This document shows positions 1 to 40,838 of a stretch of DNA of 40,838 nucleotides, one piece after another. The stretch covers positions 1 to 40,838 of the forward strand of contig JAMCYP010000003.1 in assembly GCA_023476545.1 (NCBI GenBank), given 5' to 3'. The stretch is from Candidatus Martarchaeota archaeon (GTDB lineage: Archaea; Micrarchaeota; Micrarchaeia; Micrarchaeales; CABMGC01). The notes beneath the pieces are model-generated. The model was not told the DNA's origin. It worked only from the letters and a program-made list of their open reading frames with translations, and did no database searches. Made by a program: the position numbers and the translations under genes. Each line of letters opens with the position of its first letter. Positions within the stretch are counted from its first letter, which is position 1.

Positions 1-1
1 A

Positions 2-61
2 GCGGTACTGGGCTTCGTGCTCAGCTTCCTCGGCTCCGCTCTGAGCGGCAAGAAGATGTAA
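2..61 (+). CDS. 3' end of a gene cut by the window edge (hydrophobic C-terminus)
   Basis: An open frame enters from the left edge and ends at TAA (59-61). The last 19 codons give a hydrophobic stretch (VLGFVLSFLGSAL) followed by a short basic end (SGKKM), which looks like a final membrane helix with a cytosolic tail. A T-rich stretch follows directly and would terminate its transcript. The gene converges on the STT3 gene. Too little is visible to name a family. Confidence 0.45.
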   Translation, partial: AVLGFVLSFLGSALSGKKM

Positions 62-74
62 GTAAGGGAAGAGT

Positions 75-114
75 TCCTTTTGTTTTTGCTTCCCTTTTTC
101 TTTTTTTCTTTTTC
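75..114 (+). terminator. Oligo-T terminator
   Basis: The 78 bases between two convergent stop codons contain repeated runs of four to seven T on the plus strand without a clear hairpin. Runs of T in the non-template strand are the usual archaeal intrinsic termination signal, so this probably ends the transcript entering from the left edge. Confidence 0.55.
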
Positions 115-138
115 CAGCAATGAGCGGCAGCGCGAGTC

Positions 139-2556
139 TTAGGTACGAGGATAAGCGGCTACCGCTGCAGCAACGCTGGAGTTGGTGGCGTTGTACGCTA
201 TGCGGAAGATCTTGGTGTCCTGGTTGATGTAGACCAGCTTCAGGCTTGCCGCGTTGTTGTCCCAGGCGCAGCCGATCGAGTTGCACTGGAACAGGAACTT
301 GACCATGTTGCTGCTCGCAAGCGACGGGCCCAGCATGTAGGCGCCAGTTACATTCACATATTTGCCGGGCGACGCAAGCGGTGAGTATGTGATAAGGAAT
401 GTCTCGTTGTTGGTGACGTTGAACGCGGTCTGCTTTATCATTGACCAGTTGCCGGTCAGCACGTTGTAGAAACCAACGTACTCGAACGGCTGTATGCCGT
501 TGTTGAACCTGAGGTAGCTGGCGATCGTCCTGCCGGTGGTGTTGCTGTTGGTTATGACAGTGTCCTCTTCAAGTCCTCCGCTTCCGAAGAACTGCAGCAC
601 CTGCGAGGTAGCGTTTGCGTGTTCGCTCACGCTGGTGAACGGGTTGTATCCGTAGCCCTGCGAACTGCCGTTTATGCCCGCTTCAGTGAAGATGCCTCCT
701 GTCTCAACCATCCATGCCTGCCTCACTAGCAGGTAGTTCGGCGCGCCGGTGTAGTTCGCCAGCAGGAAGCCTGGATTGGTGCTTGAGTTGTAGAGCCAAG
801 CGGCGAAGAGGTCTCCCTTGGCCGCGTTCTGCGACTCGACACTGTCTGTCACCGTTGTCCTATTGGCCACGCCCTCCACCACCGATCCGTCTGGCCACAG
901 AGTGAGCACGACGCTGTTCGAAGGCGTGTTGTTGTGCATCCAGGAAAGCGCCTGCAGGAACTGCGGATTCACCTGGTCTGCCGGCGATAGGTTGCTTATG
1001 TATCCCATGTCTGTCTGCACCATGAAGACTATCAGGAGGACGACGAGAACGAATGAGGTATAGTATGCAATCCTGTACCTCTTCAGGTACATGACAAGCC
1101 AGTAGACTGTGTAGGCGCTGAAGATCGATATGGGCACTGAAACGAGCGAGTTGAAGCGTATGGCGTTCATCTGCAGGTATGCTGTGAGCGCGAAGTATGA
1201 CACAAGTATTAGTGTGGTCTCGTTGAACTCGAAGCGCCACACCGCCTTGCCACCGAGCCAGCCATCGCCATCCTCATGCTCGATGTGCATGAAGAAGTAG
1301 GGGATGAAGAGCGCAAGCAGGATGAGCCAGAACAAGATAACTAGGGAGGGCGGGAAGTAGGTGGCTATGATCATGAGTATGCTCATCGGATTGGTGAAGT
1401 TCTGGAAGTTGAAGCTGGCGAAGAGGAATGTGTAGTTGGGCGGCTGCAGCTCCTGTATTGTGGATGCGAAGGCTGAGTTTATGTAGAAGCCGTTGGTGAC
1501 AAAGATCTGCTCCACGAATCCAGGGATTACAGCATAGATTACGGCGAACGCAACGAATATTGCGATGATGGAAAGCGCAAACCTGCCCGTTGCCGTGCCT
1601 GGCATCCTGAGTGCGCTCACATGACCTGATTTCATCATGCGGTGGGCGAGGTACCATCCGATTGCCAAGAAGGCGAGCAGCATCGGGAAGTACACACCTG
1701 TGAAGGTCTGGGCCACTATCCACCCGAGTTGGCGGAACAGCCCGACCAGCAGGTACCAGACAGCCAGCACAATTAGCATGTATGCGCTGCCGGCTAACAG
1801 ATCTTCCCTCTTGTAAGTGAAGCCAAAGACGAGGGCGAGGACGAAGGCGAATACGTAGACCGCGACCGCGAACGGACCGCCGTTCCAGACGAGGTTGCAC
1901 AGAGCGAGGAGCACGGCAGCAAGCGCCGCGTACTCGTACCTCTTCCTTCTATCGGTAGTTCGGAATAGAGCTATGGTGACGATGAGCACCCCTAGCAGAA
2001 AAGGCGTTACGAAGCCGTCGCCGCGGTAGATGAGCGCGCTTGTGCGTGCAGCGTTGCCCATGTTCAACGCAACGAGGAGCATCGCAAGCAGCCCGAAGAA
2101 CCTGTTCCTGCTCCAGTAGCGCGCCATGAAGTAGGTAAGAAGCACATCCAGTATCCCGAAGAAGACTGGAACCAACCGCATGATGTCATAGTAACTTACC
2201 CCGGCAAACTGCAGGAAGAAGTAAGGAATCAGCGTAACCCAGTAAAGGCCAAATGCTTCGTGGTCAGGAATTGCAGTATGGCATGGCGGATAGCTGACGC
2301 ATGTGGGTGGCCAACCTGATGTAGGGAGCTGCTGAGCTATGGAAAACCCATTATCCACAGCAGCGCGGATTACAGAGTAGTGGAAGTATCCGTCAGGTTC
2401 GTAGAAACCGTAGAAGTGGAGCATGGGGATGCGGAAGTAAATCGTGAGTAGGATTATCACAGCCACAGCTAAGATAAACAGCAGATCTACTGCTTTCGTC
2501 CCCTTCTTTACTTTTTGGTTCACTGAGTTAGTTTGCGAACCAACCTTGTCATCCAC
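139..2556 (-). CDS. aglB: Oligosaccharyltransferase, STT3/AglB family
   Basis: Catalytic subunit of archaeal N-glycosylation; it moves a lipid-linked glycan onto Asn of N-x-S/T sequons outside the membrane. The first ~510 of 805 residues form many membrane helices and the rest is a soluble outer domain, as in the family. Landmarks: acidic residue of the first outer loop (D55, in EPDGYFHY), second acidic motif (D180, in YRGDGF), the TIxE motif of the fifth loop (TIQE, 366-369) and the lipid-contacting Arg (R467, in AIRFN). The usually near-invariant WWDYG is replaced by WPDGS at 554-558, keeping W and D but losing the second W and Y. The start is GTG; an in-frame TGA lies four codons upstream. 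It sits at the edge of a glycan gene island and near the S-layer gene, its probable main substrate. Confidence 0.93.
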   Translation of the reverse strand: MDDKVGSQTNSVNQKVKKGTKAVDLLFILAVAVIILLTIYFRIPMLHFYGFYEPDGYFHYSVIRAAVDNGFSIAQQLPTSGWPPTCVSYPPCHTAIPDHEAFGLYWVTLIPYFFLQFAGVSYYDIMRLVPVFFGILDVLLTYFMARYWSRNRFFGLLAMLLVALNMGNAARTSALIYRGDGFVTPFLLGVLIVTIALFRTTDRRKRYEYAALAAVLLALCNLVWNGGPFAVAVYVFAFVLALVFGFTYKREDLLAGSAYMLIVLAVWYLLVGLFRQLGWIVAQTFTGVYFPMLLAFLAIGWYLAHRMMKSGHVSALRMPGTATGRFALSIIAIFVAFAVIYAVIPGFVEQIFVTNGFYINSAFASTIQELQPPNYTFLFASFNFQNFTNPMSILMIIATYFPPSLVILFWLILLALFIPYFFMHIEHEDGDGWLGGKAVWRFEFNETTLILVSYFALTAYLQMNAIRFNSLVSVPISIFSAYTVYWLVMYLKRYRIAYYTSFVLVVLLIVFMVQTDMGYISNLSPADQVNPQFLQALSWMHNNTPSNSVVLTLWPDGSVVEGVANRTTVTDSVESQNAAKGDLFAAWLYNSSTNPGFLLANYTGAPNYLLVRQAWMVETGGIFTEAGINGSSQGYGYNPFTSVSEHANATSQVLQFFGSGGLEEDTVITNSNTTGRTIASYLRFNNGIQPFEYVGFYNVLTGNWSMIKQTAFNVTNNETFLITYSPLASPGKYVNVTGAYMLGPSLASSNMVKFLFQCNSIGCAWDNNAASLKLVYINQDTKIFRIAYNATNSSVAAAVAAYPRT

Positions 2557-2605
2557 AGTATCTCATTCTTTCCAATAGTGCACGCAGTAAGTTAGATAAG
2601 TTGGC

Positions 2606-2622
2606 AAGTTATATATTTATAT
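2606..2622 (-). promoter_or_regulatory. TATA-box promoter of the STT3 gene
   Basis: On the minus strand an A/T-only run (ATAAATATATAA) is centred about 58 bases before the GTG start. With the usual archaeal 25-27 base offset this gives a leader of about 30 bases. It is the only strong TATA-like element in the 92-base gap before the next gene's stop. Confidence 0.6.
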
Positions 2623-2648
2623 GAGACGCGGCATAGGGCAGCATTTGG

Positions 2649-4022
2649 CTACGCTATGTTCGTGTGTCGGATGCCTATTAGTGCCTCAAAACTTTCAGGC
2701 AGGAAGGTCGGAACGTAGGAGGTGGTGAGCACGCTTGGCACACCCAGACTCGTCGATATAGAGTTAGGTGCAGAGAACCAATCACTGTAGCTCACATTTA
2801 CAGAAGTTTTTGAGTCAGCAACAACTGTATAATAGTTGCATTCGTTGCCCAATGAGAGATTGACCGCAACATTTGTGCGGTTGAGCAGCTGCAATTTGCT
2901 GTATGCAGAGAACCTGTCGATGTAATACGGGTAGCTCACCAGCGATTTATCATAAATGACGGTTGAATTGACGAACTCTCCAGTCGTTTGCAAAAATATG
3001 CTGACGCTTCTGTTTGCTGTAACTGTCAGGCTCTCGTTGTTGCCTATACTGCTTTGTGGGCAGATTGTGCCTGATGTATAATACGGGAGGAATGACACAG
3101 AGCTGTTCTGTACATAATGGAGCAGTTTTGTTGTATATACAAAACGCGTTTCCGTAAGATTTGTTACCATCTGGTTCAGGATAAGTCTTTGGAATGAGGA
3201 ACTGTATGCGCTGCTGGTTTGGTGTGTGCTGTTGGTTTGGTTGGCGTTGGTGGCCAGAATCAAATAGTTGCCTGTGTAGATCACATTCGCAAACGGAATG
3301 AAGTACATATCCACATTCAACTCAGATTTTCCAGTGTTTCCTATGTAGAGTGTGGCTCTGACATCATTTGAGGGTAAGGGAGTGGCAGAATACAGTGAGG
3401 CATAGATTTCTGTGCCGTTGGCATAAAGGAATCGTATATTATCAAGATGAGCGCTTTCCACTCCGACATACTTGCTTGCATTGATTACAATCCTGATTGA
3501 TCCGGGCAAAGACGCATTTGAATTAGAGTGTATCTCAATTGGCACGTGTGGTAGCAAGCTTATGGCGTCAAGCGTGGGAATCGGCCACAACGGAGATACA
3601 AGAACAACGAGCAGGCTTACTATAACCGCAGCATACAAGAAATCCCTCCACCTGGAAAAACCAGACAACGTCCAGGCGGCAAGCTTCTTAATTCTGCGGC
3701 TTTTCTGCGCAAGCGTCTTTTCATATACAGCAAGTAATACACTCAGCAACAGGTAGTACCCGATTATCGATATGTTGATTCCATAACTTTCGTTCAGGGT
3801 TATGTAGAAGAGCACGCCCACAGCCACAGAAAGCAGCGCTCCGATGATGCTGTACCATAGATACCTCTTGTGTGTGGCAAGCACGACTGAAAGAAACAGG
3901 AAAAACACAAACGAGTAAAGTATGTAATGGGCGTTTCCAAGGATTATGAAGTACATTAAGAAAAGAAATGTAGCAACGACAAAGGCAGTATACAAAGTAA
4001 AATCAAGAACGCGAGGCCTCAT
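2649..4022 (-). CDS. Membrane glycoprotein, possible DUF2341-like outer domain
   Basis: Unrecognised 457-residue membrane protein. Four or five N-terminal helices, a basic loop (QKSRRIKK) and another helix precede a large outer domain with about 15 N-x-S/T sequons. Within it, a stretch around LDNIRFLYANGTEIY and the following YIGNTGK recalls the beta-strand pattern of DUF2341 proteins; this is a weak resemblance. I chose the ATG at 4022, not the longer frame opening at 4055: it lies four bases after the upstream gene's TGA and is preceded by GGGTGA, a good archaeal ribosome binding site, while the longer start would overlap the upstream gene by 29 bases. It is translated from the same message as the GT-C-like gene before it. 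A role in glycan or surface assembly is inferred from place only. Confidence 0.75.
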   Translation of the reverse strand: MRPRVLDFTLYTAFVVATFLFLMYFIILGNAHYILYSFVFFLFLSVVLATHKRYLWYSIIGALLSVAVGVLFYITLNESYGINISIIGYYLLLSVLLAVYEKTLAQKSRRIKKLAAWTLSGFSRWRDFLYAAVIVSLLVVLVSPLWPIPTLDAISLLPHVPIEIHSNSNASLPGSIRIVINASKYVGVESAHLDNIRFLYANGTEIYASLYSATPLPSNDVRATLYIGNTGKSELNVDMYFIPFANVIYTGNYLILATNANQTNSTHQTSSAYSSSFQRLILNQMVTNLTETRFVYTTKLLHYVQNSSVSFLPYYTSGTICPQSSIGNNESLTVTANRSVSIFLQTTGEFVNSTVIYDKSLVSYPYYIDRFSAYSKLQLLNRTNVAVNLSLGNECNYYTVVADSKTSVNVSYSDWFSAPNSISTSLGVPSVLTTSYVPTFLPESFEALIGIRHTNIA

Positions 4023-4026
4023 ATGT

Positions 4027-6321
4027 TCACCCACCGTGCCTTCCTCTCCATCCAATGTACCCTACGTATACGACAGCGCCAAACGATGCGATAGAAATCG
4101 CCCACAGCAGCCAAACATATTGTTGAAGTGTATAGCTTAACAAGATTGTGTAGTTTCCTTCCTGATTGATATACCAGGCATTTGCAAATCCATTTACTGC
4201 TATGTGGTCCCTTGACGGCACTGCCGTGCCGTTCGGATAAGCTGCCGTCCAATAGTTATCATAAGTCTCACGAAAAACAAGGTAAAACGGAGTTGTGGCG
4301 TTTTGTACATGTACGGTGATGCTGGTCGGATCGTTCTCAATGAAGCTGATTGACGGGTATGACATGCTATTGATAGTTTGTGGGTTTATTCTTCCAGCGG
4401 AGTTATATAACTCTGGAAAGACAGTGCCATATATGAGTGAATGACCGGAACCGAGTATGTCGCCAGTATATACTGAATAATTGCGCATATCTGCTGTCTT
4501 GTTAAGAAGTGTCGATCCAGACTTCGCAAAGTTCTCTATGTTAGTGACATAAACCAGAGGCATTGCATTTGCGTTCAGATATACGGTAGTTCCATTCTCC
4601 CTCTTTACAGGAGAGAGGCCATAGGAATTAAGATTGTAAGCTATTGTAGAAAGATTGAACGCCGGTCCATAAGTTTTTATAACATCCGAATAAACAGTAG
4701 CATCCCCCTGCACAATTATGTACTTTATCCCAAACGCATCAAGTAGGTTCGAAATGGCAGTTCCATTCAATTCAGAATTGGCAAGCTGGTAACCAAGGTT
4801 ACCGAAAGTGAGAGCACTGACTGGCATCAGAAAAGGAATGCCATAATAGACAAAGCCTCCCGTATAGAAGGGAGCAGCAATAAAAGCGGAGTACACATTA
4901 GGCCCAGAATACCAGGTAGTGAATTGGTAGGGAGCGTCAACAGGTAACGTCGCCGCAGCGAAACCAGAAACGTTTTTGTTTACATATGCAGAAATATTTA
5001 GAACATAGTTAGGTATCTGCACTCTAAAAGCGCCTGCTGCAGGCAAAACGCCAAATTGGTAGATAACAAGGGCTACTACCATCAGTATCAAAAGAGACAA
5101 GCCAATAGCACCGTATTTCATGTATCTGCCAGTTTCAATCACTTTGGCGCTCCCAATCCCAAACAACACAGATATCAGAAACAAGAAAACATAGTGGGTT
5201 GAAACATACGGTACTCTAAATACGACAAGATATGGCAAGTGAGTTGCAAGCAGTGACCAAAGCGTGCCGAATGGGCCATTTGTTGTATTTGCAATCCCGA
5301 TAAATAATAAATACGTGGTTAAAAAGGCAATGACAATCCTATTACTCAAGCTTTGTGTGCCTTGAGTTGAACGCAACGAAAATATGGATAACATTGCTAT
5401 CGCAAAAATCAACAGAGCGCTCACTAGCCCCACTGCAGCGTTTCCTATTAGAGTAGCACTACCAAAAAACGCGTAACTTCCTACCGGCGCAAATCCGAGC
5501 AACACCTGAAGCAAAGATGATGAAGGGATATCGCTCAAAGATGATGAAACAAAGTAACCATTCGCAACGAGATGGAGATAAGCTAGGATAATAGAAAAGA
5601 TCATCGTGGCGTTTATCAGAACTATGGCAAATGTTGCTATACTGAAATATTTGATATATGAGCATCTCTGCGTGGGATTTGCAGTAAGCAGCATTACAGA
5701 GAACACAATTACAAGAAACAGGAAGCTCTGAAATATGTATGATAGTGTACCTATTGCTATGACTATGGAAAACGACAAAATGAAGGCCGAGAACCAAAAG
5801 ATTTTCCTTTCAGTTTTATTGATGTCTCGCAGGAAATAGTACAGAAAGAGAAATGAGAAAGGCAGGAGCATGCCCTGCAAGTCGTTGGTGCGAACATAAG
5901 CGTCAAACTGGAGAGTAAATATCAGCGCGGAAGTAACACCGCAGAATGCCGCTATCCGTGTGCCTGATTTTTTGGTAAGTTCAAAAACGAACAGGAACAT
6001 CCCAGCGCTCCCAGCGAAGAGAAGCACAAACACAAAAGTAGTATACGGTATGGTAATTCCGAACGCGTTCATCGGGATAAGGGCAGCATAAAGGAGCGCG
6101 TAGAGCAAAGGAAGAACGACGTTCAAAGATCCAGAAGAAGCAAAACTTTGCCAGATAAATAATGAGTTGTACAAGCCATTGATGTTGAATAGCACTATTC
6201 CCGTGTCTGCGATAAGTAGAAATTCCAGACGAGTATACGCAATTGTGCCTATCAACGCAACAGCAGCGAGGGCACACAAAAGCAACAGTTTTGTTTTCAA
6301 TGCATTTGTCACCATACCCAT
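4027..6321 (-). CDS. Polytopic membrane protein, GT-C / YfhO-like
   Basis: 764-residue protein with about a dozen membrane helices in its first ~430 residues and an outer C-terminal part ending in one more helix and a basic tail (GWRGRHGG). The shape resembles GT-C glycosyltransferases that use lipid-phosphate sugars. The outer part ends with a pattern (ETYDNYWTAAYPNG, then a predicted strand before the last helix) seen at the C-terminus of YfhO-type membrane proteins. It carries about ten sequons. The open frame starts at TTG 6324, but ATG at 6321 is more likely; a further ATG at 6312 is possible. It shares an operon with the downstream membrane glycoprotein (4-base gap). Probably a glycan-modifying transferase or a surface-assembly protein; substrate unknown. 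Confidence 0.7.
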   Translation of the reverse strand: MGMVTNALKTKLLLLCALAAVALIGTIAYTRLEFLLIADTGIVLFNINGLYNSLFIWQSFASSGSLNVVLPLLYALLYAALIPMNAFGITIPYTTFVFVLLFAGSAGMFLFVFELTKKSGTRIAAFCGVTSALIFTLQFDAYVRTNDLQGMLLPFSFLFLYYFLRDINKTERKIFWFSAFILSFSIVIAIGTLSYIFQSFLFLVIVFSVMLLTANPTQRCSYIKYFSIATFAIVLINATMIFSIILAYLHLVANGYFVSSSLSDIPSSSLLQVLLGFAPVGSYAFFGSATLIGNAAVGLVSALLIFAIAMLSIFSLRSTQGTQSLSNRIVIAFLTTYLLFIGIANTTNGPFGTLWSLLATHLPYLVVFRVPYVSTHYVFLFLISVLFGIGSAKVIETGRYMKYGAIGLSLLILMVVALVIYQFGVLPAAGAFRVQIPNYVLNISAYVNKNVSGFAAATLPVDAPYQFTTWYSGPNVYSAFIAAPFYTGGFVYYGIPFLMPVSALTFGNLGYQLANSELNGTAISNLLDAFGIKYIIVQGDATVYSDVIKTYGPAFNLSTIAYNLNSYGLSPVKRENGTTVYLNANAMPLVYVTNIENFAKSGSTLLNKTADMRNYSVYTGDILGSGHSLIYGTVFPELYNSAGRINPQTINSMSYPSISFIENDPTSITVHVQNATTPFYLVFRETYDNYWTAAYPNGTAVPSRDHIAVNGFANAWYINQEGNYTILLSYTLQQYVWLLWAISIASFGAVVYVGYIGWRGRHGG

Positions 6322-6358
6322 CAAATGTGACGCAGCGCTGTCTTCTGCCAGCCAGAGC

Positions 6359-6390
6359 TCATATTTATATCAAGCATAAATTAATATAGC
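6359..6390. promoter_or_regulatory. Divergent promoter region
   Basis: Between the divergent membrane-protein and dehydrogenase genes lies an A/T-rich stretch. ATATAAATA read on the minus strand (centre ~6365) is about 44 bases before the minus-strand ATG. AAATTAATATA read on the plus strand (centre ~6384) is about 58 bases before the plus-strand ATG. Both offsets fit archaeal TATA boxes with leaders of 18-35 bases. Confidence 0.5.
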
Positions 6391-6441
6391 GCCTTAGAGT
6401 ATGCATAACATTACACGTCTTAGTTAAACAGCAGTGAATCT

Positions 6442-7632
6442 ATGCACTACGATATCTGTGTTGTGGGTGGATTTGGACACGTTGGTTTGCCGCTATCCCT
6501 AGTCTTCGCTGACAGGGGCATGAAGGTCTGTGCCTTCGACATAAACGAGCAGAGCAATGCGATAATAGCGAAAGGTGAAATGCCATTTTTCGAAGACGGC
6601 GCCGAACCACTGCTCAAAAAGGTGCTCAAAAACAAGTCGCTTACGCTTTCGCTTGATGCGTCATCGATAAGCGACAGTGACGTCATAATAGTGACGATAG
6701 GAACGCCAGTTGATAGCCACTCAAGCCCCGAGCTGAACGTGCTGGAGAAAGCAATACACAAATATCTTTCATACTTCCGCGATGACCAACTGCTCGTGTT
6801 GCGAAGCACCGCATATCCTGGCACAACAACCAAGATACAGAAGTTCTTCGATAAGCACGACAAAAATGTAGACGTTTCGTTCTGCCCTGAGAGGATAGTG
6901 CAGGGACACGCCGTAAAGGAACTATCAGAGTTGCCGCAGATAGTTTCAAGTGTAAACAAGAAAGGTCTCGAAAAGGCAAAGAAGCTCTTCGGCTTGCTGA
7001 CAGATGACATAGTTGTACTCGAACCAACAGAGGCAGAGTATGCGAAGCTCTTCACAAATGCATGGCGCTACATCAAGTTCAGCGCCGCAAATCAGTTTTT
7101 CATGCTTACGAACGAGGCCGGTATAGACTTCGCTAAAGTATACAAGGGGCTAACGCACAATTATAAGCGGGCCCTTGACCTTCCGTTTTCTGGGCTTGCT
7201 GCAGGACCCTGCCTCTTCAAAGACACCGCACAGCTTAGTGCATCAAACAACCACGAATTCGCACTGGGCCGCGCAGCAGTACAGGTCAACGAGGGCATGC
7301 CCTTCTACATAGTCAAGAAGCTCAGGCAGAACCACGACGTGAAAAACAAAACCGTTGGCATACTCGGCATGGCGTTCAAAGCAGATATAGACGATACTCG
7401 AGACTCGCTCTCCTACAAATTAAAGGACCTACTTGAGTTCGAAGCGAAGCAGGTATACTGTTCAGACCCCTACGTAAATAACCCTGATTTTATAAGTGCG
7501 GATGAGCTGGTGAATAAGTCAGACATAGTTATTCTTGCTACGCCACACAAGGCATACAAACAGCTCCAGATCGGCAAGGATAAGGAGTTAATCGATGTAT
7601 GGAACTTCTTCGGCAATGGGAGCCTTATTTAG
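6442..7632 (+). CDS. wecC: UDP-N-acetyl-D-mannosaminuronate-type nucleotide-sugar dehydrogenase
   Basis: NAD-dependent four-electron oxidation of a UDP-hexosamine (typically UDP-ManNAc or UDP-GlcNAc) to the uronate, a precursor for acidic sugars in surface glycans. The 396-residue length is normal. Visible: Rossmann start VGGFGHVGLP (8-17), the FCPERI motif, the central helix with AKLFTNAWRY supplying the catalytic Lys/Asn, the nucleophile Cys257 in GPCLFKD, and the C-terminal domain opening with GMAFKADIDDTRDS. The substrate cannot be fixed from sequence; the WecC assignment is by overall pattern. It converges on the next SDR gene with an 8-base overlap of the 3' ends. Confidence 0.88.
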   Translation: MHYDICVVGGFGHVGLPLSLVFADRGMKVCAFDINEQSNAIIAKGEMPFFEDGAEPLLKKVLKNKSLTLSLDASSISDSDVIIVTIGTPVDSHSSPELNVLEKAIHKYLSYFRDDQLLVLRSTAYPGTTTKIQKFFDKHDKNVDVSFCPERIVQGHAVKELSELPQIVSSVNKKGLEKAKKLFGLLTDDIVVLEPTEAEYAKLFTNAWRYIKFSAANQFFMLTNEAGIDFAKVYKGLTHNYKRALDLPFSGLAAGPCLFKDTAQLSASNNHEFALGRAAVQVNEGMPFYIVKKLRQNHDVKNKTVGILGMAFKADIDDTRDSLSYKLKDLLEFEAKQVYCSDPYVNNPDFISADELVNKSDIVILATPHKAYKQLQIGKDKELIDVWNFFGNGSLI

Positions 7633-8626
7633 GTTCTTTCTTTTTCTTCTTGAAGTTCGCCTTCACGAAGCCGTAGGTGTCCTTTATTATATAGTCAAGG
7701 TCGTATTTTGGCTTCCAGTTGATAACGCGCATCGCCTTCTCTGACTTTCCGACCCTGAATCTGACGTCGTCTTTTGGTGCCTCTACATGCTTCACCGCAG
7801 GAAACCTCAACCTTTTGTTTACTGTTCTCCATACCTTTTTTGCGAGTTCATCCATAGAGATGGTGTTGTTTCCGCAGACGTTGAAGTCCTCATTCCTTAT
7901 ATCCTTGTTGATCATCAAGGTTACCGCATCTGCTATATCCTTTGCATGGGTAAATGTCCTCACCTGCTTTCCATCCCCAAGTATTTCAAATGGGTTCTGC
8001 TTTATCATCGCTTTGTATACGAAATCAGGTATCACGTGTGCCATTCCGAATTCAAGCTTTCCATTGGAGTTCACATGCGGCAGTTCTCCGCTGCCTACGG
8101 CATTGAAGGGCCTGACAACAACATAGTTCAGTCCGTATTCATCATGTGCTCCTACTGTTATGAACTCGCCAAACAGCTTCTGCATTCCATAGTTTGTTAT
8201 CGGCACGAGCTGGTTTCGTGCATCCTGCTCTGTGACAGGCTTCTGTACGCGTTCAAAAACCATTGATGAAGAAAAATAGTAGAATGTGGCACTAGGTGAT
8301 GAGGAAAGGGTGTTGTCTATTGCGCTGTTGAGTATTTCGGTATTATCTCTGGCTATTTGATAGGGTATTTTGTGGAAGTACTTTATGCCACCTATAAGCG
8401 CCGCAAAGCAGAGAACAACATCGTAATCTCGAAACTCCTTGGGATATATGTTCCTTACATCTTTTGTTATCAGTTTGAAGTTTCTGTTCTTGTAGAAATC
8501 ATGTTCTACAAAACCATATTTTGAAAAATTATCAACTGCTGTGACTTTATGCCCAGCATCCAAAAGCGATCGCGTAATATATGAGCCTATAAATCCACAA
8601 CCTCCAAGAGATAGTATTCTTGCCAA
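7625..8626 (-). CDS. Extended SDR: NAD-dependent sugar epimerase/dehydratase
   Basis: 333-residue extended short-chain dehydrogenase acting on a nucleotide sugar. The NAD loop is GGCGFIG (8-14), catalytic Tyr146 and Lys150 sit in YGMQK, and a Ser run precedes MVF (119-121). AALIGGIKYF followed by a conserved Asn-Thr recalls GDP-mannose 3,5-epimerases, but GDP-sugar specificity is a guess. The start is TTG, supported by a GGTGA ribosome binding site four bases upstream (GGTGAACTATTGG), which makes this one of the better-supported TTG starts in the window. The C-terminus is a Lys run. GC is lower than in the housekeeping genes, in keeping with the rest of the island. Confidence 0.85.
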   Translation of the reverse strand: MARILSLGGCGFIGSYITRSLLDAGHKVTAVDNFSKYGFVEHDFYKNRNFKLITKDVRNIYPKEFRDYDVVLCFAALIGGIKYFHKIPYQIARDNTEILNSAIDNTLSSSPSATFYYFSSSMVFERVQKPVTEQDARNQLVPITNYGMQKLFGEFITVGAHDEYGLNYVVVRPFNAVGSGELPHVNSNGKLEFGMAHVIPDFVYKAMIKQNPFEILGDGKQVRTFTHAKDIADAVTLMINKDIRNEDFNVCGNNTISMDELAKKVWRTVNKRLRFPAVKHVEAPKDDVRFRVGKSEKAMRVINWKPKYDLDYIIKDTYGFVKANFKKKKKEPK

Positions 8627-8725
8627 TAGTTCACCTTTTTATTGAATTAAACTATCCGAGCAACATCTATAAATCTCTGCTTATCAAATATAAAGACTCA
8701 CCAAATCAGAGGGTGCAGTTACCTG

Positions 8726-8735
8726 CCTATAAAGC
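8726..8735 (+). promoter_or_regulatory. TATA box for the glycosyltransferase/RmlCD run
   Basis: CCTATAAAGC lies about 24 bases before the ATG at 8754, the distance expected for a leaderless archaeal transcript. It would drive the plus-strand run from the GT-B glycosyltransferase through the last SDR. Confidence 0.5.
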
Positions 8736-8753
8736 AAAACTGGCTGTGACCAT

Positions 8754-9689
8754 ATGAACATTTTGCTAATATGTGATCATCCTCCTATAGATGCCGTGCT
8801 AATGCAGTCATGGCTAGAAATGGGTCATACCGTATACCTTCAATTTGGTTCTACTCCTTGGAACAAGCTAGACAAAGTGCCAAAAGGAGTACGTATTGAA
8901 ATGCCTCGCAAGAAGCCAGACTTCATATATTGCGGTAAAGGAAGAGATGTGCTTCGTATACTCGCGCTTAAAATCTCAAGAAGGTGGTTAGGGGTCCCAA
9001 TACTTATTCACCATAGATGGTATCCGAGTTTAGTTGGAGCTCCCCTGTACTATTTTGCAAGAAATACAACCTGTTGTAAAGTTGCTCAAAGCGCACTATA
9101 TAAGGTCTCACTATTGAATTCCAAGGTGGTCTATTGCCCTGTTGACACTAATTTCTACGGTTTATCTGCGAAGCGCTCAAAGATGGTCGTTGCTATTGGA
9201 AACGGTTTCAAGGAACGAAGTTTTATGGGATATGATAAATTATTAGCAATCTTTAGAAAAATTCACGTACGCGACCCCAAATTGAAATTGATTCTAATTG
9301 GCAATAACAGACAGGAAGATTTTCCGAAATATGTAAAATGTAAATTCGTCAGTCCTGAAGGTCTAAGAAGTTATATGCAAAAAGCATCCTGTATATTTTT
9401 CACAACAACCAAGAACCTCATAATGCACAGCATGTTAAATTCTATGAGTTGTGGGGCAAATGTCATTGCCTTTGATTTAAAACCACTACATGAAGTTATA
9501 ACTGATAGAAAGACCGGGTACTTAGTAAAAAACTTCGATACCACCGCCTTCGCATCAAAAGTTATAAAAGTAGCATACCATTACAATGCTAGTATGGGAG
9601 AAAGTGCGAGGAAAGTGGTGGTTAAAAAGTGCGAGAATAAACTGGTGGCACAGCAATTTCTAGATGTCATAACAAAACATCAGAATTAA
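8754..9689 (+). CDS. GT-B glycosyltransferase (GT4-like)
   Basis: 311-residue protein, short for a GT-B enzyme. The N-terminal half starts with a strand (MNILLICDHPP). The C-terminal half has the donor-binding pattern of GT4 enzymes: a strand-loop LILIGNNRQEDFP, then SMSCGANVIAFDLKPLHEV and GYLVKN. The usual second Glu of the E-x7-E motif aligns with the Glu of HEV; the first position is Met/Asn here, so the motif is degenerate. No membrane segment is seen. Base composition is much more A/T-rich than STT3 or the S-layer gene, suggesting acquisition with the island. Donor and acceptor sugars are unknown. Confidence 0.75.
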   Translation: MNILLICDHPPIDAVLMQSWLEMGHTVYLQFGSTPWNKLDKVPKGVRIEMPRKKPDFIYCGKGRDVLRILALKISRRWLGVPILIHHRWYPSLVGAPLYYFARNTTCCKVAQSALYKVSLLNSKVVYCPVDTNFYGLSAKRSKMVVAIGNGFKERSFMGYDKLLAIFRKIHVRDPKLKLILIGNNRQEDFPKYVKCKFVSPEGLRSYMQKASCIFFTTTKNLIMHSMLNSMSCGANVIAFDLKPLHEVITDRKTGYLVKNFDTTAFASKVIKVAYHYNASMGESARKVVVKKCENKLVAQQFLDVITKHQN

Positions 9690-9720
9690 TCAGAATCTAA
9701 GGCGATGTCTTACGAGAGAG

Positions 9721-10299
9721 ATGAAATACACTATTGCGCATTTGACGCACCCGCTGCGCACAAAAGCGAGAGCCTATGAGCTTTTATTCCTTGGTGACAG
9801 ATTCGAGGAGATATTTATACGGCAAACATATGGCTGGATATATTCACAAGTGAAACCTAATACAACTCTTCTTGATTTGGGAGCAAATGTAGGAGATACT
9901 GCAATCTTTTTTAGTATGCATCCATTTATCAAGAAAGTGATATCGTATGAACCACAACCAGAGTTTTATAAAGCATTATTGGAAAACACCAAATACTTAC
10001 CAAAAGTCAAAGCTATAAATAAAGCTATAAATTCCTCTTCGGATCTTAATGCAGCCTTAAGAAAATTCGACCGCATTGCTTTGAAATGTGACATTGAAGG
10101 ACCAGAAGGAGAAATCTTTATGAACGCAAACCTTAGAAACGTATATGCAATAGAAGTGGAGTGGCACAACAACAAAAAAGATGTTGTTACTGCTCTCAAG
10201 TCAAAAAGGTTCATCATAGTTAAAGAATTGAAACCACCAAAGGACATGTTCGGGGTTTACAATAAAAAAATTGGAATTCTGTGTGCCTGCAAGGCGTGA
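9721..10299 (+). CDS. FkbM-family SAM-dependent methyltransferase
   Basis: 192-residue methyltransferase, probably O-methylating a sugar of the surface glycan. The SAM-binding motif I is LDLGANVGDT (51-60), followed by the acidic strand end ISYEPQP, and the FkbM signature CDIEGPEGE (123-131). A purine-rich GAGAGAG sits directly before the ATG. It is followed four bases later by RmlC, so the two are very likely co-translated. Methylated rhamnose or hexuronate is common in archaeal S-layer glycans; the actual target here is unknown. The region is strongly A/T-rich. Confidence 0.85.
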   Translation: MKYTIAHLTHPLRTKARAYELLFLGDRFEEIFIRQTYGWIYSQVKPNTTLLDLGANVGDTAIFFSMHPFIKKVISYEPQPEFYKALLENTKYLPKVKAINKAINSSSDLNAALRKFDRIALKCDIEGPEGEIFMNANLRNVYAIEVEWHNNKKDVVTALKSKRFIIVKELKPPKDMFGVYNKKIGILCACKA

Positions 10300-10303
10300 G
10301 TGT

Positions 10304-10852
10304 ATGGAAGTATATCGGTTTACAAATTTGGGACTTGGTGTAACCTTGATAGAGAATGAAGTGTACGCAGATTCCAGAGGATTTTTTATGGAAGGATTCA
10401 ATAAGGAAGCTTTCATGAAGAACGGCATAGACGGCAATTTCATCCAATATAATATTTCACGGTCTAAAAAAGGAGTTTTGCGAGGCCTACATTTCCAGCT
10501 TGAGCCTTACTCGCAAGCAAAACTCGTAAGATGCTTGCGCGGAGAGATATTTGATGTTGCAGTCGATATAAGAAAGAACTCGCCCACATTCGGAAGCCAT
10601 GTGTCAGTTACTCTTAAAGGTGATGGTAAACAAATGATTTTCGTCCCTCGTAACTTTGCCCACGGTTTCTTGTCATTGGGGGAAGAGGATGCTGACGTAA
10701 TGTATTATGTGGATAACAAATACGCGCCAGATAGCGAACGCGGCATAGCTTGGAATGACTCCGGTCTCGGAATCAGATGGCCCGAGGAACCCACTCTTTT
10801 ATCTAAAAAAGATCAGCAGTGGCCCAAATTAAGCGAGTACAATTTTAAATGA
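10304..10852 (+). CDS. rmlC: dTDP-4-dehydrorhamnose 3,5-epimerase
   Basis: Cupin enzyme that epimerises C3 and C5 of dTDP-4-keto-6-deoxyglucose in dTDP-L-rhamnose synthesis. With the start at 10304 it has 182 residues, the family length. Catalytic His63 lies in RGLHFQLEPYSQAKL; DVAVDIRKNSPTFG and PRNFAHGFLSL are near-consensus blocks; Tyr134 in DVMYYVDNKY matches the catalytic Tyr region. The frame could open at 10271, but that would overlap the preceding gene. The chosen ATG follows the upstream TGA by four bases and is preceded by GGCGTGA. RmlD follows. No RmlA or RmlB is in the window, so the substrate must come from elsewhere. Confidence 0.93.
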   Translation: MEVYRFTNLGLGVTLIENEVYADSRGFFMEGFNKEAFMKNGIDGNFIQYNISRSKKGVLRGLHFQLEPYSQAKLVRCLRGEIFDVAVDIRKNSPTFGSHVSVTLKGDGKQMIFVPRNFAHGFLSLGEEDADVMYYVDNKYAPDSERGIAWNDSGLGIRWPEEPTLLSKKDQQWPKLSEYNFK

Positions 10853-10856
10853 GCAC

Positions 10857-11747
10857 ATGGACAAATTGTTAATTATTGGAGCAACTGGGTTGTTAGGTTC
10901 CAAAGCACTGGAGTTAGCAGAAAGAAGATATGAGTCATATGGCACATATAACACAAATAAAAAGAAAAGCCTTCTGCAGCTAGACGTGACAGATAAAAGT
11001 GCTGTAGATGCTATCTTTAACAAACTCCACCCTGATTTTGTACTTGATACCCATGCTCTAAACAATGTAGATTACTGTGAATTGCATCGGAATGAGGCTT
11101 TCAATATAAATGTGGCTGGCTCTGTGAACATCATCGGAGCTTGTTATAGACTAGGCGCCAAGTACGTTTCTATCTCATCTGATTACGTATTCGATGGGAA
11201 GAAATCTCTCTACACAGAAAAAAGCCTGCAGAATCCTCTCAACTATTATGGGCGTACTAAATGGGCCGCAGAAATTATGCCTGCGATTGTCGGACTAGAT
11301 GCAATAGTAGCAAGAACGTCATCAATATACGGAATCGGAAGCAGCACAGGCAAAAAGAGTTTTGTTCCATGGCTTATTGAGAATCTAAAGAAAGGCAACA
11401 GTACAGATGTGCTTTCTGATTTGTACTATAGCCCCACCTACAACATAGATCTCGCAAAAACAGCATTTGACTTGTACGATGCCGAACAAAGTGGGCTCTT
11501 CAATGTTGTTGGCAGCGACTGCATTTCTAAATATACCTTTGCTCAGATGATCAGCAAAGAATTCGAGCTTGACACAAATTTGTTAAAGCCAATATCTTCT
11601 ACTGATTTGAATCAAAGTGCCAAGCGACCACGCAAGGCAAAGCTATCTGTTAATAAACTTGTCAGTGCTATAGCACAAAAACCCGTTGGCGTGAAACACG
11701 GATTAAAACTGTTGCATAAAGAGATGATAGAACGAGGGTTGTGGTAA
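10857..11747 (+). CDS. rmlD: dTDP-4-dehydrorhamnose reductase
   Basis: NAD(P)H-dependent reductase for the last step of dTDP-L-rhamnose (or a related 6-deoxysugar) synthesis. 296 residues, family length. Cofactor loop GATGLLG (8-14), the characteristic SSDYVFDG (107-114), and YGRTK with Tyr131/Lys135. Arg and Thr/Ser before SSIYG also fit. The start is four bases after the RmlC TGA, and the stop overlaps the GTG of the next SDR, so this is a tightly coupled operon. It shares the low GC of the island. Confidence 0.93.
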   Translation: MDKLLIIGATGLLGSKALELAERRYESYGTYNTNKKKSLLQLDVTDKSAVDAIFNKLHPDFVLDTHALNNVDYCELHRNEAFNINVAGSVNIIGACYRLGAKYVSISSDYVFDGKKSLYTEKSLQNPLNYYGRTKWAAEIMPAIVGLDAIVARTSSIYGIGSSTGKKSFVPWLIENLKKGNSTDVLSDLYYSPTYNIDLAKTAFDLYDAEQSGLFNVVGSDCISKYTFAQMISKEFELDTNLLKPISSTDLNQSAKRPRKAKLSVNKLVSAIAQKPVGVKHGLKLLHKEMIERGLW

Positions 11748-12733
11748 CCGGCGGGGCTGGATATATAGGATCTGTGTTTGTTCGAGAGCTTCTGAACAAA
11801 GGCTATGATGTCACGGTACTCGATACATTGTTCTTTGGTGAGGATTCTCTAGCAGATATAAAAGACAGGATAAAGTTAGTGAAAAAAGACATAAGAGTTG
11901 CTAATAAGGCCGATATGGAAGGAGCATATGCTGTGGTCGATTTTGCCGCGCTATCTAATGATCCCAGCGGGGAGCTTGACAGCCTACTTACTTATGATAT
12001 AAATCATATGGCGAGAACCAACATAGCAAAACTCAGCAAGAAAGCAGGAGTTCAGAAGTATTTGGCTCCATCATCTTGTGCAATATATGGAAACACAGAA
12101 GAACTCGCCACCGAGGTTTCTCCAGTTAACCCTCTGACTGCATACGCCAAAGCCAACTATCAATGGGAGAATGATATACTTCCTCTTGCAGATGATAGAT
12201 TCTCTGTGACTGTATTTAGGCAATCTACAGTCTACGGTCTATCACACAAAATGCGCTTCGACCTTTTAGTTAACAGTTTTACTCAACAGGCATTCCTGAA
12301 TCGAAGGATAAAGATAAAGGGAAACGGAGCAGAATTCCGTCCCTTTGTCCATGTAAAAGATGATTGCAATGCGTTTGTTAGCGCTCTCGATGCCGATTCT
12401 GCGCAGATAAATAAGCAGATATTCAACGTCGGCTCGAACGAGCAAAATATCAAAGTGTCTGATTTAATGAACATGATTCCTGACGCGCTTCATTTGGAGT
12501 GTGAAAGAGAATTTGGCGATTGGGTTGACAAGAGAAATTACAGGGTATCCTTTGATAAGATAGCCACATCTTTGAAGTTTAAGGCTAGGCACAGCATAAC
12601 GGATGGAATAAAAGAGATATATGAGGCGTTGAAGAGTGGTGCGCTTGATCCAAACGATCCTAGATTCATAACGGTGGGATGGTACAAGAAACTCATTTCA
12701 GAAGGCGCACTAAAACTTCTGTCTAATTCCTGA
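11741..12733 (+). CDS. Extended SDR with Asn at the catalytic Lys position
   Basis: 330-residue nucleotide-sugar SDR. NAD loop TGGAGYIG (3-10), SSCAIYG as the Ser/Thr motif, then YAKAN: Tyr135 is present but the residue four later, normally the catalytic Lys, is Asn139, with a Lys at 137 instead. The protein starts with GTG almost on top of the nucleotide loop, so the first strand has only two residues before TGG. No in-frame ATG, GTG or TTG exists between the GTG and the upstream stop at 11717. Downstream blocks (RQSTVYG, RPFVHVKD, FNVGSN) fit sugar dehydratases/epimerases. It overlaps RmlD by seven bases and the next gene's 3' end by 11. It may be active with altered chemistry, or be a degenerate copy. 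Confidence 0.8.
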   Translation: MVTGGAGYIGSVFVRELLNKGYDVTVLDTLFFGEDSLADIKDRIKLVKKDIRVANKADMEGAYAVVDFAALSNDPSGELDSLLTYDINHMARTNIAKLSKKAGVQKYLAPSSCAIYGNTEELATEVSPVNPLTAYAKANYQWENDILPLADDRFSVTVFRQSTVYGLSHKMRFDLLVNSFTQQAFLNRRIKIKGNGAEFRPFVHVKDDCNAFVSALDADSAQINKQIFNVGSNEQNIKVSDLMNMIPDALHLECEREFGDWVDKRNYRVSFDKIATSLKFKARHSITDGIKEIYEALKSGALDPNDPRFITVGWYKKLISEGALKLLSNS

Positions 12734-13718
12734 TTATCTTGAACTGTTTCGGACTGTAGTCTATCCTGCTGCCACTACTCTGTAATTCAATCGCAGCGCG
12801 GATGGCATGTGCTGTTGTTGCAATTCTCCACAGAACTCTCTCTTTGATTCTTATGCTGCCTAACCCTCTTGATCGAGTTTTGCCTTCTATAGACATAATT
12901 GCCATAAGAAATGCCACAGGTATGGCCAGGATCTTATTTACAAAGCCGAAATTTTTGAACGCAAAATACAAATAGTTTCTTTGACCTGTAAACGCAAGTA
13001 GGTCTTTCTTTTTGGAATCGAGAGAATATGTAGAAGTGAATCCCTCCAAATGAACAAGTTTAACTTTGCCATTGTATACAATTTTGAATCCTGCACGTTT
13101 TGTTCTGAGACAATAGTCAATGTCTTCATATCCCATGAAAAAGTTGCTATCTAAGAGACCAACCTTGTTGATCACTTTGCGCTTTATTAACATCACTGCA
13201 CCTGTGACCGCATCAATCTCACCAACATAATCCTGCTGTGCCGTATCTCTTTCCGCTCTCGCTATGTTGTGTGGTGCGATACTGATCTTTATCCCAGCAT
13301 GCTGTATTAGGCCGTTAGGGTAGATTAATTTACATCCAACTATTCCTATCTGTTTGTCTCGCTCAGCAGTTTTTACAAGGTTAGTAAGCCAGTCTTTATC
13401 CTCGACAATGATGTCGTTGTTTAATAGCAATATGTACTGCGGGTTATAGCGTCTGATTAAAAACTCTATTCCGCCATTATTGCTTCTCGCATAGCCGTAA
13501 TTTTTTTTATCTTTTATTATCGCAGCGGTCCTTAGCCTATCTTCAATATACTCAACACTGCCATCTGTTGAGCCCCCGTCTACAACCACTACCTTATAGT
13601 TTTTGTATGCAGTTTGCTTTATGCTGTGAACGCATACATCAAACAGCGGCTTACCTTCATACTGTGTACTAACTCCGTTGTAGTTGCCTATGACTATCGC
13701 AACCCGCGGCATACGCAT
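12723..13718 (-). CDS. GT2 glycosyltransferase (rhamnosyltransferase-like)
   Basis: 331-residue GT-A fold family 2 transferase. It opens with the first strand and NYNG (VAIVIGNYNG), then VVVVDGGSTDGS (43-54), then LLLNND (97-102) supplying the metal-binding Asp, then FFMGYEDIDYCLR as the acceptor/catalytic block; this arrangement is typical of WbbL-like rhamnosyltransferases. A hydrophobic stretch near residues 255-275 may contact the membrane. With RmlC and RmlD next door, transfer of rhamnose or a related deoxysugar is a reasonable inference. Start at ATG 13718; a second ATG two codons on is also possible. Confidence 0.85.
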   Translation of the reverse strand: MRMPRVAIVIGNYNGVSTQYEGKPLFDVCVHSIKQTAYKNYKVVVVDGGSTDGSVEYIEDRLRTAAIIKDKKNYGYARSNNGGIEFLIRRYNPQYILLLNNDIIVEDKDWLTNLVKTAERDKQIGIVGCKLIYPNGLIQHAGIKISIAPHNIARAERDTAQQDYVGEIDAVTGAVMLIKRKVINKVGLLDSNFFMGYEDIDYCLRTKRAGFKIVYNGKVKLVHLEGFTSTYSLDSKKKDLLAFTGQRNYLYFAFKNFGFVNKILAIPVAFLMAIMSIEGKTRSRGLGSIRIKERVLWRIATTAHAIRAAIELQSSGSRIDYSPKQFKIIRN

Positions 13719-13812
13719 AGTATCAAATTCTCGCTGTAATCTGGATTAAACAGTTGGCAAATTAATAGACATACTGAGAAATGGCTTAAGTGATGTTTTG
13801 TTCACGCGTTAC

Positions 13813-14847
13813 TTATATGCTGTTGACTAGTGCTGAATATCTTTTAATAAAGCCTTTGACTGTCTTGCTCTGCGTGAAGTGTTTACTTTCTCTCCTTGCC
13901 TTTTTAGAATATTTGCTTTTCTTTTTCATGTTCAGTTTGAAATAGTTGTTTATACTTCTGGCCACTTCTTCAGGATCTAACGGAACTATCATCCTTTCGT
14001 CAATCTTTCTTACAATCTCCCGTGTGCCTGTCCAATGAGATACTATTGTGGGCAATCCGGCAAGCATCGCTTCCAAAGAGCTCACTGGAAACGTATCTCC
14101 CCGGCCCAATTGCACATAGAGTGAAGATTGTTTGATGTATGGCATAATGCTCCTGACTCTCCCTAAGAATATTATGCCTGGCTCGTTCTTGTATAAGTGT
14201 TCTCCTTCTATTTTTCCCACGATGTAAAACTTTGCGTCAGGAAAGCGCTCTCTGACTCTACGAAATGCAGCTATTTCCACATCTATGCCTTTATAATAGG
14301 CATTCCCAGAGCCGATGGTCAACACGTTGTGCGATCCTAATGAGGGTTTTGTCTTAGCGAGTTTTCGATAAATGTCAGCTTCTATGAATGGATACACAAC
14401 TACCGATTTCAAGCCAGGCGCAATATCAGCTAGTAATCCTTGTTCCATTTTTCCAATACAAACGGCCCCATCTATTTCATTCATTGTGTGCATAGCGAGC
14501 CATCTGTTTGATCCTTTCATTCTTCCAGTTTTCAAATAATATAGCAAAGGGCTTGCAAAGATATTAACTATCTTGGCATTTTTCAAGAAGCCAAGTTTCC
14601 TTGCTATCCCAGGTATGATGTAAGTACTTTCACACAGATATACGTCGTAGTCCTTCGGCATATTTAACACAGATATAATTATCTGCACTGCGCCTTTTAG
14701 GATTTCTACCACTCCATTAACATCAGAATTAAGTCTCGGAGCAGGATAAAACTTCGCACCTACTGATTCTGCCATTGCGGCATGGGAAGGATGTGGATTA
14801 TAATATAAAAACAGAGTCCGTTTCTCGTCGTTAATCTTTACCTTCAT
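13813..14847 (-). CDS. GT4 glycosyltransferase
   Basis: 344-residue GT-B enzyme. The C-terminal donor domain begins around NVLTIGSGNAYYKG and has the family pattern FPVSSLEAMLAGLPTIVSHW ending in TREIV, with Glu at the E-x7-E positions. The N-terminal acceptor domain lacks a signal peptide. An AGGAGGAGG run and a GAGGG directly precede the ATG, a strong ribosome binding site. Together with the following SDR and GT2 genes it forms a minus-strand operon that would extend the lipid-linked glycan on the cytosolic side. Sugar specificity is unknown. Confidence 0.85.
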   Translation of the reverse strand: MKVKINDEKRTLFLYYNPHPSHAAMAESVGAKFYPAPRLNSDVNGVVEILKGAVQIIISVLNMPKDYDVYLCESTYIIPGIARKLGFLKNAKIVNIFASPLLYYLKTGRMKGSNRWLAMHTMNEIDGAVCIGKMEQGLLADIAPGLKSVVVYPFIEADIYRKLAKTKPSLGSHNVLTIGSGNAYYKGIDVEIAAFRRVRERFPDAKFYIVGKIEGEHLYKNEPGIIFLGRVRSIMPYIKQSSLYVQLGRGDTFPVSSLEAMLAGLPTIVSHWTGTREIVRKIDERMIVPLDPEEVARSINNYFKLNMKKKSKYSKKARRESKHFTQSKTVKGFIKRYSALVNSI

Positions 14848-14892
14848 CCCTCAAACCTCCTCCTATTGTTTCTTATGTTGCGTACCCTTCTG

Positions 14893-15879
14893 TTAACTAC
14901 CCAGGACCAACCCAATTGCTATATCTACTGCTTCCGCTGAATTTTTCTTCGGCATCCAACCTAAGGCTTTCAGTTTTTCATTGCTCAGAAAAGCATCTGC
15001 TACATCGCCTTTCCAACCGCGCTTGCCTCCTGTATAGTTGATGCTGGCCTTGGGTGAAACCCGTGACGTCACTTTCTCTGCTATTTCTTTTACAGTTATC
15101 TGATCATCAACAGAGATATTGAATATCTCATTCTGGCCGCTTTTATTATAAGCATACAACATGGCTTCTATGCAGTCTTCCACCAACACGTACGCTTTTT
15201 TCTGTGTTCCATCGCCGAGCACCTCCAATTTCGAAGGATTATGTTTTAGTTTATTTGCAAAATCTATTATGGCTCCATGCAAAGCATGGTTTCCTATCAC
15301 ATTCGCAAATCGGAATATATGGTAATTTATGTCGAACATGTGAGAGTATGCCGTTATCATACCTTCACAGGCGAGTTTTGCCGCCCCATAGAGGGATATT
15401 GGTTTTAGCGGACCATAGTCCTCCGGAGTAGGTTTTACCGTTGCTTCTCCGTACACGGTGCTTGAGGAAGCGAACAACATGTCTTTTACTTCATGTTTTC
15501 TCATCGCGTCTAATAGGTTATATGTAGCTAAAACACCCTGTTCGATATCTATTTTTGTATTGTTTATTCCAATTCTGACATCAGGGTTGGCTGCAAGGTG
15601 TACTATCAACTCCGGTTTTTCTTCCTCTAGCGTCTTACCGAGCAGAGTGGAATCTAGTAAATCTCCTTCCACGAACGCAAACTTCGGATTTTTCTTCAAA
15701 TATGCTATATTTTCTTCGTTTCCCGAGCTGAGATTGTCGTAAACTACCGCTCTGTTCACCTTCTTTATTACCATATCTGCAAAATTGCTTCCAATAAAAC
15801 CTGCGCCGCCTGTGATTAGTATCCGTTTCCCTTTCAATCTATCTGTCGTGGTTTCTTTCGGCACACGTTCACCGTTCAT
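14893..15879 (-). CDS. Extended SDR: UDP-hexose 4-epimerase-like
   Basis: 328-residue NAD-dependent sugar epimerase. A 15-residue leader precedes the first strand. NAD loop TGGAGFIG (23-30), HLAANPDVR, SSSTVYGE (138-145), Tyr164/Lys168 in YGAAK, and a C-terminal FNISVDDQ block. It lacks the DEVYG of RmlB dehydratases (TVYG instead), so it is closer to GalE-type 4-epimerases and does not fill the RmlB gap. The ATG overlaps the stop of the upstream GT2 gene (ATGA), showing translational coupling. Confidence 0.88.
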   Translation of the reverse strand: MNGERVPKETTTDRLKGKRILITGGAGFIGSNFADMVIKKVNRAVVYDNLSSGNEENIAYLKKNPKFAFVEGDLLDSTLLGKTLEEEKPELIVHLAANPDVRIGINNTKIDIEQGVLATYNLLDAMRKHEVKDMLFASSSTVYGEATVKPTPEDYGPLKPISLYGAAKLACEGMITAYSHMFDINYHIFRFANVIGNHALHGAIIDFANKLKHNPSKLEVLGDGTQKKAYVLVEDCIEAMLYAYNKSGQNEIFNISVDDQITVKEIAEKVTSRVSPKASINYTGGKRGWKGDVADAFLSNEKLKALGWMPKKNSAEAVDIAIGLVLGS

Positions 15880-16910
15880 TTTATGTACCTATCTCGCTTG
15901 TATTTTTCTTTCAGAAGTGACATTAGTAAATCAACTCCGCCCTTCTTATTTTTGTACCTGGCAGATAATTGCCTTACCACACTATCTCTATCAAGCCCTA
16001 GGTATTTTATAACTCCCCTGCCGTTTACTTCCTTAGAAATTTCAAAAAGCATTTGGGAATCGGGCTCATCTTTCCACTCATTCAGCGTTCTTATGTAATC
16101 TTTAGTTCCTCTAAATGCAGCAGGCACTCCTAATACTCCGTGTTGCTTCAACGCATAGACGAGGTTTCTTAGCACTACGAAAAAGTAGTAGTCACGGTTT
16201 GCTACTTCTTCTTGAGGTTTCTTTAGGGTTATCTTCTCATACAGCGTCAACCAGCCCCAAACGAATCTACCTATAGCTATATCCTTGATTTTTGCACCTT
16301 CAGGCATCATCAGCTTGGAGACATACTCGAGCATCTTTTCATTGTACGTAGCATATGAGAGCCTATCGAACACCCGATTCAGCTTGTAATATTCTTGACT
16401 TGTAGGATGCCTATGCTCTACCCTGTGCTCTATTGCAAACCCATCGTCCAGTCTTCCTACCCTTCCGTCGATGATTGGTTGCTCGTGGAGTATGCCCCTG
16501 AAGCGCGTCTTTCTCTTTCTGAAGAGTCTTATCTGCCATGTGAAGAAGTTGCTCTGTCTCTGTCCCCTCTCCACCTCCTCATACCTCTTTATGGCGAAGG
16601 CATCATACTCAGGCTTGCTTATTATCGATTTGAGCTTATTCCTCAGCTCATCGTTCAGGCGCTCGTCCGTGTCCATCAGGAGCACCCAGTCGTTCCTGCA
16701 CTTCTTCAACGCCCACATCCTGAGCGGATCCGGATAACCCAAGGCTACAGCCCAGTGAACCCCAACCTTGCTCATGCGCTTCGTACTCCTTATTACTCTA
16801 TTATACTCCGCGTTAGTGCTGGAATCTATCACCACCACCTGGTCCACAATGCCGTACATCTGCCTTATCAGGCCAAGGAGCTGGCTGGTGCTGTTCTTCG
16901 AAAAGACCAA
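15876..16910 (-). CDS. GT2 glycosyltransferase (WaaE/TuaG-like) with a short N-terminus
   Basis: 344-residue family 2 transferase. VDQVVVIDSSTN, DPLRMWALKKCRNDW and the metal-binding LLMDTDERL (78-85) match the WaaE-type subgroup; RFRGILHEQP is the next family block. The only usual start in frame is TTG at 16910. It leaves the first beta strand nearly absent, although the seven codons just upstream (after an in-frame TAG) would encode VRLSLL, a good first strand. So the start may be non-canonical (CTG or TTG), or there is an upstream lesion or sequence error. The first third of the gene is visibly more G/C-rich than the rest. The stop overlaps the next start by four bases. Confidence 0.78.
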   Translation of the reverse strand: MVFSKNSTSQLLGLIRQMYGIVDQVVVIDSSTNAEYNRVIRSTKRMSKVGVHWAVALGYPDPLRMWALKKCRNDWVLLMDTDERLNDELRNKLKSIISKPEYDAFAIKRYEEVERGQRQSNFFTWQIRLFRKRKTRFRGILHEQPIIDGRVGRLDDGFAIEHRVEHRHPTSQEYYKLNRVFDRLSYATYNEKMLEYVSKLMMPEGAKIKDIAIGRFVWGWLTLYEKITLKKPQEEVANRDYYFFVVLRNLVYALKQHGVLGVPAAFRGTKDYIRTLNEWKDEPDSQMLFEISKEVNGRGVIKYLGLDRDSVVRQLSARYKNKKGGVDLLMSLLKEKYKRDRYIK

Positions 16911-16919
16911 CAGAGATAG

Positions 16920-17423
16920 CCTAACCGCCTAATCAACCCAACGAACACATGGCCGTGCATGCTGGCGTATGTTCGACTCTATTGGCATAAGCCCCTTTAT
17001 CTACTTTTGCAGCGTGGCGCTCACAAGTTCCAGAGACCCAACTCTATCTGAATATTCGGATAAATCCGTGTTGCCTTCCTATTTCTCTGTTTCTTCAGAT
17101 GACAGGAATGTTCGGCTAATGCAATGAGCTATATAGAATCCGAATATGATACCAGCCATGATATCCACTCAACCACCTCTCCTATCCCTTTATCAACCTT
17201 CGATGCGTAATATACTATATATAGAGAGCGTGGATCAATGAGCTTTTGGACAGGGACTTGGAAAGGGCTGCCGTCTGTGCTGCTATGCCTCACGTCGAAT
17301 GACTTAGTCCATGTAAGAAGCCCTATACAACAACTGTCGAACTTTCAAAGGCGCGGAGAGCCACAATTGCGCAAGGTTTAAATAGCTTATAGTTATACCA
17401 CTTAGCAAACATTAAGTGAGAAA
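16920..17423. other. 504-base gap before the S-layer gene
   Basis: No convincing gene. It holds a palindromic A/T run (CTATATATAG, about 17213-17222) that could act as a TATA box on either strand, and the S-layer promoter at its right end. A 47-codon plus-strand frame starts at 17238, just after the A/T run, but it has no recognisable features. I see no tRNA, snoRNA box or repeat array. A long leader or regulatory RNA upstream of the S-layer gene is possible but unproven. Confidence 0.4.
17375..17423 (+). promoter_or_regulatory. S-layer gene promoter and ribosome binding site
   Basis: GTTTAAATAGC (17376-17386) is a good archaeal TATA box about 43 bases before the ATG, giving a leader of about 17 bases. 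AAGTGAG (17414-17420) just before the ATG can pair with the 16S 3' end. A strong promoter would suit an abundant envelope protein. Confidence 0.6.
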
Positions 17424-20357
17424 ATGAATAGACTAAACGCGAAGCGAATAGGAGTTTTGGCAGCGAGCCTTCTTTTTGGACTCGCAGTTGCAGGACCTGT
17501 GTCCTTTAGCAACATACCGATAATAAACAGCGCCGGACAGCCGGTAGTGCAGGTGGTCGTAGGATCACAGGCGCAGCCGTCTGACGGAGTCGTAGCTGCT
17601 AACATCGCGGCGGTGATAGGCAACCTTGCCTTCACAACCACACCTGTTACAGCGACAGTCGCCGGGAAGGGCGGACTGAGCTGCGTTGTAACAACGGCTA
17701 CGTGCACAGTGTCAGGCCAGCAGGTCTATCTGGGAGAGAGCGGAACATCGACGCCTGCGGGAAGCTACGGCTTCACTGCACTCATCGGATCCGTGCTCAA
17801 CAGAGGAATAACCCTTGGTTCTCCTATAAGCACCAAGACCCTGCAGTCATCTGCTAGCGGCTACGCGTCGCAGCCCGACTCGACTCTGTACACAACGACC
17901 AACAGCCCTCCTGACTCGCCTTACATAGGAACATCAGTACCTACGGCGATGTCGGCTACGTCGTCGTACAACGGAGGCGGCATGGCATTCAACGGATTCT
18001 CCAACACTCTTGGCGGAGACAACCTCATGGTGATTGGAAACAGCCAGTTCCCTACGCTCATGAGCAACGCCGGAGCACATGGAGAGAGCGAGTACCTGTT
18101 CCTGACAGGATTCCCTGTCTACGATCAGCAGACCTCTTCGCCTAGCGTGAAGAACTTCGCAGTTCTCAACGCCGGAGGCGCATACGAGGTACTCTTCAAC
18201 AACCCTATACACGAGCCTTGGTACCACTCTTCATCGACTGGTCTATCCGGAGGAGGCACAGGAGGCACAAACACGATAAACAACGCCGAGATAAGCCTTC
18301 TTGGCCAGAACTGGACGATAGTCAGCGCAACGCTGCCTGGCTCAACCTCAGGAATCTCGTCCACTGTTGCGACAACCGGTGGAAAGATTGGACTTGCGGC
18401 ATCTCTGGTTCCTCTATCTACAGTATATGTAGGAAAGAACCTGACAAGCGGCCCGTTCACGGTGCAGCTTGCTGACTTGGGACAGGCAGGCACGACTGGA
18501 GTGAGCCCTGCGGCAATCAACGTCTACTACAATGGCGTTCTTACCAACAGCTCGTCCGTCTACCCTGGCAACACTGTCAAGTACAACGTCTCTGGATCAA
18601 ACCTGTACGTTAAGGTCAACCAGACCTTCGCAGGACTCTACGCCTACCAGAAGTGGGCCAAGATCCAGATGTACTCTGGTGTGTACAACATCAGCGGATC
18701 TGGCGGTGTATTCAACCAGACCACGAACCCAGGATGGAACGTCTACCTGCTCTGGACCAACAAGACATCCACCTCTGACCCTACGGACCTATCGGGCATA
18801 ATCCTGTACAACAGCACGCCTACGATGCTGACCTCCGGACAGAGCTTCACCTTCATACAGGACCCTAAGGCCTACAAGGTGACCCTCGCGGGAGACACGC
18901 TCGGAAACAACTACGACCACGTGACTGTGACGTCACAGTACGCAGGCTCGGTGAACTACGCCAACAGCCCAACAGGGACTGGAAAGGGCCTCGGCAACAT
19001 AAACAACATAAACGAGACAGCGCAGGAGCTAGTGGTGACAAGCACCATACCTAACGCCTTCACCACAGGAGGCTTCACGGGTAGCTCGGTCACATACGAC
19101 CTGACACCGTACGTGCTCACTGAGGACGCCAACGGAATATCCGTAGGCTCAACAGCGAATGCTGCAGTTAACGTAGTACTGTCTCTGGCAAGTTCGTCAG
19201 TCCCGTTCGTTACATCAACATATCAGTTGATTGCAACGATAAAGGGCTACGGCAACACAGGGTCGCCTACCACGGCAACAGCGACATTCTCTGGAGCAGG
19301 AACACAGGCCACTGGAACCCAGTTCTACAACGTTACTTCAATAACCCTGAACAGGGCACTTCCGGGAGTGACTGTCTCTGCAGACTCAGGTGTAGCCTCT
19401 AGCGCCAACACGCTGGCAGAGCTGACAACCACCGGCCAGCCTCAGGTGATGTACACGGTGACTGGACAGAACTACCAGAGCCTGACGTCAGGAGCTAGCG
19501 TTACCTACAACCAGCAGAACGGACAGCCTACAACGGCATTCACCCTCTCTACAGCAACACCGGCCTCGTTCGGAACACAGAACAGCTTCTTCCAGTACTC
19601 CATGAACGAGATCAACGTGCCGTCGCAGTCTAGCTCGCAGGACCAGTTCACTTTCAACATAGTGAACTCCACTGCTGGAGTTGGGGCAACAACGCTCTTC
19701 TACCTGAACTACTCGGCATCAGCTGCACACAACAACGTTACGTACACAAGCAGCCAGGGCAACTCGGTACTTGCGCCTCAGGGATTCATCTCTGAACGTG
19801 GCAGCAAGGTCGCGAGCCTTGGGCCCACGAACCTGGCGTTCGACATGGCAGAGAACGTAGACTCGCTGCAGTTCGTAGTTGGAACTGTGAACAGCACAGT
19901 GTCAAGCAGCTCGGGCAAGACGGTAGGACCTTACAGCATAGGCCAGAGCACCAACCTGCCTAACGTCACGATCGCCAACATAACGGCGAAGTGCACTGTG
20001 ACAGGAGCCGGAAGCGGCTGCACCGTAAGCGGCATGGGTAACCTGACTGGCGTACCGACGGTCCAGAATGCAACAACCCCTGTGAAGCTGAACACAGCTA
20101 CACAGCCTCTGGTAGTGCTGGACAGCAACGCGAACTCTGCAAGCACGCTCATAGTCGTAGGAAGCAAGTACGTCAACAGCGTGGCGCAGCAGATCTTCTC
20201 GCAGAACCCGAGCTTGGACTCAAGCTTCGGACCGGGAAGCGTGGTCGCGCAGGCATTCGGAAGCAACAGGATACTGGTAGCAGGATACTACGCCAACCAG
20301 ACAGTACAGGCTGGCAACCAGTTCATCCAGGCGCTCCTGAGCTCGGCTGGGTCATAG
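17424..20357 (+). CDS. S-layer protein (methanococcal-type N- and C-domains)
   Basis: 977-residue secreted protein, the likely cell-wall lattice subunit. A basic start and hydrophobic core (MNRLNAKRIGVLAASLLFGL) form a signal peptide with likely cleavage after AVA (residue ~23). Next comes a block like the S_layer_N domain of Methanococcus proteins (QVVVGSQAQPSDGVVAANIA). The C-terminal ~90 residues (TLIVVGSKYVNSVAQ, then NRILVAGYYANQTV) resemble S_layer_C. The middle is Ser/Thr/Gly/Asn-rich beta protein with about 20 N-x-S/T sequons, matching the STT3 nearby. There is no C-terminal membrane anchor. Composition is G/C-rich with a narrow codon choice, as in highly expressed genes. A hairpin terminator follows at once. 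Confidence 0.88.
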   Translation: MNRLNAKRIGVLAASLLFGLAVAGPVSFSNIPIINSAGQPVVQVVVGSQAQPSDGVVAANIAAVIGNLAFTTTPVTATVAGKGGLSCVVTTATCTVSGQQVYLGESGTSTPAGSYGFTALIGSVLNRGITLGSPISTKTLQSSASGYASQPDSTLYTTTNSPPDSPYIGTSVPTAMSATSSYNGGGMAFNGFSNTLGGDNLMVIGNSQFPTLMSNAGAHGESEYLFLTGFPVYDQQTSSPSVKNFAVLNAGGAYEVLFNNPIHEPWYHSSSTGLSGGGTGGTNTINNAEISLLGQNWTIVSATLPGSTSGISSTVATTGGKIGLAASLVPLSTVYVGKNLTSGPFTVQLADLGQAGTTGVSPAAINVYYNGVLTNSSSVYPGNTVKYNVSGSNLYVKVNQTFAGLYAYQKWAKIQMYSGVYNISGSGGVFNQTTNPGWNVYLLWTNKTSTSDPTDLSGIILYNSTPTMLTSGQSFTFIQDPKAYKVTLAGDTLGNNYDHVTVTSQYAGSVNYANSPTGTGKGLGNINNINETAQELVVTSTIPNAFTTGGFTGSSVTYDLTPYVLTEDANGISVGSTANAAVNVVLSLASSSVPFVTSTYQLIATIKGYGNTGSPTTATATFSGAGTQATGTQFYNVTSITLNRALPGVTVSADSGVASSANTLAELTTTGQPQVMYTVTGQNYQSLTSGASVTYNQQNGQPTTAFTLSTATPASFGTQNSFFQYSMNEINVPSQSSSQDQFTFNIVNSTAGVGATTLFYLNYSASAAHNNVTYTSSQGNSVLAPQGFISERGSKVASLGPTNLAFDMAENVDSLQFVVGTVNSTVSSSSGKTVGPYSIGQSTNLPNVTIANITAKCTVTGAGSGCTVSGMGNLTGVPTVQNATTPVKLNTATQPLVVLDSNANSASTLIVVGSKYVNSVAQQIFSQNPSLDSSFGPGSVVAQAFGSNRILVAGYYANQTVQAGNQFIQALLSSAGS

Positions 20358-20383
20358 GACCGCACAGTAGCAATTAGCAGATG

Positions 20384-20424
20384 AAAGGAGGGGCGTTTTG
20401 CCCCTCTTTTTCTTATTTTTTTGT
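20384..20424 (+). terminator. Hairpin plus oligo-T terminator after the S-layer gene
   Basis: GAGGGGC (20388-20394) and GCCCCTC (20400-20406) form a seven-pair stem with a short T-rich loop, extendable by A-T pairs, followed by TTTTTCTTATTTTTTT. It lies about 30 bases after the S-layer stop and should insulate this strongly expressed gene from the next. Confidence 0.8.
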
Positions 20425-20487
20425 TTTGTGTTCCTTCAGCGCAAGCGCTTCTAAATGACGTCGCAAAAGCAGAATCGCTCGTGAGCA

Positions 20488-20535
20488 ACGTATTTAAGTC
20501 TTGGCTTCATTATTAACGCAGACCAGTGTGAATGC
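20488..20535 (+). promoter_or_regulatory. Promoter of the surface glycoprotein pair
   Basis: GTATTTAAG (centre ~20493) lies about 43 bases before the ATG at 20536, a spacing nearly identical to that of the S-layer promoter. GTGTGA (20526-20531) is a possible ribosome binding site. The two genes therefore have their own start of transcription. Confidence 0.5.
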
Positions 20536-22602
20536 ATGAGAGCCGCGTCCGTGATTGTCTTCGCAATTCTAGCACTCTCCCTGCCTCTGGTGGCCAGCGC
20601 CTACTCGCTCTCTGCCGTAAACGCGCTTCTCGCAAACTACAACGTACCTGGCGCCCTTATCGCGATAGTGCACCCCGTAAGCATAAGCTACAACGGCCAC
20701 CAGTACCTGGGCATGTACAACTACAGCAACCCATACTTCATAGTCAACCTCACGGGCAACTACTCCCTGGTGCTCAACTCCACTGCCATATACAACATAA
20801 TACGCAACCAGACGATAAACGACTCGCTCGCGCAGGCGAACTTCACCCAGCTCAACGCCCAGATGCTGCTCTACGAGCAGTCCGGGAGCGGCAGCATAAA
20901 CGACTGTGTGGTCGAGACGGGCTTAAGCTCTGGCGCCACATGTACTGTCGCTAACTACTGTGAATCTTGCCAGTTCATACCCAACTGCAAGAAGGTGCTT
21001 GACCAGACCGGGGGCGCGGCTGGCATATTTGGCACTGGGATAGCACAGTTTGAGGGCCAGTATGCGTCACTCAACGCAAGCTTCAACGCATTCAATACCT
21101 CCACTTCTGGAATAAGCAGGTCGAACGTGCTGCAGAAGGTGGCGCAGATGGGCAGCGCCTTCGCCAACATAACCAACCTCACCGAGAACATCTACCTCAA
21201 CCCCATATTTCCTCCCACGGCCAACATAACGCCGAATGTCATAGCCGGATGCTCAGCGTATGTCAACCAGAGCGTCGCCCCGTGGTACTGCAACGCCATA
21301 GGCTACTGCGGCAACGTAAACTACAACACAACCAAGCTCGCCTACCTGAGCATACTGCTGGGCAACATAAACAAGCTGCCGCTCTCTAACTCGCAGATCT
21401 TCGCCCTGGCCGAGAACGTTAGCGCCAACGAGAGCGTCTTCGCGTATCCGATACTCTCGCAGAAGAGGCTTGCGGTGCTCAACTCCATACTGAACGGCAC
21501 CATACCAGACTACTCCGCTCTGGTGAACTCCAGCACGCAGCTCCTCGGCCACATAAGCAACTCCTCGCTGAGAAGCCAGCTCAACGCGCTCACAAGCACG
21601 TACAGGAACACGACAGCGAACTACTTCTACTCCAACCTTACCAAGGCGAACAGGACCTTGGCTATCCAGTACGCGGCGCTGCAGTCGGTGTATGCCAGCC
21701 TGAACGCAACGTACAGCGACCTGCTCAGCGCAGCGAAGAACAACACAGCGCGCATACTTGAGCTCCAGCTGGCGAGCGGCAGCGGATTATCCTCGCAGAT
21801 AAGCGACCTCGCGCTCGCGCAGCTCGCGATAAACGACCAGATCTCAACAGGGGGCATAACCAACGTCACCAAGCTCGACGCCCAGGTGGAGGCTGTGGCA
21901 GCTCAGGTGAAGCAGTACTCGACCTCGCCTATCACGTTCACGGAGGTGGCGCGCGCGATAGACTCGCCGTTCATCCGCGGGCTGGCCTCGTCATTTGGCC
22001 TCACGTATGCATCTGCCGTTGGCATGTCGCCGCTCCTGGGCACGATACTCTCGCTGATAATCGGCGTGTTCGTACTGGGCGCGCTGATCTTCTTCCGCTC
22101 ATACCTTGGGCTCCACCACAAGCTTCGTGCTGACAAGCGCACGGCGCAGAACTGGCGCAAGGTGCTGCTTGCCGTAGCCGGCATAGTGGTGCTCTACATA
22201 ATCATAACATACGCGCTGCTCTCCGGGGCCAACACGTCCGCGCCGTTCAGCGCGTTCCAGGGTGCGTATGTGTCATCGCACTACCTGGTCGTAGCCCTCA
22301 ACGGCACAACGACGCTCAACATGACCTCCTGCGCGAGCAGGATAAGCACGAAGGCCACGGAGCAGAACAAGACGGTCACTATAGCGCAGTTCTCCAACGG
22401 ATTGTGCCTCGTGGGCAACAGCTCAAGCAGCGTGGACGACTGCCTGAACTTCTACGCGAAGGCCAACATACCGGTCATAATACTCACTAACAGCTCGTAC
22501 AGCAACCTGGGGCTCTACTCCCTGTACGGTACGGTGCTGAGCGTCAGCGGCAACTCCACGGTGATGGGAGACTGCTACGTATCGATGCTGCTCAACAGAT
22601 GA
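20536..22602 (+). CDS. Large surface glycoprotein with C-terminal four-Cys domain
   Basis: Unrecognised 688-residue protein. Signal peptide (residues 1-21, ending VASA) and a ~475-residue outer region rich in Asn/Ser/Thr/Leu with long helical, coiled-coil-like stretches. Two membrane helices follow (~500-520 and ~543-563) with a basic inner loop between them (HHKLRADKRTAQNWRK), then a C-terminal outer domain with Cys599, 624, 636 and 680. I count about 32 N-x-S/T sequons, an extreme density. Eight more Cys lie in the outer region in two clusters (from C124; and around PWYCNAIGYC), likely disulfides. The C-terminal domain resembles that of the next gene product. Position just after the S-layer gene suggests a stalk, anchor or accessory of the S-layer; this is inference. 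Confidence 0.82.
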   Translation: MRAASVIVFAILALSLPLVASAYSLSAVNALLANYNVPGALIAIVHPVSISYNGHQYLGMYNYSNPYFIVNLTGNYSLVLNSTAIYNIIRNQTINDSLAQANFTQLNAQMLLYEQSGSGSINDCVVETGLSSGATCTVANYCESCQFIPNCKKVLDQTGGAAGIFGTGIAQFEGQYASLNASFNAFNTSTSGISRSNVLQKVAQMGSAFANITNLTENIYLNPIFPPTANITPNVIAGCSAYVNQSVAPWYCNAIGYCGNVNYNTTKLAYLSILLGNINKLPLSNSQIFALAENVSANESVFAYPILSQKRLAVLNSILNGTIPDYSALVNSSTQLLGHISNSSLRSQLNALTSTYRNTTANYFYSNLTKANRTLAIQYAALQSVYASLNATYSDLLSAAKNNTARILELQLASGSGLSSQISDLALAQLAINDQISTGGITNVTKLDAQVEAVAAQVKQYSTSPITFTEVARAIDSPFIRGLASSFGLTYASAVGMSPLLGTILSLIIGVFVLGALIFFRSYLGLHHKLRADKRTAQNWRKVLLAVAGIVVLYIIITYALLSGANTSAPFSAFQGAYVSSHYLVVALNGTTTLNMTSCASRISTKATEQNKTVTIAQFSNGLCLVGNSSSSVDDCLNFYAKANIPVIILTNSSYSNLGLYSLYGTVLSVSGNSTVMGDCYVSMLLNR

Positions 22603-22606
22603 TTCT

Positions 22607-23161
22607 ATGGCAAAAGAGGCTTCAAACAGGAAGGAGAGGGCAAGGGCCAAGGCAAGCGAGGAGAGGAAGGAGAGGAGACAGGAGCGCTCAGACCTGAAGG
22701 CTGCGCTGATGATAGGCGTGCCGCTGCTGGTCGTCTTCGTTATCTTCTTCGCTGTTGTGCTCCCGATGCTGAGCGTCCCGTTCAGCACCTTCAAGTCCAA
22801 CTTCCTGTCATCAACGCGCATAGCGGTTGTTGCGCAGTACTCGAACAACTCCTACTCTGGCGCGGTGCTGCAGTGCGCCACGCAGGTGGTGCAGGTGGCA
22901 GCGCACTCGCGCAACGCGTCGAGCATAGACTTCTTCGTGCTCAACGGAACCACGTGCACCTACCCCGTCGGAGGGCTCGGGCACACGGTCAACCTGGCCA
23001 CGAACACGATCCAGAACTGCATAAACATGACTATGAGCGAGCCCAGCGTGGTACTCAACTACAGCTCTACGAACCAGACGCGGATAACGACCTCGAGGCT
23101 CTACGTCAACGGCGATAGCCCCTACATGAGCCAGTGCCCGATAGCGGTGGACCTGTCATAG
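22607..23161 (+). CDS. Membrane-anchored glycoprotein with the same four-Cys domain
   Basis: Unrecognised 184-residue protein. A highly charged cytosolic N-terminus (residues 1-30, Lys/Arg/Glu-rich) precedes one membrane helix (~32-55). The outer domain begins VPFSTFKSNFLSS, which parallels APFSAFQGAYVSS in the preceding protein. Its four Cys (90, 117, 138, 177) align in order with those of that protein, with a shared NGxxC, a (D/N)C(L/I)N and a final G-(N/D)-S-x-x-M-x-x-C. It has six sequons. The start lies four bases after the upstream TGA, so the two are co-translated and probably form a complex, perhaps through the matching domains. Confidence 0.8.
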   Translation: MAKEASNRKERARAKASEERKERRQERSDLKAALMIGVPLLVVFVIFFAVVLPMLSVPFSTFKSNFLSSTRIAVVAQYSNNSYSGAVLQCATQVVQVAAHSRNASSIDFFVLNGTTCTYPVGGLGHTVNLATNTIQNCINMTMSEPSVVLNYSSTNQTRITTSRLYVNGDSPYMSQCPIAVDLS

Positions 23162-23186
23162 GCCCGGGCACGGATATCCTCCATGA

Positions 23187-23232
23187 TGCATTTATATATG
23201 AGTTATACATATGTTATATAGTGATTATACAT
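23187..23232 (+). promoter_or_regulatory. Promoter/operator of the antitoxin-RelE pair
   Basis: ATTTATATATG (~23189-23199) is a TATA-like run about 37 bases before the ATG. Two direct copies of TTATACAT (23203-23210 and 23225-23232) are 22 bases apart, two helical turns, and a palindromic ACATATGT (23207-23214) overlaps the first. This could be the autoregulatory operator for the antitoxin; the second copy overlaps the start codon. Confidence 0.45.
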
Positions 23233-23470
23233 GAGCTACACCACCATACAGATTAACAAGCTAACGAGGGAGAAGCTGAACGGGCTCAAGGCCTTCAAAG
23301 GGACTACATACGACGAGATAATCAATGCCTTGATGTCCCTGATCCCCGAAGGTGACGACGAAGGGCACTACACTAAGGAGTTCAGGGCGTCGTTGCTCAG
23401 GGGTCTGCTTGACATAAGGAGCGGCAAGACGTTCACCACGGCAGAGTTGAAGAAGCAGCTGGGGGTCTAG
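23231..23470 (+). CDS. Antitoxin (archaeal VapB/DUF7557-like)
   Basis: 79-residue partner of the RelE-type toxin that follows. The N-terminal TTIQINKLTREKLNGLK followed by TYDEIINALMSLIP is the strand-helix-helix DNA-binding pattern of small archaeal antitoxins. The C-terminal half (from about residue 45) would wrap the toxin. The stop TAG overlaps the toxin's GTG by one base, so translation is coupled. It probably represses its own promoter through the repeats upstream. Confidence 0.78.
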   Translation: MSYTTIQINKLTREKLNGLKAFKGTTYDEIINALMSLIPEGDDEGHYTKEFRASLLRGLLDIRSGKTFTTAELKKQLGV

Positions 23471-23730
23471 TGCCCGGATTTGCGGTAGAGTACTCGGCAG
23501 AAATGCTGGTACAGCTCAGGAAGCTCGAGAGAAACACGGTAAAGAGGATACTGAAGAAGATCGAGAGCGCGCAGGCCGACCCACACCGATTTTTCATCAG
23601 GCTGACAGGCAGAATGGAGTACAAGCTGCGCGTGGGCGACTATAGGGTTATCGCAGAAATAGACGAAACCAGAAAGATCATTCTAGTAAGGTCCGTAGGC
23701 CACAGGAAGAACATATACGAGAAGAGATAG
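23470..23730 (+). CDS. RelE/ParE superfamily toxin
   Basis: 86-residue toxin. The order is a first strand (FAVEYSAEM), a helical hairpin (LVQLRKLERNTVKRILKKIE), then LTGRMEYKLRVGDYRVIAEID and a last strand VRSVGHRKNIYEK. The L-x-G-x-x-x-Y-K-x-R-x-G-D-Y-R core and the terminal GHR-x-x-Y-E/K are the RelE hallmarks, with basic residues that attack mRNA on the ribosome in active members. The start is GTG, overlapping the antitoxin stop. It looks intact. Confidence 0.88.
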   Translation: MPGFAVEYSAEMLVQLRKLERNTVKRILKKIESAQADPHRFFIRLTGRMEYKLRVGDYRVIAEIDETRKIILVRSVGHRKNIYEKR

Positions 23731-23745
23731 CTGTGCTGCTGGCCT

Positions 23746-24135
23746 TTATTCCACATCCAGCACGTCCTCCAGCTTGCGGTTGCGTTGCAGCACATTCCTC
23801 CTGGTCACGTTCCAGTTGCTCTTTCCCCGCACGAACTCAGCAGGCTTTATGAAGAACCAGCCCATGCCGTTCATGCGCCAGGCGACGAACGTTGGGAACT
23901 CGGTGCGCGTCTCCCACTCCAGTATCTTCTCGAACTGCTCCGGGGCGAGGCTCAGGCTGCTCTTCTCCCATGCCTTGCACTCTATCACGAGGCCCTTCCC
24001 CTTCCTCAGGGCTATGAGATCGGGGCTGAGCGCGTTCACGCCAGAACCGGCGCTCCTGAGCACGGAGTAGCCCTTCTGGTCAAGCATATTGAGCAGTTCG
24101 CGCTCGCTCCTGGCCCCTTTATCGTATCTGGTCAC
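23746..24135 (-). CDS. hjc: Holliday junction resolvase Hjc
   Basis: 129-residue archaeal resolvase that cuts four-way DNA junctions during recombination and fork repair. KGARSERELLNML (6-18) supplies the first acidic residue, followed by VLRSAGSG, the catalytic Asp in SPDLIAL, and the E-x-K pair in LVIECKAW. The C-terminal part (GWFFIKP onward) is the dimer surface. The start is GTG. A TATA-like run (24170-24180) lies about 40 bases upstream and may also serve the plus strand. Confidence 0.92.
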   Translation of the reverse strand: MTRYDKGARSERELLNMLDQKGYSVLRSAGSGVNALSPDLIALRKGKGLVIECKAWEKSSLSLAPEQFEKILEWETRTEFPTFVAWRMNGMGWFFIKPAEFVRGKSNWNVTRRNVLQRNRKLEDVLDVE

Positions 24136-24167
24136 GTGGTCGCCGCCATATTGCTAACCTATAGAAA

Positions 24168-24182
24168 ACCTATATAATGGTA
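24168..24182. promoter_or_regulatory. Shared TATA-like element between hjc and the TOPRIM-dnaG operon
   Basis: CCTATATAATGG reads as a TATA box on both strands. On the minus strand it is about 40 bases before the hjc GTG. On the plus strand it would give a leader of about 115 bases for the TOPRIM gene; no closer TATA box is evident. Nothing else recognisable lies in 24183-24316. Confidence 0.4.
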
Positions 24183-24316
24183 TCCTGGTCAATAGGTATG
24201 CAGCTTCAGGCTGGATAGAGAGTACCATGGTAATTCTTACTTCACTCTGTTTTTTCGGGGGTAAAGTAGTACAAGTGCCTTTTTCTCTCTAGCCACGGCT
24301 GTGCAGTGAGTATACG

Positions 24317-24742
24317 GTGCAGCGCACAAGATACGAGGAGAAATCCAGGCGTATGGCAAGGAACATAGAACTGCTGCGCGATCCTTCTGTGCCCAAGGTG
24401 GTCGAGGGCGAACACGACAAGCGAGTGCTTGTAGGGGAACCATTCCTGGTACCTGCTGAGAGCATCTACAAGCTCGACGAGTTCGTGCTCAACGGGCACG
24501 CATTCGACGGCCTCCGGATAATCTCGATGCTCGATAGCGACCCTAGCGGCAAGGAGAAGCTTGAGAAGAACCTTGTTCCTTTCGTACGCTTCCAGTACCC
24601 CCATTCTGTAGTGGATACGAAGCCCGGGCGCGAAGTTCACCTGGATGCCGGAGTGAGGTGCACGGAGGAGCTTAGGAGGCCGACAGTTAGACTGCTGCGA
24701 AAAGGAGACGGAGGAAAGGTAGACGGCGAAAAGTGGAGATAG
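24317..24742 (+). CDS. Small TOPRIM-domain protein (RNase M5/primase-like)
   Basis: 141-residue stand-alone TOPRIM protein. After an N-terminal helix (YEEKSRRMARNIELLR) come VVEGEHDK with Glu30, and the metal-binding LDSDPSGKE with Asp73 and Asp75, the two signature TOPRIM motifs. The C-terminal tail is basic. Stand-alone archaeal TOPRIM proteins are related to RNase M5 and DnaG, and the role of most is unknown. The start is GTG with GTGAG six bases upstream; ATG at 24353 is an alternative but would cut the helix. It ends one base before the DnaG ATG, which suggests a linked role in RNA processing or priming. Confidence 0.8.
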   Translation: MQRTRYEEKSRRMARNIELLRDPSVPKVVEGEHDKRVLVGEPFLVPAESIYKLDEFVLNGHAFDGLRIISMLDSDPSGKEKLEKNLVPFVRFQYPHSVVDTKPGREVHLDAGVRCTEELRRPTVRLLRKGDGGKVDGEKWR

Positions 24743-24743
24743 C

Positions 24744-26135
24744 ATGGCAAAAACATATTTGGATATTGTAAAGTACATGGTTACGGCTAAGTTCGGGATA
24801 GAGGGTTTGGTTGACAAACCCGACATCATAGGCGCTGTCTTCGGGCAGACCGAGGGCCTGCTCGGCGACGAGCTGGACCTGAGGGAGCTGCAGAAGAGCG
24901 GCAAGATAGGAAGGATAGAGATTGACGTGTCGCAATCGGGAAGCAAGACCTACGGAAAGCTCTTCCTTCCGGCGTCGCTCGACAGGGTAGAGACCTGCAT
25001 ACTTGCGGCTGCGGTTGAGTCTGTAGACCGCGTCGGACCGTTCGAGGCCCAGTTCCAGGTGGAGAAGGTCGAGGACACGAGGGCGGAGAAGCGCAGGCAC
25101 ATACTCGACAGGGCGAAGATGCTCATGAAGCAGCTGCTCGCGACGGAGATACCGGACAGCAAGGAGCTCTCCGAGCTGGTGCAGAGCGAGGTCAAGAGCA
25201 GCGAGATAGTCGAGTTTGGACAGGACCACCTTCCTGCCGGGCCAGACATCGCCAAGAACAACGAGGTCATCTTCGTAGAGGGCAGGGCTGACGTGATCAA
25301 CCTGCTCAGGAACAACATAACCAACTCCATAGCAATAGGCGGCGCGACGGCCAACGTGCCAAAGACGATAATCGGCCTAGCCGCAGAGAAGGAGGTTACC
25401 GTGTTTGTCGACGGTGACAGGGGCGGAGACCTGGTCATAAGGTCGCTGCTCAGCGTGCTCGACGTCGACTTCGTGGCCAAGGCCCCTGACGGAAAGGAGG
25501 TGGAGGAGCTGGCAAGGAAGGAGGTGATCAAGGCGCTCAGGAGCAAGGTGCCGATAGAGCAGTACCTCGGGGCAGAGAGGAACAAGTACAATCACGGGCA
25601 GGACAGGAGGGACCGCAGGGACCATCACCACCAGCAGCAGTACGAGCGCCAGCAGCAGCCCAGGCCCGAGCCTGCGCAGCAGAACGATGAGATGTTCGAA
25701 CAGGTTGACAAGCCGTACATCAAGGACCTGAGGAACGAGGAAGAGGAGCAGCACGAGGGCCTGCAGAAGATAGAGAGCTCCCCTGTCTCGTCTTACTCCG
25801 GCGCCGCCGGCGCCCAGGCCAAGCCTGTGTTGGAGAGCGCCCTTCTGGGCCAGCTGGCCAACGGACTGGTGGAGCTTTCAGGATCGCTGAGGAGCAGGGT
25901 CTACTCGCCAGACGGCAATGTGATCAAGGAGGTGCCGATACGAGAGCTCCTCACAACGCTGCAGGACATGAGCGGCGCATACGCTCTCGTGCTCGACGGC
26001 GTGATAACACAGCGCCTTGTAGAGCTCTCGCTCGAGAAGGGCATAAAGGCGATATACGGCATACGCGCCAACCCGATGCCGAGAAGGCATCCGGAGCTCA
26101 TACTCTACACCAAGGAGCAGGGCAAGCTGGAATAG
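24744..26135 (+). CDS. dnaG: Archaeal DnaG primase-like protein
   Basis: 463-residue archaeal DnaG, a TOPRIM protein that can synthesise short RNA and is a stable subunit of the archaeal exosome. The N-terminal domain (KYLD-like TYLDIVKYMVTAKFGIEG, 5-22) is typical; TOPRIM motifs are FVEGRADV (Glu179) and FVDGDRGGD (Asp223, Asp225). A Gln/His/Arg-rich linker (about 283-315, with runs HHHQQQ and QQQ) and a Glu-rich stretch separate TOPRIM from the conserved C-terminal domain (GSLRSRVY onward). That linker is unusually polar and probably disordered. It is translated right after the small TOPRIM gene (1-base gap). Confidence 0.94.
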   Translation: MAKTYLDIVKYMVTAKFGIEGLVDKPDIIGAVFGQTEGLLGDELDLRELQKSGKIGRIEIDVSQSGSKTYGKLFLPASLDRVETCILAAAVESVDRVGPFEAQFQVEKVEDTRAEKRRHILDRAKMLMKQLLATEIPDSKELSELVQSEVKSSEIVEFGQDHLPAGPDIAKNNEVIFVEGRADVINLLRNNITNSIAIGGATANVPKTIIGLAAEKEVTVFVDGDRGGDLVIRSLLSVLDVDFVAKAPDGKEVEELARKEVIKALRSKVPIEQYLGAERNKYNHGQDRRDRRDHHHQQQYERQQQPRPEPAQQNDEMFEQVDKPYIKDLRNEEEEQHEGLQKIESSPVSSYSGAAGAQAKPVLESALLGQLANGLVELSGSLRSRVYSPDGNVIKEVPIRELLTTLQDMSGAYALVLDGVITQRLVELSLEKGIKAIYGIRANPMPRRHPELILYTKEQGKLE

Positions 26136-26154
26136 CATCCAGCTCGGCGCGCCC

Positions 26155-26862
26155 TCAGGTCCTTCTGGCCGTGCTCAGCCTGCCGAATGTGGAGTCGGTC
26201 CTGGGCACGTATCTGGGAAGGTTGTCCAGCGCCAGGTCCTCTATCAGCGTACTCAGCTTCGAGTAGTTCTCTCTCATTCCAGATTCCATGCCGAACCTCC
26301 TGATTGCGTGCATGAACCTCTCGTTCTTCAGAAGAGCCTCCAGGTAGCCGTCGCGGGTTGCCGCATACCACTCGAGCATCGGTATCTGCCTGCCTTCCAG
26401 CGCCTCGCGCTCCCGCTTCAGCCTGATGTTGTCAGAGAAGAACTCCGGCTTGCATATGTTCCTGTGGTCCGACGCGCAGATTATCTCCTCAAGCAGGTCC
26501 CTGGGGTTTGGAGGCATCCTCGTGCCGAAGACTATCAGCCTCTCCACCTCCTTTATGTCCTGGTTTCCATACTGGCTGCTCTCGAGCCAGTTCCGCGCGA
26601 TTGCGGCTCCGACCTCCTCGTGCCCCTTCTGCCTTATCAGCATGCCGGTATCGTGGTACAGCGCCGCCAGCGTCAGATGCGTCCTGTCGCTACCGCCTAT
26701 GCCCTCGATATCCGCCAGTCTTCCTGCTTCTTTTGCCACGCCAACCGTGTGTTCGATGTTGTGGTAGTGCAGGCCCAGCGATTCGGCGTAGCTTAGCATG
26801 CGCCTGACGTCACGCAGCGCCTCTTCCTCTATCTTGTGCCCGTTCTTCACAACAGTTTCCAA
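26155..26862 (-). CDS. HD-domain phosphohydrolase
   Basis: 235-residue HD-superfamily protein. YHNIEH (33-38) gives the first His, ALYHDTG (67-73) the HD pair (His70, Asp71), and CASDHRN the distal Asp132; together these are a complete metal site. The order fits metal-dependent phosphohydrolases acting on nucleotides or cyclic nucleotides; the substrate is unknown. The N-terminal helix resembles PDE-like HD proteins (VRRMLSYAES). The start is TTG at 26862, three codons after an in-frame TAG; GTG four codons in is an alternative. It is divergent from the first Lrp-type regulator and has no operon partner. Confidence 0.82.
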   Translation of the reverse strand: METVVKNGHKIEEEALRDVRRMLSYAESLGLHYHNIEHTVGVAKEAGRLADIEGIGGSDRTHLTLAALYHDTGMLIRQKGHEEVGAAIARNWLESSQYGNQDIKEVERLIVFGTRMPPNPRDLLEEIICASDHRNICKPEFFSDNIRLKREREALEGRQIPMLEWYAATRDGYLEALLKNERFMHAIRRFGMESGMRENYSKLSTLIEDLALDNLPRYVPRTDSTFGRLSTARRT

Positions 26863-26970
26863 GATCTCACTGCTCTATATCACAAACATGATATAAACGC
26901 ATTGATTTTTTGCTAAACTTTCTAACGTATCTTTAGATTTTTGAAAACGTCACAGTCGTATTATAGGAAT

Positions 26971-26985
26971 ACTTTTTAAATTTAT
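26971..26985 (+). promoter_or_regulatory. TATA box giving a leaderless transcript
   Basis: ACTTTTTAAATTTATT is centred about 25 bases before the ATG at 27003, the exact distance expected if transcription begins at the start codon. The ATG has no ribosome binding site, which fits a leaderless message. Confidence 0.6.
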
Positions 26986-27002
26986 TTTGAATATCAAGAA
27001 TC

Positions 27003-28007
27003 ATGGTGGATGAGAAAACAGGCTGGCACAGCGCATATACCGGCCGGCTGATTCGGGAGCTTTCAATGAACTCACGGGCGAGCATAAGCGATCTCTCGGC
27101 CGCGCTGGGAGTCTCCCGCCCAAACGTTCAGCGGAGGCTAGCCGCCGCGGAGAAGCATTTCAACCTGAGATACCTTCTGGAGCTGGATCCTCGCGCGATA
27201 GGGCTCACGGAGCCTCATCTCATAGTGATGAAGTTCAGAAGGAGACCGGCATACGGACGCATTATCGAGCTGCTCTCGCGATCTCACGTGACCCAGCTGG
27301 TCGCGCTGACGTCCGGGCAGTACGACATGATCGTATACGCTAACGCATTTTCCAAGGAAGAATACTACGCGTGGAATGCGACGATGCGCAACAAGCTGAT
27401 ACTTCCATACAGGACGCGATGGGAGGAGTCGGAGATATCGTATCAGAGGCTCGGGTTCCTGCCGGTAAGGAATGAGGCTATAGCGAGATCTCCTCTCAAG
27501 GAGAAGGACAGGAAGATACTCCTGCTTCTCAACTCCAACTCCAGGATGCCGCTTGACGCGATCTCCAGAGCTACGGGCATAGGCTACAAGAGCGTGTCGT
27601 ACCACATCAAGAGGCTGGTTGCAAGGGGCTACATAAAGAGGTTCACTGTATCGGCTGGAATGTCTGAGGGCGTGGTGCCGATGACCCTGCTGAGCAGGTT
27701 CATACCTTCCGATGACGCCAAGGGAACCGCACTGGTAACGGTGAACCTCTTCACGCACGACGATGCCGAGGGCATGCTGAACAGGTATCAGGCGACAGCA
27801 GCCCTAGCCGGCAGCTACGGCTTCTTCGTTCTCGGCTCATTCAGGAACAGGCACCGTGCCTACGTGGACATGGTGATCGCCTTCAGGAATGCGTTCAGGA
27901 GATTCGGCAAGTCGAAGGCTGTGCACGCGGTGATAACGAGCGTGCCTGTGGGCAGCCTGCCGCTTAGGAACGTAGATGCCAAGGCGGTGTACAGGTATAC
28001 GCTTTAG
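27003..28007 (+). CDS. Fused-dimer Lrp/AsnC-type regulator (HTH-RAM-HTH-RAM)
   Basis: 334-residue transcription regulator. A first winged helix-turn-helix lies at about 13-50 (MNSRASISDLSAALGVSRPN), then an alpha/beta region like the RAM ligand domain (HLIVMKF ... LTSGQYDMIVYANAF, 75-135). A second HTH follows at about 165-215 (LKEKDRKILLLLNSNS, SYHIKRLVARGYIKRF) and a second RAM-like region (TALVTVNLF onward). A normal Lrp/AsnC protein has one such pair in ~150 residues and works as a dimer, so this looks like a dimer in one chain. The next gene, on the other strand, has the same layout; the two share G-F-(L/F)-P followed by an Asn before HTH2. Confidence 0.75.
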   Translation: MVDEKTGWHSAYTGRLIRELSMNSRASISDLSAALGVSRPNVQRRLAAAEKHFNLRYLLELDPRAIGLTEPHLIVMKFRRRPAYGRIIELLSRSHVTQLVALTSGQYDMIVYANAFSKEEYYAWNATMRNKLILPYRTRWEESEISYQRLGFLPVRNEAIARSPLKEKDRKILLLLNSNSRMPLDAISRATGIGYKSVSYHIKRLVARGYIKRFTVSAGMSEGVVPMTLLSRFIPSDDAKGTALVTVNLFTHDDAEGMLNRYQATAALAGSYGFFVLGSFRNRHRAYVDMVIAFRNAFRRFGKSKAVHAVITSVPVGSLPLRNVDAKAVYRYTL

Positions 28008-28017
28008 GGATAAGCGG

Positions 28018-29148
28018 TCAGATCGCGTTCGGGTTCTCTACCGCCTCGACTCCCTTTTCTGCGATCGATGGCACGACCCTGTTCCTCTCAAGGCGCTTGT
28101 ACTGCGACGTGTACCTCATGTCGAAGTCGCGCACCCCCAAATTGCCCACGAGCACCTTGGTGAGCTGCATGCTGCTTATCTCCGCTCCCTTCAGCCCGCT
28201 CTTCATCCTTGACAGGAACTTGTTGGCTGCCGTCTTGCTTGCCAGTTCTGCTATGACAACCGCGCCGCGCGGGCTTGGCGTGTCGCACATGAAGACGAAC
28301 TCGTTCTCCCTCTTCTCGTACTCCTTGACCAGCTTGATGAACCAGCCGTTCTTCGCCTCCTCGTACTCCTTGTCGTTCTCTATCTTTGCCACGGCCACTA
28401 TCCTGTAGGTACTCCGCGGCTTGGCCTCGAAGTAGCTTACCCGCTTGAGTATCTCGGTGCGCGCGAGCCTGTCATACGCGTACAGCATCTGCGCAGGCCC
28501 CTGGTTGAAGCGCTTGCCTATGTCGGTGAACGTGTTCCTCCCGCCATCGTTGAGGCCGAAGAGCAGGTTCTTGTAAGTGTCGAATATGTCGAACTGCTCT
28601 ATCAGCTTGTTGCTCAGAGGGAAGAAGCCGAACCTGCTCCACACCTTGGTTGTCGATGCGACCATCTTGTACCTGCTCAGGTTCTTGCTCAGCACGTCGG
28701 TGAAGCGGACAGCATCCTCGTAGCTCCTCTCCACCACGTATATGACAAGGTCGTTCTCCCCATTGACCTTCGCGGCGAACTGCGCGGCGTATGAGCCGCC
28801 CATCGCCTTCACTATCTCGCCGTCTTCCGGCTTCTTGCCTATGAACTTCACGAATACGAGATATTCGCCGAAGCCGGTCAGCGGCAGCTCCTCCACCGCC
28901 TCGGCCAGTATGCCGCGCTTTGTCCTGAGCCTGGCCCTCTTGATGAACTCCCACTTCCAGAGCTTGTCTATTCCTATCTCGGGCACGAATCTCATCCCGT
29001 ACTCGCCCGACAGCTCGTTGAATGCGTTGTATGCGTTTACCTTGGTGGTCTTGAGGTTGTTGGCCAGGTCCTGCATGCTCATGCGCGCGTCTACGCTGAG
29101 CAGGCGCAGCATCCTTCCCTTGATCTCCTTCTTGCTCTTTGTCTCCAA
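28018..29148 (-). CDS. Second fused-dimer Lrp-type regulator
   Basis: 376-residue regulator with the same repeated layout as its convergent neighbour. HTH at about 8-45 (GRMLRLLSVDARMSMQDLAN); RAM-like region from EYLVFVKFI to NDLVIYVVERSY; the block RFGFFPLSNKLIEQ; a second HTH (LLFGLNDGGRNTFTDIGK); and a second RAM-like region (TYRIVAVAKIE onward). The second HTH is more diverged, so one DNA contact may be weaker. The start is TTG. The gene follows the VIT transporter on the same strand after 49 bases and may be co-transcribed with it, suggesting a link to metal supply. The stop is ten bases from the neighbour's stop. Confidence 0.68.
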   Translation of the reverse strand: METKSKKEIKGRMLRLLSVDARMSMQDLANNLKTTKVNAYNAFNELSGEYGMRFVPEIGIDKLWKWEFIKRARLRTKRGILAEAVEELPLTGFGEYLVFVKFIGKKPEDGEIVKAMGGSYAAQFAAKVNGENDLVIYVVERSYEDAVRFTDVLSKNLSRYKMVASTTKVWSRFGFFPLSNKLIEQFDIFDTYKNLLFGLNDGGRNTFTDIGKRFNQGPAQMLYAYDRLARTEILKRVSYFEAKPRSTYRIVAVAKIENDKEYEEAKNGWFIKLVKEYEKRENEFVFMCDTPSPRGAVVIAELASKTAANKFLSRMKSGLKGAEISSMQLTKVLVGNLGVRDFDMRYTSQYKRLERNRVVPSIAEKGVEAVENPNAI

Positions 29149-29197
29149 GGCGCTCCCAAACTCATATACAACGAATATTCTTATTGCTTTTCGCCAT

Positions 29198-29938
29198 CTA
29201 GACTGGGGCGGCTCCGAGCAGGCTGCCTATGAGATACCCGGCGAATCCAGCCACCAGGCCTATTATGGCAATCTGCAATCCGCTCCTCCAGAGCGAGCCC
29301 ACGGTGGTCTTCGCCTCGTATACGCCTATCCCGAACAGCGCTATGCCGCTTATCACCACCGCAGTCTCCGTGCCCATTGCTATGTTGCTTCCGGTGAAGA
29401 AGAAGGGCATCAGAGGCACTATCGAGCCCACGACCGCGGCTCCGCCCACCACCCACGCGCTGCGCAGCGGAGCCCTTCTCTCCACGGGCTCAAGGTCGAG
29501 CTCGTGCGCCATCATGAACTCGAGCCACGCCTTGGGATTCGAGACTATCTTGTCAGTGACGTCTTCCAGGGCCCGGCCCTTGTAGCCCCACTTCTTGAAT
29601 ATGTCGCGCACCTCCCCCCTCTCCGTCTCGGGCATGGTCCTCATCTCGTGCTTCTCCCTCTCCACCTCGCGCAGATAGTGCTTCCTCCTCGCTATGGTGG
29701 ATGTGTACGCCACCGCTCCCATCGAGATAGACTCCGCGGCGAGCGCAGCAAGCGCGGCAACGAATATGATCCGCACCTCGCTAGTCGCGGCGCTGACTCC
29801 CAGTATGACTCCGAGCACGTTCACAAGCCCATCCTGGCAGCCGAGGATGAAGTTCGATAGCAGGGTGGGGCGCGAGTGCTGTTCAGCATGAGGCATCTTT
29901 GTCCTTAGAACCAGATCTAGCTTCTGCCCGCTCGCCAT
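29198..29938 (-). CDS. VIT1/CCC1-family metal transporter
   Basis: 246-residue Fe(II)/Mn(II) transporter-like membrane protein. FILGCQDGLVNVLGVILGVSAA is the conserved first helix with the Asp that binds metal; a second helix ends with AESISMGAVAY. A charged cytosolic segment follows (KHYLREVEREKHEMRTMPE, then the E-rich ELDLEPVER), corresponding to the metal-binding loop of VIT1. Three C-terminal helices (from VVGGAAVVGSIVPLMPF) complete the fold. The transcript is probably leaderless (TATA-like run ~22-24 bases upstream). It likely exports or sequesters iron or manganese. Confidence 0.88.
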   Translation of the reverse strand: MASGQKLDLVLRTKMPHAEQHSRPTLLSNFILGCQDGLVNVLGVILGVSAATSEVRIIFVAALAALAAESISMGAVAYTSTIARRKHYLREVEREKHEMRTMPETERGEVRDIFKKWGYKGRALEDVTDKIVSNPKAWLEFMMAHELDLEPVERRAPLRSAWVVGGAAVVGSIVPLMPFFFTGSNIAMGTETAVVISGIALFGIGVYEAKTTVGSLWRSGLQIAIIGLVAGFAGYLIGSLLGAAPV

Positions 29939-29942
29939 AATA

Positions 29943-29966
29943 CCATTTATTGCTTTTCATATCTAA
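29943..29966. promoter_or_regulatory. Overlapping divergent leaderless promoters
   Basis: Only 35 bases separate the divergent VIT and PLD-like start codons. CATTTATTGC (29944-29953) is 26 bases before the plus-strand ATG at 29974. AGATATGAAA read on the minus strand (29955-29964) is about 22-24 bases before the minus-strand ATG at 29938. The two TATA-like elements face away from each other within 21 bases, so the promoters should compete. Confidence 0.5.
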
Positions 29967-29973
29967 TATTGTC

Positions 29974-30540
29974 ATGGGCTTTTTAAGCCTATTGAAAGAG
30001 CGAACCAGTTCATACTACGGAAAACGCGCGTACAAATACGTCGACAAACTGCTGAGGGAGGAGAAGAACCTGCTGATCATCTCACCGTACCTGGATGACT
30101 ACTACGCCGCATACCTAGCGAGGCTGGCGCACGGCAAGAGGCTGTACATAATCTCGTCATCGATCAGGGGCAGCGCAGCGAAGAGACTGCGCCGCAGGGA
30201 GGCGGGCAGCCCCGCAGTTGCCACGTTCATCGCGGTATCGGTAAACTGGCTGTTGCTGCTGCTCAACTCGTTCAATCCGCTCCTAGCGTTCGCCACGATC
30301 TCCGCGGGCTTCGCGCTTCTCGCATACTCGCTTCTCCACAGGAACAGCATCTACCTCAAGGTGCCAAAGGAGTTCGTGCACGCAAAACTATACGTTGGCG
30401 ACAAGCGTGCGGTTGAGGGATCCGCGAACCTCACATATGCGGGAATGCATAAGAATGTTGAGAGCGTGCGGCTGATAACGGACAAGCGTGAGGTGGAGGA
30501 GCTGAAGCGCAGGTTCTGGACCCTCTGGAACTCGCTATGA
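29974..30540 (+). CDS. Membrane PLD-like protein with one HKD motif
   Basis: 188-residue protein with a single phospholipase D motif near its C-terminus: H-A-K-L-Y-V-G-D, then E-G-S-A-N, matching H-x-K-x4-D followed by G-S-x-N. The N-terminal part has the usual PLD first-strand region (NLLIISPYLDDYY and LYIISSSI). A two-helix membrane hairpin (about residues 88-135) is inserted between this and the catalytic motif, which is unusual. One HKD motif means it must dimerise, as in Nuc-type nucleases. I chose ATG 29974 over the frame opening at 29950 because a TATA-like run lies exactly 26 bases upstream. Substrate (phospholipid or nucleic acid) is unknown. The stop overlaps the next gene's end by six bases. 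Confidence 0.72.
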   Translation: MGFLSLLKERTSSYYGKRAYKYVDKLLREEKNLLIISPYLDDYYAAYLARLAHGKRLYIISSSIRGSAAKRLRRREAGSPAVATFIAVSVNWLLLLLNSFNPLLAFATISAGFALLAYSLLHRNSIYLKVPKEFVHAKLYVGDKRAVEGSANLTYAGMHKNVESVRLITDKREVEELKRRFWTLWNSL

Positions 30541-31236
30541 GATGTGTATCTCCAGCGGACCCGCGTAGCTGTAGTCCGGGGCGAGCACGAAGACGCTTAT
30601 TATGTAGCTGTTCTTCTCGTCTATCCTGAACGGGGGCTTGGGCTCCGAGCCAGAGAGGACGAACGGCAGGCTTACGTCTATCTTGCTGACGCTGTCTCCG
30701 TACTTCATGAACTTGTACAGCTGAACGTCGCGCTTGAGAACCTGGCCTTTCTGCACGCTGAGCACGCTCGGCGCCTCCTCAAGCACTGTCTTCTTCCCGT
30801 TTGCTACCGCGATCATCTTCTCGATCTGCACCCGGACCATGCCGCTCTCCTTCTCTCCGAGTGAGACCTCCAGCGGACCAGAGTATGGCAGGTCAGGAGC
30901 GCGTATCCTGAGCTTCAGCGTGACTCCCTCAGTGTACTTGACGGCTATGGGCGCCTTAGGGCTCACGTCTACCAGCTCGAAGGGCTTGCTGACGCTTATG
31001 TTCTCAATCTTGAGGTCAGGTCTCTTGAGGCTGTCGTCAAGCAGGTCGCTGCCGGTCTTGTTGCGGAACGGTATGCTGAGCTCGAACACCTTCTCGTGCA
31101 CCTGCATGCCGTCGAGCCCGTGCCTGTCGCCCAGGTACCTTATCCCTATGCTGGTTATGTTCGTGCCAGCTGCGCTAGCCTTCTTCTCTTTTCCGTGCCC
31201 CCTGAGAAATCCAAACACGTCGACCAAACTGACCAC
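30535..31236 (-). CDS. Protein with a tandem-duplicated beta domain
   Basis: Unrecognised 233-residue protein. It contains two copies of a ~50-residue beta-rich unit: the first ends RAPDLPYSGPLEVSL and the second ends LAPDYSYAGPLEIHIS; each is preceded by I-x-(N/D)-(I/V)-S-x-(K/L)-PF and a KxP(I/F) turn. The pattern suggests Ig-like domains. No signal peptide or membrane helix is seen; the N-terminus is basic (RGHGKEKK), so the protein is probably cytosolic. The start is GTG, two codons after an in-frame TAG. A TATA-like run near 31277 lies about 40 bases upstream and may be shared with the peroxiredoxin gene. Confidence 0.65.
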   Translation of the reverse strand: MVSLVDVFGFLRGHGKEKKASAAGTNITSIGIRYLGDRHGLDGMQVHEKVFELSIPFRNKTGSDLLDDSLKRPDLKIENISVSKPFELVDVSPKAPIAVKYTEGVTLKLRIRAPDLPYSGPLEVSLGEKESGMVRVQIEKMIAVANGKKTVLEEAPSVLSVQKGQVLKRDVQLYKFMKYGDSVSKIDVSLPFVLSGSEPKPPFRIDEKNSYIISVFVLAPDYSYAGPLEIHIS

Positions 31237-31274
31237 AATCTACTGAGTTTAAATTAGTAAGCATGCTCGGATTT

Positions 31275-31286
31275 AACTTATAAACC
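31275..31286. promoter_or_regulatory. TATA box between the beta-domain and peroxiredoxin genes
   Basis: AACTTATAAACC lies about 39 bases before the peroxiredoxin ATG on the plus strand and about 42 bases before the divergent GTG. Both distances fit leaders of about 15 bases. Confidence 0.5.
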
Positions 31287-31318
31287 TTTTTTGACCAAAT
31301 CGGTTACAGGGGGTTGGC

Positions 31319-31777
31319 ATGATAGCGGAAAGGACAAAAGCGCCTGATTTTGAACTGGAGGGATCTGACGGGAAGAAGCATACGCTCGGCGAGTTCAAGG
31401 GAAAGTACCTTGTGCTCTACTTCTACCCCAAGGACGACACCCCGGGCTGCACCACGGAGGCGTGCGGCTTCAGGGACATGGTTGGCGACATAAGGAAGGC
31501 GGGAGCGGAGATAGTGGGCATAAGCAAGGACAGCATAGCATCGCACGGCAAGTTCGGCAGCAAGTACAAGCTCAACTTCCTGCTGCTCTCCGACCCAGAC
31601 AGCAAGACCATAAAGGCATATGACGCTTATGGGGACAGGGGCGTATTCGGGATCGGCACCCTCAGGAAGACGTACATAATAGACGGCCATGGCGTGATCG
31701 TTAAGATATACGAGAAGGTCAAGCCCGAGGTACACAGCAGCGAAGTTCTTGAATTCCTGAAGAGCGCGCCAAGTTGA
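31319..31777 (+). CDS. bcp: Peroxiredoxin, Bcp/PrxQ type
   Basis: 152-residue thiol peroxidase that reduces H2O2 and organic peroxides. The peroxidatic Cys44 and the resolving Cys49 sit in DTPGCTTEACGFRD, the C-x4-C arrangement of Bcp/PrxQ. APDFELEGSDG at the start, YFYPKDDTPGC, and the late RKTYIIDGHG block are standard. A G-rich stretch precedes the ATG. The aminopeptidase gene starts four bases after its TGA, so the two are one operon; a link between oxidative damage and peptide turnover is possible. Confidence 0.94.
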   Translation: MIAERTKAPDFELEGSDGKKHTLGEFKGKYLVLYFYPKDDTPGCTTEACGFRDMVGDIRKAGAEIVGISKDSIASHGKFGSKYKLNFLLLSDPDSKTIKAYDAYGDRGVFGIGTLRKTYIIDGHGVIVKIYEKVKPEVHSSEVLEFLKSAPS

Positions 31778-31781
31778 TCCG

Positions 31782-34352
31782 ATGCAGAACCAGCACCAGA
31801 CACTCGGCACCAACGTAGTCCCGATACGCTACTCGCTAGAGTTCGAGCCAAACTTCAAGACGTTCAGGTTCCTCGGCAAAGAGACGATAGAGGTCGCGGT
31901 CAGGGAGGGGACGCAGAAGATAGTCCTCAACGCTGCGGAGCTTAAGATTCAGAGCGCGAGCGTGCACCATGGGCACGAAGAGGAGAGGGCAAAGGTCTCG
32001 CTGGACGCCAAGAACGAGCTGCTGACACTGCGCTTCAAGCATTGGGTATCTGGCAACGCCAGGATAACGATAAGGTTCACCGGAATAAACAACGACAAGA
32101 TGCATGGCTTCTACAGGAGCAGGTACGTGGACGGCGGCAGGGCCAGGTACCTTCTCACAACGCAGTTCGAGGCCGCGGACGCGCGCAGGTGCTTCCCCTG
32201 TTTCGACGAGCCAGAGCTGAAGGCGCTCTTCAGCGTCTCGATGGTCGTGAAGAACGGCCTGGACTGCATCTCCAACACGCCGATACGGAAGACGGAGAGG
32301 CTCAGCGGCGGAAGGAAGCGGGTAACGTTCCACGAGACGCTCAAGATGTCCACATACCTTCTCTACCTCGGCATAGGCAACTTCGAGAAGGTCAGGGGCA
32401 AGATAGGGAAGATAGAAGAGACGGTTGCGACTACGAAGGGCAAGAGGTCACTGGCAGTGCTTCCGCTTGGGTACGCGAAGACGTTCGTCAAGTTCTACGA
32501 GGGATATTTCAGGATACCTTACCCGCTGCCCAAGCTGCACCTTCTGGGCATACCTGATTTCGCTGCCGGTGCCATGGAGAACTGGGGCGCAGTGACGTTC
32601 AGGGAGGCCGACCTGCTCGGCAACGACAAGTCTTCGATAGCTGTCAAGCAGCGCATAGCCGAGGTTGTCGCTCACGAGCTAGCCCACCAGTGGTTCGGAG
32701 ACCTGGTCACGATGAGATGGTGGGACGACCTATGGCTGAACGAGAGTTTCGCTACGTTCATGAGCTACAAGACGCTCGCAGCAACGTTCCCGGCCTGGGC
32801 GATAGGCGACGGGCTGCTCAGCGAGACCCTTGACAGCATGGACCTGGCGTTCTCTGCTGACCAGCTCAAGGCAACGCACCCGATCAGCACACACGTACGC
32901 GACCCCAAGGAGATAAGCGCGATATTCGACAACATAAGCTACGACAAGGGCGGCGCGATACTCCGCATGATAGAGGACTACGCTGGCAAAGACGCGTTCA
33001 GGCGCGGCCTACACATCTACCTCAAGAAGCACGCCTACTCTAACGCCACCAAGTACGACCTGTGGAATGCAATAGACGAGGCCGCGGGGAAGCGCGCAAA
33101 AGAGAGCGAGTACGTGGGGAACGTGGCAGGCTACTGGGTCGACAACCCAGGATATCCTGTCGTATACGCGAGCAGGACGGCAAAGGGGGTGCAGCTAAGG
33201 CAGGAGAGATTCATTATAAGCGACGGAGCGAAGACAAAGAAAAGCTGGCCCGTTCCTGTGCACTACATCACCGGAAGCGGCAAGGAGGGCATGCTCCTGT
33301 TCAGCTCCTCTTCGCTTTCAACGAAGATCAAGCTCAGCGGGAACGAATTTGTCAAGCTCAATCGCGGCCAGAAGGGCATGTACCGAGTCTGGTACGACGA
33401 GAAGCTGCTCGCCCTGCTCGGCACTGCGATACTCAACAAGAAGCTGAAGGGCGTCGAGGCGTGGGGCGTGGAGAACGACCTCTTCATGTTTGCGCGCGCT
33501 GGCAAGATACCGGTGAGGCAGTACCTCTCGTTCATATCCGAATACTGCATGGACTGCGACTACCCTACCAATGAGAACCTGCTCTCCCACCTTGCCGCCC
33601 TGTACCTGATGCTTAACGGCACCCAGCTCTCTACTGATATATCAAAGCTCATCTCCAGGTTTGCCAACGCGCTGCTCAAGCGCCTGGGGTTCGAGAGGAA
33701 GCCAGGAGAGAGCAGCTTCGACACCCTGCTGCGAGGCATCGTGATATCCAGCCTGGGAATGATAGGAGATGAGCACGTAGTGGCAAAGGCGAAGTCGATC
33801 TTCTCCGAGTATACGAAGGGAAGGGTTCAGATAGACTCCAACATCAAGTCCGCTATCTTCGGAACTGTGGCGCGAAGGGGAAACGCCAAGACGTTCGAGT
33901 GGTTCAAAAAGCACTATGCGGACGAGCTCATCCCCGAAGAGAAGCTCAGGTTCCTCGCAGTCCTCGGGAGATTCTACGACCTTAAACTGCTGGGCCACGC
34001 GCTGGACTTCTGCCTCTCTGAAAAGGTCAGGTTCCAGGATACGTTGAGCATACCTGCGGTCGCGTCTGGCAACCCGCACGCAGGCAAGCTGCTGCTGAGA
34101 TGGACATTGAAGAACTGGCCGGTGCTGCAGAAGCGCTACCCTGCCGGAACGATGATGCTCAAGTTCTTTGTCGGCTTCCTCAGCTCGCAGAAGGAGAGCC
34201 AGGCCCGCCAGGAGATCGCGAGGTTCTTCGCCAGGAAGGAGAACAGGAACGGGGAGATCGTGCCAGAGCTGAACAGGACGCTGGAGAGAATAGACGCAAA
34301 CATCAAGCTGATGCGCGTCAACGGACTCGCCGGAAGTCAGCGAAGCCTGTAG
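31782..34352 (+). CDS. M1-family zinc aminopeptidase (tricorn-factor type)
   Basis: 856-residue metallo-aminopeptidase. GAMENWG begins at residue 263; the zinc site HELAH is at 298-302, followed 18 residues later by the third ligand Glu321 in LNESFATF. The catalytic Tyr region (DNISYDKGGAILRM) follows. The C-terminal ERAP1_C-like helical half is complete. The length fits the tricorn interacting factors F2/F3 and related archaeal enzymes that trim proteasome or tricorn products to free amino acids. No signal peptide, so cytosolic. The 3' end overlaps the convergent GT2 gene by 16 bases. Confidence 0.94.
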   Translation: MQNQHQTLGTNVVPIRYSLEFEPNFKTFRFLGKETIEVAVREGTQKIVLNAAELKIQSASVHHGHEEERAKVSLDAKNELLTLRFKHWVSGNARITIRFTGINNDKMHGFYRSRYVDGGRARYLLTTQFEAADARRCFPCFDEPELKALFSVSMVVKNGLDCISNTPIRKTERLSGGRKRVTFHETLKMSTYLLYLGIGNFEKVRGKIGKIEETVATTKGKRSLAVLPLGYAKTFVKFYEGYFRIPYPLPKLHLLGIPDFAAGAMENWGAVTFREADLLGNDKSSIAVKQRIAEVVAHELAHQWFGDLVTMRWWDDLWLNESFATFMSYKTLAATFPAWAIGDGLLSETLDSMDLAFSADQLKATHPISTHVRDPKEISAIFDNISYDKGGAILRMIEDYAGKDAFRRGLHIYLKKHAYSNATKYDLWNAIDEAAGKRAKESEYVGNVAGYWVDNPGYPVVYASRTAKGVQLRQERFIISDGAKTKKSWPVPVHYITGSGKEGMLLFSSSSLSTKIKLSGNEFVKLNRGQKGMYRVWYDEKLLALLGTAILNKKLKGVEAWGVENDLFMFARAGKIPVRQYLSFISEYCMDCDYPTNENLLSHLAALYLMLNGTQLSTDISKLISRFANALLKRLGFERKPGESSFDTLLRGIVISSLGMIGDEHVVAKAKSIFSEYTKGRVQIDSNIKSAIFGTVARRGNAKTFEWFKKHYADELIPEEKLRFLAVLGRFYDLKLLGHALDFCLSEKVRFQDTLSIPAVASGNPHAGKLLLRWTLKNWPVLQKRYPAGTMMLKFFVGFLSSQKESQARQEIARFFARKENRNGEIVPELNRTLERIDANIKLMRVNGLAGSQRSL

Positions 34353-35413
34353 CGCGCACCGCGCCATGTTATGCTCCTGGTGCCCGTGGCCGCCGCGAGG
34401 TTGACCAGATATATGAATGGAATTAGCAGCGCGATCAGCGCCGTGTCTGCACGTGCTTCTCCCGCCCTGGCGAATGTCTTCCACACGCTGCGTGCCGCAT
34501 GGAGCAACAGGACCAGAAAGATGGGCGAAAGCAGCAGGGTTCCGATAATGCCAGTCAGCAGCACCAGGATCTCCGCTGAGTAGTACGTTATGCCATAGTA
34601 GAGGACGCGCCTGTTGCCGAGCACCGACAGGCTCGTCTGCCTGTTGGCCCACTCTGCAAATACCAGGAGCGTGTCGTCGCAGGCTATCCTCATACGCGCC
34701 TCAGGAACGTATGCTATCTTAAGCCCCTTCATCTTGCAGGTGTTTGTTACCGAGATATCGTCAGACACAGATCTGCTCATTCTCTCCATAGCGCGCCTGT
34801 CCATGAGCGCCTTCCTGAAAGCCAGGGATCCTCCCCATCCGAACCTGGTCAGGCTCGATTCCATCAGGCTGTTGCCAACGAAACCCCATACCATCTTTAC
34901 CCTGCTCCAGAACCCCGCTTTGGGCTCGAAGAACGGATACGAGGTGGAGATGCCAACGCGCTTGTTAGAGAGCGGTGCGATCAGTCTGCCCAGCCACTCC
35001 CTTGAGAAATTAACATCAGAGTCTGCCACCACATACACTTCGAAGCCTCGCAGTCTCTTCATCGCATGCAGGAGCGCGCGCACCTTTCCGCTGCCAGCGC
35101 CCCGCGGCCCTGAGGCGACCATCATGCTGACACCACTCTGCCTTATGGCGGCTACCGCACCGTCGGTCTTCGCGTCCACTATTGCGACGACGGAATACCT
35201 TCCGTATGCCTGTGCTTTGAGCGATTCAAGGTTCTGCCTCAGGCGCTTCTCCTCGCCCTTGCATGGGACCATCACGAGCACCCTGGGCCTGTATGTTTTG
35301 GATCGTGTCTGTGTGTCATCAGGCTTCCTAAGCGTGCCGTTTATGTCCATCGCGAGCAGGCAGAGGAAGACAAAGGTTACAAAAGTCAGGTACGCGTCCA
35401 GAAGCAGTGACAT
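34337..35413 (-). CDS. Membrane-bound GT2 glycosyltransferase
   Basis: 358-residue processive-type family 2 transferase. One N-terminal helix (LLDAYLTFVTFVFLCLLAMDI), then the GT-A domain: VLVMVPCKGEEKRL, VVAIVDAKTD, VYVVADSDVNF (DxD), VSDDISVTNTCK, and EWANRQTSLS in the place of the Q-x-x-R-W motif. Two or three C-terminal helices follow. This layout matches ceramide glucosyltransferase-like and dolichol-phosphate-sugar enzymes. It is divergent from the GlcNAc-1-phosphate transferase, so it may add an early sugar to the lipid-linked glycan. An alternative is a glycolipid synthase. Confidence 0.85.
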   Translation of the reverse strand: MSLLLDAYLTFVTFVFLCLLAMDINGTLRKPDDTQTRSKTYRPRVLVMVPCKGEEKRLRQNLESLKAQAYGRYSVVAIVDAKTDGAVAAIRQSGVSMMVASGPRGAGSGKVRALLHAMKRLRGFEVYVVADSDVNFSREWLGRLIAPLSNKRVGISTSYPFFEPKAGFWSRVKMVWGFVGNSLMESSLTRFGWGGSLAFRKALMDRRAMERMSRSVSDDISVTNTCKMKGLKIAYVPEARMRIACDDTLLVFAEWANRQTSLSVLGNRRVLYYGITYYSAEILVLLTGIIGTLLLSPIFLVLLLHAARSVWKTFARAGEARADTALIALLIPFIYLVNLAAATGTRSITWRGARYRLR

Positions 35414-35493
35414 GCGGCTTACTTGGGCTCTAACGCTTATATTCCTGAGCGAGTGCGCACAAGCTTTTTATTGGTAAGCAGAGAACACCTTGC

Positions 35494-36534
35494 ATGGCCT
35501 ACAACACCTTCCTGACGCTGCTGGTGCCCGCATTGATCACGTTCATAATCACGCTTGTCAGCACAAAGTTCGTGATAGGCTACCTGACATCTTCAGGCAT
35601 AATCATCGATGACAAGAACAAGGAGAAGAGCGTGCCTCTTCCGACGAGCGGCGGAATAGCCGTGGCGTTCGGGATAATAGTTGGAATACTAGTCTATGCG
35701 TTCGGCGGCACATTCATCTTCACTCCGGTGGTCCAGATATCTGACCTGTTCGCCGTGGGGCTGGCCATCCTTCTCATCGCGCTCGTCGGGTTCCTCGACG
35801 ATATACACATCAAGGCAAGGAAGGTGATGACAACCGACCTGCTGGACAAGAAGCAGGGGCTTAGGCAGTGGCAGAAACCGCTCCTCACAGTGATAGGCGC
35901 GCTGCCGCTCATGGCCATCAATGCGGGGGTGAGCGTTGTGGCTGTACCTTTCCTTGGCACACTGGACCTGGGCATAGCCTACCCGTTGGTGGTGCTGCCG
36001 CTCGCGGTGGTCTTTGTGTCCAACGCGTTCAACCTGCTCGGCGGATACGACGGACTGCAGACCGGAACCGCGCTCATCGCAAGCATCGGGTTTCTCATCT
36101 ATTCTATCTTCTTCGGGAACTACATAGGCGCGCTGCTCTCTGCGATACTCTTCGCTTCAGTGCTCGCATTCCTGCCATTCAACACATACAGGGCCAAGAT
36201 AATGCCTGGAGACAGCTTCACCTATGCGATAGGCGCGATCTTCGTAGCAATAATGGCGATGGGAAACGCTGAGGATTTCGGAGTAATACTCTTCATACCC
36301 TGGATAATAGAGTTCTTCCTGCACCTCAGGAAGAAGTTCCACACCACCGACCTGGGCGTGAGGCAGAGGGACGGAACCTTCAAGGCTCCTTACGGCAGGA
36401 AGATATACAGCCTCACCCACCTTGTGATGAATCTCAAGAGGGCCACTGAGATAGATATCGCGCTCTACCTGTCGCTGCTGGAAGTCGTCTTTGTGCTCCT
36501 GGGCTTCGGGCTCAAGCTCGGCGGGTTCCTGTAG
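35494..36534 (+). CDS. UDP-GlcNAc:dolichyl-phosphate GlcNAc-1-P transferase (AglH/Alg7-like)
   Basis: 346-residue polytopic PNPT-family enzyme that puts the first sugar phosphate on the lipid carrier and starts N-glycan assembly. Key motifs: VPLPTSGG (47-54), the Asp pair in GFLDDIH (Asp102/103), NAFNLLGGYDGLQTG (177-191) with its catalytic Asp, and a C-terminal PYGRKIYS loop after HLRKKFHTTDLG. About ten membrane helices. The position of the family among archaeal AglH/Alg7 proteins, not MraY, is judged from the NAFNLLGGYDGL motif. Its last 70 bases are read on the other strand as the tail of a histone. Confidence 0.9.
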   Translation: MAYNTFLTLLVPALITFIITLVSTKFVIGYLTSSGIIIDDKNKEKSVPLPTSGGIAVAFGIIVGILVYAFGGTFIFTPVVQISDLFAVGLAILLIALVGFLDDIHIKARKVMTTDLLDKKQGLRQWQKPLLTVIGALPLMAINAGVSVVAVPFLGTLDLGIAYPLVVLPLAVVFVSNAFNLLGGYDGLQTGTALIASIGFLIYSIFFGNYIGALLSAILFASVLAFLPFNTYRAKIMPGDSFTYAIGAIFVAIMAMGNAEDFGVILFIPWIIEFFLHLRKKFHTTDLGVRQRDGTFKAPYGRKIYSLTHLVMNLKRATEIDIALYLSLLEVVFVLLGFGLKLGGFL

Positions 36535-36746
36535 ACGATCCTCTTGGAGAAGAGCACGTCCTGCTTCTTGATCAGCGTACTCCTGCCAGCGTGAGCCGCA
36601 TACCTCGCCGCCCTGTTTGCCATCAGCTCGGTCAGCTTCTCGAGCCTGCGTTCAAGGTCGCGGACAGCATCTTCGGTTACCCGCTCTGCGCCCGCCTCTC
36701 TTATGAACTGCTCAATATCGTAAAGACTGAATGCCCTCTCCCCCAA
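36465..36746 (-). CDS. Archaeal histone with an overprinted C-terminal tail
   Basis: 93-residue histone-fold protein. FSLYDIEQFIREAGAERVTE (6-25) is helix 1 and the loop; DAVRDLERRLEKLTELMANR helix 2; then AHAGRSTLIKKQDV (51-64) with the HAGR-x-T-x4-x-D motif and short helix 3. Normal archaeal histones end there at ~67 residues. This one goes on with VYRNPPSLSPKPRSTKTTSS and SDR (71-93), a Pro/Ser/Thr/Lys/Arg-rich, unstructured tail resembling eukaryotic histone tails. The tail is encoded almost exactly by the 70 bases that overlap the convergent transferase gene. The start is TTG, right after an in-frame TGA, with GGTG about seven bases upstream and a TATA box at 36793-36804. Confidence 0.85.
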   Translation of the reverse strand: MGERAFSLYDIEQFIREAGAERVTEDAVRDLERRLEKLTELMANRAARYAAHAGRSTLIKKQDVLFSKRIVYRNPPSLSPKPRSTKTTSSSDR

Positions 36747-36792
36747 TCAAACACCGTGATTCAGAAAATGTGTAGTAGCTATCCCTTAATTA

Positions 36793-36804
36793 GCTTTAAA
36801 AAGC
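36793..36804 (-). promoter_or_regulatory. Promoter of the histone gene
   Basis: GCTTTTTAAAGC on the minus strand is a symmetric TATA-like element about 53 bases before the TTG start, predicting a ~27-base leader containing the GGTG ribosome binding site. Confidence 0.5.
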
Positions 36805-36830
36805 ATCCCTGGTTGCGTGAGTAGTGGTAT

Positions 36831-37223
36831 TCACTTCTGCGCTATCTGACGCACAGAGAGCCCGCTATCCACGCTCGCTATAACATCGAAATCCTTGTCT
36901 GCCGCAATGAGAGTTGCGTTTCTTTCGGCGGCTTGCGCCGCGATGAGCAGATCTGGCAGCTTTACCGTTTTCCCCTTATTGCTGAGCAGAGCAAACGAAG
37001 CAGAGGCGCGTTTCGCGTCTCTTGAAGTAAGCGGTACGACTGGAAATGCCGCCACTTCTCCAGGAATTCCTCCTTTTCTCTCCTTTGCTTTCAGCCCTAT
37101 GAGCACTTCAAAAACACTTATCGGGCTTACGTTCGCGCTCTCCGAACTCTCGATGGCGTCTTCTACTTCTTCATTGCCGTGCATCAGCTCCACAATCGCC
37201 GAAGTGTCGAGAAACAGCTTCAT
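36831..37223 (-). CDS. vapC: VapC toxin (PIN-domain RNase)
   Basis: 130-residue PIN-domain ribonuclease. The acidic site is complete: LDTSAIVEL (Asp6), SVFEVLIG (the Glu), LPDLLIAA (Asp) and AADKDFD (Asp). The ATG overlaps the VapB stop (ATGA), so toxin translation is coupled to antitoxin. VapC toxins cut tRNA or rRNA when freed from VapB. The sequence looks intact. Confidence 0.93.
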   Translation of the reverse strand: MKLFLDTSAIVELMHGNEEVEDAIESSESANVSPISVFEVLIGLKAKERKGGIPGEVAAFPVVPLTSRDAKRASASFALLSNKGKTVKLPDLLIAAQAAERNATLIAADKDFDVIASVDSGLSVRQIAQK

Positions 37224-37441
37224 GGCGCACCACCCCAGCCATATCTTCGCGTCCTGTCTATCATGCGCCTCATCTCTTCAGCTTCTTCATGCGTTAGTAC
37301 CCCTGCTACTCTCAGAAGTGCCCTTTTCCCGGACTCTGCGCGCTTTGCCGATAGTTCTGCTAGCAGCTCGCTAAAGCTTTTCTTGCCTTTCATCCTCGCC
37401 AGTCTGTTGTACACGTCATCTGTTATCATTATGGTTCTCAT
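37220..37441 (-). CDS. vapB: VapB antitoxin (PF02697-like)
   Basis: 73-residue antitoxin. TIMITDDVYNRLARMKGKKS followed by FSELLAELS is the N-terminal DNA-binding pattern of the archaeal VapB family. The C-terminus (EEMRRMIDRTRRYGWG) would occupy the VapC active site. It is read first in the operon, as expected, and has a strong dyad upstream for self-control. It lies 57 bases after the aRF1 stop with its own promoter. Confidence 0.88.
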   Translation of the reverse strand: MRTIMITDDVYNRLARMKGKKSFSELLAELSAKRAESGKRALLRVAGVLTHEEAEEMRRMIDRTRRYGWGGAP

Positions 37442-37443
37442 AC

Positions 37444-37482
37444 TATCTATATATGTATACAGATACAGATTATTATATCCTT
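37444..37482 (-). promoter_or_regulatory. VapBC promoter with a 22-base dyad operator
   Basis: 37444-37465 reads TATCTATATATGTATACAGA + TA, an inverted repeat matching its reverse complement at 18 of 22 positions, with half-sites TATCT(A/G)TATA. It lies directly before the VapB ATG. A TATA-like run (GGATATAATAAT on the minus strand, centre ~37475) is just upstream, so VapB bound to the dyad would block transcription start. Confidence 0.6.
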
Positions 37483-37498
37483 CTGCGCACCCATTCCA

Positions 37499-38701
37499 TT
37501 ACTTATAGCGCAGAAGCGCTCCGATTCCCTTGAATCCCATGATGAACTCCTTCCCAAGCGAGCTCTCGCTAGAGACGAACACTGTCTCTGCTCCGTTGCC
37601 GTCCGCAAGGTCTATCAGCTCCTCTATTGCGTCGTGCTCCTCTACCACCGAGAGCGTGCCGCCGTCATCGTGCTTTGCCTGGCGCACGTCTCCGAACTCT
37701 GTCCTCTCTATCACGTTGCCGCAGACGCTGCATTTGTACTTCACGTTAGCTATCTCTACAGTGTCGTTGAGTATCAGCGTGTTCGCCTGCCTCTTCTCCA
37801 GTGCGACCCTCGTCTTCTCGTATCCGTACACGGCCAAGCCTCCGCTAGCGACCTCTCTCATGAACCTCTCCAGAACCTTCCTCTCCTTCGCTGCCTCCTG
37901 CTCCTTGAGCAGGTCTCCGGCCTTCTCTACTATTTCGTTCAGTCCCGTCTCATCGGTGTAGCCGGTGTCGTAGACGCCCAGTACCTTGATCTGGTAGTTG
38001 AGCGCCTTCGCCTTCACGAAGTTCTCTTTTGTGGGTCCCGGACCGCCGACTATCAGCCCGAGTTCCTTGAACTCACTCCTCAGGAAAATCTCGTTTATGA
38101 CCTCGCTCACCCTTCCATAGTAGTCCTCTATGCTCTCCTCAATAGCCCGCTTGAACCTGTTCGCCGACTGCCCGCCCTTCTTCATCTTTGCGTGTGCCAT
38201 CGAATGTACTTTCTTTATCACCTGTATGTGAGATCCGCGCAGCGTCGCTACTGTCGCCTCCCTGCCGTCGAGCACCACCATCACGTACGTGTCCTTCGTG
38301 TCCACCATCGCCTCTATCGGATCCAGCACGAAGGTGGAGTCGCATCTGTATATGTTGACCTTGAGCGGCTCCGGAGGTTCCATCGAGAAGAGCTCGATGT
38401 CGCTCTTGCTCTGGTCGTTCGAGACGTTGCCCGCGAACACCACGAGACCGTTCTCTGGAGTCTCGCGGTAGAGCTTCAGGTACTGGAGTATCTTGTCGAT
38501 TGCGCCGAGGACGTTCGTCCTTGTCTGCTTCGACTTTATGTTGCTGCTGGTGCTGTACTCGTTCCTCAGCCTTGATACCTCTTCGTTGATGTTGTAGCCC
38601 GCTGGTATGTAGACGCTTACCAACTGCGTCCCGTAACCGCGCACCGACTTGAGCCTCTTTATCTCCTTGAGCAGCGAGTACTCTTTCTTCATGGCAGTCA
38701 T
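37499..38701 (-). CDS. prf1: Archaeal peptide chain release factor aRF1
   Basis: 400-residue class I release factor that reads all three stop codons and triggers peptide release. Domain 1 has the GT(Q) loop (GYGTQLVSVYIP), NIKS (54-57) and YRCDSTF, the Y-x-C-x3-F motif. The catalytic GGQ is at 176-178 in KKGGQSANRF. The C-terminal minidomain keeps one Cys pair (CSVCGN) but I do not see the second pair of a four-Cys zinc site. The start at 38701 directly follows the upstream gene's TAG; the second ATG three codons on is an alternative. It is third in a SerRS-methyltransferase-aRF1 run. Confidence 0.95.
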   Translation of the reverse strand: MTAMKKEYSLLKEIKRLKSVRGYGTQLVSVYIPAGYNINEEVSRLRNEYSTSSNIKSKQTRTNVLGAIDKILQYLKLYRETPENGLVVFAGNVSNDQSKSDIELFSMEPPEPLKVNIYRCDSTFVLDPIEAMVDTKDTYVMVVLDGREATVATLRGSHIQVIKKVHSMAHAKMKKGGQSANRFKRAIEESIEDYYGRVSEVINEIFLRSEFKELGLIVGGPGPTKENFVKAKALNYQIKVLGVYDTGYTDETGLNEIVEKAGDLLKEQEAAKERKVLERFMREVASGGLAVYGYEKTRVALEKRQANTLILNDTVEIANVKYKCSVCGNVIERTEFGDVRQAKHDDGGTLSVVEEHDAIEELIDLADGNGAETVFVSSESSLGKEFIMGFKGIGALLRYK

Positions 38702-39550
38702 CTACTTAGTCTTTCTAGCAACTATCATAAAATGCCTGCTCGTATCGACAACCGCAGATACCTCACGTGCGATACTGTTAACCCTCAGCCAATTGTCCCA
38801 TGCCCTTTCGTCTTTCGCTAATTTCCTCACATACTCGTCAGACCACGTTGCACTCAACCCTTGTAACCCCACACTTTTCAGCACTTTGGCGTTCTCGATC
38901 TTCGAGAATAGCGTGCGCATCTCATTCAACGTAAAAAAGTGCGCGTAATGCCTACCGCGCCACATCGTGTCCTCCCCTTTTGTTGCAAGGTCCATTATGC
39001 GCCTCGTAAGCCGAATTTCCGCAATACTGCTCTTCATCGACCACAACGGCGCGGATGCAAGCGTACCCCACTTGCCCATCACAGAGACGAATATTGGCGA
39101 GTTCTTCTTGGCGACTCTCACCAGCTCGGAAAGTGCTTTTAGCCGGCCGCCTTCGCTGGAAATATGAGACAGCGGTCCTCCAAGACACAGCACGGAGTCA
39201 AAAGTGCTTGATGGGAATCTTGACAGGTCAAGAATCGAGCCCACCTCGAAGCCATCGAACCTACCAACAACCTTCTCTGCTTTGGCCTGCTTTTCAGCGA
39301 AAGCGACGTGCTTGGCGGATAGGTCGAAGAGGGTTGGCCTGTAGCCGTGTTTGGCAAGATAGATCGAATACCTACCCGGTCCTCCGCCAGCATCGAGTAC
39401 CTTCCCCTTTTTCGGCAGAAACCTCTTCATGTAAAGCAGCGTGGTTTCAAGCTCGAGCCAATTGGATGGTTTTTCTACCAATCTTTCCCACTCGTGCTGT
39501 GCGTCAGAATAGATTCTCCGGCTTAGGGCGTCGGCCCGTTTCTGCTCCAT
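38702..39550 (-). CDS. SAM-dependent class I methyltransferase
   Basis: 282-residue methyltransferase of the UbiE/methyltransf_11 type. Motif I is VLDAGGGPGRYS (51-62), followed by the acidic strand end LFDLS, then SFDSVLCLGGPLSHI as motif IV, and a late HFMIVARK strand. It has no NPPY, so it is not the HemK2/Mtq2-type enzyme that methylates the GGQ Gln of release factors. The target may be a small molecule or a nucleoside. It lies between SerRS (1-base gap) and aRF1 (no gap), so all three are translated together. Confidence 0.85.
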   Translation of the reverse strand: MEQKRADALSRRIYSDAQHEWERLVEKPSNWLELETTLLYMKRFLPKKGKVLDAGGGPGRYSIYLAKHGYRPTLFDLSAKHVAFAEKQAKAEKVVGRFDGFEVGSILDLSRFPSSTFDSVLCLGGPLSHISSEGGRLKALSELVRVAKKNSPIFVSVMGKWGTLASAPLWSMKSSIAEIRLTRRIMDLATKGEDTMWRGRHYAHFFTLNEMRTLFSKIENAKVLKSVGLQGLSATWSDEYVRKLAKDERAWDNWLRVNSIAREVSAVVDTSRHFMIVARKTK

Positions 39551-39551
39551 G

Positions 39552-40838
39552 CTACTTGCCTATTATCTTCTTGCCCATGTAGGGCACAAGAACATCGGGA
39601 ACGGTGACCGTGCCATCACTGTTGAGGTTGTTCTCAATTATTGGTATCAGCGCCCTAGGTGTAGGCACACCTGTCGCATTCAACGTGTGCGCATACTTTC
39701 TCTCGCCGCCCTCCTCGTACCTTATTCCAAGTCTTCTGCTCTGCCAGTCTGTCACGTTGGAGCAGGAAGCTACCTCGCGGTATGTCTGCTGGCTTGGAAT
39801 CCAAGCCTCGCAATCGTAGGATTTTGCATCTCTGGATGATAGGTCACCGGAGCATATCTCTATGATCCTGTGCGGTATTCCTAACGCCCTCCATATCTCC
39901 TCGATATTGCCTATCATCTCGTTGAAGAACTTCCACGAATCCTCCTGTCTGCAGATCACTACCTGTTCAGTCTGCACGAACTGATGAACCCTGAATATGC
40001 CTTTCGTATCTTTGCCATGCGCGCCGAGTTCTTTCCTAAATGCAGGACTGAGCCCTACGTACTTTATTGGCAATTTGGATGCAGGTATCATCTCACCGGC
40101 GTGAAGCGCAATCATCGGGTGCTCTGTTGTAGAGATGAGAAAGAGGTCTTCGTCCATCTTCTCCGAGCTATTGCCTTCTGCTATCTCCCTTAAGCTAGAG
40201 ACGCGATATAGTGCATCTTCAAAAGTTGCAAACGGCACTATCCCGTTATAGACCTCTTTTCTGAGCATGAAAGGCGGAGAGATTGGCATGAACCCCTTCT
40301 TTGCCAGAAGGTCCGTGCTGAATCTGAGGACCGACTGTTCAAGTAGCGCAAGGTCCCCTTTCAGATAGAAAAATCTGGCGCCCGAGACCTTGGCTGCGGT
40401 TTCTATGTCAATAAACCCTAGCCTGTTCAATATTTCTTCATGCGTGCCATCAGGTTTACCTTCCTTTGCAGTTCCCCACTTCCTTATCTCAGGGTTTTCG
40501 CTATCGTCTTTGCCTTTAGGCACGCTGTCGTGCGCGATGTTCGGAATGTTCCAGAGAAGATAGTCAAGACGTTCCTTGTCCTTGGGTAATGTGCCCTCTA
40601 TCTCTTCTATTTTTTTCTTGATTTCCGCCAGCTTCCCAAGTAGGTCTTTATCAGCTTCCTTTCCTGCTTTCTTAGCATCCGATATCTGTTCGCTGCCTTT
40701 ATTCCTTTCAGTTCTCAGCTCTTGTACTTCGTGCTCGTTCTTTCTGGCCTTCTCATCAAGAGCAAGCAACTCATCCAGCGGAAACTTGCTGTTCCTTTTC
40801 GCGAGAGATTTTTTAATTGCTTCTAGATTGTCTCTGAA
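39552..40838 (-). CDS. serS: Seryl-tRNA synthetase, 5' end beyond the window
   Basis: Class II synthetase charging tRNA-Ser. The frame is open to the window edge, so the N-terminus (a few dozen residues) is missing; the visible part starts within the tRNA-binding coiled coil (LALDEKARKNEHEVQELRTE and the Lys/Glu-rich strand after it). The catalytic core shows motif 2 (LSPAFRKELGAHGKDTKGIFR) split by the usual loop, TTEHPMIALH, SSCSNVTDWQSRR-type C-terminal block (ASCSNVTDWQSRR) and motif 3 (HTLNATGVPTPRALIPIIEN). This is the bacterial/eukaryal-like SerRS, not the rare methanogen type. Confidence 0.95.
   Translation of the reverse strand, partial: FRDNLEAIKKSLAKRNSKFPLDELLALDEKARKNEHEVQELRTERNKGSEQISDAKKAGKEADKDLLGKLAEIKKKIEEIEGTLPKDKERLDYLLWNIPNIAHDSVPKGKDDSENPEIRKWGTAKEGKPDGTHEEILNRLGFIDIETAAKVSGARFFYLKGDLALLEQSVLRFSTDLLAKKGFMPISPPFMLRKEVYNGIVPFATFEDALYRVSSLREIAEGNSSEKMDEDLFLISTTEHPMIALHAGEMIPASKLPIKYVGLSPAFRKELGAHGKDTKGIFRVHQFVQTEQVVICRQEDSWKFFNEMIGNIEEIWRALGIPHRIIEICSGDLSSRDAKSYDCEAWIPSQQTYREVASCSNVTDWQSRRLGIRYEEGGERKYAHTLNATGVPTPRALIPIIENNLNSDGTVTVPDVLVPYMGKKIIGK

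Follow-up and report, generated by a model that had tools for sequence, protein, structure and literature searches.

An archaeal histone tail overprinted on a convergent transferase gene, with a probable origin by stop-codon loss

Introduction

Convergent genes can come to overlap through mutation of a stop codon, and genome-wide statistics of such overlaps were given by Lillo and Krakauer 2007 (PMC2174442). The phase designated (123:213) is the rarest in those data, making up 18% of the convergent overlaps longer than 4 bp. Among archaeal histones, a 2018 survey described the C-terminal tail of M. jannaschii, 28 residues long, as seemingly unique (PMC6136690). We found no earlier report of an overprinted histone tail in a search of open-licence papers, and a paper on a cultured micrarchaeon makes no mention of the histone.

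Here we analyze a histone gene that runs into a convergent neighbor, in a window of 40,838 nt (contig JAMCYP010000003.1, positions 1 to 40,838), by which we mean the whole stretch of DNA analyzed. The source genome is a 761 kb Micrarchaeota metagenome-assembled genome (MAG) in 25 contigs, 87.5% complete, and all genomes compared with it are MAGs as well. The original prediction for this locus, made from the letters of the window, was that loss of the histone stop codon let the gene read into its neighbor and gain a disordered, basic tail.

Results

The histone gene lies on the minus strand from 36746 to 36465, with a TTG start, a TAG stop and 93 codons. It matches Pfam PF00808 over residues 11-64 with 25.2 bits, compared with a curated cut-off of 21.4, and can be aligned with HMfA, HMfB and HPhA; judged by its sequence, the 93-aa reading frame is a genuine archaeal histone. 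Since the Pfam match reaches residue 64 and the HMfA alignment spans residues 10-69, the fold ends near residue 67-69, in line with the originally predicted 67-70. We accordingly take the fold as residues 1-69 (36540-36746, minus strand), for which the HMM match covers 69 model positions and AlphaFold2 places helices at 8-17, 25-52 and 61-64. In this single-chain model, built from 16 sequences, no helix of at least four residues follows residue 64, and residues 71-93 have a pLDDT of about 52-58, consistent with disorder. The tail carries a net charge of about +4 and is rich in Pro, Ser, Thr, Lys and Arg, as had been described. A second histone in the same genome is 64 aa long and tailless. Directly upstream of the histone, a PIN-domain toxin and a VapB-type antitoxin are encoded at 36831-37441 on the minus strand, and beyond this pair, at 37499-38701 on the same strand, lies a 400-aa protein that by eye resembles archaeal peptide chain release factor 1.

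The convergent gene, on the plus strand at 35494-36534, encodes a 346-aa glycosyltransferase of family 4 (GlcNAc-1-P transferase type; PF00953, E 8.8e-30) and ends with a TAG stop at 36532-36534. The two genes share 70 bp, 36465-36534. The length of overlap originally claimed is thus correct, but of codons 71-93, which had all been assigned to it, codon 71 (Val) contributes a single base, and it is Tyr72 to Arg93 plus the stop that lie wholly inside the transferase gene. This is the overprinted tail (36465-36534, minus strand, antisense to the transferase C-terminus), delimited by sequence, comparison and low pLDDT. Between fold and overlap stands a short spacer, codons 70-71 (36534-36539, minus strand), 5 nt ahead of the transferase stop. 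In f1, the family to which the window belongs, this spacer measures 2-50 nt, and wherever the genes overlap its length is 2 modulo 3. A sequencing or frameshift error, named beforehand as something that would undo the prediction, can be rejected: the same overlap is present at 42 other f1 loci.

In the (123:213) phase, transferase codon positions 1, 2 and 3 lie opposite histone positions 2, 1 and 3. Because wobble base faces wobble base, one transferase codon almost fixes each histone residue: Leu gives Ser or Arg, Val gives Thr, Phe gives Lys or Asn, Gly gives Pro, Ala gives Ala and Glu gives Ser. The residues of the tail are therefore set by the antisense of the transferase. The same rules create a switch at the junction. 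Specifically, a transferase stop TAA or TAG imposes TAN on the facing histone codon, the third base of which pairs with the wobble position of the transferase's final sense codon, so that the histone codon reads Tyr if that sense codon ends in A or G and stop if it ends in C or T. A TGA stop imposes CAN (His or Gln), which is never a stop. In the window the last Leu codon is CTG (36529-36531) and the switch codon is Tyr72 (TAC, 36531-36533, minus strand); CTC or CTT would have produced a histone stop, TAG or TAA. Once the switch is open, the next possible histone stop lies 70 bp in, opposite a conserved transferase Tyr codon (36466-36468). This is where the window's histone ends, with a TAG at 36465-36467 on the minus strand, and its third base pairs with the wobble base of the transferase Leu codon 36463-36465. 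At the level of sequence, these genes demonstrate both the switch mechanism and read-through to the conserved Tyr.

A profile of the fold found matches in 158 of the 164 genomes of the order, and we analyzed 146 loci, 141 from the order and five from outgroups. Excluded from the statistics was one locus (L134, from G064) where two histone fragments in one open frame are joined across unknown bases. Another MAG, MAS1.bin34, holds the locus in two near-identical copies (L014 and L016), probably from strain mixing. In f1 the histone overlaps the transferase in 43 of 73 loci, by 70 or 73 bp and always in one phase. The basal f1 lineages (G002, G004 and the genus g7) are tailless. Two genomes, G009 and G010, show what was predicted for the pre-state: their histone stop shares 4 bp with the transferase stop and sits at the switch codon, where overlapped genomes have Tyr, His or Gln, and their spacer of 8 is also that of several overlapped genomes. 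A histone stop near codon 70 in related genomes had been expected to refute the prediction; such genomes exist, and look like the state that preceded the tail. Together with the tailless basal lineages, they uphold the proposal of stop loss followed by read-through.

The sister family f2 presents a different picture. Tails of at least 12 aa occur in 63 of its 68 loci and, leaving aside six overlapped ones, average 38 aa with 29% Lys plus Arg (K+R); many overlap the transferase little or not at all, or have no transferase within the fetched stretch. For self-encoded tails of close pairs, most of them from f2, with an acidic-tailed genus (g23) in addition, dN/dS is 0.18, compared with 0.03 for the fold, which marks these tails as genuine constrained protein. 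That genus belongs to f1 (L095, L096, L097, L099 and L101), and its orthologous histone has an acidic tail (DDKELDDSISENM...), not a basic one, which lies outside the transferase overlap and is under purifying selection between close pairs. The families also differ where the second helix ends, with NYAGR in f2 loci such as L086, L105 and L113 and HAGR in f1, a position reported to be important for dimer-dimer contact in archaeal histones. Because the f2 tails are longer, more basic and separately encoded, overprinting does not account for every tail in the group: the predicted birth of a histone tail by overprinting holds for f1, not for the C-terminal tails of the order as a whole.

The f2 tails could also be read the other way, with a C-terminal tail ancestral to the order, the tails of f1 and f2 a single trait, and the end of the transferase encroaching on a tail that was already there. 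The abundance of f2 tails away from any overlap fits such a history, and when no outgroup is included, a three-state model reconstructs a self-encoded tail for the root of f1 and f2 (0.98). However, basal f1 is tailless, the five nearest outgroup histones extend only 1-8 residues past the fold, and in overlapped f1 genomes the part that could be a remnant, the 2-50 nt spacer, contains 10% K+R, so that a self-encoded tail is almost gone, and the residues of the tail match the antisense of the transferase. We regard an ancestral tail as unlikely.

On a tree built from the fold and from the transferase without its last 30 residues, the reconstruction makes the ancestor of a crown of 60 f1 genomes overlapped (0.98) and the node that unites this crown with g7 tailless (0.67), with modest support for the basal f1 branches (95/66, 89/59 and 82/76). 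The direction from tailless to tailed is therefore likely, with a polarity made uncertain by the modest basal support and by genus g25, which falls now in f1, now in f2, from tree to tree. This genus (L048 and L074) combines an f1-type histone with a transferase carrying the f2-type motif EWEVS.YMW, tail state is not the same in its two sister genomes, and ancestral retention or gene exchange are both possible. Overlaps were gained independently in f2 (G101, G124, G141/G142, G096 and G102), in each case with a TGA transferase stop, and once more outside the crown, in G075, which puts the recurrence of stop loss elsewhere at about 5-6 times. Within the crown the tail was lost or truncated several times (G040, G038, G039/G041, g8, G013 and G023), which shows that it is dispensable. 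Overall, stop loss at a 4-bp convergent junction is the explanation that we consider best and hold to be probable.

Is the composition of the tail itself an adaptation? The overlap encodes on average 4.98 Lys plus Arg, compared with 5.03 expected when the transferase codons are resampled synonymously from each gene's own usage, so the transferase dictates the composition. Similar peptides result when the same antisense frame is read in genomes where it is unused. At transferase-synonymous sites the purine/pyrimidine mismatch is 0.470 where the histone residue changes and 0.468 where it does not; we detect no constraint on residue identity beyond that of the transferase, and selection for Lys and Arg within the overlap can be rejected on both counts. 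The original prediction had called the tail eukaryote-like, which fails as a sign of adaptation for these reasons, and the extension is C-terminal rather than N-terminal. That membrane helices read antisense in this frame are, as a rule, strongly basic proved only weakly true: the net charge is about +1.6 per 22 codons whatever the hydropathy, which makes the last helix, rich in Leu and Phe, above average in basic charge. The dN/dS of 0.21 for the histone frame of the overlap is not counted as evidence, being lowered by the transferase constraint, and the value of 0.38 for the spacer, from few sites and gapped alignments, is weak evidence.

Forced composition and unconstrained residues are what one would expect if the extra residues were a functionless by-product of read-through, tolerated in a compact genome. 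The repeated losses in the crown point the same way, and mutated stop codons are already known to generate convergent overlaps neutrally (PMC2174442). The frame's edges tell against this. Among crown genomes that are in phase, with a spacer open to the junction, a set that closed cases could also enter, the switch codon is open in all 31 with a TAA or TAG transferase stop, where codon usage predicts 15.7 (P = 2.5e-4 with one genome per genus). As controls, a purine ends the last transferase codon in 3 of 13 crown genomes with TGA, and in 17 of 36 (18.7 expected) where the frame does not reach the switch codon. Likewise the end stop is kept in 39 of 39 overlapped crown genomes, 18.7 being expected and 27 of 42 controls having it (Fisher 3e-6; one per genus, 2e-5), and in all seven other overlapped genomes. 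Both the switch base and the base that decides the end stop are sites free for the transferase. Changes of spacer length in the crown were in frame about 24 times and out of frame 6 times, with one third expected in frame (p 2e-7); raw p-values here are too small, because related genomes are not independent, and the one-per-genus values should be used. The statistics thus show a frame kept beyond what the transferase demands, open, in phase and with the same end, its residues unrefined. Selection on the frame beyond the transferase had been predicted, and is found at the edges but not in residue identity. The open switch codon, the kept end stop and the in-frame spacer changes are not expected of a neutral by-product, which the edge-site statistics disfavor and which we rate as quite improbable.

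Constraint at the edges alone would also arise if selection acted on the ends of translation or of transcripts instead of on the peptide, either through ribosome run-through or through avoidance of a stop-stop clash. Yet genomes of f2 and g7 often retain the 4-bp stop-stop arrangement (G116, G120, G132, G146, G147, G159, G009 and G010), so that it is evidently tolerated, and in one genome, G050, a tail persists away from the junction. Here an intact transferase lies 114 nt past the histone stop, while the tail is still open and equally basic, and its antisense can still be read as a decayed transferase C-terminus (YICAIGIFFILCALGLIFLLL*). In this one MAG the tail was apparently freed from the overlap by duplication of the transferase end. 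Its survival after leaving the overlap also speaks against a functionless by-product. Selection on ends, to which we assign a chance as slim as that of the neutral account, is thus not our preferred reading; we return to stop loss with a retained peptide.

Discussion

The events that we propose would begin with convergent histone and transferase stops sharing 4 bp. Loss of the histone stop at this junction would create the tail, a single base change, synonymous or almost synonymous for the transferase, being enough to toggle roughly 22 residues. Read-through would run for 70 bp and end at the antisense of the conserved transferase Tyr, and the antisense of the transferase's last membrane helix supplies a basic, disorder-type peptide from the outset. 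Since the tail originated in the crown of f1, selection has, by the statistics, held the frame open, in phase and with the same endpoint. The full account, in which a tail born by overprinting through a one-base silent switch was kept, recurred and was once freed by duplication, we consider slightly favored by the odds. The tail may add a loose electrostatic contact with DNA; charge, predicted disorder and the f2 tails give this putative role a roughly even chance, and the Lys/Arg-rich tails of f2 presumably contact DNA likewise.

The locus offers a natural test case for the origin of disordered histone tails, with the states before, during and after the event in closely related genomes, a switch thrown by point mutation, and an internal control in genomes where this antisense stretch goes unused. 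It shows that a new tail can persist as a length of frame while another gene dictates its letters, and that basic, disordered composition alone is no evidence of adaptation. An order-wide set of archaeal histones with C-terminal tails is added to those known.

How does the locus compare with known systems? With HMfA and HMfB (PF00808) the window histone has in common the three-helix fold, but these have no tail. The histones of the MJ1647 type in Methanococcales carry a C-terminal extension of similar length, about 27 aa (PMC10516927), which however is folded into two helices and makes tetramers, whereas the tail in the window is predicted to be disordered and is rich in Pro, Ser, Thr, Lys and Arg; at pLDDT 52-58, no such helical tetramerization module is seen in it. 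Asgard and other archaeal histones also have basic disordered tails, but N-terminal ones (PMC6136690, PMC11390915), while this one is C-terminal and overprinted. Antisense overprinted genes of E. coli (laoB, PMC5810103; PMC9927249) similarly place new coding sequence antisense to an older gene, but they are whole new reading frames, whereas here an old gene was extended. The closest likeness is to the convergent overlaps of PMC2174442, with which the histone case shares its mechanism, the 4-bp stop-stop pre-state (CTAA, TTAA, CTAG or TTAG) and the phase class; what differs is the focus on a single locus traced through an order, where the edges of the frame are under selection and one tail has apparently escaped the overlap. 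Stop-codon mutation, the 4-bp pre-state and the phase class were thus known already. New is a histone tail arising from such an overlap, and one that, by the comparison of these genomes, appears to be kept for its length and its end, not for its letters.
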